DNA of 64,000 bases, taken from positions 62,001-126,000 of the forward strand of contig CAUJCR010000006.1 of NCBI GenBank assembly GCA_963169355.1, read 5' to 3'. Each line of letters opens with the position of its first letter. The stretch's first letter is position 1. Both the position numbers and the translations under genes were made by a program. The DNA is from Bacteroidota bacterium. Lineage in GTDB: Bacteria > Bacteroidota > Bacteroidia > B-17B0 > Aurantibacillaceae. Shown here one piece after another: positions 1-64,000 of this stretch. The notes beneath the pieces are model-generated. The model worked only from the letters and a program-made list of their open reading frames with translations. It ran no database searches and had not been told where the DNA came from.

Positions 1-1
1 A

Positions 2-745
2 ATTATTAAGAACCCTAATTATGTATCAGATAAAGCAGCGCAAAAGGGAGAGGTAGAGCTATTTTATACCGAAACATATAATGAATATACAGCTGGAAAT
101 TATGCCATAGCACTTGCAAAATCAACCGAGTCGGAAACTAAATTTGGAAAAAATGATTTTGCGCCAAAATTTGCATTTATAAAAGCGCTTTGTAAAGGTA
201 AATTAAAAGGAATTGATTCCTTAGAATCTAGTCTTAAACAGATACAAATATTTTACCCTAAAGACGATGTAAGTAAACAAGCCCAAAGCTACTTAGAAGT
301 TATTTATAACATGAAGCACCCGAGTGAAGCAACTGCCACTAGCAATGGTTCAATACCATTAAACACTGATACTTTTTCGCTTAATCTTAATGTGCCTCAT
401 TTTGTAATTGCTGTTTTCCCAGATAATTCAGAGGTGTCTGAAATGTTTAAATCAAATTTAGCAAGTTTTAACAATAATTTCTATACAAACAAAAAACTTG
501 AAACAACGAATAGTTTATTTGGAACAAATAGTCAAATTTTAATCATCAAAACATTTGATCAAGCACAGGAAGCCCTTTTATACATTGATAATTTACAGAA
601 AGACAAATCTGTTTTTTCGGGGAAAGTAAAACTCGAAGAGTTTACATTAATGACAATTTCATTAGATAATATGCCAAAATTATTTAAGAAAAAACAGGTA
701 AGTTATTATAAACCATTTTACGACGATCATTATAAGTTAAACTAA
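2..745 (+). CDS. PorW/SprE-like type IX secretion protein, C-terminal part
   Basis: Open in frame from base 2, so this is the 3' end (about 247 residues) of a gene that starts outside the window; the internal ATG at 311 is not its start. The visible part begins with helical, TPR-like sequence rich in Lys/Ala and ends in a compact domain starting near the HFVIAVFPDNSE segment. This resembles the C-terminal domain of the PorW/SprE lipoproteins, which couple gliding and type IX secretion. The downstream order bactofilin, AtpZ is what I know to follow sprE in many Bacteroidota and supports the call. The N-terminal lipobox is not visible. A generic TPR protein is the alternative. Confidence 0.7.
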   Translation: MIKNPNYVSDKAAQKGEVELFYTETYNEYTAGNYAIALAKSTESETKFGKNDFAPKFAFIKALCKGKLKGIDSLESSLKQIQIFYPKDDVSKQAQSYLEVIYNMKHPSEATATSNGSIPLNTDTFSLNLNVPHFVIAVFPDNSEVSEMFKSNLASFNNNFYTNKKLETTNSLFGTNSQILIIKTFDQAQEALLYIDNLQKDKSVFSGKVKLEEFTLMTISLDNMPKLFKKKQVSYYKPFYDDHYKLN

Positions 746-779
746 TTGATTATCTTCGTAAAATCAAAAAATTAGTACC

Positions 780-1193
780 ATGTTCCAAAAATCAAATAAA
801 TCAGATGAAGCTATTAATTCGTCCATTAACCTAATAAGTAGTGGAACTCAAATTGTAGGAGATATTACTTCAAATAGTGATGCTAGAATTGATGGGGTGT
901 TAAAAGGAAATATCTCAATTTCAGGAAAGTTAGTAGTTGGGCATTCAGGAAGTATTGAGGGAAATGTACAATGCCAAAATGCAGATATTTCGGGCGAAAT
1001 TAATGGCAAATTAAACGTGAGTGAACTGCTCTCTTTAAAAGCAAGTGCTAAAATTGTTGGAGATATTGTTACAGGAAAAATCTCAATAGAGCCAAATGCT
1101 ACTTTTACAGGTACTTGTAATATGGGGGCTGTAGTAAAAAACATTCATAACAATGCTACAGCAACAGCAGAAAAAACAACCAAAACCGCTTAA
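780..1193 (+). CDS. Bactofilin (polymer-forming cytoskeletal protein)
   Basis: 137 residues, the normal size for a bactofilin. The core (about residues 20-115) shows the repeating hydrophobic-Gly-X pattern of the right-handed beta-helix: GTQIVGDITSNSDARIDG, then GNISISGKLVVG, GSIEGNVQCQNADISG and GTC. Short polar N- and C-terminal tails flank it, as usual. Bactofilins polymerise without nucleotide at the inner membrane and scaffold cell-shape or secretion machinery. The gene starts 34 bp after the PorW-like gene and overlaps the next gene by 41 bp, so the three are probably co-transcribed. Confidence 0.9.
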   Translation: MFQKSNKSDEAINSSINLISSGTQIVGDITSNSDARIDGVLKGNISISGKLVVGHSGSIEGNVQCQNADISGEINGKLNVSELLSLKASAKIVGDIVTGKISIEPNATFTGTCNMGAVVKNIHNNATATAEKTTKTA

Positions 1194-1383
1194 TGCATAC
1201 GCAAAATATAGCGGATTAGCAGTACAAATGGCTGTTGTTATTGGAGGGGGTAGTTATGGTGGGGTTAAATTAGATGAATATTACCAAAACCAAACACCTA
1301 TTTTTACCATAATTTTAAGCCTAGTATCCATTGCAATTGCTATGTATTTAGTGCTAAAAGATTTTATAAAACCAAAATCCTAA
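1153..1383 (+). CDS. atpZ: AtpZ/AtpI family F0F1 ATP synthase-associated protein
   Basis: 76 residues: a polar Gln/Lys-rich start, then two predicted membrane helices (about residues 17-36 and 48-67) with the Gly-rich GGGSYGGVKLDEYY turn between them and a lysine-rich end. This is the AtpZ arrangement. These proteins assist ATP synthase assembly or Mg2+/Ca2+ handling at the inner membrane. The ATG lies inside the last codons of the bactofilin gene in another frame, so the genes overlap. The ATP synthase structural genes that usually follow in this phylum are not next here; a peptidase is. Confidence 0.8.
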   Translation: MLQQQQKKQPKPLNAYAKYSGLAVQMAVVIGGGSYGGVKLDEYYQNQTPIFTIILSLVSIAIAMYLVLKDFIKPKS

Positions 1384-1386
1384 CTA

Positions 1387-1773
1387 TTGAAACTCTCTAA
1401 AACATATTATTTGCAGCTTAGCGTACTTTGCTTAGGCGCACTCATCATCTCTTATGGATTAAGCACACTTCCTTCAAAATATCTTCAAACATCTAATTAC
1501 TGGATTCCAACTTTATTTTTTGGAGTAACAACTATACTAGCAAATGCACTAATTACAACTGGAGAGAAGGCCTCAAAGGAATTTGTATTTAAAACATTGG
1601 CTATTAGCATGGCGCGGCTGTTGTTGTGTTTGATAACTGTTTTTATATATTCTTTAATCAATAAATTTGATGCCCTTGCCTTTGCTTGCCATTTTATGCT
1701 CCAATACATTTTATTTACTATTTTTGAAATTTCGTTTCTAATCAAATATATTAAACAACCTCATTCAAATTAA
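1387..1773 (+). CDS. Four-helix membrane protein, AtpI-like position
   Basis: 128 residues from a TTG start placed 3 bp after the AtpZ stop; no ATG is available upstream before the in-frame TAA at 1381. Four hydrophobic segments can be seen (about residues 9-29, 40-58, 68-92, 97-119), joined by short polar loops. It sits where many Bacteroidota encode a small AtpI-like protein between atpZ and atpB, so it may be an F0 accessory factor, but I see no diagnostic motif. Spacing implies an operon with the preceding genes. Confidence 0.6.
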   Translation: MKLSKTYYLQLSVLCLGALIISYGLSTLPSKYLQTSNYWIPTLFFGVTTILANALITTGEKASKEFVFKTLAISMARLLLCLITVFIYSLINKFDALAFACHFMLQYILFTIFEISFLIKYIKQPHSN

Positions 1774-1784
1774 AAAAATCACCT

Positions 1785-2966
1785 ATGAAACATATAATTT
1801 TCACATCAATTGCAGCATGTGTTATTTCACTTACACACGCACAATCCGCTTATCAAGGACCATTAACAAACAAGAAAGGTAGCGAATACAAATTTACTGT
1901 TGTAAAATCGTTAGATGTCTCAGCTGTTCAAAACCAAGGGCATACAGGCACCTGTTGGTCATTTTCATCATTGTCTTTCTTTGAAAGTGAATTAATGCGA
2001 ATGGGTAAAGGAAAAGAATTTAACTTAGCCGAAATGTTTATTGCTTGTAAAGCATATCCTTTAAAAGCGGATAATTATGTGCGCATGCATGGTAGAGCAA
2101 ATATTGGCGAAGGTGGAGGATTTTCAGATGTTGTAAATGTTATGCGCCGATACGGTATTGTTCCAGAGGATGTTTATTCAGGTAAGAAAGATGCTAAAGC
2201 AGAGCACAACCACTCCGTTTTAGAGGCTAATATTAAGGCAATAGTTGGTGCTGTAGCAAATGATAAAAATACCAAAATAGATTTTGAAGCTATGCACCAA
2301 TCTGTAGAGTCTGTTTGCGAAGCGTATTTAGGAAAAGTACCTGAAAAGTTTAATTATAAAGGAAAAGAATACACTCCTAAAACTTATTTAGAGGCAACAG
2401 GCATAAATCCTGATGATTATGTGTTTCTTACATCATTTACTCACCATCCGTTTTACAGTAAATTTACGTTAGAGGTGCCTGATAATTGGAACTGGGATCA
2501 AATGTATAATTTACCGCTTAATGAATTTCAACAAGTTATGCAAAACGCTATAAATACAGGCTATACCATTGCTTGGGCATCAGATGTAAGTGAAAAAGGA
2601 TTTCGTTTTAAAGATGGAATAGCTATCGTTCCCGAAGTGCCTTTTTCAGAAATGAGCGAAGAAGAGATAAATGAAACCACAATTAAACCACAGCCACAAC
2701 TAAAAATTACACAAGAGATGCGTCAAAAAGCCTTTGATGACTATGAAACACAAGATGACCACGGAATGCACATTGTAGGGATCGTAAAAGACCAATACAA
2801 CACCCCATATTACATTGTAAAAAATTCTTGGGGAACCAAAAGAAACGAATGTGATGGTTATTTCTTCGCCTCGGAGGCGTATGTGTTATACAAAACCACT
2901 AGCATTATGCTACATAAAAAGGCCATTCCAGCTGCAATTGCTAAGAAATTAGGCATTGCCCAATAA
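1785..2966 (+). CDS. Secreted C1 family (bleomycin hydrolase/PepC-like) cysteine peptidase
   Basis: 393 residues with a Sec signal peptide (basic start, hydrophobic core, likely cleavage after the THA at 17-19). The catalytic Cys57 is in NQGHTGTCWSFSS, His329 in DDHGMHIVGI and Asn347 in KNSWG, the C1 triad in the expected order, and Gln51 forms the oxyanion position. The long insertion between Cys and His is typical of the C1B bleomycin hydrolase branch. Export suggests a periplasmic or surface peptidase, unlike cytosolic PepC. It follows the AtpI-like gene by 11 bp and is closed by a terminator at 2990. Confidence 0.9.
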   Translation: MKHIIFTSIAACVISLTHAQSAYQGPLTNKKGSEYKFTVVKSLDVSAVQNQGHTGTCWSFSSLSFFESELMRMGKGKEFNLAEMFIACKAYPLKADNYVRMHGRANIGEGGGFSDVVNVMRRYGIVPEDVYSGKKDAKAEHNHSVLEANIKAIVGAVANDKNTKIDFEAMHQSVESVCEAYLGKVPEKFNYKGKEYTPKTYLEATGINPDDYVFLTSFTHHPFYSKFTLEVPDNWNWDQMYNLPLNEFQQVMQNAINTGYTIAWASDVSEKGFRFKDGIAIVPEVPFSEMSEEEINETTIKPQPQLKITQEMRQKAFDDYETQDDHGMHIVGIVKDQYNTPYYIVKNSWGTKRNECDGYFFASEAYVLYKTTSIMLHKKAIPAAIAKKLGIAQ

Positions 2967-2989
2967 AAATCTAATATTTAAATTAAGAG

Positions 2990-3019
2990 CGGTTTTCCTT
3001 TTTTGAAGACCGTTTTTTT
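2990..3019 (+). terminator. Rho-independent terminator after the peptidase gene
   Basis: Arms CGGTTTTC (2990-2997) and GAAGACCG (3005-3012) pair with one G-U, followed by a run of seven T. It ends the PorW-to-peptidase operon. Confidence 0.8.
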
Positions 3020-3080
3020 ATGTTCTATTAAAATTATTTCATTTAATCAGAAAAAAAATTGAAAAAAGTTTTAATTTTTT

Positions 3081-3111
3081 TTTGCAACAACCGAATTTGT
3101 TACTAAATTTG
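3081..3111 (+). promoter_or_regulatory. Consensus Bacteroidota sigma-A promoter for the tRNA/tuf block
   Basis: TTTG at 3081-3084, a spacer of exactly 19 bases, then TAAATTTG at 3104-3111. This equals the -33/-7 consensus TTTG-N19-TAnnTTTG known from Bacteroides. It lies 54 bp ahead of the first tRNA, in a T/A-rich tract, as expected for a strong stable-RNA promoter. Confidence 0.8.
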
Positions 3112-3164
3112 CAACCCCTTTAACAAAGGGACGTTCTTTTAAAAACCAAAAAACAAAAAGATAA

Positions 3165-3237
3165 GCCGAAGTAGCTCAGCTGGTAGAGCCACTGATTTGT
3201 AATCAGTAGGTCGGGGGTTCGAGTCCCTTCTTCGGCT
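3165..3237 (+). tRNA. tRNA-Thr (TGT anticodon)
   Basis: 73 nt. Acceptor arms GCCGAAG/CTTCGGC, D-arm with TAGCTCAGCTGG, anticodon loop TTTGTAA giving TGT, T-arm GGGGGTTCGAGTCCC. CCA is not encoded. First of four tRNAs ahead of tuf. Confidence 0.97.
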
Positions 3238-3252
3238 CTTTTTATTTTAGTT

Positions 3253-3333
3253 GGGTCAGTACCAGAGTGGCCAAATGGGGCAGACTGTAAATCTGCTGCG
3301 CAAGCTTCGGTGGTTCGAATCCATCCTGGCCCA
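3253..3333 (+). tRNA. tRNA-Tyr (GTA anticodon)
   Basis: 81 nt with the long variable arm expected for bacterial tRNA-Tyr (CTGCGCAAGCTTCGG region). Acceptor arms GGGTCAG/CTGGCCC, anticodon loop CTGTAAA giving GTA, T-loop TTCGAAT, discriminator A. CCA not encoded. Confidence 0.96.
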
Positions 3334-3392
3334 CAGCTAAAATTTAAGGAAATCAAGAAACAATATTTGTTTCTTGTGTGCTTAAGTTATAA

Positions 3393-3465
3393 GCGGAAGT
3401 AGCTCAATTGGTAGAGCTCCAGCCTTCCAAGCTGGAGGTTGCGGGTTCGAGACCCGTCTTCCGCT
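3393..3465 (+). tRNA. tRNA-Gly (TCC anticodon)
   Basis: 73 nt. Acceptor arms GCGGAAG/CTTCCGC, anticodon stem CCAGC/GCTGG with loop CTTCCAA giving TCC, T-arm GCGGGTTCGAGACCCGT. CCA not encoded. Confidence 0.97.
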
Positions 3466-3558
3466 CAAAAAAGATGACGAAAGAAGAAGTTGGAAATAAC
3501 CGTATAAACGGACAAAAGACAGAAAAGACCTGCGTAGGCGGTCTCCATTCTTTTGAAT

Positions 3559-3581
3559 GTCCCTAAAAATGAGGGACTTTT
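3559..3581 (+). terminator. Terminator-like hairpin between tRNA-Gly and the second tRNA-Thr
   Basis: GTCCCT (3559-3564) pairs with AGGGAC (3572-3577) across a seven-base loop and is followed by TTTT. The 193-bp gap between the tRNAs suggests the first three tRNAs and the tRNA-Thr/tuf unit can be separated transcriptionally, or that read-through is partial. The stem is only 6 bp. Confidence 0.5.
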
Positions 3582-3658
3582 CGTATATACAAAAGTAAAG
3601 TTCTTTAAAATAAAGCACGCAACAGAAGTAAAATATAACCTGATGTTGTATTTATTAA

Positions 3659-3730
<72 letters not shown>

Positions 3731-3825
3731 CAAAAAAAAGAGTTTTAAATCTCTAAAATTAATGGAAACAGAATAGTATTAAAAACTATATAAACAAATA
3801 ATAACAACTAAAATAAAAAACAGCA

Positions 3826-5013
3826 ATGGCTAAAGAAAAATTCGACCGTTCCAAACCACACGTAAACATTGGAACTATTGGTCACGTTGACCATGGAAAA
3901 ACTACCTTAACAGCTGCAATCACTACAGTATTAGCAGAAAAAGGATTATCAGAAGTACGCGATTTCTCTTCTATCGATAACGCTCCAGAAGAAAAAGAAC
4001 GTGGTATTACCATTAACACTTCTCACGTAGAGTATCAAACAGCTAATCGTCACTACGCTCACGTTGACTGTCCAGGTCACGCGGATTACGTAAAAAACAT
4101 GATTACTGGTGCTGCTCAAATGGACGGTGCAATTTTAGTAGTTGCTGCAACTGATGGACCTATGCCTCAAACTCGTGAGCATATCTTATTAGCTCGTCAA
4201 GTAGGTGTACCTGCTATCGTTGTATTTATGAATAAAGTGGATTTAGTTGAAGACCCTGAGTTATTAGAGTTAGTAGAAATGGAAATCCGCGAATTATTAT
4301 CATTCTATAAATTCGATGGTGATAACACTCCAATTATCAAAGGTTCTGCATTAGGTGGATTAAACAAAGATGCAAAATGGGTTGGTAAGATTATGGAATT
4401 AATGGATGCTGTGGATTCTTACGTTCCACTTCCTCCACGTGATAAAGATAAACCATTCTTAATGCCAGTTGAAGACGTGTTTACAATTACAGGTCGTGGT
4501 ACTGTTGCTACTGGTCGTATTGAGGCTGGTGTAATTAACACTAACGATGCTGTTGAAATCATCGGTATGGGTGAAGAAAAATTAACTTCAACTGTAACAG
4601 GTGTTGAGATGTTCCGTAAAATCTTAGATTACGGTGAGGCTGGAGATAACGTAGGGTTATTATTACGTGGTATCGATAAAAAAGATATCCGTCGTGGTAT
4701 GGTAATCGTAAAACCAGGTTCAATTAAAGCTCACAAAAAATTCAAAGCAGAGGTTTACGTTCTTAAAAAAGAAGAAGGTGGACGTCATACTCCATTCCAT
4801 AACAAATATCGTCCTCAATTCTACTTACGTACAACTGACGTAACTGGAGAAATTTCTTTAGAGGCAGGACGTGAAATGGTAATGCCTGGAGATAACGTTA
4901 CTATTACAGTAGAATTACATGCTCCGGTAGCTATGGATAAAGGGTTACGTTTCGCTATGCGTGAAGGTGGCCGTACTGTAGGTGCTGGTCAAGTAACTGA
5001 AATTCTTGAGTAA
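3826..5013 (+). CDS. tuf: Translation elongation factor Tu
   Basis: 395 residues, full length. GTPase motifs are all visible: P-loop GHVDHGKT (residues 19-26), switch [11 protein letters not shown] near residue 81, NKVD near 136, and a SAL-type G5 (GSALGG) near 174. Domains II and III follow, with the [12 protein letters not shown] and VGLLLRGI motifs. It delivers aminoacyl-tRNA to the ribosome in the cytosol. Position between tRNA genes and secE-nusG is the classical bacterial arrangement. Codon use is visibly biased to a few codons, as in highly expressed genes. Confidence 0.99.
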
Positions 5014-5033
5014 TAATGCACTTATTATACAAT

Positions 5034-5070
5034 AAAATGGCTTGCCGAAAGGCTTAGCCATTTTGTTGTT
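5034..5070 (+). terminator. Terminator-like hairpin after tuf
   Basis: AAAATGGCT (5034-5042) pairs with AGCCATTTT (5056-5064) across a 13-base loop, followed by a T-rich stretch. It may reduce read-through from tuf into tRNA-Trp/secE. The following tRNA has only 23 bp of separate upstream sequence, so read-through seems likely. Confidence 0.6.
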
Positions 5071-5087
5071 TAAACGATAAAGGTGTT

Positions 5088-5158
5088 ACGGGTGTAGTTC
5101 AAGGGTAGAATTACGGTCTCCAAAACCGCAGATGGGAGTTCGAATCTCTCCACCCGTG
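5088..5158 (+). tRNA. tRNA-Trp (CCA anticodon)
   Basis: 71 nt. Acceptor arms ACGGGTG/CACCCGT, anticodon loop CTCCAAA giving CCA, T-arm GGGAGTTCGAATCTCTC, discriminator G. The tuf-trpT-secE order is widespread in bacteria. Confidence 0.96.
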
Positions 5159-5227
5159 CTACATAAATTAAGATTTTTAAGAACATATTAAAGGTTCCTA
5201 AAAATCAAGAAAAAATAGAAAAGAGCT

Positions 5228-5428
5228 ATGAGTAAATTTAGTGCATATATCAACGAAACAAAAGATGAATTATTCCATAAAGTAACTTGGCCTACTTGGG
5301 GCGAATTACAAAGTAGCGCCATTTTAGTAATGATAGCGTCAACCATTATAGGATTAGTTGTTTGGGGAATGGATGTGGGATTTAGTAAGTTAATGGAATT
5401 AGCTTATCAAATGGTAAATAGTTTATAA
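5228..5428 (+). CDS. secE: Preprotein translocase subunit SecE
   Basis: 66 residues, the short single-span SecE type. The amphipathic segment before the membrane helix ends in the characteristic KVTWPTWGEL; the one membrane helix spans about residues 30-55. SecE clamps SecY in the inner membrane. It sits 21 bp ahead of nusG, the standard pair. Confidence 0.95.
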   Translation: MSKFSAYINETKDELFHKVTWPTWGELQSSAILVMIASTIIGLVVWGMDVGFSKLMELAYQMVNSL

Positions 5429-5449
5429 TCTTTTTTTGAATCGCATTAC

Positions 5450-6022
5450 ATGTCTAGTACAATAAATAAAGAAACCTCTTCGATTGCAAAAAAATGGTAC
5501 GTAGTTCGCGCCGTTAGTGGTCAGGAGAAAAAAGTAAAACAATATATTGAAGTTGAGATTAATCGTTTAAAAATGAACGATTACGTGTCTCAAGTTTTAA
5601 TTCCAACCGAAAAGTTTATCCAAATTAGAAATGGAAAGAAAATTCAAAAAGAACGTTCTTTCTATCCTGGTTATGTATTAATTGAGGCTGCTTTAGTAGG
5701 TGAAGTAGCACACGTAATTAAAAACATTACTGGTGTTATTGGATTTTTAGGTGAAACAAAAGGTGGAGAAGCGGTGCCAATGCGCTTATCAGAAGTAAAT
5801 AGAATTTTAGGTAAGGTAGATGAATTAACCGAAGCCGAAAGTGTAGTAACAAGCAATTATATGGTAGGCGAATCGGTTAAGGTAATCAACGGCCCATTCA
5901 ATGGATTTAACGGTACTATTGAAGAGATTAACGATGAGAAGAAGAAGATAAAGGTTACGGTTAAAATCTTTGGACGTAAAACACCAGTTGAATTAAGTTT
6001 TGGCGAAGTAGAAAAAGAATAA
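5450..6022 (+). CDS. nusG: Transcription termination/antitermination factor NusG
   Basis: 190 residues. The N-terminal NGN domain opens with KKWYVVRAVSGQEKKVKQYI and includes the RSFYPGYVLIEA strand; the C-terminal KOW domain (about residues 135-190) contains GESVKVINGPFNGFNGTIEEI. NusG binds RNA polymerase and links it to Rho or ribosomes. Neighbours secE and rplK are as expected. Confidence 0.98.
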   Translation: MSSTINKETSSIAKKWYVVRAVSGQEKKVKQYIEVEINRLKMNDYVSQVLIPTEKFIQIRNGKKIQKERSFYPGYVLIEAALVGEVAHVIKNITGVIGFLGETKGGEAVPMRLSEVNRILGKVDELTEAESVVTSNYMVGESVKVINGPFNGFNGTIEEINDEKKKIKVTVKIFGRKTPVELSFGEVEKE

Positions 6023-6180
6023 AAATATTAAAAGCATTGTAGGGGAGTATATAAGGAAAAATGAGACGCTTTGCTGCTTCCAACTCAAAGTAATCTCCGA
6101 ATAGAAAACCTCAATACCGAAAAGTAAATGATGATGAGCCATCAGGCACTTTTCAATAAACAAATAAAATAACAAACAAA
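6023..6180 (+). promoter_or_regulatory. Leader of the rplK-rplA operon, possible L1 target
   Basis: 158 bp without a gene between nusG and rplK. Near its end TGATG (about 6128) and CATCA (about 6140) can pair around an ATGAGC loop. In many bacteria L1 represses this operon by binding its leader, so an autoregulatory site is expected here, but I cannot match a defined L1 motif. I see no consensus TAnnTTTG promoter in it. Confidence 0.35.
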
Positions 6181-6624
6181 ATGGCAAAAGAGTTATCAGC
6201 AATTGTTAAGCTTCAAGTAAAAGGTGGAGCTGCTAACCCGTCGCCTCCAATTGGTCCTGCCTTAGGTGCCAAGGGTGTAAACATTATGGAGTTCTGTAAG
6301 CAATTTAACGCTAGAACTCAAGAACAAGCAGGTAAAGTATTACCTGTTATTATTAATGTTTATTCAGACAAGACTTTTGATTTCATTATCAAACGTCCAC
6401 CAGTAGGCGTACAAATTATGGAGGCCGCAAAAATTAAAGTTGGTTCAGGCCAAAGTAACCGTAAAAAAGTTGGTTCTATTACATGGGATCAAGTGCGTAC
6501 TATTGCCACCGATAAAATTGTGGATATGAATTGTTTTACAATTGAATCGGCAATGAGCATGGTAGCAGGTACTGCTCGCAGTATGGGTGTTACGGTAACA
6601 GGCGAATCACCTTTAAAAAACTAA
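6181..6624 (+). CDS. rplK: 50S ribosomal protein L11
   Basis: 147 residues. Starts with [23 protein letters not shown], the L11 N-terminal domain, and ends in the RNA-binding domain with [15 protein letters not shown] and [11 protein letters not shown]11 forms the GTPase-associated stalk base on 23S rRNA. Co-transcribed with rplA 29 bp downstream. Confidence 0.99.
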
Positions 6625-6653
6625 TTAATTATTAACTAAAACAAGCTTTAAAA

Positions 6654-7346
6654 ATGGCAACGTTAACTAAAAAAAGAAAAGCTGCAGATGCTAAGTTTGA
6701 CGCAAGCAAAGCATACTCGGTAGAAGAAGCTTCAAAAGTTGTAAAAGATATTACAACTACTAAATTTGATGCTTCGGTGGATTTAGCAATCCGTTTAGGA
6801 GTTGATCCTCGTAAAGCTAATCAAATGGTTCGTGGAACAGTTACCTTACCACACGGTACGGGTAAAACAATGCGTGTTTTAGCCTTAGTAACTCCTGATA
6901 AGGAAGCTGAAGCTAAAGCAGCAGGTGCGGATTATGTAGGATTAGACGAGTACATCGAAAAAATTAAAGGTGGATGGACAGATGTAGATGTAATCATCAC
7001 TATGCCTTCAGTAATGGGTAAAGTTGGTGCTTTAGGTCGTGTATTAGGTCCACGTGGTTTAATGCCTAATCCTAAAACAGGAACTGTAACTATGGAAATA
7101 GGTAAAGCAGTTTCTGACTCAAAAGGTGGAAAAATTGATTTTAAAGTAGATAAAGCGGGTATTGTACACGCAGGAATTGGAAGAGTATCTTTTGATGCCC
7201 AAAAAATTTCTGAGAATGCAATGGAAGTTTTACAAGCTATTGTAAAATTAAAGCCTAGTTCTGCAAAAGGTACTTATGTAAAATCGGTATTTATGAGCAG
7301 TACTATGAGTGCAGGAATCCAAATCGATCCAAAATCATTTAACTAA
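6654..7346 (+). CDS. rplA: 50S ribosomal protein L1
   Basis: 230 residues, normal length. The L1 signature [23 protein letters not shown] is complete at about residues 122-144, and the end carries the [18 protein letters not shown] pattern. L1 forms the ribosomal L1 stalk and in many bacteria represses its own operon translationally. Follows rplK and precedes rplJ by 20 bp. Confidence 0.99.
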
Positions 7347-7366
7347 TCAAAAAACAATCTGTTAGT

Positions 7367-7870
7367 ATGAACAAACAAGAAAAAACACAGGAAATAGAAA
7401 GAATATTAGACTTATTAAACGCTAATACTAAAATCTATTTAGCTGATTGTTCTTCTTTAACAGTAGAAAAAGTTGGTCAGTTCCGTCGTTCTTGCTTTGA
7501 GAAAAAAGTTGTAATGCAAGTTGTTAAAAACACGTTATTAAAGAAAGCTTTAGAGCGTGCTAACGACAGCAAAATGGCTGAATTAATCCCAGCATTAAAA
7601 GGCGAAACAGCTTTAATGTTTACAGAGGTGTCTAACATCCCTGCTAAATTAATTAAAGACTTCCGCAAAGGCGGTGACAAACCAAAATTAAAAGCAGCTT
7701 ATGTTGAAGAAATGATTTTTATCGGCGACGATAAATTAGATTCTTTAGCAGCATTAAAATCGAAGAACGAGTTAATCGGCGAAATCATTGGCTTATTAAA
7801 ATCTCCTATCCAACGTGTAATAGGTGGTTTAGAAAACAAAACCAAAGATGGTGCTGAAGCCGCTGCATAA
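7367..7870 (+). CDS. rplJ: 50S ribosomal protein L10
   Basis: 167 residues. N-terminal rRNA-binding part contains YLADCSSLTVEKVGQFRR and VVKNTLLKKAL; the C-terminal helix that carries L7/L12 dimers ends in alanines. L10 anchors the stalk. The 77 bp before rplL hold only A-rich leader sequence. Confidence 0.98.
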   Translation: MNKQEKTQEIERILDLLNANTKIYLADCSSLTVEKVGQFRRSCFEKKVVMQVVKNTLLKKALERANDSKMAELIPALKGETALMFTEVSNIPAKLIKDFRKGGDKPKLKAAYVEEMIFIGDDKLDSLAALKSKNELIGEIIGLLKSPIQRVIGGLENKTKDGAEAAA

Positions 7871-7947
7871 TTAAAAACTGAACAAAAGAACAGTCAAAAA
7901 AACAAAACAATTAACATTAAACATTAACATTTTAAAAACTAATAAAA

Positions 7948-8325
7948 ATGGCAGACGTAAAAGCAATCGCTGAAACATTAGTAAACTTAACAGTAAAAGA
8001 AGTACAGGAATTAGCAACTGTATTAAAAGACGAATATGGAATTGAACCAGCAGCAGCTGCAGTAGTAGTTGCAGGTGGTGGTGCAGCTGGCGGAGCAGAC
8101 GCAGCAGCAGCTAAAACAGCATTTGATGTGATTTTAGTTGACGCAGGTGCAGCTAAATTAGGTGTTGTTAAAGTTGTAAAAGACTTAACAGGACTTGGCT
8201 TAAAAGAAGCTAAAGACTTAGTAGACGGCGCTCCAAAACCAGTTAAAGAAGGTATTGCAAAAGAAGAAGCTGAGTCTATTAAAAAGGCTTTAGAAGAAGC
8301 TGGTGCAAAAGTAGAAGTAAAATAA
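7948..8325 (+). CDS. rplL: 50S ribosomal protein L7/L12
   Basis: 125 residues. N-terminal dimerisation helices (residues 1-30), an Ala/Gly-rich hinge (about 36-56) and the C-terminal factor-binding domain with [20 protein letters not shown] and [21 protein letters not shown]. It recruits translation GTPases. Followed by a strong hairpin at 8343 before rpoB. Confidence 0.99.
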
Positions 8326-8342
8326 TTTACTTATATTTAAGA

Positions 8343-8377
8343 GTTAAGGCTCTCCCTGCACAGCATAGAGCCTTAAC
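8343..8377 (+). promoter_or_regulatory. rplL-rpoB intergenic hairpin (attenuator or processing site)
   Basis: GTTAAGGCTCT (8343-8353) and AGAGCCTTAAC (8367-8377) form a perfect 11-bp stem with a 13-base loop, followed by a pyrimidine tract with a TTTT. In Escherichia coli the same interval holds an attenuator and an RNase III site that lower rpoBC expression relative to the ribosomal genes. A similar role here is inferred. Confidence 0.7.
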
Positions 8378-8439
8378 CCTTTCTGCTTTTAGTCATTAGA
8401 GTTCTCTTTTAATATACAAACCAAATAAACTTATATACC

Positions 8440-11400
8440 TTGGCTACAACAGTAAAAAAATCACAGAGAATAAATTTCTCTTCTAATAAATTCCCAGTTG
8501 ATTATCCAGATTTCTTGGATATTCAAATCAAATCCTTTCAGGATTTTTTTCAATTAGAAACCACTCCCGAAAACCGCAAAAACGAAGGATTATTCCGCGT
8601 ATTTGCTGAAAATTTTCCTATTTCTGATGCCAGAAATAATTTCGTATTAGAGTTTTTGGATTATTTTGTTGACCCTCCACGCTACGGACTAGATGAATGT
8701 ATCAGTAGAGGTTTAACATACTCAGTACCTTTAAAGGCTAAATTAAAACTTTATTGTACTGACCCTGAACATGAAGATTTTGAAACCATTGTGCAGGATG
8801 TTTATTTAGGAACAATTCCATACATGACACCAAAAGGTTCGTTTGTAATTAATGGTGCTGAGCGTGTTATTGTTTCTCAATTACATCGTTCGCCTGGTGT
8901 GTTCTTTGGCCAAAGCCGTCACGCCAATGGTACTAAATTATATAGTGCACGTGTTATTCCTTTCAAAGGTTCTTGGATTGAGTTTGCTACCGACATTAAT
9001 AATGTGATGTACGCATACATTGATCGTAAAAAGAAATTACCAGTAACAACTTTATTACGTGCTATTGGTTTTGAAAGTGATAAACAAATTTTAGAAATAT
9101 TTGGCCTTGCTGATGAGGTTAAAGTTTCTAAAGCAGGATTAAAACGCGAAGTTGGCCGTAGATTAGCAGCTCGTGTTTTAAAAACTTGGATTGAAGACTT
9201 TGTAGATGAAGATACTGGAGAGGTAGTTTCTATCGAGCGTAACGAGGTTATTTTAGATCGTGAAACTGTTTTAGAAGACGCACACATTGATTTAATTGCT
9301 GATAATGGTGTTAAATCTATCATCTTACATAAAGAAAATGTAAATACTGCAGATTTTGCTATTATTTACAATACCTTACAAAAAGATTCAACCAACTCAG
9401 AAAAAGAAGCGATTGAATACATTTATCGTTTACTTCGTAATGCTGAACCACCAGATGAGGAAACAGCACGTGGTGTAATTGATAAATTATTTTTCTCAGA
9501 TAAACGTTATGATTTAGGAGAAGTAGGTCGTTTCCGTATCAATAAAAAATTAGGAATTGATATTCCTATGAACATTAGAGTTTTAACAAGAGAAGATATT
9601 ATTTTAATTATGAAATATCTTATTGAGTTAATTAACTCAAAAACAGATGTTGATGATATCGATCACTTATCTAATCGTCGTGTACGTACAGTTGGTGAGC
9701 AATTATTTTCACAATTTGGTGTTGGTTTAGCTCGTATGGCTCGTACTATTCGCGAACGTATGAATGTGCGCGATAACGAGGTGTTTACACCTACTGATTT
9801 GATTAACGCTAAAACATTATCTTCGGTAATTAATTCATTCTTTGGAACGAATCAGTTATCTCAATTCATGGATCAAACTAATCCATTATCAGAGATTACT
9901 CACAAGCGTCGTTTATCGGCACTCGGGCCAGGAGGTTTAAGTCGTGAGCGTGCTGGTTTCGAAGTGCGTGACGTTCACTATACGCACTATGGTCGTTTGT
10001 GTACCATCGAAACACCAGAAGGACCAAACATTGGATTAATTTCTTCGTTATGTGTATTTGCTAAAGTAAATAAGTTAGGATTTATTGAAACACCATTCCG
10101 TACAGTTACAAATGGTAAGGTAGATGTAAATAAAGGCATTACTTATTTAACAGCCGAAGAAGAAGACTTAAAAAATATTGCTCAAACAAGCGCTGAATTA
10201 GATGATAAAGGAAACTTTAAAGACGATAAAGTAACTGCTCGTTACGAAGGAGATTTCCCAGTATTAGAGCCATCACAAATTCATTTAATGGACGTAGCAC
10301 CAAATCAAATTGCGTCTATTGCCGCTTCATTAATTCCATTCTTAGAGCATGATGATGCTAACCGTGCCTTAATGGGTTCGAACATGCAACGTCAAGCGGT
10401 TCCTTTAATGCGCCCACAAGCGCCAATTGTAGGTACTGGTATCGAAGCTCGTGTAGCAGAAGATAGCCGTGTGTTAATTAATGCAGAAGGCGAAGGTGTT
10501 GTTGAGTATGTTGATGCTCGTGAAATTGTTATTCGTTATAATCGCTCAAAAGACGAACAGTTAGTAAGTTTTGAAGGTGATGTAAAAACGTATAAATTAA
10601 CTAAGTTCCAAAAAACCAACCAAAGTACTTGTATGAACTTAAAGCCAATTGTAAAAAAAGGCGATAAGGTAACTAAAGGACAAGTGTTATGTGAGGGTTA
10701 TGCAACCGAAAACGGAGAATTAGCATTAGGTCGTAACTTAAAAGTAGCGTTTATGCCTTGGAAAGGGTATAACTTTGAGGATGCGATTGTAATTAATGAA
10801 AAAATTATTCGTGATGACATCTTCACATCAATTCATATTGATGAATATTCATTAGAGGTTCGTGATACCAAGCGTGGTATGGAAGAGTTAACGCCAGATA
10901 TTCCAAACGTATCAGAAGATGCTACAAAAGACTTAGATGAAAAAGGTATTATTCGCATTGGTGCTGAGGTTAAAGAAGGAGACATTTTAATTGGTAAAAT
11001 TACACCTAAAGGAGAAACTGATCCATCGCCAGAAGAAAAATTATTACGCGCTATCTTTGGCGACAAAGCAGGTGATGTAAAAGACGCTTCGTTACGTGTA
11101 TCACCTTCTATTAAAGGGGTAATTGTAGATAAAAAACTTTTCTCTCGCGCTATTAAAGATAAAAAACAAAAAGCCGACGAAAAACCATTATTAGAAAAAT
11201 TAGACGCAGATCATCATAAGGATGTGGCTAATTTAAAATATCAATTAATTGAAAAATTATTTGAGTTAGTAAATGGTCGTACATCGCAAGGCGTAACCAA
11301 TATCTTAGGTGAAGAAATTATAACAAAAGGTACTAAGTTTACTCAAAAATTATTAGAGAAAGTTGATTTCTCAGAAGTAAATCCAGGTAACTGGACTACA

Positions 11401-12252
11401 GATAAAGATAAGAATGAGCAAATTGAGCGTTTGTTACATAACTTCATGATTAAGTATAACGATTACTTAGGACAATACAAGCGTGCTAAATTCCAAATTA
11501 CAGTAGGTGATGAATTACCAAATGGCATTGTACAATTAGCTAAAGTTTACATTGCTCAAAAACGTAAGTTAAGAGTAGGTGATAAAATGGCTGGTCGTCA
11601 TGGTAACAAAGGTATTGTGGCTCGTATTGTAAAAGAAGAAGATATGCCATTCTTAGAAGATGGAACACCAGTAGATATCGTATTAAATCCATTAGGTGTA
11701 CCTTCTCGTATGAATATTGGACAAATTTACGAAACGGTATTAGCTTGGGCTGGTCAAAAATTAGGATTAAAATTCTCTACACCAATCTTTGATGGTGCAT
11801 CTATGGAACAAATAGATGAATACACCGCTAAAGCAGGAGTTCCACAATATGGTCGTACCTATTTATTTGACGGTGGAACAGGGGAGAAATTTGACCAACC
11901 AGCAACAGTAGGTATTATTTACATGTTAAAACTAGGACACATGGTAGATGATAAGATGCATGCTCGTTCTATAGGACCTTACTCATTAATTACACAACAA
12001 CCATTGGGTGGTAAAGCACAATTTGGTGGTCAGCGTTTTGGTGAGATGGAGGTTTGGGCATTAGAGGCTTATGGAGCTGCTAACGTGTTACAAGAATTAT
12101 TAACTGTAAAATCGGATGATGTAATGGGTCGTGCAAAAGCTTATGAAGCAATTGTAAAAGGCGAAAACATCCCTACTCCAGGTATTCCAGAATCATTTAA
12201 TGTATTAATGCACGAATTACGTGGATTAGCTTTAGATGTAACGTTAGATTAA
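8440..12252 (+). CDS. rpoB: DNA-directed RNA polymerase subunit beta
   Basis: 1270 residues from a TTG start; the codons immediately upstream offer no ATG, and the reading [15 protein letters not shown] is a normal Bacteroidota RpoB N-terminus. Visible landmarks are the rifampicin region ([19 protein letters not shown] and [13 protein letters not shown], about residues 467-500), the EGPNIGLI segment, [13 protein letters not shown] and a normal C-terminus. The rifampicin-region residues look wild type (D and H positions intact). Co-transcribed with rpoC through a hairpin spacer. Confidence 0.99.
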
Positions 12253-12264
12253 TTTAAAATTGAT

Positions 12265-12294
12265 GATATAAGGTTTAGCAATAAACCTTATATC
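12265..12294 (+). promoter_or_regulatory. rpoB-rpoC intergenic hairpin with GCAA tetraloop
   Basis: GATATAAGGTTTA (12265-12277) and TAAACCTTATATC (12282-12294) form a perfect 13-bp stem closed by GCAA, a GNRA-type loop. There is no T-run, so it is unlikely to terminate; an RNA-processing or stability element between rpoB and rpoC fits better. Confidence 0.7.
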
Positions 12295-12314
12295 TAAAAT
12301 CATTAATAAAAGAT

Positions 12315-15300
12315 ATGGCTTTAAGAAAAGACAACAAAGTAAAATCAAACTTCTCGAAAATTACGATTAGTTTGGCTTCTCCAGAAACGATTTTAAATCG
12401 TAGTGCTGGCGAAGTATTAAAACCAGAGACCATTAACTACCGTACTTATAAACCAGAAAGAGATGGTTTATTTTGTGAGCGTATTTTCGGTCCTGTTAAA
12501 GATTACGAATGTCATTGTGGAAAATACAAGCGTATTCGTTACAAAGGTATTGTTTGCGACCGTTGTGGTGTTGAGGTAACTGAAAAGAAAGTTCGTCGCG
12601 AACGTATGGGACACATTAATTTAGTAGTTCCTGTGGCTCATATTTGGTATTTCCGTTCGTTACCAAATAAAATTGGTTACTTATTAGGATTACCAACTAA
12701 GAAATTAGATATGATTATTTACTACGAACGTTATGTAGTAATTAATGCAGGTATTGCTGCTCAAAACGGCACTCAATATTTAGATTTCTTAACCGAAGAG
12801 GAATACTTAAACTTAGTAGATAGCTTACCTAAAGAAAATGCTTTATTAGAAGATAATGATCCTAATAAGTTTATTGCTAAAATGGGAGCTGAAGCGCTTC
12901 AAGATTTATTAGCTCGCTTAGAGTTAGATGAATTATCTTACGAGTTAAGACATAAAGCAAATACCGAAACTTCGCAACAACGTAAAAACGAAGCTTTAAA
13001 ACGCTTACAAGTTATTGAAGCTTTCCGTGCTGCTAATAAAAATATTGAAAATCGCCCAGAGTGGATGATTATTAAAACGGTTCCAGTTATTCCACCAGAA
13101 TTACGTCCGTTAGTTCCATTAGATGGTGGTCGTTTTGCAACGTCAGATTTGAATGATTTATACCGTCGTGTAATTATTCGTAATAATCGTTTAAAACGCT
13201 TAATTGAAATTAAAGCACCAGATGTAATTTTACGTAACGAAAAACGTATGTTACAAGAATCGGTAGATTCATTATTTGATAATTCACGTAAATCAAATGC
13301 TGTAAAAACCGAATCGAACCGTGCATTAAAATCATTATCAGATTCATTAAAAGGAAAACAAGGTCGTTTCCGTCAAAACTTATTAGGTAAACGTGTAGAT
13401 TACTCGGCTCGTTCGGTAATTGTTGTAGGTCCAGAGATGAAACTACACGAGTGTGGTTTACCAAAGGATATGGCGGCTGAATTATTTAAGCCATTTGTTA
13501 TCCGCAAAATGATTGAGCGTGGTATTGTAAAAACCGTAAAATCAGCTAAAAAAATTGTAGATAAAAAAGAGCCGATAGTTTGGGATATTTTAGAAAACGT
13601 ATTAAAAGGACATCCTGTTTTATTAAACCGTGCCCCAACCTTACATAGATTAGGTATTCAAGCATTCCAACCAAAATTAATTGAAGGAAAAGCGATTCAA
13701 TTACACCCATTAGTATGTTCGGCATTTAACGCCGATTTCGACGGGGATCAAATGGCGGTTCATGTTCCATTAGGTCATGCCGCAGTTTTAGAAGCACAAA
13801 TTTTAATGTTAGCATCGCATAACATTTTAAATCCTTCTAACGGTGCGCCAGTTGCTGTACCTTCTCAAGACATGGTATTAGGTTTGTATTACTTAACTAA
13901 GAGTAAGAAAAATTTACCTAACGACCGCGTAAGAGGTGAAGGCAAAGTGTTTTATAGTGCCGAAGAAGTAGTAATTGCTTTAAATGAAAAACAAGTTGAT
14001 ATTCATGCACAAATTAAAGTAAGAATTACCAATGCTTTAGAGGGCGATAAACTTGTAACTAAATTAATTGATACTACTGTTGGACGTGTGATTTTTAATC
14101 AAGTAGTTCCGCACGAAGTAGGATATATTAATGAACTATTAACCAAAAAATCACTTCGTGATATCATTGGTATGGTAGTTAAGAAAACAGGAATGGCTAA
14201 AACAGCTAAATTCTTAGATGATATTAAAGATTTAGGATTTAGAACAGCATTCCGCGGAGGATTATCATTTAACTTAGGTGATATTGAAACACCAGAAGAG
14301 AAAATTAAAATCATTAACGATGCTCGTGCTCAAGTTGATGAAGTAATGAGTAACTACGAAATGGGTTTCATTACTAACAACGAACGTTATAACCAAATCA
14401 TTGATATTTGGACACACGCTAACTCTAAAGTAACTAAAAAAGTATTAGACGTGTTAAGTACCGACAAGCAAGGATTTAACTCAGTGTATATGATGTTAGA
14501 TTCAGGAGCTCGTGGTAGTAAAGAACAAATTAAGCAGTTGAGTGGTATGCGTGGATTAATGGCTAAACCTCAAAAAGCAGGTGATACAACGGCTTCTATT
14601 ATTGAGAACCCTGTATTATCTAACTTCCGCGAAGGTTTATCCATCTTAGAATACTTTATTTCAACTCACGGTGCTCGTAAAGGTTTAGCTGATACGGCTT
14701 TAAAAACAGCCGATGCGGGTTACTTAACTCGTCGTTTAGTGGACGTTGCACAAGATGTTATTATTAATGAAGATGATTGTGGTACATTACGTGGATTAAC
14801 CGCTACAGCGCTTAAAAACAATGATGATGTAGTAGAATCATTAGCAGATAGAATTTTAGGACGTATTGCTTTAAACGATGTTTATCATCCAACAACTGGT
14901 GAATTAATTGTAGCTGGTGGCGAGATGATTGACGAAGCTGTATGTGCTATTATCGATAAATCACCTATTGAATCAGTAGAGATTCGTTCGGTATTAACTT
15001 GCGAATCTAAAATGGGTGTGTGTGCTAAGTGTTACGGACGTAACTTATCTAACGGACGTCAAGTTCAATTAGGTGAGGCTGTAGGTGTAATTGCTGCACA
15101 ATCAATTGGTGAGCCAGGTACACAGTTAACATTACGTACATTCCACGTGGGTGGTACAGCATCTAACACTGCAGTTGCATCAAGCTTATTAGCTAAGTAC
15201 GATGGTATTGCTGAAATTGATGAGTTACGTACTATTGAACGTGTAAATGCTGATGGCACAAAAGCAAACGTTGTAATTGGTCGTTCAACAGAAGTTAGAA

Positions 15301-16613
15301 TTGTAGATGCTAACACAGGCATTACTTTAACAACTGGTAACATACCTTATGGTTCACAATTATACATTAAGCCAGGTGCAAAAGTGAAGAAAGGCGATAT
15401 GATTTGTGATTGGGACCCATACAACGCAGTAATTGTATCTGAATTTGCGGGTACTGTGGAATACGAATCAATTAAAGAAAATGTTACTTACCGCGAAGAA
15501 GCCGATGAACACACTGGTTTCCGTGAGAAAGTGATTATTGAAAGCCGTGATAAATCATTATCTCCATTGTTACGCATTGTAGATAAAAAAGGCGAGCCAT
15601 TAAAAACTTATAACTTACCTATTAGCGCACACATTGTAGTTAATGAAAAAGTAAAAGTTGAAATTGGTCAAATTTTAGTGAAGATACCTCGTGTAACTGG
15701 AAAAACAGGAGATATTACAGGTGGTTTACCTCGTGTAACCGAATTATTTGAAGCACGTAACCCATCTAACCCAGCAGTTGTGTCTGAGATTGACGGTATT
15801 GTTTCATTTGGTAAAATTAAACGTGGTAACCGTGAGATAGTTGTAGAAGCTAAAACAGGCGAACAACACCGTTATTTAGTTTCTTTATCTAAACATATCT
15901 TAGTTCAAGAAAACGACTTTGTAAAAGCTGGTGAGCAATTATCAGATGGAGCAATTTCTCCAAGTGATATCTTGGCTATTAAAGGCCCTACAGCTGTACA
16001 AGAATACTTAGTGAATGAAATACAAGAGGTATATCGTTTACAAGGTCAAAAATTAAATGACAAACATTTTGAAACGATTGTTCGTCAGATGATGCGCAAA
16101 GTTCAAATTGATGACCCAGGCGATACTTCGTTCTTAGAAGCTCAATTAGTAAACAAAACAATGTTTATGGAAGAGAACGATAACTTGTATGGCAAGAAAG
16201 TAGTAGTAGATCCGGGTCAGTCAGAAGAATTAAAACGCGGTCAAATAATTTCTGCACGTAAGTTACGCGATGAGAATTCTATCTTACGCCGTAAAGACTT
16301 AAAACTTGTAGAGGCTCGTGATGCAGTTCCTGCAACCGCTACAGCAATATTACAAGGTATTACAAGAGCATCGTTACAAACTAATAGTTGGATTTCAGCG
16401 GCATCGTTCCAAGAAACTACTAAAGTATTAAACGAAGCTGCAGTAAACGGAAAAGTAGATACCTTACAAGGATTAAAAGAAAACGTAATTGTAGGTCATT
16501 TAATCCCAGCTGGTACAGGTTTACGTCAATACGAAAAAATTGTAGTAGGCAGCAAAGAAGAATACGAAGCATTAATGGCAAGTAAAGAGGAAGTTGAAGA
16601 AGATGCTGAGTAA
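12315..16613 (+). CDS. rpoC: DNA-directed RNA polymerase subunit beta'
   Basis: 1432 residues. The zinc-binding start [20 protein letters not shown] and the catalytic [12 protein letters not shown] are present, the latter at residues 472-483 with Mg-binding Asp474, Asp476 and Asp478. A second zinc cluster is seen around [15 protein letters not shown], and the trigger loop lies in the [16 protein letters not shown] region. The acidic C-terminal tail EEVEEDAE ends the protein. Terminates in a strong hairpin at 16630. Confidence 0.99.
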
Positions 16614-16629
16614 TTATAAAGCTTAATTA

Positions 16630-16667
16630 AAAAAAGTCCTCGTTCTAACAGAGCGGGGACTTTTTGT
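16630..16667 (+). terminator. Terminator of the rpoBC operon
   Basis: A run of A and GTCCTCGTTCT pairs with AGAGCGGGGACTTTTT across an AAC loop, with two G-U pairs and a T-run. This is the end of the long ribosomal-protein/RNA-polymerase transcript; porT on the other strand ends just beyond. Confidence 0.9.
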
Positions 16668-16719
16668 TTTGTGGATAATGATCGAGGGTTTAGTTGAGAC
16701 TATAAAATAAGGAATTAGC

Positions 16720-17475
16720 TTATCCCTCGAAGGTAATAGAAAAAATAACCATTTTAGAATTTACTTTATCTAGACTTTTTGTAAAGATATTATTTAATGG
16801 TTGTATAAGATTTTTAGTGCCTTGTAATATTTTTAATTCAAGTCCTAACTTAAAATACCTTAAATAGAAATCTACACCAGCTCCACCACTATAAAAAAAA
16901 TCGTCTCGTTTTAATTGTACAGCATCATCTAATTGGTTGGCTCCACCTGCCGAAGTTGCCTTTTTCTTAGAAATTAAATCTAGTGTATATCCTCCGCCTG
17001 CAATTACATAGGCTCCAAAATTATCAAGTCGTTTTGATTGCAATTTAAGTTCTAAAGGAAAAATTAGGAAGGTAGATTCAACACTTTTTTTATACACCTT
17101 GGTGCTATCTAAGTTAGCATTCTGTAAGGTGTACTCCAAACTTCTAGAGGCAAAACTTATATTTGGCGTAAAACGTAAGCGAATATACTCCTGTAATCTA
17201 AAGTCGGATATAATTCCAAGTGCAAAACCAGGATCAGATTTAGTATAGATAGTTTTTAGCCCATAATTCACCCCGCCAATTACAGTATCTGGAAGCGCCG
17301 AATTTTTAACGCTATGAATTCTAAAATCTGTTTTGTTATATGCTATTGCAAAACCAAAATGTACTTTGTTTTTATAAAATTTTGGAAGATTCACCCCGCT
17401 CTCTTCACGGTGTTGCGCTAATACTTGAACTGAAAAGAAAACCAAAAAAAGTATATACGCTATTTGCTTCACCAT
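16720..17475 (-). CDS. porT: PorT-like outer-membrane beta-barrel protein of type IX secretion
   Basis: 251 residues with a signal peptide ending in VLAQ (about residues 17-20). After NLPKFYKNKVHFGFAIAYN the sequence alternates hydrophobic and polar residues as in an eight-strand barrel and ends with MVIFSITFEG, a typical barrel terminus. The opening NLP-(F/Y)-HFGF pattern and length match PorT/SprT, an essential part of the type IX secretion system in Bacteroidota. A general outer-membrane barrel (OMP_b-brl) is the alternative. It lies 34 bp downstream of lspA on the same strand. Confidence 0.8.
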   Translation of the reverse strand: MVKQIAYILFLVFFSVQVLAQHREESGVNLPKFYKNKVHFGFAIAYNKTDFRIHSVKNSALPDTVIGGVNYGLKTIYTKSDPGFALGIISDFRLQEYIRLRFTPNISFASRSLEYTLQNANLDSTKVYKKSVESTFLIFPLELKLQSKRLDNFGAYVIAGGGYTLDLISKKKATSAGGANQLDDAVQLKRDDFFYSGGAGVDFYLRYFKLGLELKILQGTKNLIQPLNNIFTKSLDKVNSKMVIFSITFEG

Positions 17476-17509
17476 ACTATTATAACGACTTTATTGGAAT
17501 TTTAGTGTA

Positions 17510-18181
17510 TTAAATTTCTGTTGATTGGTTTGAAGATGTTGGCTCACTCTCTGTAACACTCTCAATATGGTTAGGTGTTTTAGTAAAAAACTTAGATTGA
17601 AACACTAAAATAATTCCTACACCAAATGAAATAGCCATATCTGCTACATTAAAAATAGCATTAAAAAACTCAAAATATTCGCCACCAATTACTGGTATCC
17701 AATCGGGCAAACGCCCTTGATAAATAGGAAAATAAAACATATCTACTACATGACCTTTTAAGAAAGGTGCATAGCCTCCTGCTGCTGGCATAAATACAGC
17801 CACATCATAATCGGTTGTTTCCCCAAACATTAATCCATAAAAAGCAGAATCTAAGATGTTTCCAAGTGCACCTGCTAATATTAATGACACACAAACAATG
17901 AATCCTTTGTGTTCTTTATCATTCACTATTTTACGAATATAAAAAGCACCAGCAATAACGGCCAACACTCTAAATACACTTAAAATAATTTTACCGTAAT
18001 CTCCTCCAAACTCAAGACCCCAAGCCATTCCAGGATTCTCGGTAAAAGTAATTCTAAACCAATCTGTAATTCTAAATACTTCGCCAAATGGATAATTAGC
18101 TTTTATATACAACTTAATGCATTGGTCAATTAATAAAACCGAGAGAACTGTTATAATTGGTAAATTATATTTTTTAAGCAT
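17510..18181 (-). CDS. lspA: Lipoprotein signal peptidase II
   Basis: 223 residues, longer than the enterobacterial enzyme because of the Bacteroidota insert between the two active-site strands and a Ser/Thr-rich tail. Four membrane helices are visible. The catalytic aspartates are Asp147 in HVVDMF and Asp181 in FNVADMAIS; GALGNILDSAFYG and the ENPGMAWG stretch are conserved. It cleaves prolipoproteins at the diacylglyceryl cysteine in the inner membrane. Pairs with porT downstream; a terminator at 18198 separates it from the DksA-like gene. Confidence 0.97.
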   Translation of the reverse strand: MLKKYNLPIITVLSVLLIDQCIKLYIKANYPFGEVFRITDWFRITFTENPGMAWGLEFGGDYGKIILSVFRVLAVIAGAFYIRKIVNDKEHKGFIVCVSLILAGALGNILDSAFYGLMFGETTDYDVAVFMPAAGGYAPFLKGHVVDMFYFPIYQGRLPDWIPVIGGEYFEFFNAIFNVADMAISFGVGIILVFQSKFFTKTPNHIESVTESEPTSSNQSTEI

Positions 18182-18197
18182 TTGTTATAGATAACAA

Positions 18198-18225
18198 AAA
18201 AGGTTATCCGCAAAGATAACCTTTT
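18198..18225 (-). terminator. Terminator after the DksA-like gene
   Basis: AAAAGGTTATC (18198-18208) and GATAACCTTTT (18215-18225), an 11-bp perfect stem with a six-base loop; on the minus strand it is followed by a T-rich run. It could act in both directions. Confidence 0.8.
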
Positions 18226-18248
18226 ATTTTTGTTGAGTAGTGCGTATT

Positions 18249-19382
18249 TTAATTTGATTGATTTAATTTTGCATCAATTCCTAATGTGGCATGTGGCACT
18301 GAGCGTAAACGTTCTTTAGGAATTAATTTACCAGTAACTCTACAAATACCATACGTTTTATTTTCAATACGCATCAAGGCATTTTTTAAATTAACAATGT
18401 ATTTTTCTTGACGATTTGCTAATTGCGCAGTTTCTTCTTTTGATAACACATCCGAACCATCTTCTAATAATTTAAAAGTTGGTGAAGTGTCATCTGTTCC
18501 GTGATTATCAGCATTAGATAAGGTTAATTTTAATAAATCATAATCCGCTTGTGCTTCTTTTAATTTATTAATAATAAGTTCTTTAAACTCTGCTAACTCT
18601 TTATCTGAATAACGACTACGGTTATCTTTAGTGTTTACAAATGGTTTTGGTTGATCGGCTTGAACCTTTTTAATTAATGGTTTTGTAATATCAATATGTA
18701 AAGGTCTGTTTCTAATATACGATTCCATTCCCGAAGATTTTCCTTCGTTCTTTTTTCTACGACCGCGACCACGTTTTTCAGGAATTTCATCTTCGTCATC
18801 ATCATCAATTACACCTCCTCCTTCTAAATCCAGCATAGGCGCTTCATCTAATTCTACTTCTCCTCCGTCATCTTCATCTGCCTTTTCATATTCATCTTCT
18901 ACCTCCACATCAGAATCATCATCATCTTCTTCTTCAAAATCTTCATCGTCATGATCACTCGATTTTTTAGCTTTTTTATTGGCTTTTCCAGCTTTTTTAT
19001 TGGCTTTTCCTCCTTTTTTAGCAATAGCATCAATAGGCTTGCCTTTTACTTTAGATTTCACAAGTTCTTTGGCTGGTTTGCTAGCTTTAGCAACCGTTTT
19101 TTCAATTTTTTTAGCCACTGGTTTAGTTGGCTTTACCACTTTTTTAGCTACAGGCTTTGCTACTTTTTTAGCCACTGGTTTAGCTGGTTTTACTGCTTTT
19201 TTTGGAGCAGGTTTAGCTGGCTTCACCACTTTTTTAGCTACAGGCTTTGCTACTTTCTTTGCTACAGGTTTTGCTGCTTTTTTTGGAGCAGGTTTAGATA
19301 TTTTTTTAGCTGGTTTGGCAGCGGGCTTCTTTGCCACTGGTTTAGCAGCTTTTTTAGCAGGTTTTACGGGTTTTTTTGCCAT
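18249..19382 (-). CDS. DksA/TraR-like regulator with histone-H1-like N-terminal tail
   Basis: 377 residues in three parts. Residues 1-145 are almost only Lys, Ala, Pro and Val, built from units such as KPVAKKVAKPVAKK, like histone H1 tails. Residues about 146-215 are strongly acidic (DDEDFEEEDDDD). The remaining C-terminal part is a DksA/TraR-type domain: a coiled coil (KELAEFKELIINKLKEAQ) and the TYGICRVTGKLIPKERLR end. The four-Cys zinc finger is reduced to one Cys, which is common in Bacteroidota homologues of about 126 residues. Likely acts on RNA polymerase or nucleoid DNA. It lies 13 bp downstream of ileS. Confidence 0.85.
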   Translation of the reverse strand: MAKKPVKPAKKAAKPVAKKPAAKPAKKISKPAPKKAAKPVAKKVAKPVAKKVVKPAKPAPKKAVKPAKPVAKKVAKPVAKKVVKPTKPVAKKIEKTVAKASKPAKELVKSKVKGKPIDAIAKKGGKANKKAGKANKKAKKSSDHDDEDFEEEDDDDSDVEVEDEYEKADEDDGGEVELDEAPMLDLEGGGVIDDDDEDEIPEKRGRGRRKKNEGKSSGMESYIRNRPLHIDITKPLIKKVQADQPKPFVNTKDNRSRYSDKELAEFKELIINKLKEAQADYDLLKLTLSNADNHGTDDTSPTFKLLEDGSDVLSKEETAQLANRQEKYIVNLKNALMRIENKTYGICRVTGKLIPKERLRSVPHATLGIDAKLNQSN

Positions 19383-19395
19383 AATACTTAAAAAT

Positions 19396-22300
19396 TTAAT
19401 TTAATTTCTCAATACAAATTAGGGTTGACACTAGTTCATCTACTTCAACAGTAGTTGCTGTGGCGTTGGACAAATTTTGTACCACTTGTAAATCGCCTGT
19501 TAAAGTTTCGGCGCAAATATAACTCAAATTATTCTTAATCGCTGAATCTAAAACCTCATTTTGTTGAATTCTGACTAAAATCTTGTCTGTAACGTCAAAA
19601 CCACTATCTTTTCTCATGTTTTGAATACGATTTACCAATTCTCTAGCCAAGCCCTCTTGTTTTAATGCTTCGGTTAAGGTTACATCTAAGGCTACCGTTA
19701 TTTGCCCACTATTAGCCACTTTCCATCCCGGAATATCAACAGGTATAATTTCCACATCTTCTATTTCTAATACTATCTCATCGCCTTCTATATTCAATTT
19801 ATACAAGCCCGTTTTTTCAATAGACGCTATTATCTCGCTGGCGTGGTCTTGTGCAAATGCTTGAACGGTTTTCATGTGTTTACCACATTTTTTACCTAAT
19901 GTTTTAAAATTTAATTTTAGATTTTTTACAATCTGCACTTGTTCTTCTGTTACCAACTCTAATTCTTTTACATTTACTTCGGCTAAAATGATGTCTTTTA
20001 CCGATTCTACTCGCTGTTTAAACTCAGTGTCTAATACAGGAATTTGAATTTTTTGAAGCGGTTGTCTTACCTTTAAATTTTCTTTTTTTCTTACAGATAA
20101 TACCATAGATGATATTTTCTGAGCCATTTCCATACGCGCTTCTAAATTTAAGTCCACACAGGCGGTATCTGTTTTTGGGAAAGAGCTAAGATGTACCGAG
20201 TTCACACCATTACTCACATCGTTTAAGTTTTGATATAACCAATCGGCAAAGAAAGGCGCAATAGGACTCATTAATTTTGAAATCACATTTAAGCACTCAA
20301 ATAAAGTTTCATAAGCAGCTCGTTTATCATCGCTCATGCTGCCTTTCCAAAAGCGACGGCGTGATAAGCGGATATACCAATTACTTAAGTGAATGTCCAC
20401 AAAATCTTCTATCTCACGTGCGGCTTTATGTGGTTCAAAATTCTCGAAATGTGTTGTTACATCATTTATTAAACTATTGAGCTTAGATAAAATCCATCTA
20501 TCTAACTCCAAACGCTTACTAACGTTTATAGTGCTGCTACTATCTACCACAAATCCATCTACATTAGCATATAAAGCAAAAAAACCATACGTGTTATATA
20601 ACGTGCCAAATAGTTTTCTTTGAACCTCGGCAATGCCTTCCACATCAAATTTTAAGTTGTCCCAAGGTGCTGCGTTTGCAATCATATACCATCTAGTAGC
20701 ATCGGCACCATATTTTTCAAGTGTTTCAAATGGATCAACAGCATTGCCTAATCGCTTACTCATTTTGTTGCCATTTTTATCTAACACCAAACCATTTGAA
20801 ACCACATTTTTATAAGCCACCGAATTAAAACACATGGTTGCAATAGCGTGTAATGTAAAAAACCAACCACGAGTTTGGTCAACACCTTCGGCAATAAAAT
20901 CAGCTGGGTAATATTTTTGTTTGTCTATTAACTCTTTGTTTTCAAACGGATAATGTAGCTGCGCATAAGGCATCGCGCCACTATCAAACCACACATCTAT
21001 TAAATCAGGTTCACGAAATAATTTTTTCCCATTACGCTCTAATACTATATTATCTGCGTAAGGTTTATGTAAATCAAAACTGTCGTAATTTTCTTTTGAA
21101 AAATTATTGGGTACAAACTTAGCTAATGGGTTTTCGCTCATAAAACCTTTTGCAACCGAATTTTCAATTTCATTTTTTAGTTCTTCTACACTTCCAATAA
21201 CTAATTGTTCGGTTTTATCTTCGCTAGTCCATATCGGAATTGGGATACCCCAAAATCTTGAGCGTGATAAATTCCAATCGTTTAAGTTTTCGAGCCAGTT
21301 ACCAAAACGCCCACTACCTGTGGCTTCTGGTTTCCATTGAATGGTTTTATTAAGTTGAATTAATTGTTCTTTTACTGCTGTTGATTTAATAAACCACGAA
21401 TCTAACGGATAGTATAACACCGGTTTATCGGTTCTCCAACAATGCGGATAACTGTGTTCGTAGGTTTCTTTTTTAAATAGCTTCCCTTCTTCTTGTAACT
21501 TTAAAACAATACGCTCATCAACACTTAAATATACTTTAAGGTCTTTTATTTTTCCGTTCGATTCTAAAATTTGTTTTTGTTTTTCAAACTCTTGTTTCTT
21601 CTCTTCTTCGGTTAAGTAAGCTTCTTTCACATATTCTTCACTATACAAGAAAACGCCGTCTTTTATTTCTGGTAAAAACTTACCACGCTTATCTACTAAA
21701 GTTAAAGCGCCAATACCATTTTGTTTGGCTACTCTAAAGTCGTCTGCCCCAAAACTAGGCGCAATGTGTACGATACCTGTACCATCGGTTGTAGTTACAA
21801 AGTCACCCACAATAACTTTAAAGGCATCACCTTCTGGTTTTACAAATGGTAATAGTTGTTCGTAACGGATTCCTTCTAAGTCTTTCCCAAAAAATGTGGC
21901 TATCACTTTCCATTTGAAATATGGTTTATCTTTAGGGTCATGTGGTAATAAATTATCTTCATCATCAACTCCCGATGCAATTAATTTTTGAGCACCATCT
22001 TCCTCTATAAATAATGTTTTAAGTTTTGGAGAATCAATTTTAAAATATTGACCTGCTAAATTTTTAGCAACAATTACAATTATCCGTTTTCCAGTAAACT
22101 GATTATATGTTTCAATAGCAACGTATTCAATGTCTTTTCCAACAGCAAGCGCAGTGTTAGATGGTAAAGTCCAAGGAGTGGTTGTCCAAGCTAAAATATA
22201 AGTATTTGTATTAAATGTCTTTTCTCGTTTTTTTAACTCTTCATACAAATGATCCTTTCTTGTTGTAGTCTCCCAATCAATTTTAAACTGAACAGTAGCA

Positions 22301-22938
22301 GTTCTGTCTTTTACATCTCTATAACAGCCTGGTTGGTTTAACTCGTGAGAAGACAAGCCCGTTCCTGCTGCTGGAGAGTACGGTTGAATAGTGAATCCTT
22401 TGTATAATAAATTTTTTTGAGATAAATTTTGTAATAGCCACCACACACTTTCAATATATTTGTTTTCGTAAGTAATGTAGGGATTGCTCATATCAACCCA
22501 ATAGCCCATTTTAGCTGTTAAGTCTTCCCACTTATCGGTATATTTCATCACCTCTTTTCTGCAAGCCTTGTTGTAATCTTCAACAGAGATGTATTTTGCA
22601 GAGTTCTTATTTCCAATATCTTCTTTGGTAATACCCAATGATTTTTCTACGCCTAATTCAATCGGTAAGCCGTGTGTGTCCCATCCTGCCTTACGTTTTA
22701 CTTGAAATCCTTGTAAAGTTTTATATCTACAAAAAATATCTTTTATAGTACGAGCCATAACGTGATGAATACCCGGCATACCATTAGCACTTGGTGGGCC
22801 TTCGTAAAACACCCAAGGTGTTTTTCCTTCACGGGTGGTTACTGATAAATTAAAGGTGTCTTTTTCTTTCCAGTAACTAAGTATGTCTTTACTTATTTGC
22901 GATAAGTTCAGTTGTTCGTATTGAGGATACTTTTTCAT
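19396..22938 (-). CDS. ileS: Isoleucyl-tRNA synthetase
   Basis: 1180 residues, the long Bacteroidota form. The class I HIGH motif appears as GMPGIHHVM (about residues 53-61) and KMSKS as KMSKR at about 725-729. The editing (CP1) domain contains the TWTTPWTLPSNTALAV segment (TTTPWTLPSN) and the GTGIVHIAPSFG motif. A long C-terminal anticodon-binding region follows. Features of clade-2 IleRS, which in general tolerate mupirocin, although this cannot be judged from sequence alone. Upstream gene of a minus-strand pair with the DksA-like gene. Confidence 0.98.
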   Translation of the reverse strand: MKKYPQYEQLNLSQISKDILSYWKEKDTFNLSVTTREGKTPWVFYEGPPSANGMPGIHHVMARTIKDIFCRYKTLQGFQVKRKAGWDTHGLPIELGVEKSLGITKEDIGNKNSAKYISVEDYNKACRKEVMKYTDKWEDLTAKMGYWVDMSNPYITYENKYIESVWWLLQNLSQKNLLYKGFTIQPYSPAAGTGLSSHELNQPGCYRDVKDRTATVQFKIDWETTTRKDHLYEELKKREKTFNTNTYILAWTTTPWTLPSNTALAVGKDIEYVAIETYNQFTGKRIIVIVAKNLAGQYFKIDSPKLKTLFIEEDGAQKLIASGVDDEDNLLPHDPKDKPYFKWKVIATFFGKDLEGIRYEQLLPFVKPEGDAFKVIVGDFVTTTDGTGIVHIAPSFGADDFRVAKQNGIGALTLVDKRGKFLPEIKDGVFLYSEEYVKEAYLTEEEKKQEFEKQKQILESNGKIKDLKVYLSVDERIVLKLQEEGKLFKKETYEHSYPHCWRTDKPVLYYPLDSWFIKSTAVKEQLIQLNKTIQWKPEATGSGRFGNWLENLNDWNLSRSRFWGIPIPIWTSEDKTEQLVIGSVEELKNEIENSVAKGFMSENPLAKFVPNNFSKENYDSFDLHKPYADNIVLERNGKKLFREPDLIDVWFDSGAMPYAQLHYPFENKELIDKQKYYPADFIAEGVDQTRGWFFTLHAIATMCFNSVAYKNVVSNGLVLDKNGNKMSKRLGNAVDPFETLEKYGADATRWYMIANAAPWDNLKFDVEGIAEVQRKLFGTLYNTYGFFALYANVDGFVVDSSSTINVSKRLELDRWILSKLNSLINDVTTHFENFEPHKAAREIEDFVDIHLSNWYIRLSRRRFWKGSMSDDKRAAYETLFECLNVISKLMSPIAPFFADWLYQNLNDVSNGVNSVHLSSFPKTDTACVDLNLEARMEMAQKISSMVLSVRKKENLKVRQPLQKIQIPVLDTEFKQRVESVKDIILAEVNVKELELVTEEQVQIVKNLKLNFKTLGKKCGKHMKTVQAFAQDHASEIIASIEKTGLYKLNIEGDEIVLEIEDVEIIPVDIPGWKVANSGQITVALDVTLTEALKQEGLARELVNRIQNMRKDSGFDVTDKILVRIQQNEVLDSAIKNNLSYICAETLTGDLQVVQNLSNATATTVEVDELVSTLICIEKLN

Positions 22939-23055
22939 AATCTAATTTAACTATACAGCCTCATAATATAAACCATTGGTTTTTATGAAGCTACCTAAAA
23001 ATAAGGGGAACGAATTTACAAAAAATAAAGGAGAAATAAAAAGATAAAATAAAGG

Positions 23056-24123
23056 CTATTTTTTCTTACAAACTTGCACGGTGTGGCTAATTCCAATATT
23101 ATCAATTTGCTCTACAATATTAAACCCTGCTTTGTCTATCAAGCGATTAAACACCGCGCTATCGTACATTTGGCTATTGCCATTGGCAATGTTTGTAAAA
23201 TAAAGCGATGTCATTTGTAAACTAAAAGCGGCAGGCTCAAATTTTTGTCTATCCCAAAAAGTTTCCATAATGTAAATATGACCATCATCTGCAATGGCTT
23301 CGTGGCAACGTTTTAAAATACTAACTATTTCATCTTCGCTAAAACAGTCTAAAAATTGGCTCATCCAAATAGCATCTGCTCCTTTCGGAAATTTTTGACT
23401 ATCATCTAAAATATTAATTGGATAATAATTTACCCGCTCCACAAAAGGTGTTTTAGCTATATTTTCTTTTGCCATAGCTAATTGCCCTGGTAAATCTAAG
23501 ATGGTTACTTTTACATCAGGATTATAATTCATACACCTTAGGGTAAATTTTCCAGTGTTTCCACCAATATCTAAAATGTGTTTGGGCTTACGCTTAAACA
23601 ACTCGGCTAAGGCTTGGTCAAATGAGCCATCGGAGTAATAATGGTCAAAAGCAAACCAACTATCTTGTATGTGTTTTGGAAGATGAGCTAATCCTTCATA
23701 AACCGTAGGCCAGTCGCCCAATGTTTTTAGCCCTGTTGGCTTACCTTGTTTTATACTATCTGTTAATGTAAACAAGCCCTGATAACATACATCATGTGTA
23801 AAATCAAGGTTTACCGTAGTCATTTTATCATTTAAAATAAAAACCCCTGTTTTAGTAATAGTATATTTTTCGTTGTTTTTTATTACTAGTCCTATGCCTA
23901 AACCAGCTTCTAGTAAAACGCGCACACCGTACTCCGATAAATTTAATTGAGTGTAAATTTCTTTTAATGTAATTCCTTTAGTGCTAGCCGATTCTACAAG
24001 AGCTAAAATTCCTAAATCTCGTAATGATTTAGTGGCTTGAAATACAATAGGAGCAAATGCAATAAACTGTGCGTAAGAAATGGCTTCAAAAGCGGTTTTG
24101 GTATCTTTGTTAAAAAAACTCAT
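23056..24123 (-). CDS. SAM-dependent O-methyltransferase-type enzyme of the pigment cluster
   Basis: 355 residues. N-terminal winged-helix dimerisation part (about 30-100, including GVRVLLEAGLGIG) and a C-terminal Rossmann methyltransferase with motif I DIGGNTGKF at residues 185-193 and an acidic loop-3 residue in VTILDLPGQ. The layout is that of plant-type/polyketide O-methyltransferases. It is divergent from the tyrosine ammonia-lyase gene across 144 bp; in flexirubin and aryl-polyene clusters such an enzyme methylates the aryl head or a resorcinol. The exact substrate is inferred from context only. Confidence 0.8.
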   Translation of the reverse strand: MSFFNKDTKTAFEAISYAQFIAFAPIVFQATKSLRDLGILALVESASTKGITLKEIYTQLNLSEYGVRVLLEAGLGIGLVIKNNEKYTITKTGVFILNDKMTTVNLDFTHDVCYQGLFTLTDSIKQGKPTGLKTLGDWPTVYEGLAHLPKHIQDSWFAFDHYYSDGSFDQALAELFKRKPKHILDIGGNTGKFTLRCMNYNPDVKVTILDLPGQLAMAKENIAKTPFVERVNYYPINILDDSQKFPKGADAIWMSQFLDCFSEDEIVSILKRCHEAIADDGHIYIMETFWDRQKFEPAAFSLQMTSLYFTNIANGNSQMYDSAVFNRLIDKAGFNIVEQIDNIGISHTVQVCKKK

Positions 24124-24267
24124 TCTACAGGAATTAAAATATTAGATTTGAAGCACGAAAATAGAAAAATTATTAGTTATTTTCAGATATAAAAAAGAAC
24201 TTATAAAATAAATACCCAATACTACGTATGAAAAAATGTATGTAATATTGTAAATTGCACTCGAATT

Positions 24268-25806
24268 ATGGTAAAAATAGGAGATAAAAAAATATCGGCT
24301 GATGATTTCTACAAGGTTTTAATTAATAATTTAAAATTAGACCTTGATGAAGAGGCTTTAAGAAAAGTGTATCGAAGTCATTATTTTTTAAAAGAGTTTA
24401 CAAGAGAAAAATTAATTTATGGTATTAATACTGGCTTTGGTCCTATGGCTCAATATCGTATTAATCATGACGATCAAATTAAGTTACAATATAATTTAAT
24501 TCGTAGCCACTGCTCAGGTGCTGGCAATCCTATTCCAGAGATAGATTGCAAGGCGGTGATGTTAGCCCGACTAAACACGCTTATGCAAGGTTATGCTGGT
24601 ATTCATCCAGACGTGCTTGTTTTAATTAAAGATTTAATTAATAAAAATATTTCTCCGGTTATATACGAACACGGTGGCTTAGGTGCTAGTGGCGATTTAG
24701 TACAACTTGCACACTTAGCATTAACACTCATTGGCGAAGGCGAGGTGTATTACAATGGTGTGATTACGAACACAGCCGACGTATTTAAGAAAGAAAATAT
24801 TAAGCCTATGGAAATTCACATTCGTGAAGGCTTAGCGTTAATGAATGGTACATCTACCATGAGTGGGATAGGAATGCTAAATGTGATTTATGCCGAAAAC
24901 TTAATGAACTGGAGTTTATTGGCCTCGGCAACAATTATGGAGCTGGTACAAAGTTTCGACGACCACTACTCAACTCCGCTCAACGAAGTAAAACATCACT
25001 ACGGACAAAACCAAGTTGCTAGAGCACTACAAGAAACACTAAAAGATAGTAAGCTTGTAAAAAGCAGAGAAGAACATCACTACAACCAAAAGGTAGAAGT
25101 AGATGTATTGGTTGAAAAAATGCAAGAATATTACTCTATACGTTGTGTACCACAAATTGTAGGACCAATTGTAGATACGGTAAATTATGCTAAAGATGTT
25201 TTAATTAATGAAATTAACTCGGCCAACGATAACCCAATTGTAGATTGGGAAAGAAAAAATGTTTATCATGGCGGTAATTTTCATGGCGATTATGTTGCAC
25301 TAGAAATGGATAAATTAAAAATTGCCATTACTAAATTATCCATGCTAGCCGAACGTCAATTAAATTTCTTGTTAAACGATAAATTAAACAATATCCTTCC
25401 ACCGTTTGTTAATCATGGTGTATTAGGGTTAAACTTAGGTATGCAAGGTGTGCAATTTACAGCAACTTCTACAACCGCCGAAAATCAAACCTTATCAAAT
25501 CCTATGTATGTTCATAGTATTCCGAGCAACAACGATAACCAAGATATTGTAAGCATGGGAAGTAATGCAGCGCTAATTTGTAAAAAAGTAATTCTGAATA
25601 GTTATGATGTATTAGCCATTGAATGGATGACTATTTTACAAGCGATAGATTACCTAAAGATGCAAGATAAATTATCATCAAAAGCAAAAGAAGTTTATGC
25701 ACAGTTACGCAAAATCTTTCCTTGTTTTGTTGAAGACTCTATTAAATATAAAGATGTAAAAGCGGTGAGGGATTATATTTTTTATAATCATATTGAAATA
25801 TTATAA
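24268..25806 (+). CDS. Tyrosine ammonia-lyase (aromatic amino acid lyase family)
   Basis: 512 residues. The MIO prosthetic group forms from Ala140-Ser141-Gly142 in EHGGLGASGDLVQ; the catalytic Tyr51 is in YGINTGFGPMAQYR. The sequence around residues 77-85 (NLIRSHCSGAG), the EIREGLALMNGTS equivalent and VYHGGNFHGDY are, from memory, very close to the Flavobacterium johnsoniae enzyme known to make p-coumarate from tyrosine. It would supply the aryl starter for an aryl polyene or flexirubin. Histidine ammonia-lyase is the alternative, but no hut genes are nearby, while FabG, ketosynthase and ACP follow directly. Confidence 0.88.
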   Translation: MVKIGDKKISADDFYKVLINNLKLDLDEEALRKVYRSHYFLKEFTREKLIYGINTGFGPMAQYRINHDDQIKLQYNLIRSHCSGAGNPIPEIDCKAVMLARLNTLMQGYAGIHPDVLVLIKDLINKNISPVIYEHGGLGASGDLVQLAHLALTLIGEGEVYYNGVITNTADVFKKENIKPMEIHIREGLALMNGTSTMSGIGMLNVIYAENLMNWSLLASATIMELVQSFDDHYSTPLNEVKHHYGQNQVARALQETLKDSKLVKSREEHHYNQKVEVDVLVEKMQEYYSIRCVPQIVGPIVDTVNYAKDVLINEINSANDNPIVDWERKNVYHGGNFHGDYVALEMDKLKIAITKLSMLAERQLNFLLNDKLNNILPPFVNHGVLGLNLGMQGVQFTATSTTAENQTLSNPMYVHSIPSNNDNQDIVSMGSNAALICKKVILNSYDVLAIEWMTILQAIDYLKMQDKLSSKAKEVYAQLRKIFPCFVEDSIKYKDVKAVRDYIFYNHIEIL

Positions 25807-25833
25807 CTTTTAAAATAAATACACAAACGAATA

Positions 25834-26562
25834 ATGGAATACGCATTAGTTACAGGCGGTAGCCGAGGAATAGGAAAAGCAATTTGTTTACGATTAGCCG
25901 ATATGGGTTATCATATTATTTTAAACTATACATCTAATGACGATGAGGCTAATAAAACCAAGGCACTACTCGAGGCTAAGGGAGTAAATGTGGTTTTAAT
26001 GAAATTTGATGTGAGTAGCACCGAAGATTGTGATTTACATATTGAAAAATGGATTAATGAAAATAAAGATAAAAACATTACTGTATTAGTGAATAATGCT
26101 GGCATTAGACGCGACAATATTATGGTGTTTATTCAACCTGAGGATTGGAAACGTGTTATTGATATTACAGTAGATGGATTTTATAATGTTACTCGCCATG
26201 TGGTTAAAAGCATGTTAAACAAGCGTAAAGGACGGGTTGTAAATATTGTTTCCTTATCTGGATTAAAAGGATTACCAGGGCAAACCAGCTATTCGGCTGC
26301 AAAGGGTGCTGTCATTGCCGCAACTAAAGCATTAGCTCAAGAGGTTGGTAAACGTGGCATTACAGTTAATGCTGTAGCTCCAGGGTTTATTAAAACGGAT
26401 ATGACAGAGGATTTAAAGGAAGAAGATTTTAAATTTATGATCCCCATGAACCGATTTGGAGAGGCTGAAGAAGTGGCTGGAGTAGTTGCTTTTTTAGTGA
26501 GTAAAGATTCGAGTTATGTTACAGGACAGGTGATTTCTGTAAATGGTGGTTTATATAGTTAA
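25834..26562 (+). CDS. 3-oxoacyl-ACP reductase (FabG-type SDR)
   Basis: 242 residues, a classical short-chain dehydrogenase: cofactor motif TGGSRGIG at 7-14, NNAG at 87-90, catalytic Ser140 (or 142), Tyr153 and Lys157 in TSYSAAKGA, and the GFIKTDMT loop. It would reduce the beta-keto group in each polyene extension cycle using NADPH. Starts 27 bp after the lyase gene and ends 24 bp before the ketosynthase gene. Confidence 0.92.
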   Translation: MEYALVTGGSRGIGKAICLRLADMGYHIILNYTSNDDEANKTKALLEAKGVNVVLMKFDVSSTEDCDLHIEKWINENKDKNITVLVNNAGIRRDNIMVFIQPEDWKRVIDITVDGFYNVTRHVVKSMLNKRKGRVVNIVSLSGLKGLPGQTSYSAAKGAVIAATKALAQEVGKRGITVNAVAPGFIKTDMTEDLKEEDFKFMIPMNRFGEAEEVAGVVAFLVSKDSSYVTGQVISVNGGLYS

Positions 26563-26586
26563 AAACGAATACGACTAAATAATAAT

Positions 26587-27807
26587 ATGAATAGAGTAGT
26601 AATTACAGGAATAGGAGCTTGGAGTTGTTTAGGTAAAAATATTGAGGAAGTAAAGAACTCATTATTTACTGGTAAATCGGGTATTGGCTTTGAGCAAATA
26701 AGAAAAGATATGGGTTATCGTTCGGCTTTAACAGGCATTGTAGAAACGCCCGTATTAAAAGGCTTGCTAGATAGAAGAGCACGCGTGAGCATGGGACAAC
26801 CTGCGGAGTTTGCATATATGTCAACTTCCGAGGCGCTTCGTATGGCAAACATGGAGCCTGATTGGATTGAAAAACAAGAGGTGGGAATTATTTTTGGGAA
26901 CGATAGTGTAGCACAATCAACCATGGAAGCCATTGATACTGTGCGTGCTAAAAAAGATACCATGTTAGTGGGTTCTGGAGCCACCTTTCAATCTATGAAC
27001 TCCACAGTTACCATGAATCTTTCTACTATCTATAAATTAAAAGGCATTAATTTTACATTAGCAGCTGCTTGTGCTAGCGGTTCACACTCTATTGGTATGG
27101 GTTATTTATTAATTCGTACAGGATTACAACAACAAGTTATTTGTGGTGGTGCACAAGAAGTAAACCCTTATACCTTTGGAAGTTTCGACGGATTAAGCGC
27201 TTTCTCGATAAGAGAAAACGAACCCACTAAAGCATCTCGCCCATTTGATAAAGACCGAGATGGCTTAATTCCGAGCGGTGGTGCTGCTACCGTAATCCTA
27301 GAAAGTTTAGAGTCGGCTCAAAAACGTGGCGCTAAAATTTTAGCAGAAGTCATTGGTTATGGTTTTTCAAGCAATGGCGACCATATCAGCAACTCTAGTG
27401 TAGATGGACAAACACGCTCACTTGAAATGAGTTTAAGAGATGCTAAACTAAGCCCAAAAGATATTGATTATATTAATGCTCACGCTACCTCAACACCTGG
27501 AGGCGACCGAGTAGAAGCCCAAGCCATACATCAAGTGTTTAATGAGTGTAACACACCTGTAAGTTCTACCAAGTCTATGACTGGGCACGAGTGCTGGATG
27601 GCTGGCGCAAGTGAAATTGTGTATAGCACCATTATGTTACAAAACGATTTTATTGCTCCAAATATTAATTTCGAAAACCCAGATGAGGATTCTCAAAAAA
27701 TTAATATCATTGCGCAAACCAAGCAAACTCCGTTAAATATTGTATTATCTAATTCGTTTGGATTTGGAGGTACAAATTCAACTTTGATTATTAAAAAATT
27801 TAACTAA
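26587..27807 (+). CDS. Beta-ketoacyl-ACP synthase (FabF-like, pigment-type)
   Basis: 406 residues. Catalytic triad Cys162 (AAACASGSH), His299 (NAHATSTPGGD) and His334 (STKSMTGHECW), and the C-terminal FGFGGTNSTL glycine loop are in place. The TPGGD/GHECWMAG wording departs from housekeeping FabF and looks like the ketosynthases of aryl-polyene/flexirubin clusters. It condenses malonyl-ACP with the growing aryl chain. No chain-length-factor partner lacking Cys is present nearby. Confidence 0.92.
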   Translation: MNRVVITGIGAWSCLGKNIEEVKNSLFTGKSGIGFEQIRKDMGYRSALTGIVETPVLKGLLDRRARVSMGQPAEFAYMSTSEALRMANMEPDWIEKQEVGIIFGNDSVAQSTMEAIDTVRAKKDTMLVGSGATFQSMNSTVTMNLSTIYKLKGINFTLAAACASGSHSIGMGYLLIRTGLQQQVICGGAQEVNPYTFGSFDGLSAFSIRENEPTKASRPFDKDRDGLIPSGGAATVILESLESAQKRGAKILAEVIGYGFSSNGDHISNSSVDGQTRSLEMSLRDAKLSPKDIDYINAHATSTPGGDRVEAQAIHQVFNECNTPVSSTKSMTGHECWMAGASEIVYSTIMLQNDFIAPNINFENPDEDSQKINIIAQTKQTPLNIVLSNSFGFGGTNSTLIIKKFN

Positions 27808-27858
27808 TTTTGTATTAATATTTTTATTACAAATAAATTACAGAAAGCTTACTTAAAA

Positions 27859-28116
27859 ATGACAAAAGAAGAGATTATTAAAACCGTAAACAATTTTTTA
27901 GTTGAAGAGTTTGAAGTGGATGCCGCTAAAATCACTCCTGAAGCCAACCTAAGAGAAACATTAGATTTAGATAGCTTAGACTATGTAGATTTAGTAGTAG
28001 TTATCGAAAGCCACTTTGGATTTAAAGTAGTAGGCGAAGACTTTGTGAACATTCATACTTTCGAAGATTTTTATATGTACTGCTTTAATAAAGTACAAGA
28101 AAAAGCAGTTGCTTAA
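27859..28116 (+). CDS. Acyl carrier protein
   Basis: 85 residues with the phosphopantetheine attachment Ser39 in LDLDSLDYVDLV and the acidic helical composition of ACPs. LDLDSLD replaces the housekeeping DSLD(T/S)VELV context, consistent with a dedicated pathway ACP. It follows the ketosynthase by 51 bp and is closed by a strong terminator. Confidence 0.93.
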   Translation: MTKEEIIKTVNNFLVEEFEVDAAKITPEANLRETLDLDSLDYVDLVVVIESHFGFKVVGEDFVNIHTFEDFYMYCFNKVQEKAVA

Positions 28117-28138
28117 TTTTAATTTAGTATTTCAACAA

Positions 28139-28173
28139 AAAAACAAAACACAGCTTCGTGTTTTGTTTTTTTA
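28139..28173 (+). terminator. Terminator after the ACP gene
   Basis: AAAAACAAAACAC (28139-28151) and GTGTTTTGTTTTT (28158-28170), a perfect 13-bp stem with loop AGCTTC and a T-run. It sits between the ACP and the acyltransferase, so the latter may be expressed at a lower level or from its own promoter. Confidence 0.85.
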
Positions 28174-28201
28174 TTTATGAGCCTTACCTTTCGATACTAA
28201 A

Positions 28202-29110
28202 ATGCCAGAAGCCACTATAAAAAATAAATGGGACGGGCAATCGCGTTCAAAGGTTGTTGGATATAAGATATTTGTATATTTCCTCAATACCTTTGGCTTA
28301 TCGTTTGCTTATTTTATGTTGCATTTAGTAGCATTTTATTATTTTTTATTTTCTAAGCCCAACAAATACATTCGTCAATATTTTATACAGGCTCATGGTT
28401 ATTCGCCATTGCGTGCCCGATTAGCAGTGTATAAAAACAATTACTTATTAGGGCAAACCATTTTAGATAAAGTAGCCGTAATGGCAGGTGTAGAAAACCC
28501 ATTTAAAGTAGAACACCATAACGGAAAATGGTTAGATGACATTGCCGCTATTGGAAAAGGTGCTATTTTAATAAGTGCACACATTGGTAACTGGGAAGTA
28601 GCAGGGCAAGGCTTAAACAGACTTGGAACTGCTTTTAATATGTTAATGTATAGCAATGAAAAAGAAGATCTGAAACAATACATGGATGATGTATTAAAAG
28701 AAAAAAAAATTAAGGTAATTGCTATTGACGAAGAAAGTAAAAGCCATATTATAGCACTACACAAGGCTTTTAGTAATAATGAATTGGTGGTGATGCATGG
28801 CGATAGATACCGAGCAGGCGCTAAAACATTAACGGCTAATTTTTTTGGTAAGCCCGCGCAATTTCCGGCTGGGCCATTTATTATGGCTGCTAAATTTGGG
28901 GTGCCACTGTGTATTGCATTTGCGGTAAAAACCAATAAAAACAATTACTTGTTTACCGCCGAAAAGCTGATTCAAAACGAGCGAGTTCGTGATGAAGCAC
29001 AACTAGAAAAAGTATGCCAAAACATGCTACAACAATATGTTGTCGAAGTTGAAAAAATTGCTAAAGCCTACCCACACCAATGGTTTAATTACTACGATTT
29101 TTGGGCGTAA
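28202..29110 (+). CDS. LpxL/HtrB-like lysophospholipid acyltransferase
   Basis: 302 residues. One N-terminal membrane helix (about 28-50) is followed by the acyltransferase core with the HxxxxE motif His127-Ile-Gly-Asn-Trp-Glu132 (SAHIGNWEVAG) and the later GDRYR and FPAGPFIMA segments typical of lipid A acyltransferases. In flexirubin/aryl-polyene clusters such an enzyme loads the finished chain onto a lipid or dialkylresorcinol. Its closeness to the ACP (86 bp) supports that over housekeeping lipid A work, but both are possible. Confidence 0.85.
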   Translation: MPEATIKNKWDGQSRSKVVGYKIFVYFLNTFGLSFAYFMLHLVAFYYFLFSKPNKYIRQYFIQAHGYSPLRARLAVYKNNYLLGQTILDKVAVMAGVENPFKVEHHNGKWLDDIAAIGKGAILISAHIGNWEVAGQGLNRLGTAFNMLMYSNEKEDLKQYMDDVLKEKKIKVIAIDEESKSHIIALHKAFSNNELVVMHGDRYRAGAKTLTANFFGKPAQFPAGPFIMAAKFGVPLCIAFAVKTNKNNYLFTAEKLIQNERVRDEAQLEKVCQNMLQQYVVEVEKIAKAYPHQWFNYYDFWA

Positions 29111-29289
29111 CGAAAATTAAAATTCATTTATTCGCTTTATTTGTTCTTCTAACTTGTAATAACTGAGTTCTACTGTTTATTTTACGATCGAATTTATTTA
29201 GAAATCTCATCGGATGTTTCGATTAATAGGCCCTAAAATGCAAGCGACATAATTTGACGCTTTCGCTATTCATATTTGCATAAAAAAAC
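29111..29289. other. Gap between the pigment cluster and the accessory genes
   Basis: 179 bp. I see no gene, no hairpin with a T-run and no exact TAnnTTTG box. It marks the change from conserved chromosomal genes to unknown accessory genes. Confidence 0.5.
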
Positions 29290-29964
29290 ATGAAAGAAGA
29301 ATTAAAAGAATTATCAAAGATTAAAGAAAGCCTCAAAACAGCATTGGCTTTCCTTGAAAAAGAAGAAGGGGAGCTTACTAAGAAATGGGGAGAGCCTAAT
29401 TTCGAGTTGAAAGAAATTCCATTGAATATTTCGGAGGAAATCCTTCAATTTGAGTTAAAAAAGTACATTTTAAAAGGCAATGAAAAATTTGGATTTATCC
29501 ACCCATCCGATCTTGAGCCGGGGAAATTACTATACAATGAACTCAAAAAGTTGATAGATCTATCTTTAGGAGACGAGTTTGTTAATGTATTATACCATAA
29601 TACGCTTGATAGGTACAGACAACCTGAAGAAACCATCCTTTTTAGTCAGTTGTTTCAGAAAACATTTAGTAGGTCGTTAACAGGCAACATAAGACCAAAA
29701 CAAGCCGATAAATGCGATACTTTTTTGAGTTGTGAGACATCCGAGAACCTTGGTGGTAAAATTACAGCTGGTATTAATCTATGCTATCGAGATAATTTAA
29801 AATATTATGGGGATTCATTTGAAGGTAAAAATGTTTTACTCTTTGGTTTGAATATTGAAGAAAATGAATTAGTTAAAACACTCTTCAATAAGATTAAGCC
29901 CAAAACAATTCTAAATATTATTCCCCTTAGCGACACTCAAACTTTTTATGATAATGTTGATTAA
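29290..29964 (+). CDS. Hypothetical protein, 224 residues
   Basis: Not recognised. The first 35 residues are a charged helix (KEELKELSKIKESLKTALAF) that could form a coiled coil; the remainder is mixed alpha/beta with no signal peptide and no membrane helix. The end (GKNVLLFGLNIEENELVKTL, then TILNIIPLSD) looks like alternating strands and helices. It begins a run of six same-strand genes of unknown function, with 14 bp to the next. Confidence 0.6.
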   Translation: MKEELKELSKIKESLKTALAFLEKEEGELTKKWGEPNFELKEIPLNISEEILQFELKKYILKGNEKFGFIHPSDLEPGKLLYNELKKLIDLSLGDEFVNVLYHNTLDRYRQPEETILFSQLFQKTFSRSLTGNIRPKQADKCDTFLSCETSENLGGKITAGINLCYRDNLKYYGDSFEGKNVLLFGLNIEENELVKTLFNKIKPKTILNIIPLSDTQTFYDNVD

Positions 29965-29978
29965 TATATCTTAAGAAT

Positions 29979-30350
29979 ATGGAATTAGGAGAAGTATATA
30001 AAGAGAACGGAGAAATAGCATTTGATAAATTGTTTTATTTTCATTTTAGAACAATCCCAAATCACTTATTTTATTATGATATTGACGGATGCGCTATTGT
30101 TCAATTGATTTCCGAAAAGCATAAAGCCTCAATTAAAGAAGTAAAAGAAGACTGGTGTTATGTATTAGACAAAAACATAAATATACTAGTTGAAAAAACT
30201 ATTGTGTTAAATACGCAAGAAATCATTACTGGTAATGGTTATTGCTTGACCTATTATTATGGAGAAAAGAGAGTTTTAGATGAAGATACATTAAGAGAAT
30301 TGGCATTTAAATATTCAAATAATTCAAGTTCTGATAATACTTTATTTTAA
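29979..30350 (+). CDS. Hypothetical protein, 123 residues
   Basis: Not recognised. Soluble, rich in aromatic residues (FDKLFYFHFRTIPNHLFYYD), with two beta-rich stretches; no signal, membrane helix or metal motif. It starts 14 bp after the previous gene, so the two are likely co-expressed and may form a pair such as an effector and its partner, but nothing in the sequence shows this. Confidence 0.6.
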   Translation: MELGEVYKENGEIAFDKLFYFHFRTIPNHLFYYDIDGCAIVQLISEKHKASIKEVKEDWCYVLDKNINILVEKTIVLNTQEIITGNGYCLTYYYGEKRVLDEDTLRELAFKYSNNSSSDNTLF

Positions 30351-30411
30351 ACGACATCCTTTGTCGTAACCTGAAATTACTTTTACAAAATAAACTTTAA
30401 AATCAAATAAT

Positions 30412-30609
30412 ATGTTATTAGCAATGTTGTTACCATGGTTATCTTTTATAGTAAGAGGTAAATTGTTATCAGGCATTTTTTGCCTTGTACTACAATGCAC
30501 TTTGATAGGTTGGTTTCCTGCTGCTTTATGGGCGTTAAATTCACGGAGTAATGCCAAGACGGATAAAAAACTAAAGCAATTGGAGAGTAAATTAACTAAT
30601 CAGAAATAA
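30412..30609 (+). CDS. Small YqaE/Pmp3-like membrane protein
   Basis: 65 residues with two closely spaced hydrophobic segments (about residues 1-13 and 20-43) joined by the VRGKLLSG turn, then ALWALNSRSN and a lysine-rich tail. The pattern of P-W at residues 8-9, G near 20 and IGWFPAALWAL matches the YqaE/Pmp3 (UPF0057) family in Bacteroidota, small inner-membrane peptides linked to stress. The 61-bp gap upstream has a short CGAC/GTCG hairpin. Confidence 0.6.
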   Translation: MLLAMLLPWLSFIVRGKLLSGIFCLVLQCTLIGWFPAALWALNSRSNAKTDKKLKQLESKLTNQK

Positions 30610-30618
30610 TTTTATACA

Positions 30619-31101
30619 ATGAAAAGAAAATTTATAAAATCAATTATTCTCTGCTTTATTGTTTCAGCTTGTAATAACGGTGAATTAAAAAACGAAAACG
30701 GAGTTAGTTTTGAAACCGAAAAATTAAATGGAAAATATAAAATGGACTTAACCCCATTAATAGACGAGAAATTTTCACAATCTGAAAATAATTCGGATGG
30801 TAAAAATTTGGCAAATGGTTTAGCATCAATCGCAATTAATAATTCACTTAGCGTTGATTTGGATTTTTATGATAACAATAAAGGTTCATTAAAAATGAAT
30901 ACTGGATGGCTTGGGAAATTAATTGGGTCTAGAAATGAGAATATACCATTTGTCTATAAGTTAGTAGATGATTCAGTCTTAGTTATTAATGGAAAAGAAA
31001 CAAGTAGGCTAGTTATTAAAAAGTTTAGCGATTCGTTTGATTACATTGAGCTTATAAATAAAGAAAAACACCAAAAAGTGATATTTACTAAAAGTTTATA
31101 A
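30619..31101 (+). CDS. Putative lipoprotein, unknown function
   Basis: 160 residues with a lipoprotein signal: basic start MKRKFIK, hydrophobic core and lipobox IVSAC with Cys18. The mature part is beta-rich (KLNGKYKMDLTPL, SLSVDLDFYDNNKGSLKMN, VIFTKSL) and resembles small lipocalin-like or META-type periplasmic domains in overall layout, although I cannot assign a family. It starts 9 bp after the YqaE-like gene. Confidence 0.65.
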   Translation: MKRKFIKSIILCFIVSACNNGELKNENGVSFETEKLNGKYKMDLTPLIDEKFSQSENNSDGKNLANGLASIAINNSLSVDLDFYDNNKGSLKMNTGWLGKLIGSRNENIPFVYKLVDDSVLVINGKETSRLVIKKFSDSFDYIELINKEKHQKVIFTKSL

Positions 31102-31118
31102 ATTAAAAAATAATAATT

Positions 31119-31403
31119 ATGAATAAGGAAGATAAAGAAACCCTAAGGTTAACACTAATGGCATTTGAAAGTAACTCTTCAAATGTTAGAAACATTAGAT
31201 TAAGGAATTTTAATAATTTGACTGAGGAAGAAGAGCTAGCATTGCAAAAGGTTGAACAAAAAATGAATGAAATTAAAAATATAATAATGGATGTAATTCT
31301 TGAAAGCTTGCCTGAGTTAAATCATTTGGAAATTGGGGCTGAATTTGAAAAAAAGTCATTTAAACGTCAATATAATGCATTTTTGCATGACAATGTGGAT
31401 TGA
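31119..31403 (+). CDS. Hypothetical protein, 94 residues
   Basis: Not recognised. All-helical and strongly charged, with a likely coiled coil at about residues 35-62 (EEELALQKVEQKMNEIKNII). It starts 17 bp after the lipoprotein gene. No signal peptide or membrane helix. Confidence 0.55.
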   Translation: MNKEDKETLRLTLMAFESNSSNVRNIRLRNFNNLTEEEELALQKVEQKMNEIKNIIMDVILESLPELNHLEIGAEFEKKSFKRQYNAFLHDNVD

Positions 31404-31487
31404 TGTAAATTGTAGTATATTTAAATTAATCTAATAATTGTCTAATTCATAAATTTAAAATAACCAATTATAAATACATTAACCAAT

Positions 31488-31892
31488 ATGCATTCAGCCA
31501 AATTGATTTTTGAAAATGGTAAACTAAACCTTGAGTTTGAAAACATCGAATTGAAAAACTCTCTTTTATTTTCTTTAATATCATCGAAAGATATTAAAGC
31601 TTCTGTAAATGAAGAACTCAAAAGAGTTAAAAATGATTTATATCTTATAGAAGCTGTTTTTATTGCAATTGATAATTATGCTGATGTCTTGTTAATTATT
31701 AGAAATTCAGATAATCCAGAAGTGGCATTGGATAAATTATGTTCAAAATATTTCTATTCTAGGGAACAAGGCTTGTTTATACTTGAACTAGAACTTACAG
31801 AAATGGATAGTGAAATTTTTATCACGAAAAAAAGTCTTCTGATAAACTATTCAGAGTTTTTAACTACTATTTTAAATCAACATCTAATCTAA
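31488..31892 (+). CDS. Stand-alone protein resembling the GyrA/ParC coiled-coil C-gate region
   Basis: 134 residues. From about residue 42 the sequence reads LKRVKNDLYLIEAVFIAIDN, then DVLLIIRNSDNPEVALDKL, then SREQGLFILELELTEM. Spacing and key residues parallel the GyrA tower/coiled-coil segment known from memory (a helix with HILEGL..ALD, then LIRNS, then the EQAQAILD..L..LT element). Residues 1-40 have no GyrA counterpart, and the catalytic Tyr domain and DNA-wrapping domain are missing. It could bind a type IIA topoisomerase as a decoy dimeriser or be a topoisomerase relic kept for another use. It has its own 84-bp upstream gap. Confidence 0.55.
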   Translation: MHSAKLIFENGKLNLEFENIELKNSLLFSLISSKDIKASVNEELKRVKNDLYLIEAVFIAIDNYADVLLIIRNSDNPEVALDKLCSKYFYSREQGLFILELELTEMDSEIFITKKSLLINYSEFLTTILNQHLI

Positions 31893-31972
31893 CAATAAGT
31901 TGAATGAATGCATTTGATATATGTTATTATTACAAAATAATTGTTACATTTAATTAACCAAATAAAATTATT

Positions 31973-32170
31973 ATGAGTTCGTATTTATGGGAAGTAACCG
32001 CCAATAAAAATTGGGGTAAAGTAACTAAAGGAATGATGGTAGAAGTATTAGTTGTGAATCGTACTGGAAAACCAAATGTCAAAGAAATTCAAGAAGACTT
32101 AGAAAAGAAGTTTCCTATTACAATTGCTGGTGGAATGCCTGAGAGTACTTTTGATATTACTAAAGCTTAG
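31973..32170 (+). CDS. Small conserved hypothetical protein, 65 residues
   Basis: Soluble alpha/beta protein: SYLWEVTANKNWGKVTKGMMVEVLV, a polar turn, helix KEIQEDLEKKF and final strand ESTFDITKA. I recognise the general style of small Bacteroidota proteins with a strand-helix-strand fold that occur near mobile elements, but I have no function. It ends 3 bp before the next gene, so translation may be coupled. Confidence 0.6.
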   Translation: MSSYLWEVTANKNWGKVTKGMMVEVLVVNRTGKPNVKEIQEDLEKKFPITIAGGMPESTFDITKA

Positions 32171-32173
32171 TAA

Positions 32174-32830
32174 ATGGAGAATATCTTTTACTTCCCAAGA
32201 ATTGGAAAGAACTACGAAACAAAAGGGTTTAATAATATAAAACTCCTTGTTCTAGGTGAAAGTCATTACTGTGGGGATAGAGGTAAATGCGAAGTATGCG
32301 GTGTTTCCTCTAAACGAAAAGATTGTAATAATTTCACAATTAGAGTTGTAGAGGATGGATTTTTGTCCTACAAAAAAGGGGAAGGGAAGTTTGAAGACTG
32401 GATGAGAACTTTTACTCGTTTCACAAATGTACTGCTTGGAGATCAAGCTAATAATGACGCATTACATGAATTTTGGGATTCGATTATTTTTTATAATTAC
32501 GTGCAATCGAGTACCACTTCTCCTAGAGTGCCACCGACACAGGAGCAATTTGAAGAAAGCGAAATAGCATTTTTTGAAGTATTAAATCAATATACTCCTG
32601 ACTTGATTATAGTTTGGGGTTACAGACTTTGGGATAATCTAGGAAATGGAAGATGGGGCGAGGAACGCATACTTGATGATCCTAACCAACGTTTTTATTA
32701 TTATAAGATAGCTGAGAAAGAAATTCCTGCATTCCCTATATATCACCCTTCCACAAGCAAGTTTGGTTATGATACTACAAAATATCTAAAAGAGGTTATT
32801 AGGCTTGTCCAGTCGAAGAAAAATTCATGA
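32174..32830 (+). CDS. Uracil-DNA-glycosylase-like superfamily protein
   Basis: 218 residues. LLVLGESHY (residues 25-32) and IYHPS (189-193) correspond to the first and last conserved motifs of the UDG fold (motif I strand-loop and the HPS loop). VWGY at 147-150 precedes the helix that usually carries the glycosylase Asn/Asp. The usual water-activating Asp/Asn of motif I is replaced by Glu29-Ser30-His31. Four cysteines (33, 39, 42, 51) just after motif I could hold a metal. It may bind or cleave modified DNA; activity is unproven. The WYL gene follows directly. Confidence 0.65.
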   Translation: MENIFYFPRIGKNYETKGFNNIKLLVLGESHYCGDRGKCEVCGVSSKRKDCNNFTIRVVEDGFLSYKKGEGKFEDWMRTFTRFTNVLLGDQANNDALHEFWDSIIFYNYVQSSTTSPRVPPTQEQFEESEIAFFEVLNQYTPDLIIVWGYRLWDNLGNGRWGEERILDDPNQRFYYYKIAEKEIPAFPIYHPSTSKFGYDTTKYLKEVIRLVQSKKNS

Positions 32831-32843
32831 ATTACTGAAAAGT

Positions 32844-33740
32844 ATGTCTAAACGAGAATACATATCACGATATTTATTAATTATTAATTATTTAAAGAGA
32901 GGTCGAGCACAATGGTATGATATTTTAAACCATTTAGAAATTCAGTCAGAGATTGAAGGGTATAATTATACGATTTCACAACGCACGTTTCAACGTGATA
33001 TTTCCGAGATACGCTCCATTTACAATATTGATATTCAAAATGACAAGTCTACAGGCTATTATTTTATTGCAGCGGAAGAGGAGTTAAACAACAATGCGCA
33101 GTTATTGGATTCATTTAACTTGTTTAATGCACTTAGTTTAAACAATAATTATTCAAATTACATTCAGTTTGAAAGCAGGGTTCCAAAGGGAACTGAACAT
33201 ATTTATGGTTTGCTTCATTCTATAAAAAATAAATACGTTATAGAGATTGAATATCATAAGTTTTATGAAGAAGATTCGGAACATGTAATTGTAAATCCTT
33301 ATTTAATTAAACAGTTTAAAGGGCGTTGGTATTTACTTTGTTTAAAAGTTGAAGCAGATGATATACGCACATACGCATTAGATAGAATTAAAAGCATTGA
33401 TATTAAAAAGAAACGTTTTAGTGTTTCTAAAGAAATTGATTTGAAGAGCTATTTTAAAAATTGTTTTGGTATAATCACACCAGATTTTGGTAAACCTGAA
33501 AAAATTATATTTTGTTTAAGTTCATTTCAGGCTAAATATGTTAAATCTTATCCTTTACATGAGACACAAAGAATTATTAAAGAAACAAAAGATAAAACTA
33601 CTTTTGAAATTAATGTATTTATAACAGAAGATTTAATAATGGAATTTCTTTCTTATGGACAAGAAATTGAAATCATTTCACCTAAATTTTTAATAAAGCA
33701 GATTGTTACTATAAATAAATCTATACTAAGTAAATACTAA
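32844..33740 (+). CDS. WYL-domain transcriptional regulator with N-terminal HTH
   Basis: 298 residues from the ATG at 32844, giving the usual MSKREYISRYLLIIN start and an A-rich spacer after the previous stop; an in-frame ATG at 32805 would overlap the UDG-like gene by 26 bp and is less likely. Residues about 5-70 form a winged helix (TISQRTFQRDISEI), and the WYL domain contains FKGRWYLLCLK and YALDRIKSI. Such proteins sense nucleotide-like ligands and repress defence and DNA-repair genes. A role in controlling the UDG-like gene is inferred from adjacency. Confidence 0.85.
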   Translation: MSKREYISRYLLIINYLKRGRAQWYDILNHLEIQSEIEGYNYTISQRTFQRDISEIRSIYNIDIQNDKSTGYYFIAAEEELNNNAQLLDSFNLFNALSLNNNYSNYIQFESRVPKGTEHIYGLLHSIKNKYVIEIEYHKFYEEDSEHVIVNPYLIKQFKGRWYLLCLKVEADDIRTYALDRIKSIDIKKKRFSVSKEIDLKSYFKNCFGIITPDFGKPEKIIFCLSSFQAKYVKSYPLHETQRIIKETKDKTTFEINVFITEDLIMEFLSYGQEIEIISPKFLIKQIVTINKSILSKY

Positions 33741-34054
33741 CTGATTTATAATACAATATATACGTAATGCTTTTTATGTTGTGTCGAACTATGCATTAGC
33801 AATTCTATTACGAGCTAATATCCCTGCAAAATATGAAACTTCGCAACTTTTTCTCAATCACCGTAGCAGCGGCTACGCTTCATTCGTAAAAGTTCATATT
33901 TTATTGGGCTTTTAACTCTCAATACTAATTTCTAGTGCACAATCTGGGTTGAAAAGTAAATCGCTCTGGAAACGGAGCGGTTTTTTGCTGTGTTTAGGTT
34001 AATAATTTGATTTTTAATTACTTGTATTTTTTTTAGCTGCTAATTCCACGCCTA
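33741..34054. other. Intergenic stretch with terminator-like hairpin
   Basis: Holds CGTAGC/GCTACG and, at about 33962-33986, CGCTCTG-GAAA-CGGAGCG followed by GTTTTTT, which would end transcription from the WYL gene about 220 bp after its stop. No gene is apparent in the remaining sequence. Confidence 0.55.
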
Positions 34055-34146
34055 AAAATCTACTAATTATAGTGTAATTAGTAGATTTTATATAGTTAAT
34101 CTAATATTTATTACTAATTTTGTTATAATTAGTAGATTTTATATAG
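34055..34146 (+). promoter_or_regulatory. Duplicated operator-like repeats before the fic gene
   Basis: A perfect 15-bp inverted repeat (34055-34069 and 34075-34089, five-base centre TAGTG, half-site TAATTAGTAGATTTT) is followed by a second copy of its right half. The 21 bases at 34075-34095 recur exactly at 34126-34146, touching the fic ATG. This is the picture of an autorepressor operator, and the Fic protein itself ends in a winged-helix domain. Confidence 0.7.
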
Positions 34147-35481
34147 ATGAAATTACCAGAAAAACCACCGGCACAAAACAATAAACCTGACTTTATTGAA
34201 AAGCTTTTGGGAATTTTTAATAACAAGGAAATAAGTAGAAAGCTTAATGAGATAGATTCTGAGTACCCTTATTGGGATAAGTTTAAATATAAAACAGAGG
34301 GGCTAGAGTTTGATTCTGAATTATTATGGAGGTTTAATAAAATTCTACGTTCTAAATCCCAAGTTCATATTGAGATATGCAATAGCTCTGATTTCCAGTT
34401 CAAATTTAATTCAACACCTAAAATACTTCAATACTTACATGAATTTGATATGAACTTAGGAGGTAAATTAGAGGGTAGTGCAATTATTCCACCGGAAGAT
34501 AAAAATAGATTCTTAATCAGCTCTATTATGGAGGAAGCAATTGCTAGTAGTCAATTAGAGGGTGCTGTTACAACAAGAGAGGTTGCAAAAGAAATGTTGA
34601 AAAGTGAGAGAAAGCCTCGTAACAACTCCGAGAGAATGATATTAAACAATTATTTAACTATAAAAAAAATAGCCGAATTAAAGGATAAAAAATTTAGTAA
34701 AGAATTAATTCAAGCGCTGCATAGTATAATTTCAAAATCTACATTGGATAGCCCTGAATTAGAAGGAAAATGGAGAACAAACAATAAAATAAATGTTGTA
34801 GATAGTGATACAGACGTAATTGTATATACTCCGCCATCGTTTGAGAAATTGGACGAGTTAATGGAGGCTTTTTGTAAATTTGCTAATGAAACAAAAGAAG
34901 ATGTTTTTATTCATCCAATTATTAAAGCAATTATTTTACATTTCTTAATTGGATATATACATCCTTTTGCAGACGGGAATGGAAGAACTGCTAGAGCTGT
35001 ATTTTATTGGTATTTGATTAGTAGGGGTTATTGGTTAGTTGAATATTTAAGTATATCTAGGATAATAGTTAAATCACAAGTCAAGTATGCACGTGCATAC
35101 TTGCACACTGAATACGACGAAAATGATTTAACTTATTTTATTTATTATAATTTGCGGGCGATGCATTTAGCAATGATAGATTTGCAAAACTACATTAAAC
35201 GTAAAATAGAAGAGAAAAAAAGCATATACTCTCTTATTAAGTATGAGGATATAAACGAAAGACAAGCTGAAATATTAAAAGAGATGATTAATTTTCCTGA
35301 TAAGTCGTATTGTATAAAAGAAATTGAAAATCAGTTTTCAATTTCTTATCAAACAGCAAGAACCGATTTGTTAGGCTTGGTAGATTTAGAGTATTTAAGT
35401 GAAAAGTTAATGGGTAAGAAAATGCTATTTTTTAAATCAGATTCGTTCGATATTAAAATTAAAAAGCTTAATTTGATGTAA
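34147..35481 (+). CDS. Fic family protein with C-terminal winged helix
   Basis: 444 residues. Fic active motif HPFADGNGRTAR at 272-283 is complete, so AMP transfer to a target hydroxyl is expected. The inhibitory helix motif (S/T)xxxE(G/N) is Ser134-Ser-Gln-Leu-Glu138-Gly139 in the N-terminal domain, making this a self-inhibited class II enzyme. The C-terminal 70 residues (FSISYQTARTDLLGLVDLEYL) form a winged helix, so it can also bind DNA, fitting the repeats immediately upstream. It lies outside the tRNA-Cys island. Confidence 0.92.
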   Translation: MKLPEKPPAQNNKPDFIEKLLGIFNNKEISRKLNEIDSEYPYWDKFKYKTEGLEFDSELLWRFNKILRSKSQVHIEICNSSDFQFKFNSTPKILQYLHEFDMNLGGKLEGSAIIPPEDKNRFLISSIMEEAIASSQLEGAVTTREVAKEMLKSERKPRNNSERMILNNYLTIKKIAELKDKKFSKELIQALHSIISKSTLDSPELEGKWRTNNKINVVDSDTDVIVYTPPSFEKLDELMEAFCKFANETKEDVFIHPIIKAIILHFLIGYIHPFADGNGRTARAVFYWYLISRGYWLVEYLSISRIIVKSQVKYARAYLHTEYDENDLTYFIYYNLRAMHLAMIDLQNYIKRKIEEKKSIYSLIKYEDINERQAEILKEMINFPDKSYCIKEIENQFSISYQTARTDLLGLVDLEYLSEKLMGKKMLFFKSDSFDIKIKKLNLM

Positions 35482-35714
35482 AATTGTTACTTTTTATTTA
35501 GAAACATCTTATATCAAATATAACTGAAATTTAGTCCAATCTGCTTGTTTTTTTCCATCAATACTTCCTCAAAAAAGCAAGGCTACGCAACAATTTTTTT
35601 CATCGTCTTGATAGAAAACTACTAAATATCTTTTGGCTAAATCATAATCTGGGTTTATATCTTTTACCTTATTCTACCTCGCAGGTATAGATAATTGTTA
35701 TAGTATAAAAACAA
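35482..35714. other. Non-coding stretch between fic and the island
   Basis: No intact gene. A minus-strand stop-to-stop reading of about 34 codons (35569-35675) looks protein-like but has no start; it may be the remnant of a gene cut by earlier rearrangement. Confidence 0.35.
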
Positions 35715-35747
35715 AAAAGGCTTGTAAACATTGCTTACAAGCCTTTT
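35715..35747 (-). terminator. Chromosomal terminator left of attL, probably the old tRNA-Cys terminator
   Basis: AAAAGGCTTGTAA (35715-35727) and TTACAAGCCTTTT (35735-35747), 13 bp perfect. On the minus strand a T-rich run follows. Before the island inserted, the tRNA-Cys gene would have ended directly at this hairpin. Confidence 0.75.
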
Positions 35748-35755
35748 AGTTTTTT

Positions 35756-35768
35756 GAGGTCCCGAGCG
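35756..35768. repeat. attL: displaced copy of the tRNA-Cys 3' end
   Basis: GAGGTCCCGAGCG, identical to 60170-60182. It covers the discriminator, the acceptor 3' strand and the start of the T-stem of tRNA-Cys; the sequence diverges immediately after (AAC here, GAT in the tRNA). Confidence 0.85.
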
Positions 35769-35882
35769 AACTAAACCCTAACTCGGAAAAATTCTCCAAA
35801 AACCCCTTAACTTCACTATTTTCAACGGTTTTCATGTATTTTACTATTCAATCAAATGAAGCCGAATGCAAAGGAATTGTTC

Positions 35883-35911
35883 AAATGTTTAACCCTCTGT
35901 TTTACCCTTAA
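35883..35911 (+). repeat. Left integrase arm-type sites
   Basis: Two boxes, TGTTTAACCC (35886-35895) and TGTTTTACCC (35898-35907), 12 bp apart. A near-identical pair lies at 60101-60128 near the other end in the same orientation. Confidence 0.65.
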
Positions 35912-35926
35912 TTTTGATTTCAGAAT

Positions 35927-35934
35927 TAGATTTG
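35927..35934 (+). promoter_or_regulatory. Candidate -7 element of the integrase gene
   Basis: TAGATTTG matches TAnnTTTG and lies 14 bp before the integrase ATG. No TTTG occurs at the ideal 19-bp distance; that position is occupied by the arm-type boxes, so integrase binding could repress its own promoter. Confidence 0.4.
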
Positions 35935-35948
35935 AAAAAAAATAAGGT

Positions 35949-37163
35949 ATGGCTACATCTGTAAAAATAGTATTTAGAAAGGACAAAAAAAACACCAAAG
36001 GTGAAGTTCCTTTATATCTTAGAATTATTAAAGGGCGCAAACCAAAATATATTGCCCTAGGGATTTTGGTTCCGGAAAAATATTGGGACGAAGAAAACAA
36101 AAGAATTAAGAGAGGCATGGAAAACTCTCAGCGTCTTAATAACAAGATTGCAAACAAACTGGCTGACGCAGAAAATCTGGTTTGGGATTTAGAAAAAAAG
36201 TCAAAGGATATTTCTTCAAGCAAGATAAAAGATAATATTATGGGAGCTGATTCGCCCAGCTTCTTCGAGTACTGTAAACTTTACTTTATGGATGTAAAAG
36301 GTAAAATTGCAGGGTCAACTTATGATAAAGCTGAAGGAGTAATTAATAAACTGAAAGATTACAGAAACGGTAAAGATTTAACCTTTGAAGATTTAAATAC
36401 TCGATTCCTAAAGGAATATGAATATCATATGAGAAACAAAAAAGGCAATAAGAACAATACTGTTTTTGCTAATATGAAAATCATCAGAAGAATTGTGAAT
36501 GAAGCCATAAAAGATGATGTCATTAAAATTGACCAAAATCCTTTTTTAAAATACAAGTGTAAATGGGAACATGTAGAAAAAGCATTTTTAACTGAGGAGG
36601 AAATAGAAAAAATAGTAAACATGAAATTAGAACCCGGAACAAAAGCTTTTAATGTTCGCAACGCTTATATTCTATCAGCTTATGCCGGCGGATTAAGAGT
36701 TTCTGATATTTGTAAATTGAAATGGATAAATTATGATGGCGAAAGGATTTTTCTTTACACAAAAAAATGTAAAGGTGTACCGGTTTCAATTAAACTACCT
36801 CCTAAAGCCCAAGAAATAATCCAGTGTTATTACAGTGAAAACATAAAACCAAATGATTTTATATTTCCTTTCCTGGATAATAACACAGATTACTCAGACG
36901 AAGATTATTTAACGAAATGTATTGATTCTCAGGATACAATAATTAATAAATCATTGAAAGAAATTGCAGAAGATCTTGAGTTAAATAAACACATCACATT
37001 TCACTCATCTCGTCACACATGGGCTACAAGAGCATTAAGAAAAGGAATGCGAATTGAATATGTGTCTAAATTAATGGGGCACTCTTCTATTAAAACCACG
37101 CAAGTTTATGCAAAAATTGTAAATGAGGAACTTGACAAAGCAATGGATGTTTTCAACGATTAA
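35949..37163 (+). CDS. Tyrosine recombinase (island integrase)
   Basis: 404 residues. An N-terminal arm-binding domain (1-60, VPEKYWDEENKRIKRG) is followed by a SAM-like core-binding domain (105-200) and the catalytic domain. Catalytic residues Arg250 (GGLRVSDI), His352 and Arg355 (FHSSRHTWATRAL), His378 (MGHSS) and Tyr387 (TTQVYAKI) are present, with Lys274 or nearby. This is the Bacteroidota element-type integrase. It lies 180 bp from attL and should catalyse excision and integration at the tRNA-Cys site. Confidence 0.95.
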   Translation: MATSVKIVFRKDKKNTKGEVPLYLRIIKGRKPKYIALGILVPEKYWDEENKRIKRGMENSQRLNNKIANKLADAENLVWDLEKKSKDISSSKIKDNIMGADSPSFFEYCKLYFMDVKGKIAGSTYDKAEGVINKLKDYRNGKDLTFEDLNTRFLKEYEYHMRNKKGNKNNTVFANMKIIRRIVNEAIKDDVIKIDQNPFLKYKCKWEHVEKAFLTEEEIEKIVNMKLEPGTKAFNVRNAYILSAYAGGLRVSDICKLKWINYDGERIFLYTKKCKGVPVSIKLPPKAQEIIQCYYSENIKPNDFIFPFLDNNTDYSDEDYLTKCIDSQDTIINKSLKEIAEDLELNKHITFHSSRHTWATRALRKGMRIEYVSKLMGHSSIKTTQVYAKIVNEELDKAMDVFND

Positions 37164-37243
37164 ATCTAAACGATTTTAACTTATTGATTTGCTACAAAAT
37201 GTAGCAATTTAATGCTATATTTATAAACATTAACATTTTTCTT

Positions 37244-37278
37244 AACCGTTTTGCTTTAATTTAGTAAAACGGTTTTTT
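37244..37278 (+). terminator. Terminator after the integrase gene
   Basis: AACCGTTTT (37244-37252) and AAAACGGTT (37266-37274), 9 bp, followed by TTTT. Separates the integrase from the next gene. Confidence 0.8.
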
Positions 37279-37287
37279 GTTTTTGTT

Positions 37288-38151
37288 ATGTACGATATTG
37301 TTAATACTTCGCCATTTATAGAGCATCCAATTGTCGACATCGCGCAATTCGATGCCCATGAGTTTGATGTAACTATTTTTGAAGAAGAACAGCCTTCCAA
37401 TTTTTTAAATGGAGGTGTGTTTCAAAAAGAGCTGTATTGTAAATGCTTATTACATAAGCTATTTACTTTGACTAAATCTAAAATAAAACCTTTTATAAAA
37501 TACCAATGCGACCAAATGAAAGAGCCAATAATTTGGCTCAATAAATTCGAAAAACTAATTGACCTTAATAGGGATTTATTTGACGAAAAAGACCAGGTTA
37601 TACGTTTTGATAAAGCCTTGGTGGTAATAGAGCTTTACAGAGAACTGATTGAGAAAGAAGAAGCGCAACCGAATAATAAATTTAGTCTGGAAAAAGTTAA
37701 AACGAAACTCAAAGAGTATAATTCATACGAGGATAAGCTTTCTTACCTCTGTGAAATAGAAACAGAGTACAAACAATTACGTCCACCGGTACTTAATCCG
37801 CATACAGTTCCATTTGACGAGCAAATTAATTTAGAAATAGAAAAGCTAAACAAACAAGAAGTTCTAAAAGAAAAAGCTCGTGCAAAAGGCATTGTGAATG
37901 AACCCACAGTAAATACAAAGCCTTTAATTAAGTTGAATTGTAATCTTAATTATTTCGTTGATATATTCTATCAACTCTCTCAGGAAAAACAGCAACTTGA
38001 TTGCACGTTAAAGGACTTAGCTACATACATAGTATCAGGTGTAATTGATAAAGAAGGAAATCCAGCTTCAGTTGACTCGGTTTACTCCATGCTTAAACCA
38101 TCCAATTTTGAGAAAAGACCAAAAGGTCACTCCCGTTTTAAGTTAGAGTAA
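37288..38151 (+). CDS. Hypothetical helical protein, RteC-like C-terminus
   Basis: 287 residues, all soluble and mostly helical, with a charged central part (FEKLIDLNRDLFDEKDQVIRF, KVKTKLKEYNSYEDKL). The last 70 residues (LNCNLNYFVDIFYQLSQ, then a helix pair ending in KRPKGHSRFKLE) remind me of the C-terminal domain of RteC-type proteins and related proteins in Bacteroidota mobile elements, which regulate excision. This is weak, memory-based similarity. The position between integrase and Xis-like genes fits a regulator. Confidence 0.5.
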   Translation: MYDIVNTSPFIEHPIVDIAQFDAHEFDVTIFEEEQPSNFLNGGVFQKELYCKCLLHKLFTLTKSKIKPFIKYQCDQMKEPIIWLNKFEKLIDLNRDLFDEKDQVIRFDKALVVIELYRELIEKEEAQPNNKFSLEKVKTKLKEYNSYEDKLSYLCEIETEYKQLRPPVLNPHTVPFDEQINLEIEKLNKQEVLKEKARAKGIVNEPTVNTKPLIKLNCNLNYFVDIFYQLSQEKQQLDCTLKDLATYIVSGVIDKEGNPASVDSVYSMLKPSNFEKRPKGHSRFKLE

Positions 38152-38184
38152 CTTCATTGATTTACACAAACTTATGTACTAAAT

Positions 38185-38209
38185 GGTGACCGGTCACCAC
38201 GCGGTCACC
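38185..38209. promoter_or_regulatory. GGTNACC palindrome cluster before the Xis-like gene
   Basis: GGTGACCGGTCACC at 38185-38198 is a perfect 14-bp palindrome, followed after four bases by a third site GGTCACC (38203-38209). It lies 56 bp upstream of the HTH gene and is GC-rich compared with its surroundings. Likely an operator or a recombination directionality site. Confidence 0.55.
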
Positions 38210-38264
38210 AAGTCACTTTCGCACTTAAAACACTTTTGCGCCATAATCATTAAAAACAAATATT

Positions 38265-38543
38265 ATGGAAGCAGTAATTTTAACTAAAGACCAATTCGGA
38301 AGTTTATCAAACTCAATCGAAGAAATTAAAAGAGTAATTCTCAAAGACTCTAAAAAGCAAACTGAGGTTTATCTCGACAATCAGGAGTTTTTGCTCCTAA
38401 TGAAAATCTCAAAACGCACAGCTCAAACATGGAGAGACGAAGGAAAGATTTCTTTCTCTCAGGTTGGTAACAAAATCTACTACAAAATGACAGATGTAGA
38501 AGAATTGTTGGAGAAACATTACAACAAAGCATTTAAAAAGTAA
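38265..38543 (+). CDS. Helix-turn-helix (Xis-like, MerR-type) DNA-binding protein
   Basis: 92 residues. The C-terminal 55 residues are the HTH_17-type fold: DNQEFLLLMKISKRTAQTWRDEGKISFSQVGNKIYYKMTDVEEL, with the helix-turn-helix at KISKRTAQTWRDEG and the wing at VGNKIYY. Proteins of this type serve as excisionases or regulators in Bacteroidota integrative elements. It ends immediately before a perfect Shine-Dalgarno for the next gene. Confidence 0.85.
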   Translation: MEAVILTKDQFGSLSNSIEEIKRVILKDSKKQTEVYLDNQEFLLLMKISKRTAQTWRDEGKISFSQVGNKIYYKMTDVEELLEKHYNKAFKK

Positions 38544-38551
38544 GGAGGTGA
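38541..38551 (+). promoter_or_regulatory. Unusually perfect Shine-Dalgarno
   Basis: TAAGGAGGTGA, beginning with the stop codon of the HTH gene and ending 3 bp before the ATG at 38555, is fully complementary to a standard 16S 3' end. Nearly all other genes in the window lack such a site, and Bacteroidota rarely use it. Confidence 0.8.
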
Positions 38552-38554
38552 GGA

Positions 38555-38941
38555 ATGGAGAAATATAATGAGACTTTACACGACCTTACCTGGCCGGAAT
38601 TGCTCCAACAAGTTTCAGCAATCCTTGCCCGTGATGTCAAAACATTAGAGAGTAATGTAAATTATTACATGAAATTATTTAATGATAGCAACAGCGATAA
38701 AACACAATTAAACAAGCTATTTGAAAAACTGCAACTCGATAAATTGCGTTATGCATATATGTCAGAGTTGTTTATCAGATTGGATGAAGCTAACTACAAA
38801 ATGATGATCATGAGTTTAGAAAGTTGCATCCAACAAGAAACAGAATTGCAAAACCGTAAACCAAAAGATTGGTCCGCAACGGTTCGTTGCGAAAACGGTG
38901 AAATTAAATTGTACTTCATGGCTTTATCATATTTTCAGTAA
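38555..38941 (+). CDS. Hypothetical helical protein of the island
   Basis: 128 residues, not recognised. Helical and acidic/basic mixed (TLHDLTWPELLQQVSAIL, KTLESNVNYYMKLF), ending in a short beta stretch VRCENGEIKLYFMALSY. No membrane helix or metal site. Its start is set by the perfect Shine-Dalgarno, and it is presumably expressed together with the Xis-like protein. Confidence 0.6.
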   Translation: MEKYNETLHDLTWPELLQQVSAILARDVKTLESNVNYYMKLFNDSNSDKTQLNKLFEKLQLDKLRYAYMSELFIRLDEANYKMMIMSLESCIQQETELQNRKPKDWSATVRCENGEIKLYFMALSYFQ

Positions 38942-39010
38942 ACACTGGTCGAAACAGAGCGCAGGCCGGTCAAAACGCGAAGCCGATTAGCTGTGAATTT
39001 TTATTTTGAT

Positions 39011-39054
39011 AGATTCGTCTGAACGAGCTTTAGTTCTCGTTCAGTTACGAATCT
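39011..39054. other. Long interrupted hairpin in the 38942-39155 gap
   Basis: AGATTCGT/ACGAATCT (8 bp, 39011-39018 and 39047-39054) encloses GAACGAG/CTCGTTC (7 bp, 39021-39027 and 39036-39042). No T-run follows. The 214-bp gap also contains a GC-rich start (GCAGGCCGGTC) and an inverted pair around GTTACTTTTTT...AAAAAAGTGAC near 39108. Such structures could be part of an origin of transfer or replication. Confidence 0.5.
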
Positions 39055-39155
39055 TAAAAATGAAAAGAGCGGGCTGTATTCGTTTTGACTTGATTTTTTG
39101 GTTACTTTTTTATCTAAGAAAAAAGTGACACAACAATTTAAAAATTAAATGAATT

Positions 39156-40340
39156 ATGTTCGACATCCCGGCACCACAATCTCAAAATGGACTTTCAAGA
39201 CCCGCTCAGCCTCTTGTACTGGGCGGAGTCGAAGCGCCTCAATTAAAACTCACTCGTTTGCTCGAATCTCAAAAGAAAATTAAAGAGAACAAAAGCAAAC
39301 CTATTAACTTCTCACAACCAATTTTGTGGCAAAAAGAAAATCCTGTTTTCTTCCCAAAAACCATCAATGTCATCCAAGGTAAAGCAGGCGTGCATAAGTC
39401 ACGCCTTGCCGAAACCATTTGCGCTGCTTTATTAAAAACACCTGATAGTAACCGGGATTTATTAGATTTTAAAACAAACTTACTTAGTCGTTATGCAGTT
39501 TGCTACGTCGATACCGAACGAAATCTTTCCGACCAGTTACCATACTCGTTACAGCAAATTCAATTAAAAGCAGGTTACACCATTCAGGATAATCCTTATG
39601 GATTCGACTATATTTCTTTACTTGAATTTGCACGAGAAGAACGTTTTGATATGCTTAATATTTATTTAGAGCATATCCGTAAACAGTTTCCAATGCACTT
39701 GTTTATAGTATTGGATGTTATCACAGATTGTGTTTTCAATTTCAATGATACCAAAGACAGTATGAAATTAATAGATATGATGAACCAATCCATAAACCGG
39801 TATGATGTAACTTTTTTATGCTTGATACATGAAAACCCGGGTAACACCGACAAAGCACGTGGCCATTTAGGTACAGAAATTTTAAATAAAGCCAGTACCG
39901 TTTTACAAATTGGTTTTGAGAAAGATGCTCAGAACCATAATACTGATTTAATAAAAGTAAATTTTCTAAAATGTCGCAGCTCTAAAAAACACGACCCGTT
40001 TTTCGTTCAATATTCTAACGAAGAAAAGGGCTTGGTGATGGCAGACCCATTTTCAACCCAAGCCATTTTAGACAAGAAAAATCACAAAGCGGCACTTTCC
40101 GAAACAACAGAACTTTTAGCTCATTTATTACAACCGGAAATGCCTCGTAAGGAATTAATAGAAGTTCTTGTAGAGGAACTCGATTGTAGTAAGCGAACAG
40201 TCGTTAGTCGCCTAAAACAAATTACAGATAATGCAGTGGTCATTGTGCAAAACGATGAAAACTTCACCCTTTGCACTCGTGCAGCCAATAAAGAAATCAT
40301 ATTTTATTTAAGTCCTTTAAAATCAGACAATTTAGAATGA
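39156..40340 (+). CDS. RepA/RecA-like AAA ATPase of mobile elements
   Basis: 394 residues. Walker A appears as GKAGVHKSR (about residues 72-80, a variant GxxGxxKS), Walker B as LFIVLDV (about 185), followed by a sensor segment FLCLIHENPG and the GTEILNKASTVLQIG strand. C-terminal about 80 residues form a helical, winged-helix-like end. This family accompanies integrases and Xis proteins in Bacteroidota elements and probably acts as a replicative-helicase or loader ATPase. A palindrome at 40352 follows directly. Confidence 0.8.
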   Translation: MFDIPAPQSQNGLSRPAQPLVLGGVEAPQLKLTRLLESQKKIKENKSKPINFSQPILWQKENPVFFPKTINVIQGKAGVHKSRLAETICAALLKTPDSNRDLLDFKTNLLSRYAVCYVDTERNLSDQLPYSLQQIQLKAGYTIQDNPYGFDYISLLEFAREERFDMLNIYLEHIRKQFPMHLFIVLDVITDCVFNFNDTKDSMKLIDMMNQSINRYDVTFLCLIHENPGNTDKARGHLGTEILNKASTVLQIGFEKDAQNHNTDLIKVNFLKCRSSKKHDPFFVQYSNEEKGLVMADPFSTQAILDKKNHKAALSETTELLAHLLQPEMPRKELIEVLVEELDCSKRTVVSRLKQITDNAVVIVQNDENFTLCTRAANKEIIFYLSPLKSDNLE

Positions 40341-40351
40341 AAGTACTATTG

Positions 40352-40393
40352 ATGCAAAGTGCAAACTCTTATATAAGGCTTTGCACTTTGCAT
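40352..40393. promoter_or_regulatory. 42-bp near-perfect palindrome between repA-like gene and hsdM
   Basis: ATGCAAAGTGCAAA (40352-40365) and TTTGCACTTTGCAT (40380-40393) are perfect 14-bp arms; the centre contains the palindrome CTTATATAAG (40368-40377). It has no T-run, so an operator or origin is more likely than a terminator. It is centred 139 bp before hsdM. Confidence 0.6.
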
Positions 40394-40511
40394 TGATAAT
40401 TCATTTTATTAAAAATGCACCATTTTAACATCAAAATTATCTATTTTTATTGTTTACGAATAAAGTTAAGTAATAAATCCAGTTACACTTAAAGTTTTAT
40501 CAAATCAAAAT

Positions 40512-43025
40512 ATGGCTACTAAAAAATCAGAACTCTATTCATCATTGTGGGAAGGATGCGACGCGTTACGTGGTGCAATGGATGCTTCTCAATACAAAGA
40601 TTATGTGTTAGTAATGCTTTTCTTGAAATACGTTTCAGATAAAGCGAAGAACGACAGTAAAGCTTTAATCGAAATCCCTAAAGGCTGTTTCTACGATGAC
40701 ATCATTGATGTAAAAGGAACTAAAGATATTGGCGAAAAAATCGACACTGTCATTGGCGCTATTGCTAAAGCAAACGACCTCGAAAAAGTGATTGATGTTG
40801 TTAGCTTTAACGACGAGGAGAAGTTAGGCAAAGGAAAAGAAATGATTGACCGCCTAAGTAACCTAGTGGCAATTTTCGAAAACGATGCTTTTGATTTTAG
40901 TAAAAACCGTGCTGAAGGTGATGATTTATTGGGCGATGCTTACGAATACTTAATGCGTCATTTTGCTACCGAGAGCGGAAAATCAAAAGGCCAATTTTAT
41001 ACACCTGCCGAAGTATCTCGTGTTTTAGCAAAAGTATTAGGCATTAGTAATACTACTAAAAAAACCTCTTTTTATGATCCCACATGTGGGTCCGGGTCGC
41101 TGCTTTTAAAGGCAATTGAGGAAGCTAATGGTAAAGGAACTTTATATGGCCAAGAAAAAGAAGTAGCAACCGCTGCCTTGGCTCGTATGAATATGATTAT
41201 TCATAACAACCCCGATTCAACAATTGTAAAGGGACAAAGCACTTTATCCAATCCTTTGTTTACTGATAAAAACGGAAACTTAGAATCATTTGATTACATC
41301 GTTGCTAATCCTCCTTTTTCTTTAAAAAATTGGACAACTGGTTTCAAACCATTGGATGATGTTTATGATAGATTTACAGGCTTTGGCATTCCGCCCGAAA
41401 AAAATGGAGACTATGCTTTTTTATTACACATTGTTAAATCATTAAAAAGTTCGGGTAAAGCAGCCGTTATTTTACCGCATGGTGTTTTATTCAGAGGTAA
41501 TGCCGAAGCAGAGATTCGTAAAAACTTAATTAAAAAAGGATTCATAAAAGGAATTATTGGTTTGCCGGCAAACTTGTTTTATGGCACTGGTATTCCTGCC
41601 TGTATTATTGTGATTGATAAAGAAGATGCCGATACTCGTAAAGGTATTTTTATGATTGACGCAGGAAAAGGGTTTATGAAAGACGGAAACAAAAACCGTT
41701 TACGCGAACAAGACATTCATAAAATAGTCGATACATTTACTAAACAAGAAACAATTGAAAAATACAGTCGCTTTGTTTCTTTATCGGAGATTGAAGATCC
41801 TAAAAACGATTACAACTTAAATATCCCTCGTTATATTGATAGTCAGGAAGCCGAAGATATTCAAGATATTGAAGCACATTTGTTAGGCGATATTCCTAAT
41901 CAGGATATTGATGCTTTGAGTAATTATTGGGAAGTATATCCTTCCTTAAAGGCCGAATTATTTAAAGCTTCTAAACGTAAAGGCTATAGTCATCCAAAAA
42001 TAAATAAAGACGAATTAAAGCAATTTATTTTTAGTCATGCTGAGTTTATAACCTTTGGTAAAAAACTCGATAAAGTTTTTTCGGCTTGGAAAAAACGTAG
42101 CACCGATTATTTAAAAGAGTTGAAAAAAGGCATTAAACCAAAACAGGTCATACAACAAATTTCAGAAGACGCCTTAAATGCTTATTCTAATATAGCCTTG
42201 ATAGATAGATACGATATCTATCAGCACATCATGGACTATTGGAATACAACTATGCAAGATGATTGCTATATGATAGCCATTGATGGTTGGAAAGCAGAAC
42301 CTTACCGCATTATCGAGAAAAACAAAAAAACAGGTAAAGAAACCGATAAAGGTTGGACTTGCGATTTAGTACCACCTGAATTAGTAACCAACAGATATTT
42401 TGCTAAAGAGAAAAAAGCCTTAGATAATTTAATTGCTGAGAGAGATACAGTTGCAGCGCAACTAACAGAATTAGAAGAAGAGCATAGTGGTGAAGAAGGT
42501 TATTTTGCAGATTTTGATAAGGTTAATAAAGCTTCTGTACAAAAACGTTTAAAGGAAATAGAGGCTAGTACAAAATCAATTAAAACAGAAACGAAAAGTA
42601 AAAAACTGGCAATGGCTGCCGAACCAAGCAACGAATATAAAATTGCTCGTCAACAAGTAGAAAACTATGTGCATGCCGAAGAAATCGAAGTTTTGCAAAA
42701 CTATTTAAACCTTATCGAAAAACAAGCAGAGTTAAATGTTCAAATTAAAGTATCTGAAATTGATTTGTCTTTAATGTGTATGAAACAATATAGCAAATTA
42801 TCTATGGATGATGTGAAACAATTAGTAGTAGATGATAAATGGATGCAAAGCATCGAACTTACAATTAAAGCAGAAACCGATCGCATCAGTCAAACCTTAA
42901 CACAACGTATAAAGGAGTTAGAAGAAAGATACGAGAGTTCATTACCTCAATTAAATAACGAGGTGAATGAACTTGAACAAAAGGTAAACGCTCACCTTCA
43001 AGAAATGGGATACTCATGGAACTAA
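40512..43025 (+). CDS. hsdM: Type I restriction-modification methyltransferase subunit HsdM
   Basis: 837 residues. N-terminal HsdM_N helical domain (1-130), then the N6-adenine methylase with SAM motif I FYDPTCGSGS (187-196), the QFYTP entry (161-165) and catalytic motif IV NPPF (266-269). The C-terminal about 350 residues (from 480) are rich in Glu/Lys helices, probably coiled coil, and make it longer than classical HsdM of about 500 residues; long forms are common in this phylum. Forms the M2S methylase that protects host DNA. Overlaps hsdS by 10 bp. Confidence 0.97.
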   Translation: MATKKSELYSSLWEGCDALRGAMDASQYKDYVLVMLFLKYVSDKAKNDSKALIEIPKGCFYDDIIDVKGTKDIGEKIDTVIGAIAKANDLEKVIDVVSFNDEEKLGKGKEMIDRLSNLVAIFENDAFDFSKNRAEGDDLLGDAYEYLMRHFATESGKSKGQFYTPAEVSRVLAKVLGISNTTKKTSFYDPTCGSGSLLLKAIEEANGKGTLYGQEKEVATAALARMNMIIHNNPDSTIVKGQSTLSNPLFTDKNGNLESFDYIVANPPFSLKNWTTGFKPLDDVYDRFTGFGIPPEKNGDYAFLLHIVKSLKSSGKAAVILPHGVLFRGNAEAEIRKNLIKKGFIKGIIGLPANLFYGTGIPACIIVIDKEDADTRKGIFMIDAGKGFMKDGNKNRLREQDIHKIVDTFTKQETIEKYSRFVSLSEIEDPKNDYNLNIPRYIDSQEAEDIQDIEAHLLGDIPNQDIDALSNYWEVYPSLKAELFKASKRKGYSHPKINKDELKQFIFSHAEFITFGKKLDKVFSAWKKRSTDYLKELKKGIKPKQVIQQISEDALNAYSNIALIDRYDIYQHIMDYWNTTMQDDCYMIAIDGWKAEPYRIIEKNKKTGKETDKGWTCDLVPPELVTNRYFAKEKKALDNLIAERDTVAAQLTELEEEHSGEEGYFADFDKVNKASVQKRLKEIEASTKSIKTETKSKKLAMAAEPSNEYKIARQQVENYVHAEEIEVLQNYLNLIEKQAELNVQIKVSEIDLSLMCMKQYSKLSMDDVKQLVVDDKWMQSIELTIKAETDRISQTLTQRIKELEERYESSLPQLNNEVNELEQKVNAHLQEMGYSWN

Positions 43026-44269
43026 AAGAGAAAACTAAATATAAGCAAACTGAGTTGGGTTTAATTCCAAATGATTGGTTAGTAGTAACTTTAGGTGAAA
43101 TCGGTAATTTTAAAAATGGAATTAATAAGTCAACCGAAGATTTTGGCTTCGGTTCTCCATTTGTAAACTTAATGGACGTATTTGGTAAATCAAGCATTAG
43201 TTCAAATAATGACTTTGGCTTAATCAATACAAATGATGCAGAAAAAAAATTATATAATTTGATTAGTGGTGACGTTTTATTTATTAGATCATCTGTTAAA
43301 CCTTCAGGTGTAGGATTAACTAGTTTAATTGAAAGAGATTTACCCGATACCGTATTTAGTGGTTTTATTATTAGATTTCGTGATAATGGATTTTTGACTA
43401 AGGAGTTTAAGAAGCATTGTTTTTATAATGAAAAATTCAGAAATAATTTAATTGGTAATAGTACCGTTAGTGCAAATACTAATATAAATCAAGAGGCTCT
43501 AAAAAAACTTTTAATTGCTGTTCCATCTGATAAAATGGAACAAAAAGCTATTGCCACAGCATTAAGCGATACAGATAATTTAATTAATAGCTTAGAAAAA
43601 CTCATCGCAAAAAAGAAAGCTATTAAACAAGGGGTAATGCAAAGATTGTTTAAGCCTAAAAAAGGATGGGAAGTTAAAACCTTGGGTATGTTGGGTAAAG
43701 TATATGGCGGACTTTCTGGAAAATCAAAACAAGATTTTAGTAATGGACAATTTCCATATATCCCATTTATGAATGTGATGAGTAATCCAAAAATTGATAT
43801 TCAATATTTCGGATATGTAAATATCAATACTGGTGAGGTGCAAAATAAAGCTCAAAAAGGAGATCTTTTTTTTAATGGGTCATCTGAAACTCCTGAAGAA
43901 CTCGGAATGTGTTCAGTGTTATTACACGATATCCCAAATTTATATTTAAATAGTTTCTGTTTTGGTTATCGGTTAAATAGTGAGTTTAAAACTGATGGAC
44001 TTTACTTGTCTTATTTTTTTAGAAGTAGTGAAGGCCGAAAATTATTTTACTCAATGGCGCAAGGAGCAACAAGATATAATTTATCAAAAGCTAATTTTAA
44101 TAAACTCGAAATTTTAATGCCGAAACCAGATGAACAAATAAAAATTTCTAAAACTTTATCAGATATGGATTCAGAAATTTTTGCTTTAGAAACTAAGCTC
44201 GGTAAATGCAAACAAATCAAACAAGGCATGATGCAAAATTTACTAACGGGTAAAATTCGTTTAGTATGA
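43016..44269 (+). CDS. hsdS: Type I restriction-modification specificity subunit HsdS
   Basis: 417 residues with two target-recognition domains. Domain one starts near GLIPNDWLVVTLGEIGNFKNG and is followed by the conserved helical spacer (EQKAIATALSDTDNLINSLEKLI), domain two near KGWEVKTLGMLGKVYGGLSGKS and its own spacer with ISKTLSDMDSEIFALETKL. The two-part layout implies a bipartite target sequence. Overlaps its neighbours on both sides, so hsdM, hsdS and the PLD gene are translationally coupled. Confidence 0.95.
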   Translation: MELKEKTKYKQTELGLIPNDWLVVTLGEIGNFKNGINKSTEDFGFGSPFVNLMDVFGKSSISSNNDFGLINTNDAEKKLYNLISGDVLFIRSSVKPSGVGLTSLIERDLPDTVFSGFIIRFRDNGFLTKEFKKHCFYNEKFRNNLIGNSTVSANTNINQEALKKLLIAVPSDKMEQKAIATALSDTDNLINSLEKLIAKKKAIKQGVMQRLFKPKKGWEVKTLGMLGKVYGGLSGKSKQDFSNGQFPYIPFMNVMSNPKIDIQYFGYVNINTGEVQNKAQKGDLFFNGSSETPEELGMCSVLLHDIPNLYLNSFCFGYRLNSEFKTDGLYLSYFFRSSEGRKLFYSMAQGATRYNLSKANFNKLEILMPKPDEQIKISKTLSDMDSEIFALETKLGKCKQIKQGMMQNLLTGKIRLV

Positions 44270-45456
44270 GTGTTCAGTTTATTTCAAATAACAATCAAAA
44301 TCATTTCACTCAACTTAATGAGCTAATTCAGTCAGCTGATGAAGTTTGGATGGCAACAGCTTTTTTAAAACAATCGGGCTTAACTAAATTATTACTTGCA
44401 ATTAAAAAACATGTAGAGTCTAAGAAAGATATCCACATCATTGCCGGGCAAAACTTTGGTTTAACCGAACCTAAAGCATTAATTGAGTTGCATAAACTTT
44501 TTCAAAATAGCAACAACGCTAAAGTGTATTTAGCTCATGCCAATAAACCAACCGAAGTATTTCATCCTAAATTATACCTCTTTCGCAAAAACGATGATTT
44601 CACTATTCTATCAGGCTCAGCAAATTTAACCGAGGGCGGTCTTCAATCAAATGTAGAGTGCTCTCTATTAATCAAAGCTAATCGCAATGATTCTGTTTGG
44701 AAAGAAACATTATTGTTTTTTAATAAAATCTTGTCACCTGAATTTTCGCAGGAAGCAACTTATGATGTCATCAAACAATACGAATCATACTACGAACAGC
44801 AAAAACAACTTAACCACCAAGCTAAAGCAATTCCTACACGCACCAAAACACAAATTAACTTTAGCCAGGATTTAATTAAGTTGTTTAAAGAGTATGATAA
44901 CAAAGAGAGAGATAAAATATTTAAGAATAAAACAGCCAATTATTTAGAGGCTAAAAAAGTACTTAATGCAATTGCAGATCATCCAAAATTAACACAAAGT
45001 ATTTTTGAAGAACTACTGGATAAATTAGTGGGCAGCTCAGAGGAAGATAATTTGTGGCATAGTGGTAGCTTATATCGCTTACGTCGTAAAGTCTACCCTT
45101 ACTATAAAGAATTTCAAACTTTAGTTAAATATATCAGAGAACAATCTAACAGTTCCGCAGCTTCTGTTTTTTCAATGGCAAAAAGTATGATTGATAACAT
45201 TGAAGGAGCTGGCCCTAATTATATAGCTGAAATTATGATGACTTATAATCCTGATAATTTTGCAAATCTTAATAAAAATCCTTTAACCGTATTAAGAGAA
45301 AAAGGCGGATTAAATTTAAAAGCAACTTCAGTCGCATATAATGGAATTGATTATCAGGAATACTGTAACGTGGTAAAAGATATCAGTAAAAAAGTAGGAA
45401 TTAGGAATATGCTGGAAGCTGATAGTTTTTTCAACTTCATTTACTGGAATCTATAA
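44266..45456 (+). CDS. PLD-like (HKD) nuclease-family protein within the type I locus
   Basis: 396 residues. One HKD-type motif: His100-Pro-Lys102 in FHPKLYLFRK, followed by SGSANLTEGGL (116-126), as in PLD nucleases that work as dimers. The C-terminal half (about 185-396) is helical and unrecognised. It overlaps hsdS by the ATGA sequence, so it is made with the methylase. Such proteins occur in some restriction loci and may act on DNA ends or as an accessory restriction activity; this is inference. The gene is followed by a hairpin. Confidence 0.85.
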   Translation: MSVQFISNNNQNHFTQLNELIQSADEVWMATAFLKQSGLTKLLLAIKKHVESKKDIHIIAGQNFGLTEPKALIELHKLFQNSNNAKVYLAHANKPTEVFHPKLYLFRKNDDFTILSGSANLTEGGLQSNVECSLLIKANRNDSVWKETLLFFNKILSPEFSQEATYDVIKQYESYYEQQKQLNHQAKAIPTRTKTQINFSQDLIKLFKEYDNKERDKIFKNKTANYLEAKKVLNAIADHPKLTQSIFEELLDKLVGSSEEDNLWHSGSLYRLRRKVYPYYKEFQTLVKYIREQSNSSAASVFSMAKSMIDNIEGAGPNYIAEIMMTYNPDNFANLNKNPLTVLREKGGLNLKATSVAYNGIDYQEYCNVVKDISKKVGIRNMLEADSFFNFIYWNL

Positions 45457-45517
45457 ATCATTAACATTCTACCGGCTGATTCCCAGTATTTTACATTTCA
45501 ATTGTCAATATAATGTC

Positions 45518-45591
45518 AAAAAACTAAAATAAGCACCCTTCTTATTTTAGTTTTTTGCTATTTTCTAAAATAAGCACTACATTTATTTTAG
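45518..45591 (+). promoter_or_regulatory. Tandem operator-like palindromes (and terminator) before the second fic gene
   Basis: Palindrome 1: a perfect 16-bp stem, 45518-45533 with 45541-45556, seven-base loop and a T-run, so it can also terminate the PLD transcript. Palindrome 2: CTAAAATAA (45565-45573) with TTATTTTAG (45583-45591). CTAAAATAAGCAC occurs in both (45524 and 45565, 41 bp apart). The fic ATG is 18 bp further on. Confidence 0.7.
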
Positions 45592-45609
45592 TTTTTAAAA
45601 TTAACAATT

Positions 45610-46734
45610 ATGAAGTCCTTTAAATCAGGCACTTATATAAATCAGGGAACCTATAAAAGTTTCCAGCCGGCACATATCAATCGCCAATGGGTTTTAGACG
45701 ATATGGAAATTCAAAAACTCCTTGGTCAAGCCGATAGAGAGCTCGGTCGTTTGGATATGTATTCCGAATACATCCCTAATATAGATATGTTCATTCAAAT
45801 GCACGTATTAAAAGAGGCAACCCAAAGTACAAAAATAGAAGGTACTCAAACCAATATGGAAGAAGCCCTATTGGATAAAGATAGTGTACCTATTAATAAG
45901 CGTGACGATTGGGAAGAAGTACAAAATTATATTGCAGCAATGAATCAGTCTAAAACAGAATTAGAAAAAATTCCGTTTTCATCAAGACTAATTAAAGAGG
46001 CGCATAAAGTATTATTAAAAGGAGTAAGAGGCAAACATAAATTGCCTGGAGAGTTTCGTCAATCTCAAAACTGGATTGGTGGAGCAACCATAAACGATGC
46101 AGCGTTTGTGCCACCGGTGCATAGCACAGTTAATGAGTACATGAGCGATTTAGAAAAATTTGTACATAATGAGGAACAACCTTTCCCTGAAATTTTAAAA
46201 ATTGCCATTGTACATTATCAGTTCGAAACCATTCACCCCTTCTTGGATGGTAATGGTCGTGTTGGTCGTTTAATGATAACATTGTATTTAGTAAGTAAAG
46301 GAATATTAAAACAACCTATATTATACTTGTCAGATTTTTTCGAAAGAAACCGTCAATTGTATTATGATAACTTAACTCGTGTGCGCGAAAAAAATGATAT
46401 TAAACAATGGTTTAAATTTTTCTTGGTGGGCGTAATCGAAACAGCACAAAATGGTATTAAAACATTCGATAACATTTTAAAATTGCAAAAAGAAACAGAA
46501 GCTAAAATTCAAACTCTTGGGTCAAGAGCCGGTAATGCACAAAAGCTGCTGAATATTTTATATAAACATCCAATGATAGAGCCAATAGTGGTAATAAATG
46601 AAATTGGTATTTCAGCGGCATCTGCATATAAGTTAATTGCAGACTTCGAAAAATTGGGAATATTAAAAGAAGTAACAGGCGGCAAACGTGGTAAATTGTA
46701 CTTATTCAAAACCTATGTAGATTTATATAAATAA
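45610..46734 (+). CDS. Fic family AMP-transferase within the type I locus
   Basis: 374 residues. Active motif HPFLDGNGRVGR at 209-220 and inhibitory motif Ser73-Thr-Lys-Ile-Glu77-Gly78, so a self-inhibited enzyme. The last 90 residues (HPMIEPIVVINEIGISAASAYKLIADFEKLGIL) form a winged helix, linking it to the palindromes upstream. It lies 1 bp before hsdR and is probably co-transcribed with it but not with hsdM/hsdS. Fic genes inside type I loci are a recurrent arrangement in several phyla; the function there is not settled. Confidence 0.93.
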   Translation: MKSFKSGTYINQGTYKSFQPAHINRQWVLDDMEIQKLLGQADRELGRLDMYSEYIPNIDMFIQMHVLKEATQSTKIEGTQTNMEEALLDKDSVPINKRDDWEEVQNYIAAMNQSKTELEKIPFSSRLIKEAHKVLLKGVRGKHKLPGEFRQSQNWIGGATINDAAFVPPVHSTVNEYMSDLEKFVHNEEQPFPEILKIAIVHYQFETIHPFLDGNGRVGRLMITLYLVSKGILKQPILYLSDFFERNRQLYYDNLTRVREKNDIKQWFKFFLVGVIETAQNGIKTFDNILKLQKETEAKIQTLGSRAGNAQKLLNILYKHPMIEPIVVINEIGISAASAYKLIADFEKLGILKEVTGGKRGKLYLFKTYVDLYK

Positions 46735-46735
46735 C

Positions 46736-49700
46736 ATGATGCGCAAGGAAAGAGAAACTCAAGACAGAGTAATTAAATTACTTCAAGAGCAATTAGGGTA
46801 TAACTATTTAGGCAATTTTGAAGAACGCGAAGATAATAGCAACCTGGAAGTTGATATATTAAAATCCTTTTTACAAAAAAAAGGATTTTCTGAAAGCTTG
46901 ATTTCGAAAACTATTTTTGAATTTAAGAGAGAGATTGCATTAAATGCAAATGATGATTTATATCCAGTAAACAAAACGGTTTACTCGTTATTGCGTTATG
47001 GGGTAAAAGTGCGTGAAGAAGCGGGCGAAAAAGTTCAAACAATTTATTTAATTGATTGGGAAAACCCACAAGAAAATAGTTTTTCAATTGCCGAAGAAGT
47101 AACCATTAAAGGAGAAAAAGTAAAGCGCCCGGACATTGTATTTTATATAAATGGAATTGCAATAGGAGTTTTAGAGTTAAAACGCGCATCTGTATCAGCT
47201 TCCGAAGGCATTCGTCAAAATTTAGATAATCAGCAACATCGATTTATTAAACCATTTTTTACTACCATTCAATTAGTATTAGCAGGTAATGATTCGGAGG
47301 GTTTATATTACGGAACGACTAAAACTTCAGAAAAATATTTTCTGAAATGGAAAGAAGATAATTACACCTACAATCCAAATAAAAATCTGTTGGACCAACA
47401 TATCTTACAGTTTTGTAGTAAAGAACGTGTACTTGATATTATTCACAACTTTATTGTGTTTGATAGTGGTATTAAAAAATTATGTCGTCCAAATCAATAT
47501 TTTGGCATTAAGGAAGCTCAAAAATATATTACAAGAAAGCAAGGAGGTATCATTTGGCATACACAAGGCAGTGGTAAAAGTTTAACCATGGTGTGGTTGG
47601 CAAAGTGGATACGCGAAAATGTAAAAGATGCTCGTTTATTAGTTATTACTGATAGAACAGAGCTAGACGAACAAATTGAAAAAGTATTTAATGGTGTTGA
47701 TGAAACCATTTATCGCACAAATAGCGGTAATGATTTAGTGACAAAATTAAATGCATCAATGCCTTGGTTAATATGTACACTGATACATAAGTTTGGAGGT
47801 AAAGAAGAAACAGATACTAAGGAGTTTATTGAAGACTTAAAACTACCACCTGATTTTAAAGTAAAAGGTAATTTATTTGTTTTTATTGATGAATGTCACC
47901 GCACACAAAGCGGTGATTTACATAGTGCCATGAAAAAGATATTGCCGGATGCTTTATTTATTGGTTTCACAGGCACGCCACTATTAAAGAAAGACAAAAA
48001 GAAAAGTATTGAAATTTTTGGTCCATACATTCATACATACAAATTTGATGAAGCAGTTGCCGACGGAGTAGTGTTAGATTTATTATACGAAGCAAGAGAT
48101 GTAGATCAACATGTGCTTGATCAAAAAGGTATTGATGAATGGTTTGATGCAGTAACAAAAGGCATGAACGATTTGCCAAAAGCAGAATTAAAACAAAAGT
48201 GGGGCACTATTCAAAAAGTATTAAGCACCAAAAGCCGTTTAGAGAAAATTGTATTTGATATTATTAAAGACTTTAAAGTAAAACCACGCTTAAAAGACGG
48301 TAAGGGCAATGCTATTTTAGTTGCACGTAGTATTTACGAAGCTTGCAGGTATTACGAAATATTCCAAAATTTTGGATTTAAAAAATGTGCTATTATTACT
48401 TCGTTTGAGCCAAATTCAAATAGTATAAAAGGCGAAGAAACAGGTGATGGAGAAACTGAAAAAATAGAGCAATACGAAATCTATCAAAAAATGTTAGGTG
48501 GTAAAGACCGAGAAACATTTGAGAAATTTGCCAAGAAACAATTTGTTGACGAACCTGCCAATATGCAACTCTTAATTGTAGTTGACAAGCTTTTAACAGG
48601 CTTTGATGCTCCAAGTTGCACATACCTGTATATTGATAAACAAATGCAAGACCACGGTTTATTTCAGGCAATTTGTCGTGTTAATCGTACAGAGAAAGAA
48701 GACAAAGAATTTGGATTTGTTGTAGATTATAAAAACTTATTTGATAGCTTAAACAAATCCATTCAAGATTATACCTCAGATGCATTCGATTTATTTGATC
48801 AGGAAGATGTAAAAGGATTATTAGTAAATCGTTTAGAGAAAGGCAAGGAAAGATTAGACGACGCCATCGAAACATTACATCAATTATGTGTGCCGGTTGA
48901 GCCACCAAAACAAATTGAACAATACATAAAGTATTTCTGTGGTAACACACAAATACCCGAAGCATTAAAAGAAACAGAAGAACTACGTTTAACTTTCTAT
49001 AAGTCAGTTGTAAACTTAATAAGAGCTTATAATAACATAGCTTCCGAAATGGAAGAAGCTGGATATACAAAGCAGCAAGCTGAAAAAATAAAATTAAAAG
49101 TTGATGAATACACCGAGTTGCGAAATTCTATTAAAAACGCAAGTGGTGATTATATTGATTTAAAAAAATATGAGCCTGATATGCGTCAGTTGTTAGATAT
49201 GTATTTAACAGCCGACCCAAGCCGCACCTTATCAAATTTTGGAGATGCTACATTGCTACAAATAATTGTAGATAATGGAATCATGGATGGAATTAATCGC
49301 TTACCGCAGCAAATAAAAAATAGCCCAACGGCCATGGCCGAAACCATTGAGGCTAATATGCGTAAAGTAATTGTTCAGGAAATGCCTATTAACCCGGCTT
49401 ACTACGAAAAAATGAGTACACTTTTAACGGAGTTAGTGCGATTAAGAAAAGAGGCAGTAATTGATTATGAGAACTATTTAAAAGAATTAGAGGAACTAGC
49501 AAAACAAATTCAACCCAAAGCAAGTAAATCTAATTATCCTAAAACAATTGACAACAGGGCTAAACAAGCATTGTATGATAATTTAGAAGAAAACGAAGGT
49601 TTAGCAAATGAGTTATATAGCAGAATAGATGAAGAGCGTCCTGACAATTGGAAGAGTAATAAAATGAAGGAGAAAATAGTGCGCAATGTGGTTTGTGAAG

Positions 49701-49783
49701 TATTAGAACGATACGGACATTCTACCGATGGAGAAGTTGATAAAATAATGGACATTGTAAAAAATCAACAAGAGTTCGAGTAA
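46736..49783 (+). CDS. hsdR: Type I restriction endonuclease subunit HsdR
   Basis: 1015 residues. N-terminal nuclease of PD-(D/E)xK type: RPDIVFYINGIAIGVLELKR (131-150) with Asp133, Glu147 and Lys149. Superfamily 2 motor: Walker A TQGSGKS (276-282), DECH at 385-388, TGTPL near 408, and a helicase C-terminal region with LIVVDKLLTGFDAPSCTYLYID and QAICRVNR. All motifs are intact, so restriction activity is expected. Two ATGs (46736, 46739) are possible starts. It overlaps the next gene by 1 bp. Confidence 0.97.
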   Translation: MMRKERETQDRVIKLLQEQLGYNYLGNFEEREDNSNLEVDILKSFLQKKGFSESLISKTIFEFKREIALNANDDLYPVNKTVYSLLRYGVKVREEAGEKVQTIYLIDWENPQENSFSIAEEVTIKGEKVKRPDIVFYINGIAIGVLELKRASVSASEGIRQNLDNQQHRFIKPFFTTIQLVLAGNDSEGLYYGTTKTSEKYFLKWKEDNYTYNPNKNLLDQHILQFCSKERVLDIIHNFIVFDSGIKKLCRPNQYFGIKEAQKYITRKQGGIIWHTQGSGKSLTMVWLAKWIRENVKDARLLVITDRTELDEQIEKVFNGVDETIYRTNSGNDLVTKLNASMPWLICTLIHKFGGKEETDTKEFIEDLKLPPDFKVKGNLFVFIDECHRTQSGDLHSAMKKILPDALFIGFTGTPLLKKDKKKSIEIFGPYIHTYKFDEAVADGVVLDLLYEARDVDQHVLDQKGIDEWFDAVTKGMNDLPKAELKQKWGTIQKVLSTKSRLEKIVFDIIKDFKVKPRLKDGKGNAILVARSIYEACRYYEIFQNFGFKKCAIITSFEPNSNSIKGEETGDGETEKIEQYEIYQKMLGGKDRETFEKFAKKQFVDEPANMQLLIVVDKLLTGFDAPSCTYLYIDKQMQDHGLFQAICRVNRTEKEDKEFGFVVDYKNLFDSLNKSIQDYTSDAFDLFDQEDVKGLLVNRLEKGKERLDDAIETLHQLCVPVEPPKQIEQYIKYFCGNTQIPEALKETEELRLTFYKSVVNLIRAYNNIASEMEEAGYTKQQAEKIKLKVDEYTELRNSIKNASGDYIDLKKYEPDMRQLLDMYLTADPSRTLSNFGDATLLQIIVDNGIMDGINRLPQQIKNSPTAMAETIEANMRKVIVQEMPINPAYYEKMSTLLTELVRLRKEAVIDYENYLKELEELAKQIQPKASKSNYPKTIDNRAKQALYDNLEENEGLANELYSRIDEERPDNWKSNKMKEKIVRNVVCEVLERYGHSTDGEVDKIMDIVKNQQEFE

Positions 49784-50496
49784 TGAAGGTGATGGAGATA
49801 GGAGAACTTAAAATAGAAGTTGTAAAAAAAGAAATAAAGAATATCCATTTGGCTGTATATCCAAAAGGAAATATTCGTCTCACATCTCCAAGAGATTTGA
49901 AAGACTCCACTATTCGTTTATATGCCATTTCAAAGTTAAGTTGGATAAAAAGACAGCAACGTAAATTTGAAAAACAAGAACGAGAATCTTATCGCAATTA
50001 TGTGGAACGTGAAAGCCACTATTTATTCGGAAAAAGATTATTATTAAAGCTTAAAGAAGCAGAAATGCCAAGCAAAGTTTTAATAAGAAACAAAACACAA
50101 TTAGAATTAACAGTAAGACCGGGAGCAGATAGAGAGAAGAAAGAAAAATTACTAGAGGAGTTCTATCGTAATGAATTAAAAAAACGAATTCCTGAGTTGA
50201 TAGAAAAATGGGAAAAGAAAATTGGAGTTAAAGTTTCTGCTTGGGGCGTAAAAAAAATGACAACCAAATGGGGAACATGTAATAGAGAAGCAAAGAGAAT
50301 TTGGATTAACTTAGAACTAGCAAAAAAGCCAATTTCGTGTTTAGAATACATTATAGTACATGAAATGGTTCATATTATTGAAAGACACCATAACGATAAG
50401 TTTATGTCATTAATGACAAAACACTTACCAAAATGGAAACAACTAAAAAACGAATTAAACACATCACCAGTAAGTCATATTGACTGGGAGTATTAA
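49783..50496 (+). CDS. YgjP-like zinc metallopeptidase (M48/DUF45)
   Basis: 237 residues. HEMVHIIERHH near residues 192-202 is the HExxH zinc site with the third ligand His downstream; KWGTCNREAKRIWINLELAKKP precedes it, the standard YgjP signature. The start overlaps the hsdR stop (TAATG). These small cytosolic metalloproteases are frequent partners of hsdR and could regulate the restriction complex by proteolysis, as ClpXP does in enterobacteria; that role here is inferred. Confidence 0.9.
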   Translation: MKVMEIGELKIEVVKKEIKNIHLAVYPKGNIRLTSPRDLKDSTIRLYAISKLSWIKRQQRKFEKQERESYRNYVERESHYLFGKRLLLKLKEAEMPSKVLIRNKTQLELTVRPGADREKKEKLLEEFYRNELKKRIPELIEKWEKKIGVKVSAWGVKKMTTKWGTCNREAKRIWINLELAKKPISCLEYIIVHEMVHIIERHHNDKFMSLMTKHLPKWKQLKNELNTSPVSHIDWEY

Positions 50497-50507
50497 AAAT
50501 ATAAAAG

Positions 50508-52343
50508 ATGGAATTAGCATACATATGGACCGATAAATTTAAAGTGCTTTCAAATTTTTCTTGTAAGTTTTGTTCAGATATTGATGTCGATATTAATAAT
50601 AATATTTTCTCAATTAAGGAATTGGATGACAAAAGAGATCCATTTAAGGGATTTTATGGTAAGGGAATAAAAGATTTGAAAGTTATTGTTGGAGAAAACG
50701 GTAGTGGTAAAAGTACAGTAATGGAATTAATAAAAATTCTTTGCTGTACAGCTGAAAAAGATATAAAAAGAAGAAGCCCAGACTCATTTAATGCTTTTGT
50801 TTTATTTCGTGAGTCAAAAGACAAATACTTTTATCTAGCGCAAGGGAATGTGCCATTTGAAAAATCAATTAAGGGTATAAAAAAAGAGACAATAAAAAAA
50901 GATGGTGAAAGGATTAATGGGTTAGAGTTTGTTTACTATTCAAATCTATTTGAATATGGAGAAAAGTTAAAAAATAATTATCCTTCTCTTTTTGATATTT
51001 CAACTATTGGAGAAGTTAAATCTTCTTTTCATTCATTAGAAAATGAAATGGGGGGTGAAATAACCTATGATTTCGTTGCTGACTATTTTAATAATTCAGA
51101 AATTAATCGTCAAGTAGAGTTGGTTTTTTCGAAAAAAATAAAGACCCCTTTTAAACTGCCAGAGAAACTTAATTTGAGTATTGCAGAGATAGATTCTTTG
51201 TTTGATCCCTATATTCCTGATTCTAGTTACAGTAGGAAAGATAGAATGATTCTTAAAGGTATTTCAAGCTTTATCTCTCAGTTTGACTATGAAAAGCAAA
51301 TGCCAGTAAAGTATAACAATCAAGATGCTTTCAAATACAGTCTTTTAAAAACAGCTTTAGTTGCTTATATTAAAGAAAAAAGTCAAAATACTGAAACTGG
51401 AGTAGCTCTAGCTTCCTATAAAGTGGAAGATGAGATAATTTATAAAGTGATAACTGAAATTACTACTCAGAATATTGATGAAAAATTTATTCAGTTTTTT
51501 GAACTTTTCAAGAATTACTCAGATTACTATGTCTTTGATGGAAAAAAATTGCATAAAGCATTATGTGATATTTCAATCTTTTTGTCAAAGAAAGGAACCT
51601 TACTGAATGATAAAAGTGCTTTTTATTTTTCAAGAAAAGATAAAACTGATGAGGAATTTAGAAATATTTTAGAAAAATATTTTAATCTCAATTTTTTTCC
51701 AACTATTATAAATTTTAAATGGTACAATCTAAGTTCGGGTGAAATTCAATTTCTTAATTTATTATCAAGAATAAATGAGCTTAAAGTCCTAAGTGATAGT
51801 AAAAATGTAGTGTTCATGATTGATGAGGGAGAGATAACCTTGCATCCGGAATGGCAAAGACAATATGTGAAATTCATAGTAGATAATTTAACTACATTGT
51901 TCCCAAACACAGAGTTTCAACTAATACTTTCAACTCATTCTCCCATAATACTTTCTGATATTTTAGACCAAGACATAAAGTATTTAGGCAAAAAAAATGA
52001 TTCAATAAAAACATTTGGAGCCAATATTTATGAATTATATTCAAGGTCATTTGCTATGAATTACGTGATGGGGGACTATGCAAGAAAGAAAATCGAAGAA
52101 CTTCTGGGGGATTTGTTTAAATTGAAGAACGCATCTGAAAAAAATAGCATTAAGATTAACCAAGCAAAATACACAGAGCTTGAACAAACAATAAATGTAA
52201 TTGGTGACGAGCCTATACGATTAAGATTGCTTGAAATTTTGGATGCAATTCCAAATAACTTTACAGATCTTACGAAGGAACTTAATATGGCCAAAAAGAG
52301 AGTTCAAGAACTAGAAAAAAGAATGGAAAATGAGAAAATTTGA
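50508..52343 (+). CDS. ABC-type AAA ATPase, Septu PtuA-like
   Basis: 611 residues of an SMC/OLD-type ATPase. Walker A GENGSGKST (62-70), ABC signature LSSGEIQ (408-414), Walker B VVFMIDEGE (434-442) and the H-loop STHSP (475-479) are all present. The region between is a helical insertion of about 330 residues. The N-terminus (MELAYIWTDKFKVLSNF) is the style of defence ATPases. Its 14-bp overlap with an HNH gene matches the two-gene Septu system (PtuA-PtuB), where the ATPase controls the nuclease. A generic ATPase-HNH pair of another subtype is possible. Confidence 0.8.
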   Translation: MELAYIWTDKFKVLSNFSCKFCSDIDVDINNNIFSIKELDDKRDPFKGFYGKGIKDLKVIVGENGSGKSTVMELIKILCCTAEKDIKRRSPDSFNAFVLFRESKDKYFYLAQGNVPFEKSIKGIKKETIKKDGERINGLEFVYYSNLFEYGEKLKNNYPSLFDISTIGEVKSSFHSLENEMGGEITYDFVADYFNNSEINRQVELVFSKKIKTPFKLPEKLNLSIAEIDSLFDPYIPDSSYSRKDRMILKGISSFISQFDYEKQMPVKYNNQDAFKYSLLKTALVAYIKEKSQNTETGVALASYKVEDEIIYKVITEITTQNIDEKFIQFFELFKNYSDYYVFDGKKLHKALCDISIFLSKKGTLLNDKSAFYFSRKDKTDEEFRNILEKYFNLNFFPTIINFKWYNLSSGEIQFLNLLSRINELKVLSDSKNVVFMIDEGEITLHPEWQRQYVKFIVDNLTTLFPNTEFQLILSTHSPIILSDILDQDIKYLGKKNDSIKTFGANIYELYSRSFAMNYVMGDYARKKIEELLGDLFKLKNASEKNSIKINQAKYTELEQTINVIGDEPIRLRLLEILDAIPNNFTDLTKELNMAKKRVQELEKRMENEKI

Positions 52344-53349
52344 GTTATTTTTTGATATTGATTCAGAAAAAGAATTTGTAGATTTAAATACTTTAGAAAC
52401 TAAATTCAAAAAACTTCTTGAATCTAAAGTTGGTGGCTTTATCAGGCCAATTGATAATTTGAAAATTTATCAAAAAACATTTTCTGTAAAACAACAAGCT
52501 TCTTTTAAATATAGATTCCTGAGTTTTTTGATTAAAAATTATGACAGGATATTAGTATTAAAACCTAATGAGATGCAGAATTTGATAAATAGAATGGATA
52601 GGTTGAAGCTTACGGAAAATTTTTATAAAAAAAAGAAAAATGGGAAGTATGGGCAGACAAAATTTTGCACTAGATTATTAAAGGAATTGCGATATGAAGA
52701 GGCTTTAGGTGGTGGTTCGAGAGGTAAAGATTTAGCCAGAATGATTAATATTAGAGCATGTTCTTATTGTAACTCTCAATATACTTTTTCTTATAAATAT
52801 GATAAAAAGAAAATATCTAAATTACAGCTTGATCATTTTTTTTCTAAGTCGAAATATCCTTATTTGTCAATATCCCTATATAATCTAATACCATCTTGTT
52901 CTTATTGCAATCAAAAGAAAAGCAATAAAGGGTTTAATTTATCCGAATATTCACATCCATATGAAGAATCATTTTCTGATAGGTTTAAATTTAAATTAAG
53001 TCCGGCATCGGAAAAGAAATTAATAGCGAAATATAAAATTGAAGAAAAGGAAATTGACATTATTTTGGAGCACACTAATGATATAAAGGTTATAAATCAT
53101 GATGATATTTTTGATTTAAGTGGCATATATAGTAACCATAAAAATATCGTCAAAACTATTTTGAAGACAAGTAAGGCTTACCCGAAGCGTAAGATTAAAG
53201 AAATTTTAGATTTAAAAGATGAGCATGGTAACCCTTTATTTTCAGATGAACAAGAATTTAAAAGAACATTCTTAAATGTTCCCTTAAATGAAAATGAAAT
53301 AAATACAGAACCTATTTCTAAATTGAAGCAAGATTTTATGATTAAATAA
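52330..53349 (+). CDS. HNH nuclease, Septu PtuB-like
   Basis: 339 residues. Zinc pairs CSYC (144-147) and CSYC (190-193) frame the HNH core QLDHFFSKSKYPYLSISLYNLIPSC with Asp168-His169 and Asn185. N-terminal 130 residues are basic (KLTENFYKKKKNGKYG) and could bind nucleic acid. The gene overlaps the ATPase gene, so the products should act together. Best read as the effector that cuts DNA when the ATPase senses infection. Confidence 0.82.
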   Translation: MRKFELFFDIDSEKEFVDLNTLETKFKKLLESKVGGFIRPIDNLKIYQKTFSVKQQASFKYRFLSFLIKNYDRILVLKPNEMQNLINRMDRLKLTENFYKKKKNGKYGQTKFCTRLLKELRYEEALGGGSRGKDLARMINIRACSYCNSQYTFSYKYDKKKISKLQLDHFFSKSKYPYLSISLYNLIPSCSYCNQKKSNKGFNLSEYSHPYEESFSDRFKFKLSPASEKKLIAKYKIEEKEIDIILEHTNDIKVINHDDIFDLSGIYSNHKNIVKTILKTSKAYPKRKIKEILDLKDEHGNPLFSDEQEFKRTFLNVPLNENEINTEPISKLKQDFMIK

Positions 53350-53433
53350 ACTTATGAATGTAAAACGAACTACTATCTTTTAGAATCAACCGATTATGTG
53401 AAATCAAATTCCTTCGAACTATATAGTATTAAT

Positions 53434-54171
53434 TTACACGGTAGCTGTATTTGTTTCTAAATGATTATATAAACTTTTATAAAATTGATTGATTAAATCA
53501 TGTGCATTTTCTAAAGTTGAAACAATTTCCTGTCCTGTCTCGCTAAAAACAAATTTTGTTACATCTAGTTTAACTGTTTTCTTAAAATAAGCTTTCAATT
53601 CATCCTCATCAGAATCAGGCCCAATGACCACATCTTTTTCAACCTTCTTCCCATCAATATTTCCACCTGCTTTAACAATAATTGAACCACCAACAATAGT
53701 CAAACCATTATCGATTTTGATTGCTTTTTTATCCTCTCTTAATTGGTCAGATTTATCATGTTTAGCAACGTTTGTAATACTACAAAGATTATAAAGCCAC
53801 ATGTCGCCACATTTATAATATTGAATACTTTCAATTAAGTCATAAGTTATGCTATCTATATTTTTAAGTTTTGGCAAGGAACTCCCAATCATAGAATCAA
53901 AATTTGGCTTAGTTTTACCGTAAGGAAAGTATTTTTTTATTTTCGCTCTCTGTTCATCAGTTAATCCATCTTGTGGTTTAAGTATAATATCATAAATATC
54001 ATGCGAACAATAATCTAAGCATGATCTCAATAAAGATAAACAAGCTGTAACTTTTGCGGCATATAATTTCTTTTTGTTTTTATCTTTTTCTAATTCGGAT
54101 TTCCCTTCTTTTATCTGCTTTATGTAATCGTTAGCTTCATTAAGATATTCTGTAATTGTTTCTTTTCTCAT
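53434..54171 (-). CDS. Unknown helical protein, divergent from the GHKL/STAS pair
   Basis: 245 residues from the ATG at 54171, which has AGGT just upstream; an ATG at 54234 adds 21 residues of unlikely composition. Not recognised. Helical N-terminus (EYLNEANDYIKQIKEGKSEL) and a helix LRSCLDYCSHDIYDI followed by SITNVAKHDKSDQL; the LDY and N-x-x-KH pattern is reminiscent of HEPN-like four-helix proteins, but the Rx4-6H catalytic motif is not evident. The C-terminal part is beta-rich (GLTIVGGSIIVKAGG). Convergent with the HNH gene and divergent from the ATPase below. Confidence 0.55.
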   Translation of the reverse strand: MRKETITEYLNEANDYIKQIKEGKSELEKDKNKKKLYAAKVTACLSLLRSCLDYCSHDIYDIILKPQDGLTDEQRAKIKKYFPYGKTKPNFDSMIGSSLPKLKNIDSITYDLIESIQYYKCGDMWLYNLCSITNVAKHDKSDQLREDKKAIKIDNGLTIVGGSIIVKAGGNIDGKKVEKDVVIGPDSDEDELKAYFKKTVKLDVTKFVFSETGQEIVSTLENAHDLINQFYKSLYNHLETNTATV

Positions 54172-54287
54172 ATTACCTATTTTTATAGAGAACAATTTTA
54201 TGCAAATTGTATCACTTTTCGGTATATATGTCATAAAATAGTTCTTTGTATAGTCTCTTATACTAATTCCTTATATTTGTTTAATAT

Positions 54288-55208
54288 ATGGCAGCTATTA
54301 AAATACCCGAAAGAACATCTGATAATTTTGGTGACCCCATTTTAAAATTATTAGATATTCAGGCTGCAATTAATAACTCAAATTTTGATGTAGAAAAACA
54401 ATTCGACTTTTCTGAGTGTAAATTTTTTAATCCGTTTTTATTGGGTGGTATAACCTCTATTTATAATTATGAAATTCAAAAAGGAAATGAAACTGGGATA
54501 ATTTTCCCTAATTCATTATCTGTTAAAGATTATTTAGATACAATTCATTTTCCAAACGGCTTTCCGTATAACCCTAATAAAATTGATAGTTTTAAAGAAT
54601 CATTATCGTCTTTTCATTCTAAAAGCTACATTCCGGTAATATTTTTTCCAGCTACTAAAACCGGTAACAACTCTAGTGTAAGAGAACAAATTTTGTCAGC
54701 AGTAAATAGTATTTTAAAGGAGCAATTAAAGCTTAGCGGGGGTGTTTTACAAGCTCTTTATTATATGATTGATGAATTAACTCAAAACATTGCTGATCAC
54801 TCTAATTGTGATAAAGGTCTAGTGTTTGCTCAGTTTTACCCCTCTAAAAATTACATGGATATTTGTATATCCGATAATGGAATAGGATTATTGCAAGGTT
54901 ATATCAATAGTGGCAAGTATGCAGTTGAATCTGATAAAGAGGCAGTTTCTTTAGCAGTTACAGGAAAATCAACAAAGGATTTACCGGAGTCACGAGGTTT
55001 CGGCTTGTCAACTTCTCGTAAGATGCTTGTAAATGGTTTAAAAGGTAAGTTTTTATTATGGTCTGGTTCAGCCATGTTTATACAAACGGTTGAAAATGAA
55101 GAAATTCTGTCATTGGAAGATGATTTTAAGTTCCAAGGTTGTTTAATTTCACTGAGAATACCTACTTTCAACAATAAAGAGTTCAATTTTTATGAATTTA
55201 CAGAATAA
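54288..55208 (+). CDS. GHKL ATPase with N-terminal STAS-like region
   Basis: 306 residues. Residues about 30-110 read like a STAS-type domain (FDFSECKFFNPFLLGGITSIYN). The C-terminal part is an HATPase_c domain: N-box Glu163/Asn167 in DELTQNIADHS, G1 box DNGIG (196-200), G2 box RGFGLS (236-241). The family includes anti-sigma kinases such as SpoIIAB/RsbW. An exact TATATTTG element ends 9 bp before the ATG, so the mRNA would be nearly leaderless. Paired with the STAS-like gene downstream. Confidence 0.82.
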   Translation: MAAIKIPERTSDNFGDPILKLLDIQAAINNSNFDVEKQFDFSECKFFNPFLLGGITSIYNYEIQKGNETGIIFPNSLSVKDYLDTIHFPNGFPYNPNKIDSFKESLSSFHSKSYIPVIFFPATKTGNNSSVREQILSAVNSILKEQLKLSGGVLQALYYMIDELTQNIADHSNCDKGLVFAQFYPSKNYMDICISDNGIGLLQGYINSGKYAVESDKEAVSLAVTGKSTKDLPESRGFGLSTSRKMLVNGLKGKFLLWSGSAMFIQTVENEEILSLEDDFKFQGCLISLRIPTFNNKEFNFYEFTE

Positions 55209-55222
55209 CTTATGTTAAATTA

Positions 55223-55253
55223 TTGTGATTTTTGATTTGTTGTACTAAATTTG
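55223..55253 (+). promoter_or_regulatory. Promoter of the STAS-like gene
   Basis: TTG at 55223-55225, a 20-base spacer and TAAATTTG at 55246-55253, close to TTTG-N19-TAnnTTTG. It gives the STAS-like gene expression independent of the ATPase gene. Confidence 0.6.
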
Positions 55254-55288
55254 TATAACTGTTCCATTAGTGTGCACTCAATTATTTT

Positions 55289-55648
55289 ATGAAAGCAGTT
55301 TTTCACATATTAGTTTCTGAGCGTTTAGGTACGTTGCTTAACTCAAGAGAAGCGGCTACATCTTTGCTTGATTTTGTTCGTGAAAATAAATGTTCAGTTA
55401 TTGAAATGGATTTTACTTCAGTAGAATTTATGTCAAGATCTTTCGCAGACCAATTTCACAAAGAAAAAATTATGTTACAAAACGATTACAATATTGTAAT
55501 TGAAGTTGTAAATGCTAATGAAGAGGTAGTAAATATTCTTAGAACAGTTTCTCGTACACAATCAAAATCTAATAGAGAATTTAATGATGTTCAAATTTTC
55601 AGTTTTTCTAATACTGATTTATTACAAGAACATTTACTTTCTATTTAA
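55289..55648 (+). CDS. STAS-like (DUF4325-type) protein
   Basis: 119 residues: strand-helix-strand pattern with ERLGTLLNSREAATSLLDFV, CSVIEMDFTSVEFMSRSFADQF and EVVNANEEVVNILRTVS, which is the STAS-like domain found next to GHKL ATPases. The Ser in FMSRSFAD sits where STAS proteins are phosphorylated. It is 80 bp after the ATPase gene with its own promoter. Together the pair resembles a kinase and anti-anti-sigma switch, but no sigma factor is close. Confidence 0.78.
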   Translation: MKAVFHILVSERLGTLLNSREAATSLLDFVRENKCSVIEMDFTSVEFMSRSFADQFHKEKIMLQNDYNIVIEVVNANEEVVNILRTVSRTQSKSNREFNDVQIFSFSNTDLLQEHLLSI

Positions 55649-56360
55649 CACCTCTTTTTTCTTATTTAGTACCAGGTAAAAAGGTGTTCCTTAGCCTGCT
55701 CCCAACAACAAAACACGCCAAACCAAAATAGCACATGCTTTAGTGCTGTCTTTTCAAGGCATACAGCATAAGCTATTTTGCCCTCTGGGCTTTGGGTTTG
55801 TCATGTTTGTTGTTTTAGTCACGGGCTTGCGTCACGGCAGCCTACTTTGTCCTTCAAGCAACTTCATTCTTTTCGTTCCACTTCACCCGTTCCATTCGCT
55901 TCGCTACTTACACTGGGTTTCATTTCACTTCAATCATTTCAGCCGCTTTCAGTCCACCGGCTGCCAACTTTTCAGCTCGCCTGCGTAGTCGCTCGGGCTG
56001 CGTTCAATAGGCGCTTATTTTTCGCGCGTTCGTTGAGCCTGCCGAAGCGAAAAAATAAACAAACCTATTTCACTTGTGTTGTCCATCGTGTGGCATAAAT
56101 TAAGGTAGATTAATTTATTGTTTTGCCACACTGGCAACAAGGGTTGCCTCCGCTTTCGTCGTGTCCTCCTCAAGCTCCCAGGCTGCCCACCCTCGCTCCA
56201 CTCGCAGGTGGCTCGCCGCACATCGGATTGCAAACCGTTCATTTCGTTCAGTGCACCTTTCAGGATGCACTTCACATCATTCACTATTTGCAACCTCATC
56301 CTACGCTAGCCGCAGGCGCTTTTACATTTGATAATAGAGCTTAATTGTAATGTATATTTT
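55649..56360. other. GC-richer non-coding block with dispersed-repeat look
   Basis: About 700 bp without a believable gene. The + strand is pyrimidine-rich and visibly higher in GC than the island. It contains CGTTGAGCCTGCCGAAGCG (56031-56049), a phrase I associate with dispersed repeats of Bacteroidota genomes, inside an inverted pair TTATTTTTCGC (56015-56025) / GCGAAAAAATAA (56047-56058). Short open frames here lack starts, codon bias and homology-like features. Confidence 0.5.
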
Positions 56361-56390
56361 ATTATACAAAAAGCGATATATTTGTATAAT
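56361..56390 (+). promoter_or_regulatory. Operator of the HipB-like gene overlapping its -7 box
   Basis: ATTATACAAA (56361-56370) and TTTGTATAAT (56381-56390) are perfect 10-bp arms around a 10-base spacer. TATATTTG at 56377-56384 lies across the right half, so binding would block transcription of the gene 13 bp on. Confidence 0.75.
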
Positions 56391-56402
56391 AAGTTTATCA
56401 TT

Positions 56403-56732
56403 ATGAAAAAATCTAAGTCGACATTGCTTCCTAAAGCTCAACGAATTTTAACAGAATTAGGTGAAAATATCAAACTGGCAAGACTTCGTCGAAGGTTTAG
56501 TTCTGAAATAGTAGCCGAGCGCGCAAATATAACTCGTGTAACTTTATTAAGTATTGAGAAGGGCGCTCCTACTGTAGCAATGGGAAATTACATGCAAGTA
56601 CTATTTGTGCTTGGGTTAGAAAAAGACCTGTTAAAAGTAGCTTCTGATGATATTTTAGGCAGAAAACTGGTTGATACTAATTTACTAATGAAACAGCGAG
56701 CTCCAAAAAAATCATCAGGTAAAACAAAGTAA
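56403..56732 (+). CDS. XRE-family HTH regulator, HipB-like, without HipA
   Basis: 109 residues from the ATG at 56403; a TTG 75 bp upstream is in frame but lies before the operator. The XRE fold is clear: LGENIKLARLRRRFSSEIVAERANITRVTLLSIEKGAPTVAMGNYMQVLFVLGLEKDL. This exact layout, with a basic tail, is that of HipB-like antitoxins that precede hipA in Bacteroidota, but no kinase gene follows; the next gene points the other way. It may be a solitary antitoxin or island regulator. Confidence 0.85.
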   Translation: MKKSKSTLLPKAQRILTELGENIKLARLRRRFSSEIVAERANITRVTLLSIEKGAPTVAMGNYMQVLFVLGLEKDLLKVASDDILGRKLVDTNLLMKQRAPKKSSGKTK

Positions 56733-56825
56733 CTTGACACTAAAAATCTGGTGTAAGTGCATAAACTTATCAGAGTTAATTACTTCAACCTCAATCTTCG
56801 CTAATCGAAGACGCTTTTACCTTAC

Positions 56826-57377
56826 TTAATCGTCTATTTTAATATTAGGATTTGACTCTGTCATTTTAATGGTTACCAATTGCTTCCCTTCATATATTTC
56901 ATGCTCTATACTGCTAATCCAAAAAGTGTCATCTCCAACTGCAGGTTTGATAAATGAAAAAATAAATTTTTCTCCTACTCTGGGTATTACATTTAAACCC
57001 AATCTGAAATACGCTTGTTTGCCTAGAAAGTTAATTGATAACACACAAATCCTTTGATTCTCATCTTTGAATTTTCTCGGATGATTCAAATTCAAATCGT
57101 AAATGGCGTAATAAATATCCCGTAAATCAGTTCCAATATGTGAGTATGATATTCCTGCTAATTTATAAACTTGTTTCAAATCAGGTATTACTATTTCACC
57201 GTCTATTTCATTTGGTTTATATGATAGTATCCAATTTAATAATTTGCCATAAGACTGATTTTCTTTCAAATTGAATAGAAGCTTACAATAATTTAAGTTA
57301 TTCATTAACGCTTCTAAAAAATCTCTACTATTTGGTTCAGTCAAACTTATTCCTAAAGTTCTATTTTTTGTTCTCAT
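56826..57377 (-). CDS. Hypothetical protein, 183 residues
   Basis: Not recognised. Alpha/beta, soluble, no signal; PDLKQVYKLAGISYSHIGTDLRDI resembles a helix-turn-helix-like stretch, followed by beta-rich CVLSINFLGKQAYFRLGLNVIPRVGEKFIFSFI. It is convergent with the HipB-like gene. A replication or DNA-binding role would fit its position near structured non-coding DNA, but the sequence does not show it. Confidence 0.55.
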   Translation of the reverse strand: MRTKNRTLGISLTEPNSRDFLEALMNNLNYCKLLFNLKENQSYGKLLNWILSYKPNEIDGEIVIPDLKQVYKLAGISYSHIGTDLRDIYYAIYDLNLNHPRKFKDENQRICVLSINFLGKQAYFRLGLNVIPRVGEKFIFSFIKPAVGDDTFWISSIEHEIYEGKQLVTIKMTESNPNIKIDD

Positions 57378-57714
57378 TGTTTATTCTTACGCTTTAAATT
57401 TAATAACTAGTTATGCAATCTTAAATAAAAAACAAAGCCAAGTTGGGTCTGTTCGCACTTTCCTTGCCCGGTAGCTTTCAAGGTCAAGCCCTCCGGGTTT
57501 TGCATAAAAAATCTCCACACTTCATTCGGTTTATAATGTAAACATTTATTGTACTACCTCATTCAGGTAGTATTTTTTATGCAAAAAACCTTGACAGCCG
57601 CCGCTACACAGCCCCCTTAATTTGCTTTCTTTTTTCTTTTTTTTCAGTTTTTTCTTTTCTCTTTTTCAAAATATATGTGCGCGATAGCGCAGCATAATTT
57701 TTAAATCCATAGTT
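57378..57714. other. Structured non-coding region between divergent genes
   Basis: 337 bp. Besides the three-way-junction repeat at 57498-57586 it has a TGCGC-GATA-GCGCA hairpin (57678-57691) and a long T/C-rich tract (57618-57668). No gene seen. Confidence 0.5.
57498..57586. repeat. Nested inverted repeats forming a three-way junction
   Basis: Outer perfect 15-bp arms at 57498-57512 and 57572-57586 (TTTTGCATAAAAAAT and its complement) enclose two hairpins: GTTTA/TAAAC (57529-57543) and TACTACCT/AGGTAGTA (57552-57572). The layout looks like an RNA or cruciform structure, perhaps an origin. Confidence 0.6.
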
Positions 57715-58137
57715 ATGCTTAAACATAAAATCAAAACACACAAATCAGGTAAAACTTACAATCAACCGCACTTCTTTATTTTAAATAAGGGTCTCAACTC
57801 AGGCAAACCGTTTAGGCATTATGTATGCAATTCATTTGTTTTCCTGGCAGATGATAAAAACGAAAGAGATTTTTATTATTTCATGTTACAAGGCATTTGG
57901 GAGCTTCGTTTGTTGCGTCCATATCTCAAAGGTACGGCAGTTGAGTTCGTTCGTTTAGGTGATGTTATTGATGTTTTGGAGGAGGTTTTAAATTCAATTA
58001 ATTCCGGTAATCGTTCATTTTATGATGTGCAAAAATCATTAGCACAAATTGAATTATTGCAAAATAATTTACAAACTCAATTAACCTATCTCATGCAACT
58101 GCGCAAATCTTTATTTCATAAATATTTAAAAAAGTAA
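57715..58137 (+). CDS. Conserved Bacteroidota protein, DUF6943-like
   Basis: 140 residues: basic start (HKIKTHKSGKTYNQPHFFILNKG), a central segment with NSFVFLADDKNERDFYYFMLQGIWE and a helical C-terminus. From memory this matches a family (DUF6943) that occurs in Bacteroidota integrated elements; I have no function for it. It is the only + strand gene of the right-end set and converges on the minus-strand genes at a shared terminator. Confidence 0.6.
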   Translation: MLKHKIKTHKSGKTYNQPHFFILNKGLNSGKPFRHYVCNSFVFLADDKNERDFYYFMLQGIWELRLLRPYLKGTAVEFVRLGDVIDVLEEVLNSINSGNRSFYDVQKSLAQIELLQNNLQTQLTYLMQLRKSLFHKYLKK

Positions 58138-58145
58138 ACCACAAA

Positions 58146-58173
58146 AAAAGTCGCTCCATTCGGCGCGACTTTT
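58146..58173. terminator. Bidirectional terminator between convergent genes
   Basis: AAAAGTCGC (58146-58154) and GCGACTTTT (58165-58173), 9 bp with A/T runs on both sides. Ends both the DUF6943-like gene and the minus-strand set. Confidence 0.8.
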
Positions 58174-58192
58174 ACTAAGATTTTAAAACAAA

Positions 58193-58381
58193 TTATTTAT
58201 TGAGTTTTTTAACTAACCACTTTAACAACAACGACACACTAAAACTAACCACCGCGCCAAGCCCGGCAAGAATAACTGTTTTCACAATATCTGATGAACC
58301 AACGTTCACAGCTACGGTTAAGACCGTTCCGGAAACAGTACCCAAAATAGTTCCGTTTTCTATGTTATTGTGTGTTGACAT
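58193..58381 (-). CDS. Small two-helix, holin-like membrane protein
   Basis: 62 residues from the ATG at 58381 (a TTG two codons earlier is possible). Polar start STHNNIENG, first hydrophobic segment GTVSGTVLTVAVNVG, a short GSSDIVK turn, second segment TVILAGLGAVVSFSVSLLLKW and the basic end LVKKLNK. The size and charge layout recall phage holins or small pore peptides. It is last in the minus-strand set, 10 bp after the KLTKADAG gene. Confidence 0.6.
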   Translation of the reverse strand: MSTHNNIENGTILGTVSGTVLTVAVNVGSSDIVKTVILAGLGAVVSFSVSLLLKWLVKKLNK

Positions 58382-58391
58382 GATCAAATAA

Positions 58392-58730
58392 TTATGCTAA
58401 GCCCGCATCAGCTTTAGTTAATTTTGCTCCACATTTTTCGTGTACATCAACCACAATGTCAGGTACTCGACCGGCATCCGCTTTGGTTAGTTTTACACTT
58501 GCCCAAATTTCTTGTGTGGTTTCGGAAGTATAACCTGCATCCGCTTTAGTTAATTTTGAACCATCACAAGTAATAGCCAAAATAATTTTACCACAAAGTG
58601 TATCATCCTGGCTTTCGTGATTCATGACCTCAACAGATTCTTTTGTTTTTACTACCTCATTTGCACAAGGCAAAATTTGTAACTCAACTTTAGTTTGAGT
58701 TTTTTCGATTTGATTTTTTTCTTCAGTCAT
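58392..58730 (-). CDS. Small protein with three KLTKADAG repeats
   Basis: 112 residues, soluble. The N-terminal half is acidic and Gln/Glu-rich (EEKNQIEKTQTKVELQIL) with Cys at 27, 46 and 55. The C-terminal half has KLTKADAG three times, separated by 15 and 15 variable residues; the last copy is followed only by Leu-Ala and the stop. The repeats differ in codons but not in amino acids. The layout of a conserved leader followed by repeated short units is like multi-core peptide precursors, but no maturation enzyme is near. It lies between two small membrane-protein genes. Confidence 0.65.
   Translation of the reverse strand: MTEEKNQIEKTQTKVELQILPCANEVVKTKESVEVMNHESQDDTLCGKIILAITCDGSKLTKADAGYTSETTQEIWASVKLTKADAGRVPDIVVDVHEKCGAKLTKADAGLA
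58402..58557 (-). repeat. Three in-frame repeats encoding KLTKADAG
   Basis: Copies at 58402-58425, 58471-58494 and 58534-58557, 69 and 63 bp apart (23 and 21 codons). Copies one and two differ at five third or first positions, all synonymous. Confidence 0.85.
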
Positions 58731-58757
58731 TTTGATAATGATTTTAATAATTACTAT

Positions 58758-58979
58758 TCAGTTTTGTTTAGCTGTTTCATTTTCGGTTACAGCTTGGCTT
58801 ACCGCAGTCGCTACGCTTCCTGCTACAATTAAGTAACCTCCAATAGTTACCACAATTGTTGGTATCGCAATAGGAGAGGCAACAATAACGCCGCCTGCGG
58901 CAGCTAATCCTAATCCAACATTTCTTAATATTTTAAAGAATTTTGGTGTTGGTGCTTTTAATCTATCTATAAGATTCAT
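58758..58979 (-). CDS. Small two-helix membrane protein
   Basis: 73 residues: amphipathic basic start NLIDRLKAPTPKFFKILRN, then two Gly/Ala/Val-rich hydrophobic segments (VGLGLAAAGGVIVASPIAIP and TIVVTIGGYLIVAGSVATAVS) and a polar tail. I recall near-identical small proteins in many Bacteroidota genomes, always of unknown role. It lies between the 249-residue gene and the KLTKADAG gene; a terminator at 59018 separates it from the former. Confidence 0.65.
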   Translation of the reverse strand: MNLIDRLKAPTPKFFKILRNVGLGLAAAGGVIVASPIAIPTIVVTIGGYLIVAGSVATAVSQAVTENETAKQN

Positions 58980-59017
58980 TGTAATGTTTTTTTTAATGAT
59001 TAATATTTTATTGATTT

Positions 59018-59052
59018 AAAAGTCCCTAGGCATAAATGCCTGGGGGCTTTTT
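59018..59052 (-). terminator. Terminator after the 249-residue gene
   Basis: Arms 59018-59032 and 59037-59051 form a 15-bp stem (two G-U) with loop TAAA; T-rich downstream on the minus strand. It suggests high expression of the upstream gene with limited read-through to the small genes. Confidence 0.8.
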
Positions 59053-59054
59053 GG

Positions 59055-59804
59055 TTAGGCTACCTCAACAATGCTTAACGCATTGTAAGCGCCATTTTTC
59101 AGAGAATACTGTGTAGCATTTACCATTTGTAAGAACTCAATTTGTAACATGAACAAATTTGTTCCTGTACCAGTTGCAGCTGCTGTTGGAGTTAAAACAA
59201 CGTTTGATGATACAGCATTAATCGGTAGGTTCACTACGTTTGAATACTTAATATCAGAAACATTGTTTGCAAAATCCACTTTAGCCCAAGCACCTTTGAT
59301 ATTGATGTGCGTTGCTCCAGAAGGAAACGCAATATCATTTGCAGGGATAAGTCCGTTAATGGTAATTACTCCAGTTGCAGTAGTCACTGCAAAAGGTTTG
59401 AATAAAATACTTCCTAAAATTGCTTTATCATTGAAATTAAAGCCTTTTAACAACGCTTTAGCAGGAGCAAGAGCAATGGCAACGCCAACTGTTCTTTTGC
59501 CTCTTACAGAGGTTGCATCAAGGTTTTTAATATCAGTCATCAACTTCGTTAATCGTGATGTCACACGATTATCTGAAGCTGTCATAAGCAATGGCCTTAA
59601 AGTATTTCTTACTAGCTTTCCTGAGCTAGCAGATGAACCAAATTCAGCACCGTTTTCTCGGGTACGGATAAATGCCGGGTCGTTAGCTATACGACTGGCA
59701 TCTACACCACCTTTTTCACGAGCCAAATGTCCATCTTGGGTTTTGTAAAAGGATAAATCTCCGATTTTACCTTTTAACTTTATGATTCCTTTTTGTCTTG
59801 CCAT
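59055..59804 (-). CDS. Conserved 249-residue protein of the right-end module
   Basis: Basic N-terminus (ARQKGIIKLKGKIGDLSFYK), a charged, conserved stretch DGHLAREKGGVDASRIANDPAFIRTRENGAEFG (about residues 24-56), a helical part, then a beta-rich C-terminal half ending in FMLQIEFLQMVNATQYSLKNGAYNALSIV. I recall this family as widespread and unnamed in Bacteroidota. No signal peptide, enzyme motif or membrane helix. The basic, Gly/Ser-rich start and beta-rich end could suit a structural, self-assembling protein, but this is speculation. It is the first gene of the minus-strand set and has its own terminator. Confidence 0.7.
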   Translation of the reverse strand: MARQKGIIKLKGKIGDLSFYKTQDGHLAREKGGVDASRIANDPAFIRTRENGAEFGSSASSGKLVRNTLRPLLMTASDNRVTSRLTKLMTDIKNLDATSVRGKRTVGVAIALAPAKALLKGFNFNDKAILGSILFKPFAVTTATGVITINGLIPANDIAFPSGATHINIKGAWAKVDFANNVSDIKYSNVVNLPINAVSSNVVLTPTAAATGTGTNLFMLQIEFLQMVNATQYSLKNGAYNALSIVEVA

Positions 59805-60100
59805 GATTGTGATTTTTAATTGATTTACAATTTGATTACTGCTGCGCAGTCAGTTTTCAAAAAGGTCAAATTCCAATCATATCGCGAATAGATTTTGTTT
59901 GACAATACAAAACTAAAACATCAAAATCCCACAACCATGAAAGCGTTGCGTTTGCACCCCTTGTTGTTAGCTAACTTCATTAAACATAATTTATGTATAT
60001 TTAATCCGTATTTACTCCCAGTCATAAGTATAGATAAAGTATGAGAGGGAGTAAACGAGTGATACGAGAAGCTATAAGGCGAAAACTTATGAACAAAGCA
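59805..60100. other. Upstream region of the right-end module
   Basis: About 300 bp without a convincing gene. On the minus strand TAGTTTTG (about 59907-59914) matches TAnnTTTG and could serve the 249-residue gene, although no TTTG is at the right distance. A 35-codon open frame from 59938 has no other coding signs. Confidence 0.4.
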
Positions 60101-60128
60101 AAATGTTTTACCTATGTTTTACCCATAA
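60101..60128 (+). repeat. Right integrase arm-type sites
   Basis: Two boxes, TGTTTTACCT (60104-60113) and TGTTTTACCC (60115-60124), in the same order and orientation as at 35883-35911; the flanking AAA and TAA are shared too. Confidence 0.65.
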
Positions 60129-60131
60129 ACA

Positions 60132-60168
60132 AAAAACCCTCTAAAATCAATAGATTCAGAGGGTTTTT
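60132..60168 (-). terminator. Island-borne terminator for tRNA-Cys
   Basis: AAAAACCCTCT (60132-60142) and AGAGGGTTTTT (60158-60168), 11 bp. It lies directly beyond the tRNA 3' end, inside the island, and replaces the displaced chromosomal terminator. Confidence 0.8.
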
Positions 60169-60169
60169 A

Positions 60170-60182
60170 GAGGTCCCGAGCG
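60170..60182. repeat. attR within the tRNA-Cys gene
   Basis: GAGGTCCCGAGCG, identical to 35756-35768. The island side brings nothing past this sequence, so the tRNA gene stays intact. Confidence 0.85.
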
Positions 60183-60241
60183 GATTCGAACCGCTGTACA
60201 AGCTTTTGCAGAGCTCTGCCTAGCCGCTCGGCCACAGGACC
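60171..60241 (-). tRNA. tRNA-Cys (GCA anticodon), island target
   Basis: 71 nt on the minus strand. Acceptor GGTCCTG/CGGGACC with one G-U, anticodon loop CTGCAAA giving GCA, T-arm with GCGGTTCGAATCCGC, discriminator T as required for Cys. An exact minus-strand TATTTTTG (60289-60296) about 50 bp upstream is a likely -7 element. Confidence 0.96.
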
Positions 60242-60335
60242 ATTTTGCTCTTCCCTTAAAAATCGGATAATTTATTAATAAGGGGTAGCAAAAATAAGAT
60301 TTTTTTAGCAAATTGCTCCTAAATTGTAAAAAAAA

Positions 60336-61478
60336 ATGGTTTTTCATTCAAAATTACCTCAAGTTGGCACATCAATATTTTCTGTAATGAGCGCCTTAGC
60401 TAAAGAACATCAAGCTATTAACCTCTCGCAAGGCTTCCCTGATTTTGATTGCGACCCAATATTGCTAGAGCTAGTAAAAAAATATAGTTCGGGTGGCTAT
60501 AATCAATATGCGCCCATGCCAGGCGTACAAGCGCTAAGAGAAACCATTGCTGAAATTTTAGCAAACTGTTACGCTGCTCATTACCATCCTGATACCGAAA
60601 TTACGGTTACTGCTGGTGCTACGCAAGGTATTTTCGCAGCCATTGCGGCATTTGTAAGAACAGGCGATGAGGTTATTTTATTTGAACCTAATTACGATAG
60701 TTATATTCCGGCTATTGAAGTAAATGGCGGTGTGGTAAAATCTATTCCGCTACAATATCCAGGTTTTAAAGTTAATTGGGATGTGGTAAAACAAACCATC
60801 AACGATAAAACAAAATTAATAATCATTAATACACCTCATAATCCAAGCGGCACCACCTTATCTAAAGAAGATTTATTGCAATTAGAACAATTGGTGTACG
60901 GAAAAAATATAATTGTAGTGAGTGATGAGGTGTATGAACACATGGTGTTTGATGCTCAAGCACACCAAAGTGTGGCAAGGTTTCCAAATTTGGCATCGCA
61001 ATCTATTATTGTGTCTTCATTTGGAAAAACGGTGCATGCCACAGGTTGGAAAATTGGTTATGTGGCAGCTAAACAAGAAATAATGAATGAGTTTAGAAAG
61101 GTTCATCAGTTTTTGGTCTTCTCTGTTAATCATGCCTTGCAAATGGCTTTAGCCGATTATTTAAAAACACCTACTAATTATCAAGGTTTGCATAATTTTT
61201 ATCAAAGTAAAAGAGATTATTTCCGACAACTAGTTGCTCCCTCTCGTTTTATCATTGAACCATGCCAGGGTACTTATTTTCAGTTATTAAATTACAAAAA
61301 CATAACCAATGAAAATGATGATGAATTTGCAATACGTCTTACCAAAGAAAAAAAATTAGCTACTATACCATTATCTGTTTTTTATACTCAAAAAACACAA
61401 CAACATTTACTGCGTTTTTGTTTTGCAAAGAAAAACGAAACACTTGAAAGAGCAGCCGAGATAATTTGTAAAATTTAA
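60336..61478 (+). CDS. YbdL-like PLP aminotransferase (methionine/glutamine transaminase)
   Basis: 380 residues, fold-type I. The PLP lysine is in SSFGKTVHATGWKIGY; NTPHNPSGTTL and SDEVYEHMVFD supply the cofactor-binding Asn, Asp and Tyr. N-terminal LSQGFPDFDC and YNQYAPMPG are typical for the YbdL/KAT family, which transaminates methionine, glutamine or kynurenine with 2-oxo acids. The omega-amidase-like gene three genes on would hydrolyse the 2-oxoglutaramate product, which favours the glutamine transaminase/methionine salvage route. Confidence 0.88.
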   Translation: MVFHSKLPQVGTSIFSVMSALAKEHQAINLSQGFPDFDCDPILLELVKKYSSGGYNQYAPMPGVQALRETIAEILANCYAAHYHPDTEITVTAGATQGIFAAIAAFVRTGDEVILFEPNYDSYIPAIEVNGGVVKSIPLQYPGFKVNWDVVKQTINDKTKLIIINTPHNPSGTTLSKEDLLQLEQLVYGKNIIVVSDEVYEHMVFDAQAHQSVARFPNLASQSIIVSSFGKTVHATGWKIGYVAAKQEIMNEFRKVHQFLVFSVNHALQMALADYLKTPTNYQGLHNFYQSKRDYFRQLVAPSRFIIEPCQGTYFQLLNYKNITNENDDEFAIRLTKEKKLATIPLSVFYTQKTQQHLLRFCFAKKNETLERAAEIICKI

Positions 61479-61536
61479 TTTGTATCTTTAACTATAAGTA
61501 AATGGCTTGTTTTTAATACACTAAACATTTTTTATA

Positions 61537-62238
61537 ATGAATCATACCATTAAATTTTGCATTGTAATTTTAGTAATAACTACTTCGGCTTTAGCCCAAG
61601 ACACTATTCACTTTATAGATAAAAATTTTCTAGCAACCAAAATTTCCGAAATAGGTATTAATGAAGTTAAGTACCATCGTTATGATAATTTAGAAGGACC
61701 GTTATACATTAGCAACAAATCAGAAATTAGGTTTATTAAATTTGCAAATGGTGCTATTGATACTATTACGAGTTCAATAGAGGCTGCTGTTTCTACACCA
61801 ACTATTACTTATCACACTTCATATCCCGCCAATATTACCACCAATCCACTTTACCATGAGAAAATTGATATTAAAGGCGCACGATTATATTACTCGGGTA
61901 AAAAAATAGGCGAAATGAAACTTAAAAAATTAGTGCTCGGAGAACCAGATGCGGCCAAACGAGCCACCATGCTTAATCAGTTTAAAGAAATGCATAAGTA
62001 TCAAGTAAAACAATATGTATTTGGTTTTAGTGGCTTAGCAGTTTCAATTGTAGCGCCTTTTGTAGGAATAATGACTTCGTTTCTTATTGGCGCAACCTCT
62101 CAGGAAAATTACACGCCAGCTGCGGTAGGTTTTGGCGTTGGTGCTGCTGCTGGAGTTACAGGCTTAACCCTTTCTGTTATTAATAAGAAGAAAAGAACAC
62201 AAAAGAAAATTGAAATTGCTGAAACGTACAATAAATAA
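61537..62238 (+). CDS. Exported membrane-anchored protein, paralogue A
   Basis: 233 residues. Signal peptide ending at ALAQ (residues 18-21), a beta-rich domain (FLATKISEIGINEVKYHRYDNLEGPLYISNKSEIRFIKFANG) and near the C-terminus two Gly-rich hydrophobic segments followed by a basic end KKKRTQKK. The N-terminal domain is clearly related to that of the next gene. Function unknown; the small domain after the signal looks like those of many Bacteroidota surface or periplasmic proteins. Confidence 0.7.
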   Translation: MNHTIKFCIVILVITTSALAQDTIHFIDKNFLATKISEIGINEVKYHRYDNLEGPLYISNKSEIRFIKFANGAIDTITSSIEAAVSTPTITYHTSYPANITTNPLYHEKIDIKGARLYYSGKKIGEMKLKKLVLGEPDAAKRATMLNQFKEMHKYQVKQYVFGFSGLAVSIVAPFVGIMTSFLIGATSQENYTPAAVGFGVGAAAGVTGLTLSVINKKKRTQKKIEIAETYNK

Positions 62239-62241
62239 AGC

Positions 62242-62895
62242 ATGAAAAAGAGGCTTTGGTTCATAATTTCCTTTTTTTGTATAACGTTTTTTATAAAAGC
62301 CCAAGACACTATTTTTACCACTACCCAACAAACACTTTTGGTGCGTGTTATGGAGATTTCTCAAACCGAAGTGTCGTATAAAAATTTTTATAACCCCGAT
62401 GGCATCATCAGAAAAATAGGTAATTACCAAGTTGCTAAAATTATTTACGAAAACGGAAAAATAGAATCTCGATTTCAATTAAGAGCCAAAACATCGGATA
62501 CGCTTATAAAGGAACATTTATTTGTTGTAGAAGATAATCATATTGCCTTACGTAATAAAGATATTACACATGCGGCTGCATTAAAACTAATGATGAAAAA
62601 AGATCCGCAAACAAATTCCTATGAATTAAATGATGCCTTAATAACGGCGGAAGGTAGAAAAAACGGACAAATTGCATTTAATATCTTAGCACCTGTTTCG
62701 GCGGTTGGCGGTGCTTATTTTGCTTTGCGACACCGCTATAATACGCCAGAAGAAATGGCTTTAAAAAGAACATTTTTTATTGGCGGTTTGGCTACTTGTG
62801 CAACATCTATTATTGTAGCGCAAATTTACAAGTCCTTAAAAAATAAACAGATTAGAAAAGCCGCTATCATATTTAATAAAGAATATTACGAATAA
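62242..62895 (+). CDS. Exported membrane-anchored protein, paralogue B
   Basis: 217 residues, 3 bp after paralogue A. Signal peptide ending in IKAQ, then QTLLVRVMEISQTEVSYKNFYNPDGIIRKIGNYQVAKIIYENG, matching paralogue A in its EV-Y, N-x-G and I-x-Y/F-ANG-type positions, and two C-terminal hydrophobic segments. A tandem duplication followed by divergence is the simplest reading. Spacing suggests a shared operon with the nitrilase gene. Confidence 0.7.
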   Translation: MKKRLWFIISFFCITFFIKAQDTIFTTTQQTLLVRVMEISQTEVSYKNFYNPDGIIRKIGNYQVAKIIYENGKIESRFQLRAKTSDTLIKEHLFVVEDNHIALRNKDITHAAALKLMMKKDPQTNSYELNDALITAEGRKNGQIAFNILAPVSAVGGAYFALRHRYNTPEEMALKRTFFIGGLATCATSIIVAQIYKSLKNKQIRKAAIIFNKEYYE

Positions 62896-62902
62896 TTATA
62901 AA

Positions 62903-63691
62903 ATGAATTCAGACATTACGATTAGCATTATCCAAACTTCCTTGTATTGGGAAAATACACCAAAAAACTTGCATCATTTTTCGGAAAAAATTCATGCTAT
63001 CACTACGCCCACAGATATCATCGTGTTGCCCGAAATGTTTAGCACGGGATTTACTATGAATCCAAAACAACTGGCAGAGCTTAATGGTGGCGAGGCTTTG
63101 CAATGGATGTTACAAATGGCGAAGACTAAAAATTGTGTGATAGTAGGAAGTGTTGCAGTTAAAGAAAACGAAGTGTTTTATAACCGATTATATTGGGTGT
63201 TACCCGATGGAGAAGTTTACCATTATGATAAACGACATTTGTTTCAAATGGGAAAAGAACATCAACACTATTCGGCTGGTAACAAAAAATTAATGATTAC
63301 TTATAAAGGCTGGCGTATTTGTCCATTAATTTGTTACGATTTGCGATTTCCTGTTTGGTCGCGCAATACAGAAAGCGAAACTTACGATTTGTTGATGTAC
63401 GTGGCTAATTGGCCAGAGGCTCGTAGCTATCATTGGAAACAATTATTAATTGCAAGAGCCATTGAAAATCAAACTTATGTCGTAGGCGTTAATCGTATTG
63501 GCTTAGATGGCAATAATATCAATCATTCGGGAGATTCTATGATGATAAATCCTCGTGGAGAAATAATGAGCTCGATACAAGTACATGAAGATAAAACAGA
63601 AACTCTAACTCTTTCTTACCAATATCTGCACGAATACCGAACGGCTTTTCCTGCTTTATCAGATGCAGATGAATTTAAAATTATAGAATAA
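62903..63691 (+). CDS. Omega-amidase-like carbon-nitrogen hydrolase (YafV/Nit2 type)
   Basis: 262 residues. The nitrilase triad is Glu44 (VLPEMFSTGF), Lys110 (YDKRHLF) and Cys144 (PLICYDLRFP). NWPEARSYHWKQLLIARAIENQTYVVGVNR is the conserved later part. These enzymes hydrolyse 2-oxoglutaramate and 2-oxosuccinamate in the cytosol. Together with the aminotransferase at 60336 it forms the glutamine transaminase/omega-amidase pair. Starts 7 bp after paralogue B. Confidence 0.92.
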   Translation: MNSDITISIIQTSLYWENTPKNLHHFSEKIHAITTPTDIIVLPEMFSTGFTMNPKQLAELNGGEALQWMLQMAKTKNCVIVGSVAVKENEVFYNRLYWVLPDGEVYHYDKRHLFQMGKEHQHYSAGNKKLMITYKGWRICPLICYDLRFPVWSRNTESETYDLLMYVANWPEARSYHWKQLLIARAIENQTYVVGVNRIGLDGNNINHSGDSMMINPRGEIMSSIQVHEDKTETLTLSYQYLHEYRTAFPALSDADEFKIIE

Positions 63692-63707
63692 TAGTAAATA
63701 GTTAAAC

Positions 63708-64000
63708 TTACTCCAATAAATAATTTTGGTGCTTATTAAATTTCTCAAGGGTGCGAATACCTGATGAGCTAATGTGTTCAAACTCCTTATCGCAAAAAAT
63801 ATTTATAATTTTAATATCTGGTTTTAATTCTTGTAGATAACGATATTGATTTTGTTCGTAATTAAAATCGGTAGAGTTTCTTAATCCTCTAATAACGGTT
63901 ACTTCGTAAGGTAAAGAATCTATTAAGTCAGTAAGTAAACTGTTATATTCTACATGTTGTCGGTTACTTATCGTTTTTGGAATTGGCCAAGTACGTTGGT
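63708..64000 (-). CDS. CoaD-like nucleotidyltransferase, C-terminal part
   Basis: About 97 C-terminal residues on the minus strand, the start lying beyond the right edge. RGLRNSTDFNYEQNQYRYL, then the FEHISSSGIRTLEKF ending, match the C-terminal half of phosphopantetheine adenylyltransferase-like enzymes: the RGLRN-D-x-Y loop and the ISSS-x-IR adenylate-binding motif. The ending differs somewhat from housekeeping CoaD, so a related adenylyltransferase is possible. Convergent with the nitrilase gene, 16 bp apart. Confidence 0.65.
   Translation of the reverse strand, partial: QRTWPIPKTISNRQHVEYNSLLTDLIDSLPYEVTVIRGLRNSTDFNYEQNQYRYLQELKPDIKIINIFCDKEFEHISSSGIRTLEKFNKHQNYLLE

Follow-up and report, generated by a model that had tools for sequence, protein, structure and literature searches.

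Short peptides of the host DNA-packing protein HU in unrelated small proteins of mobile islands of Bacteroidota

The eight-residue repeat KLTKADAG found in a small protein of a Bacteroidota bacterium is a copy of residues 15-22 of HU, the DNA-packing protein of the cell itself. Unrelated small proteins on mobile islands were found to carry the same or neighbouring HU stretches in their loops, linkers and tails, as if the peptide were a tag that something reads. The HU origin of the peptide is very likely, while its recognition by a reader is inferred. The protein, named P0001, is encoded in a 64,000-nucleotide stretch of DNA (positions 62,001 to 126,000 of contig CAUJCR010000006.1, assembly GCA_963169355.1), which is called the window here. 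The features of the window which are relevant to the analysis are as follows.

58392-58730, minus strand: tagged protein P0001 (112 aa) with three copies of HU residues 15-22
58533-58556, minus strand: tag copy 1, KLTKADAG (residues 59-66), conserved in orthologues
58470-58493, minus strand: tag copy 2, KLTKADAG (residues 80-87), degenerate in orthologues
58401-58424, minus strand: tag copy 3, KLTKADAG (residues 103-110), in the C-terminal tail, conserved in orthologues
58193-58381, minus strand: TM62, small membrane protein (62 aa), conserved cassette member (14 loci)
58758-58979, minus strand: TM73, small membrane protein (73 aa), conserved cassette member (19 loci)
59055-59804, minus strand: MARQK249, 249-aa cassette protein with predicted C-terminal beta-sandwich and no Pfam, PHROG or NCBIfam family
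57715-58137, plus strand: DUF6943 protein (140 aa), convergent cassette member (16 loci)
55667-56325, no strand assigned: conserved DNA element of about 600 bp beside the cassette in many genomes
60103-60124, plus strand: 11-bp direct repeat ATGTTTTACCTATGTTTTACCC at the tRNA-proximal end of the island
60170-60241, minus strand: tRNA-Cys (gca), insertion neighbourhood of the island
35949-37163, plus strand: tyrosine integrase, inferred other end of the island

An earlier note made from the sequence alone had reported three KLTKADAG units which are kept at the protein level only, and this observation was confirmed. The three DNA copies differ pairwise by 3, 3 and 5 synonymous and 0 nonsynonymous changes over about 6 synonymous sites, and the pair with five differences given in the note is right. 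A recent tandem DNA duplication was therefore rejected. The motif is not a chance occurrence, as its back-translated pattern matched 76 of 150 related genomes, often several times (HU genes included), while the same pattern read backwards matched once. The gene has orthologues in related genomes which mostly share 56-71% identity, so the gene is real. Comparison with the orthologues, which does not depend on the motif search, gave pN of 0.00-0.095 for copies 1 and 3 against 0.21-0.32 for the rest, with high pS, indicating strong constraint on these two copies. The middle copy was found to be degenerate in orthologues (KVTNTDKG, KITKADAG, KTTKADAG, KIASAEFG), drifting like the rest of the protein in two of four comparisons. 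So three units are a feature of this gene copy, while two conserved units are a feature of the family. The N-terminal part is mildly acidic (net -5), and cysteines are present at positions 22, 46, 55 and 100. The predicted strands across the N-terminal part argue against a leader peptide, although the structure model has low confidence (pLDDT 52). In the same model, used only as a hint for loops, the tags fall between or after predicted strands (E48-56, E73-81, E92-100).

HU of this genome reads MNKAELIEAIANGSKLTKADSARALD... and HU of related genomes of the window's family (f1), an uncultured family of Bacteroidia, reads MNKAELIDAIASGSKLTKADAGRALD.... KLTKADAG is HU residues 15-22. Some tagged proteins contain longer pieces such as KGELIDAIAAGSKLTKADAGR. 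P0001 has only the 8-mer, with no HU fold, no DNA-binding arm and no Pfam hit, while in a two-hairpin carrier residues 60-96 match positions 1-37 of the HU/IHF profile (PF00216) above cut-off (E 4.7e-6). To understand which parts of HU are reused, HU 6-mers were counted in 2739 non-HU open frames of the f1 loci collected. The profile showed a peak of about 100 hits at HU 15-17, a shoulder of about 25 at HU 5-11 and mostly 0-4 hits elsewhere. Segments beyond about residue 33 are hardly reused in f1, and only the helical body of HU is reused, not the beta arm that binds DNA.

After removal of the HU genes, 70 tagged ORFs of f1 were obtained with 96 tags, representing 89 distinct DNA sequences but only three peptides (KLTKADAG 69, KLTKADSG 21, KLSKADAG 6). 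As these counts come from an exact-motif search, the low pN among tags is partly due to selection of the data, while the synonymous saturation (pS 0.73) and the orthologue test are not. The flanks of the tags showed pN of about 0.6. The carriers are of several unrelated kinds. They include small beta-rich proteins like P0001, a 250-270-aa helical protein (here called 4HELIX; one member has 255 aa) whose central interdomain linker carries one or two tags, a fibronectin-like protein (locus L139), proteins ending in KLTKADAG (loci L066 and L111), and proteins of two complete HU helix-turn-helix hairpins encoded beside 4HELIX genes. Some 4HELIX copies lack a tag. Near-identical carriers in different genera (4HELIX of genomes G018, G044 and G073; G000 C19 and G026) indicate transfer. 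A third shared short motif of unclear source, KLK(N/V/K)VFGGK, was followed and occurs in few proteins, namely in tagged proteins, in one 4HELIX linker and at the ends of other proteins (loci L051, L080, L081, L082, L292 and L295).

Another lineage was found to use other pieces of HU in two of the same carrier families. Among 80 named relatives of 4HELIX, Bacteroidetes bacterium GWF2_35_48 (genome G150) carries KSKNALDAFIESTHK at the same linker site. Its own HU contains KKALDAFIESTHD and reads ...AKKALDAFIESTHDALKSKK...VVRFKAGSDLSKAVNK, and the reused segments are residues 22-33 and the C-terminal tail. Its 4HELIX linkers and tRNA-side proteins carry ALDAFIESTH plus FKAGSDLA-type HU tails. 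Sixteen copies of the ALDAFI(E/D)STH type were counted in tagged proteins of this genome (11 with E, 3 D, 1 H, 1 A), including proteins beside tRNA genes that also end in HU-like tails, one of which has LKAGSDLANKVK and FKAGSDLASKVK. When the HU C-terminal tail was searched as a tag across 395 genomes of the class, no genome showed more than 4 hits, so this use seems special to the GWF2_35_48 lineage. A relative, G471, has HU with ALDAFIDSTH, and all three of its tags read ALDAFIDSTH. The orthologous 4HELIX genes at loci L234 and L329 differ accordingly, E against D. A fibronectin-like carrier is also tagged in G471, at a different position from that in L139.

The tags tend to follow the spelling of the resident HU. 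Within f1, KLS tags are enriched in genomes whose HU has KLS (3/8 against 3/92, permutation p 0.0017), and genome G014, whose HU reads KTTKADAG, has two KTTKADAG tags. Position 21 alone is only suggestive (p 0.067). Two genomes do not fit: G058 has ADSG in its HU but five ADAG tags, and G151 carries an ALDAFIDSTH tag unlike its own HU, which is explicable by transfer. These tests are small and rest on few, related genomes that are not independent, mostly MAGs, and are taken as support rather than proof.

The gene belongs to a cassette with the constant order [HTH66] - MARQK249 - [DUF5675] - TM73 - tagged gene(s) - TM62 - convergent DUF6943, in which the bracketed members are absent in some copies, HTH66 and DUF5675 being absent in the window. 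Two copies lie in one complete genome (loci L069 and L070; 82-92% identical over about 4.5 kb). A Marivirga plasmid (L291:5352-6197, NZ_CP129969.1) has the cassette core without the tagged gene; its MARQK249 gene is not among the listed annotated features and appears split in the ORF list. No MARQK249 was detected in phages or viral contigs, no relative of P0001 was found in viral contigs, and a fold search with MARQK249 gave nothing at E <= 0.001. The cassette thus did not show the distribution of a phage structural or lysis module. The conserved DNA element of about 600 bp accompanies the cassette in many genomes with 68-80% identity over long stretches, without a convincing ORF or an Rfam match. 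An Rfam search around the locus returned only the tRNA. SymE-like small proteins are encoded next to cassettes (L069:6898-7122, L091:9379-9936 and L101:6308-6829), the L091 protein matching Pfam SymE_toxin.

In six cassettes a tRNA gene adjoins (Cys in the window, then Glu, Glu, Lys, Phe and Cys), and all five GWF2_35_48 beta-type carrier loci examined also adjoin one, while no tRNA was found in the eight 4HELIX-bearing loci scanned. Beyond the tRNA terminator, most of these ends show an 11-bp direct repeat of the type GGTAMAACATAGGTAMAACA. Such repeats lie about 290-310 bp before MARQK249 and just beyond the tRNA terminator (the window, L087, L076, L089, L090, L091, L102, L227, L231, L240 and L244), and the repeated sequence varies between loci but both copies change together. 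At L227, L231 and L240, proteins with divergent InlB B-repeats are encoded just upstream of the HU-tagged genes beside tRNAs. Between the tyrosine integrase and the cassette, the window contains defence genes (40512-53349), namely Type I restriction-modification, SoFic and a PDC-M62-type ATPase + HNH pair. An integrative island from the integrase to tRNA-Cys is inferred, although a matching repeat at the left end was not found.

The interpretation given in the earlier note was partly supported. Selection on the peptide rather than the DNA, the two flanking small membrane proteins and the absence of a nearby modifying enzyme all held, and a repeated binding motif or ligand remains possible in general form. 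The multi-core peptide was not supported, and the note missed that the motif is a piece of HU.

Taken together, the analysis itself establishes the match to HU, the portability of the motif among several unrelated accessory proteins, constraint at the peptide level, placement in linkers and tails, the use of other HU segments by a second lineage in some of the same carrier families, and the island context of the cassette. What is inferred is that the peptides are linear recognition sites for a cellular or invading factor that normally recognises the helical body of HU, such as a protease, a modifying enzyme or a binding partner. Carrying the HU peptide would make the mobile-element protein a docking partner, processing substrate or bait for that factor, which would explain why the tag follows the host's HU spelling while its DNA and surroundings drift. 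In P0001, the tags would be displayed in the loops and tail of a small beta scaffold next to two small membrane proteins. This general form is the best explanation but is held tentatively, as no reader protein is identified, the cassette core exists without a tagged gene and some 4HELIX copies are untagged. Different lineages also use different HU segments, which a single fixed-epitope reader would not predict; this argues against one rigid epitope and for a reader that follows HU as a whole or differs between lineages.

Among the alternatives, it is possible but unlikely that the tagged proteins act on HU itself, as island-encoded regulators which engage the HU dimer through its own helical segments (subunit exchange or dominant negative) and tune the host factor that tyrosine-recombinase islands use for integration and excision. 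The restriction of reuse to helical-body segments, the carriers with two complete hairpins, the position of tagged modules beside tRNA genes and 11-bp repeats in both lineages and the tyrosine integrase of the window island favor this view. IHF/HU-type factors assist such recombinases (BHFa for CTnDOT); a literature search returned no paper naming BHFa. However, an eight-residue loop peptide cannot fold into the HU dimer core, and no tRNA was found in the scanned 4HELIX loci. Somewhat less likely, the HU peptide may be a decoy for phage or competitor effectors (proteases or modifiers) that attack HU, and cleavage or modification of the tagged protein would release the neighbouring small membrane proteins or another response. 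The placement of the tags, their tendency to follow the resident HU, their position between two small membrane proteins and the defence genes of the window island are in line with it, but no effector that attacks HU in this way was found, there is no toxicity evidence for TM62 or TM73, and the cassette core exists without the tag gene. A degradation or processing signal read by Lon or another housekeeping protease that handles HU is doubtful. E. coli HU-beta is a Lon substrate (PMC6098112, PMC3391209). Its first Lon cut reportedly lies at residues 20/21, inside the equivalent of this motif. Against this, 62 Lon cut sites in HU-beta, no specific recognition sequence and resistance of HU-alpha to Lon are reported (PMC6098112), and the G150 segment lies beyond that site. 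Neutral leftovers of HU genes, captured by recombination and tolerated in linkers, are disfavoured; HU is a conserved source and the G471 tags share stretches of DNA with its HU, but the synonymous saturation with unchanged peptide, the conservation in orthologues, the many copies and the use of some of the same carriers in two lineages speak against it. A multi-core RiPP precursor or repeated secreted ligand, suggested by the repeated unit, the cysteines and the flanking membrane proteins, is very unlikely, as no modifying or export enzyme or peptidase was found in the cassettes, the octapeptide occurs singly in larger proteins including the 4HELIX linker, the middle copy is not conserved and the motif is an HU segment.

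Literature searches for KLTKADAG and LTKADAG found none, and searches on cassette and HU themes gave nothing relevant. Compared with HU/IHF proteins, the tag is a verbatim piece of the N-terminal helical part and some carriers hold one or two whole HU hairpins, but only 8-residue pieces are kept in P0001. In Rickettsia palindromic elements (PMC10969869), one short conserved peptide likewise appears in-frame in many unrelated proteins. Those are DNA elements of about 150 bp, while here DNA and flanks have diverged to saturation, only the peptide is kept, and it comes from a host protein; a DNA-element reading was thus rejected. In host short-linear-motif mimicry by viruses and in integrated decoys of plant immune receptors, a foreign or accessory protein also displays a host peptide that follows the host sequence; the present case is bacterial, HU-derived and on integrative islands, with no reader, partner or immune output known. 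The Bacteroides DUF4248-HU-smalltalk-amidase cassettes are also small mobile Bacteroidota cassettes with small DNA-binding and possibly wall-related proteins (DUF5675 here), but no HMM similarity was found, and whole HU genes are present there while HU fragments are present here.

The evidence leaves room for a reading, judged slightly less likely than not, in which mobile islands of Bacteroidota encode a class of proteins that display peptides copied from the resident HU and keep them matched to it as it evolves, so that a factor directed at HU also reads them. This would be a protein-level host-mimic tag or bait system not described before. If the tags are read, they point to an unknown activity directed at HU and to mobile elements that exploit it by peptide mimicry, with the motif giving a direct handle on the reader. 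It would also give a theme to large families of Bacteroidota proteins that have no function today.
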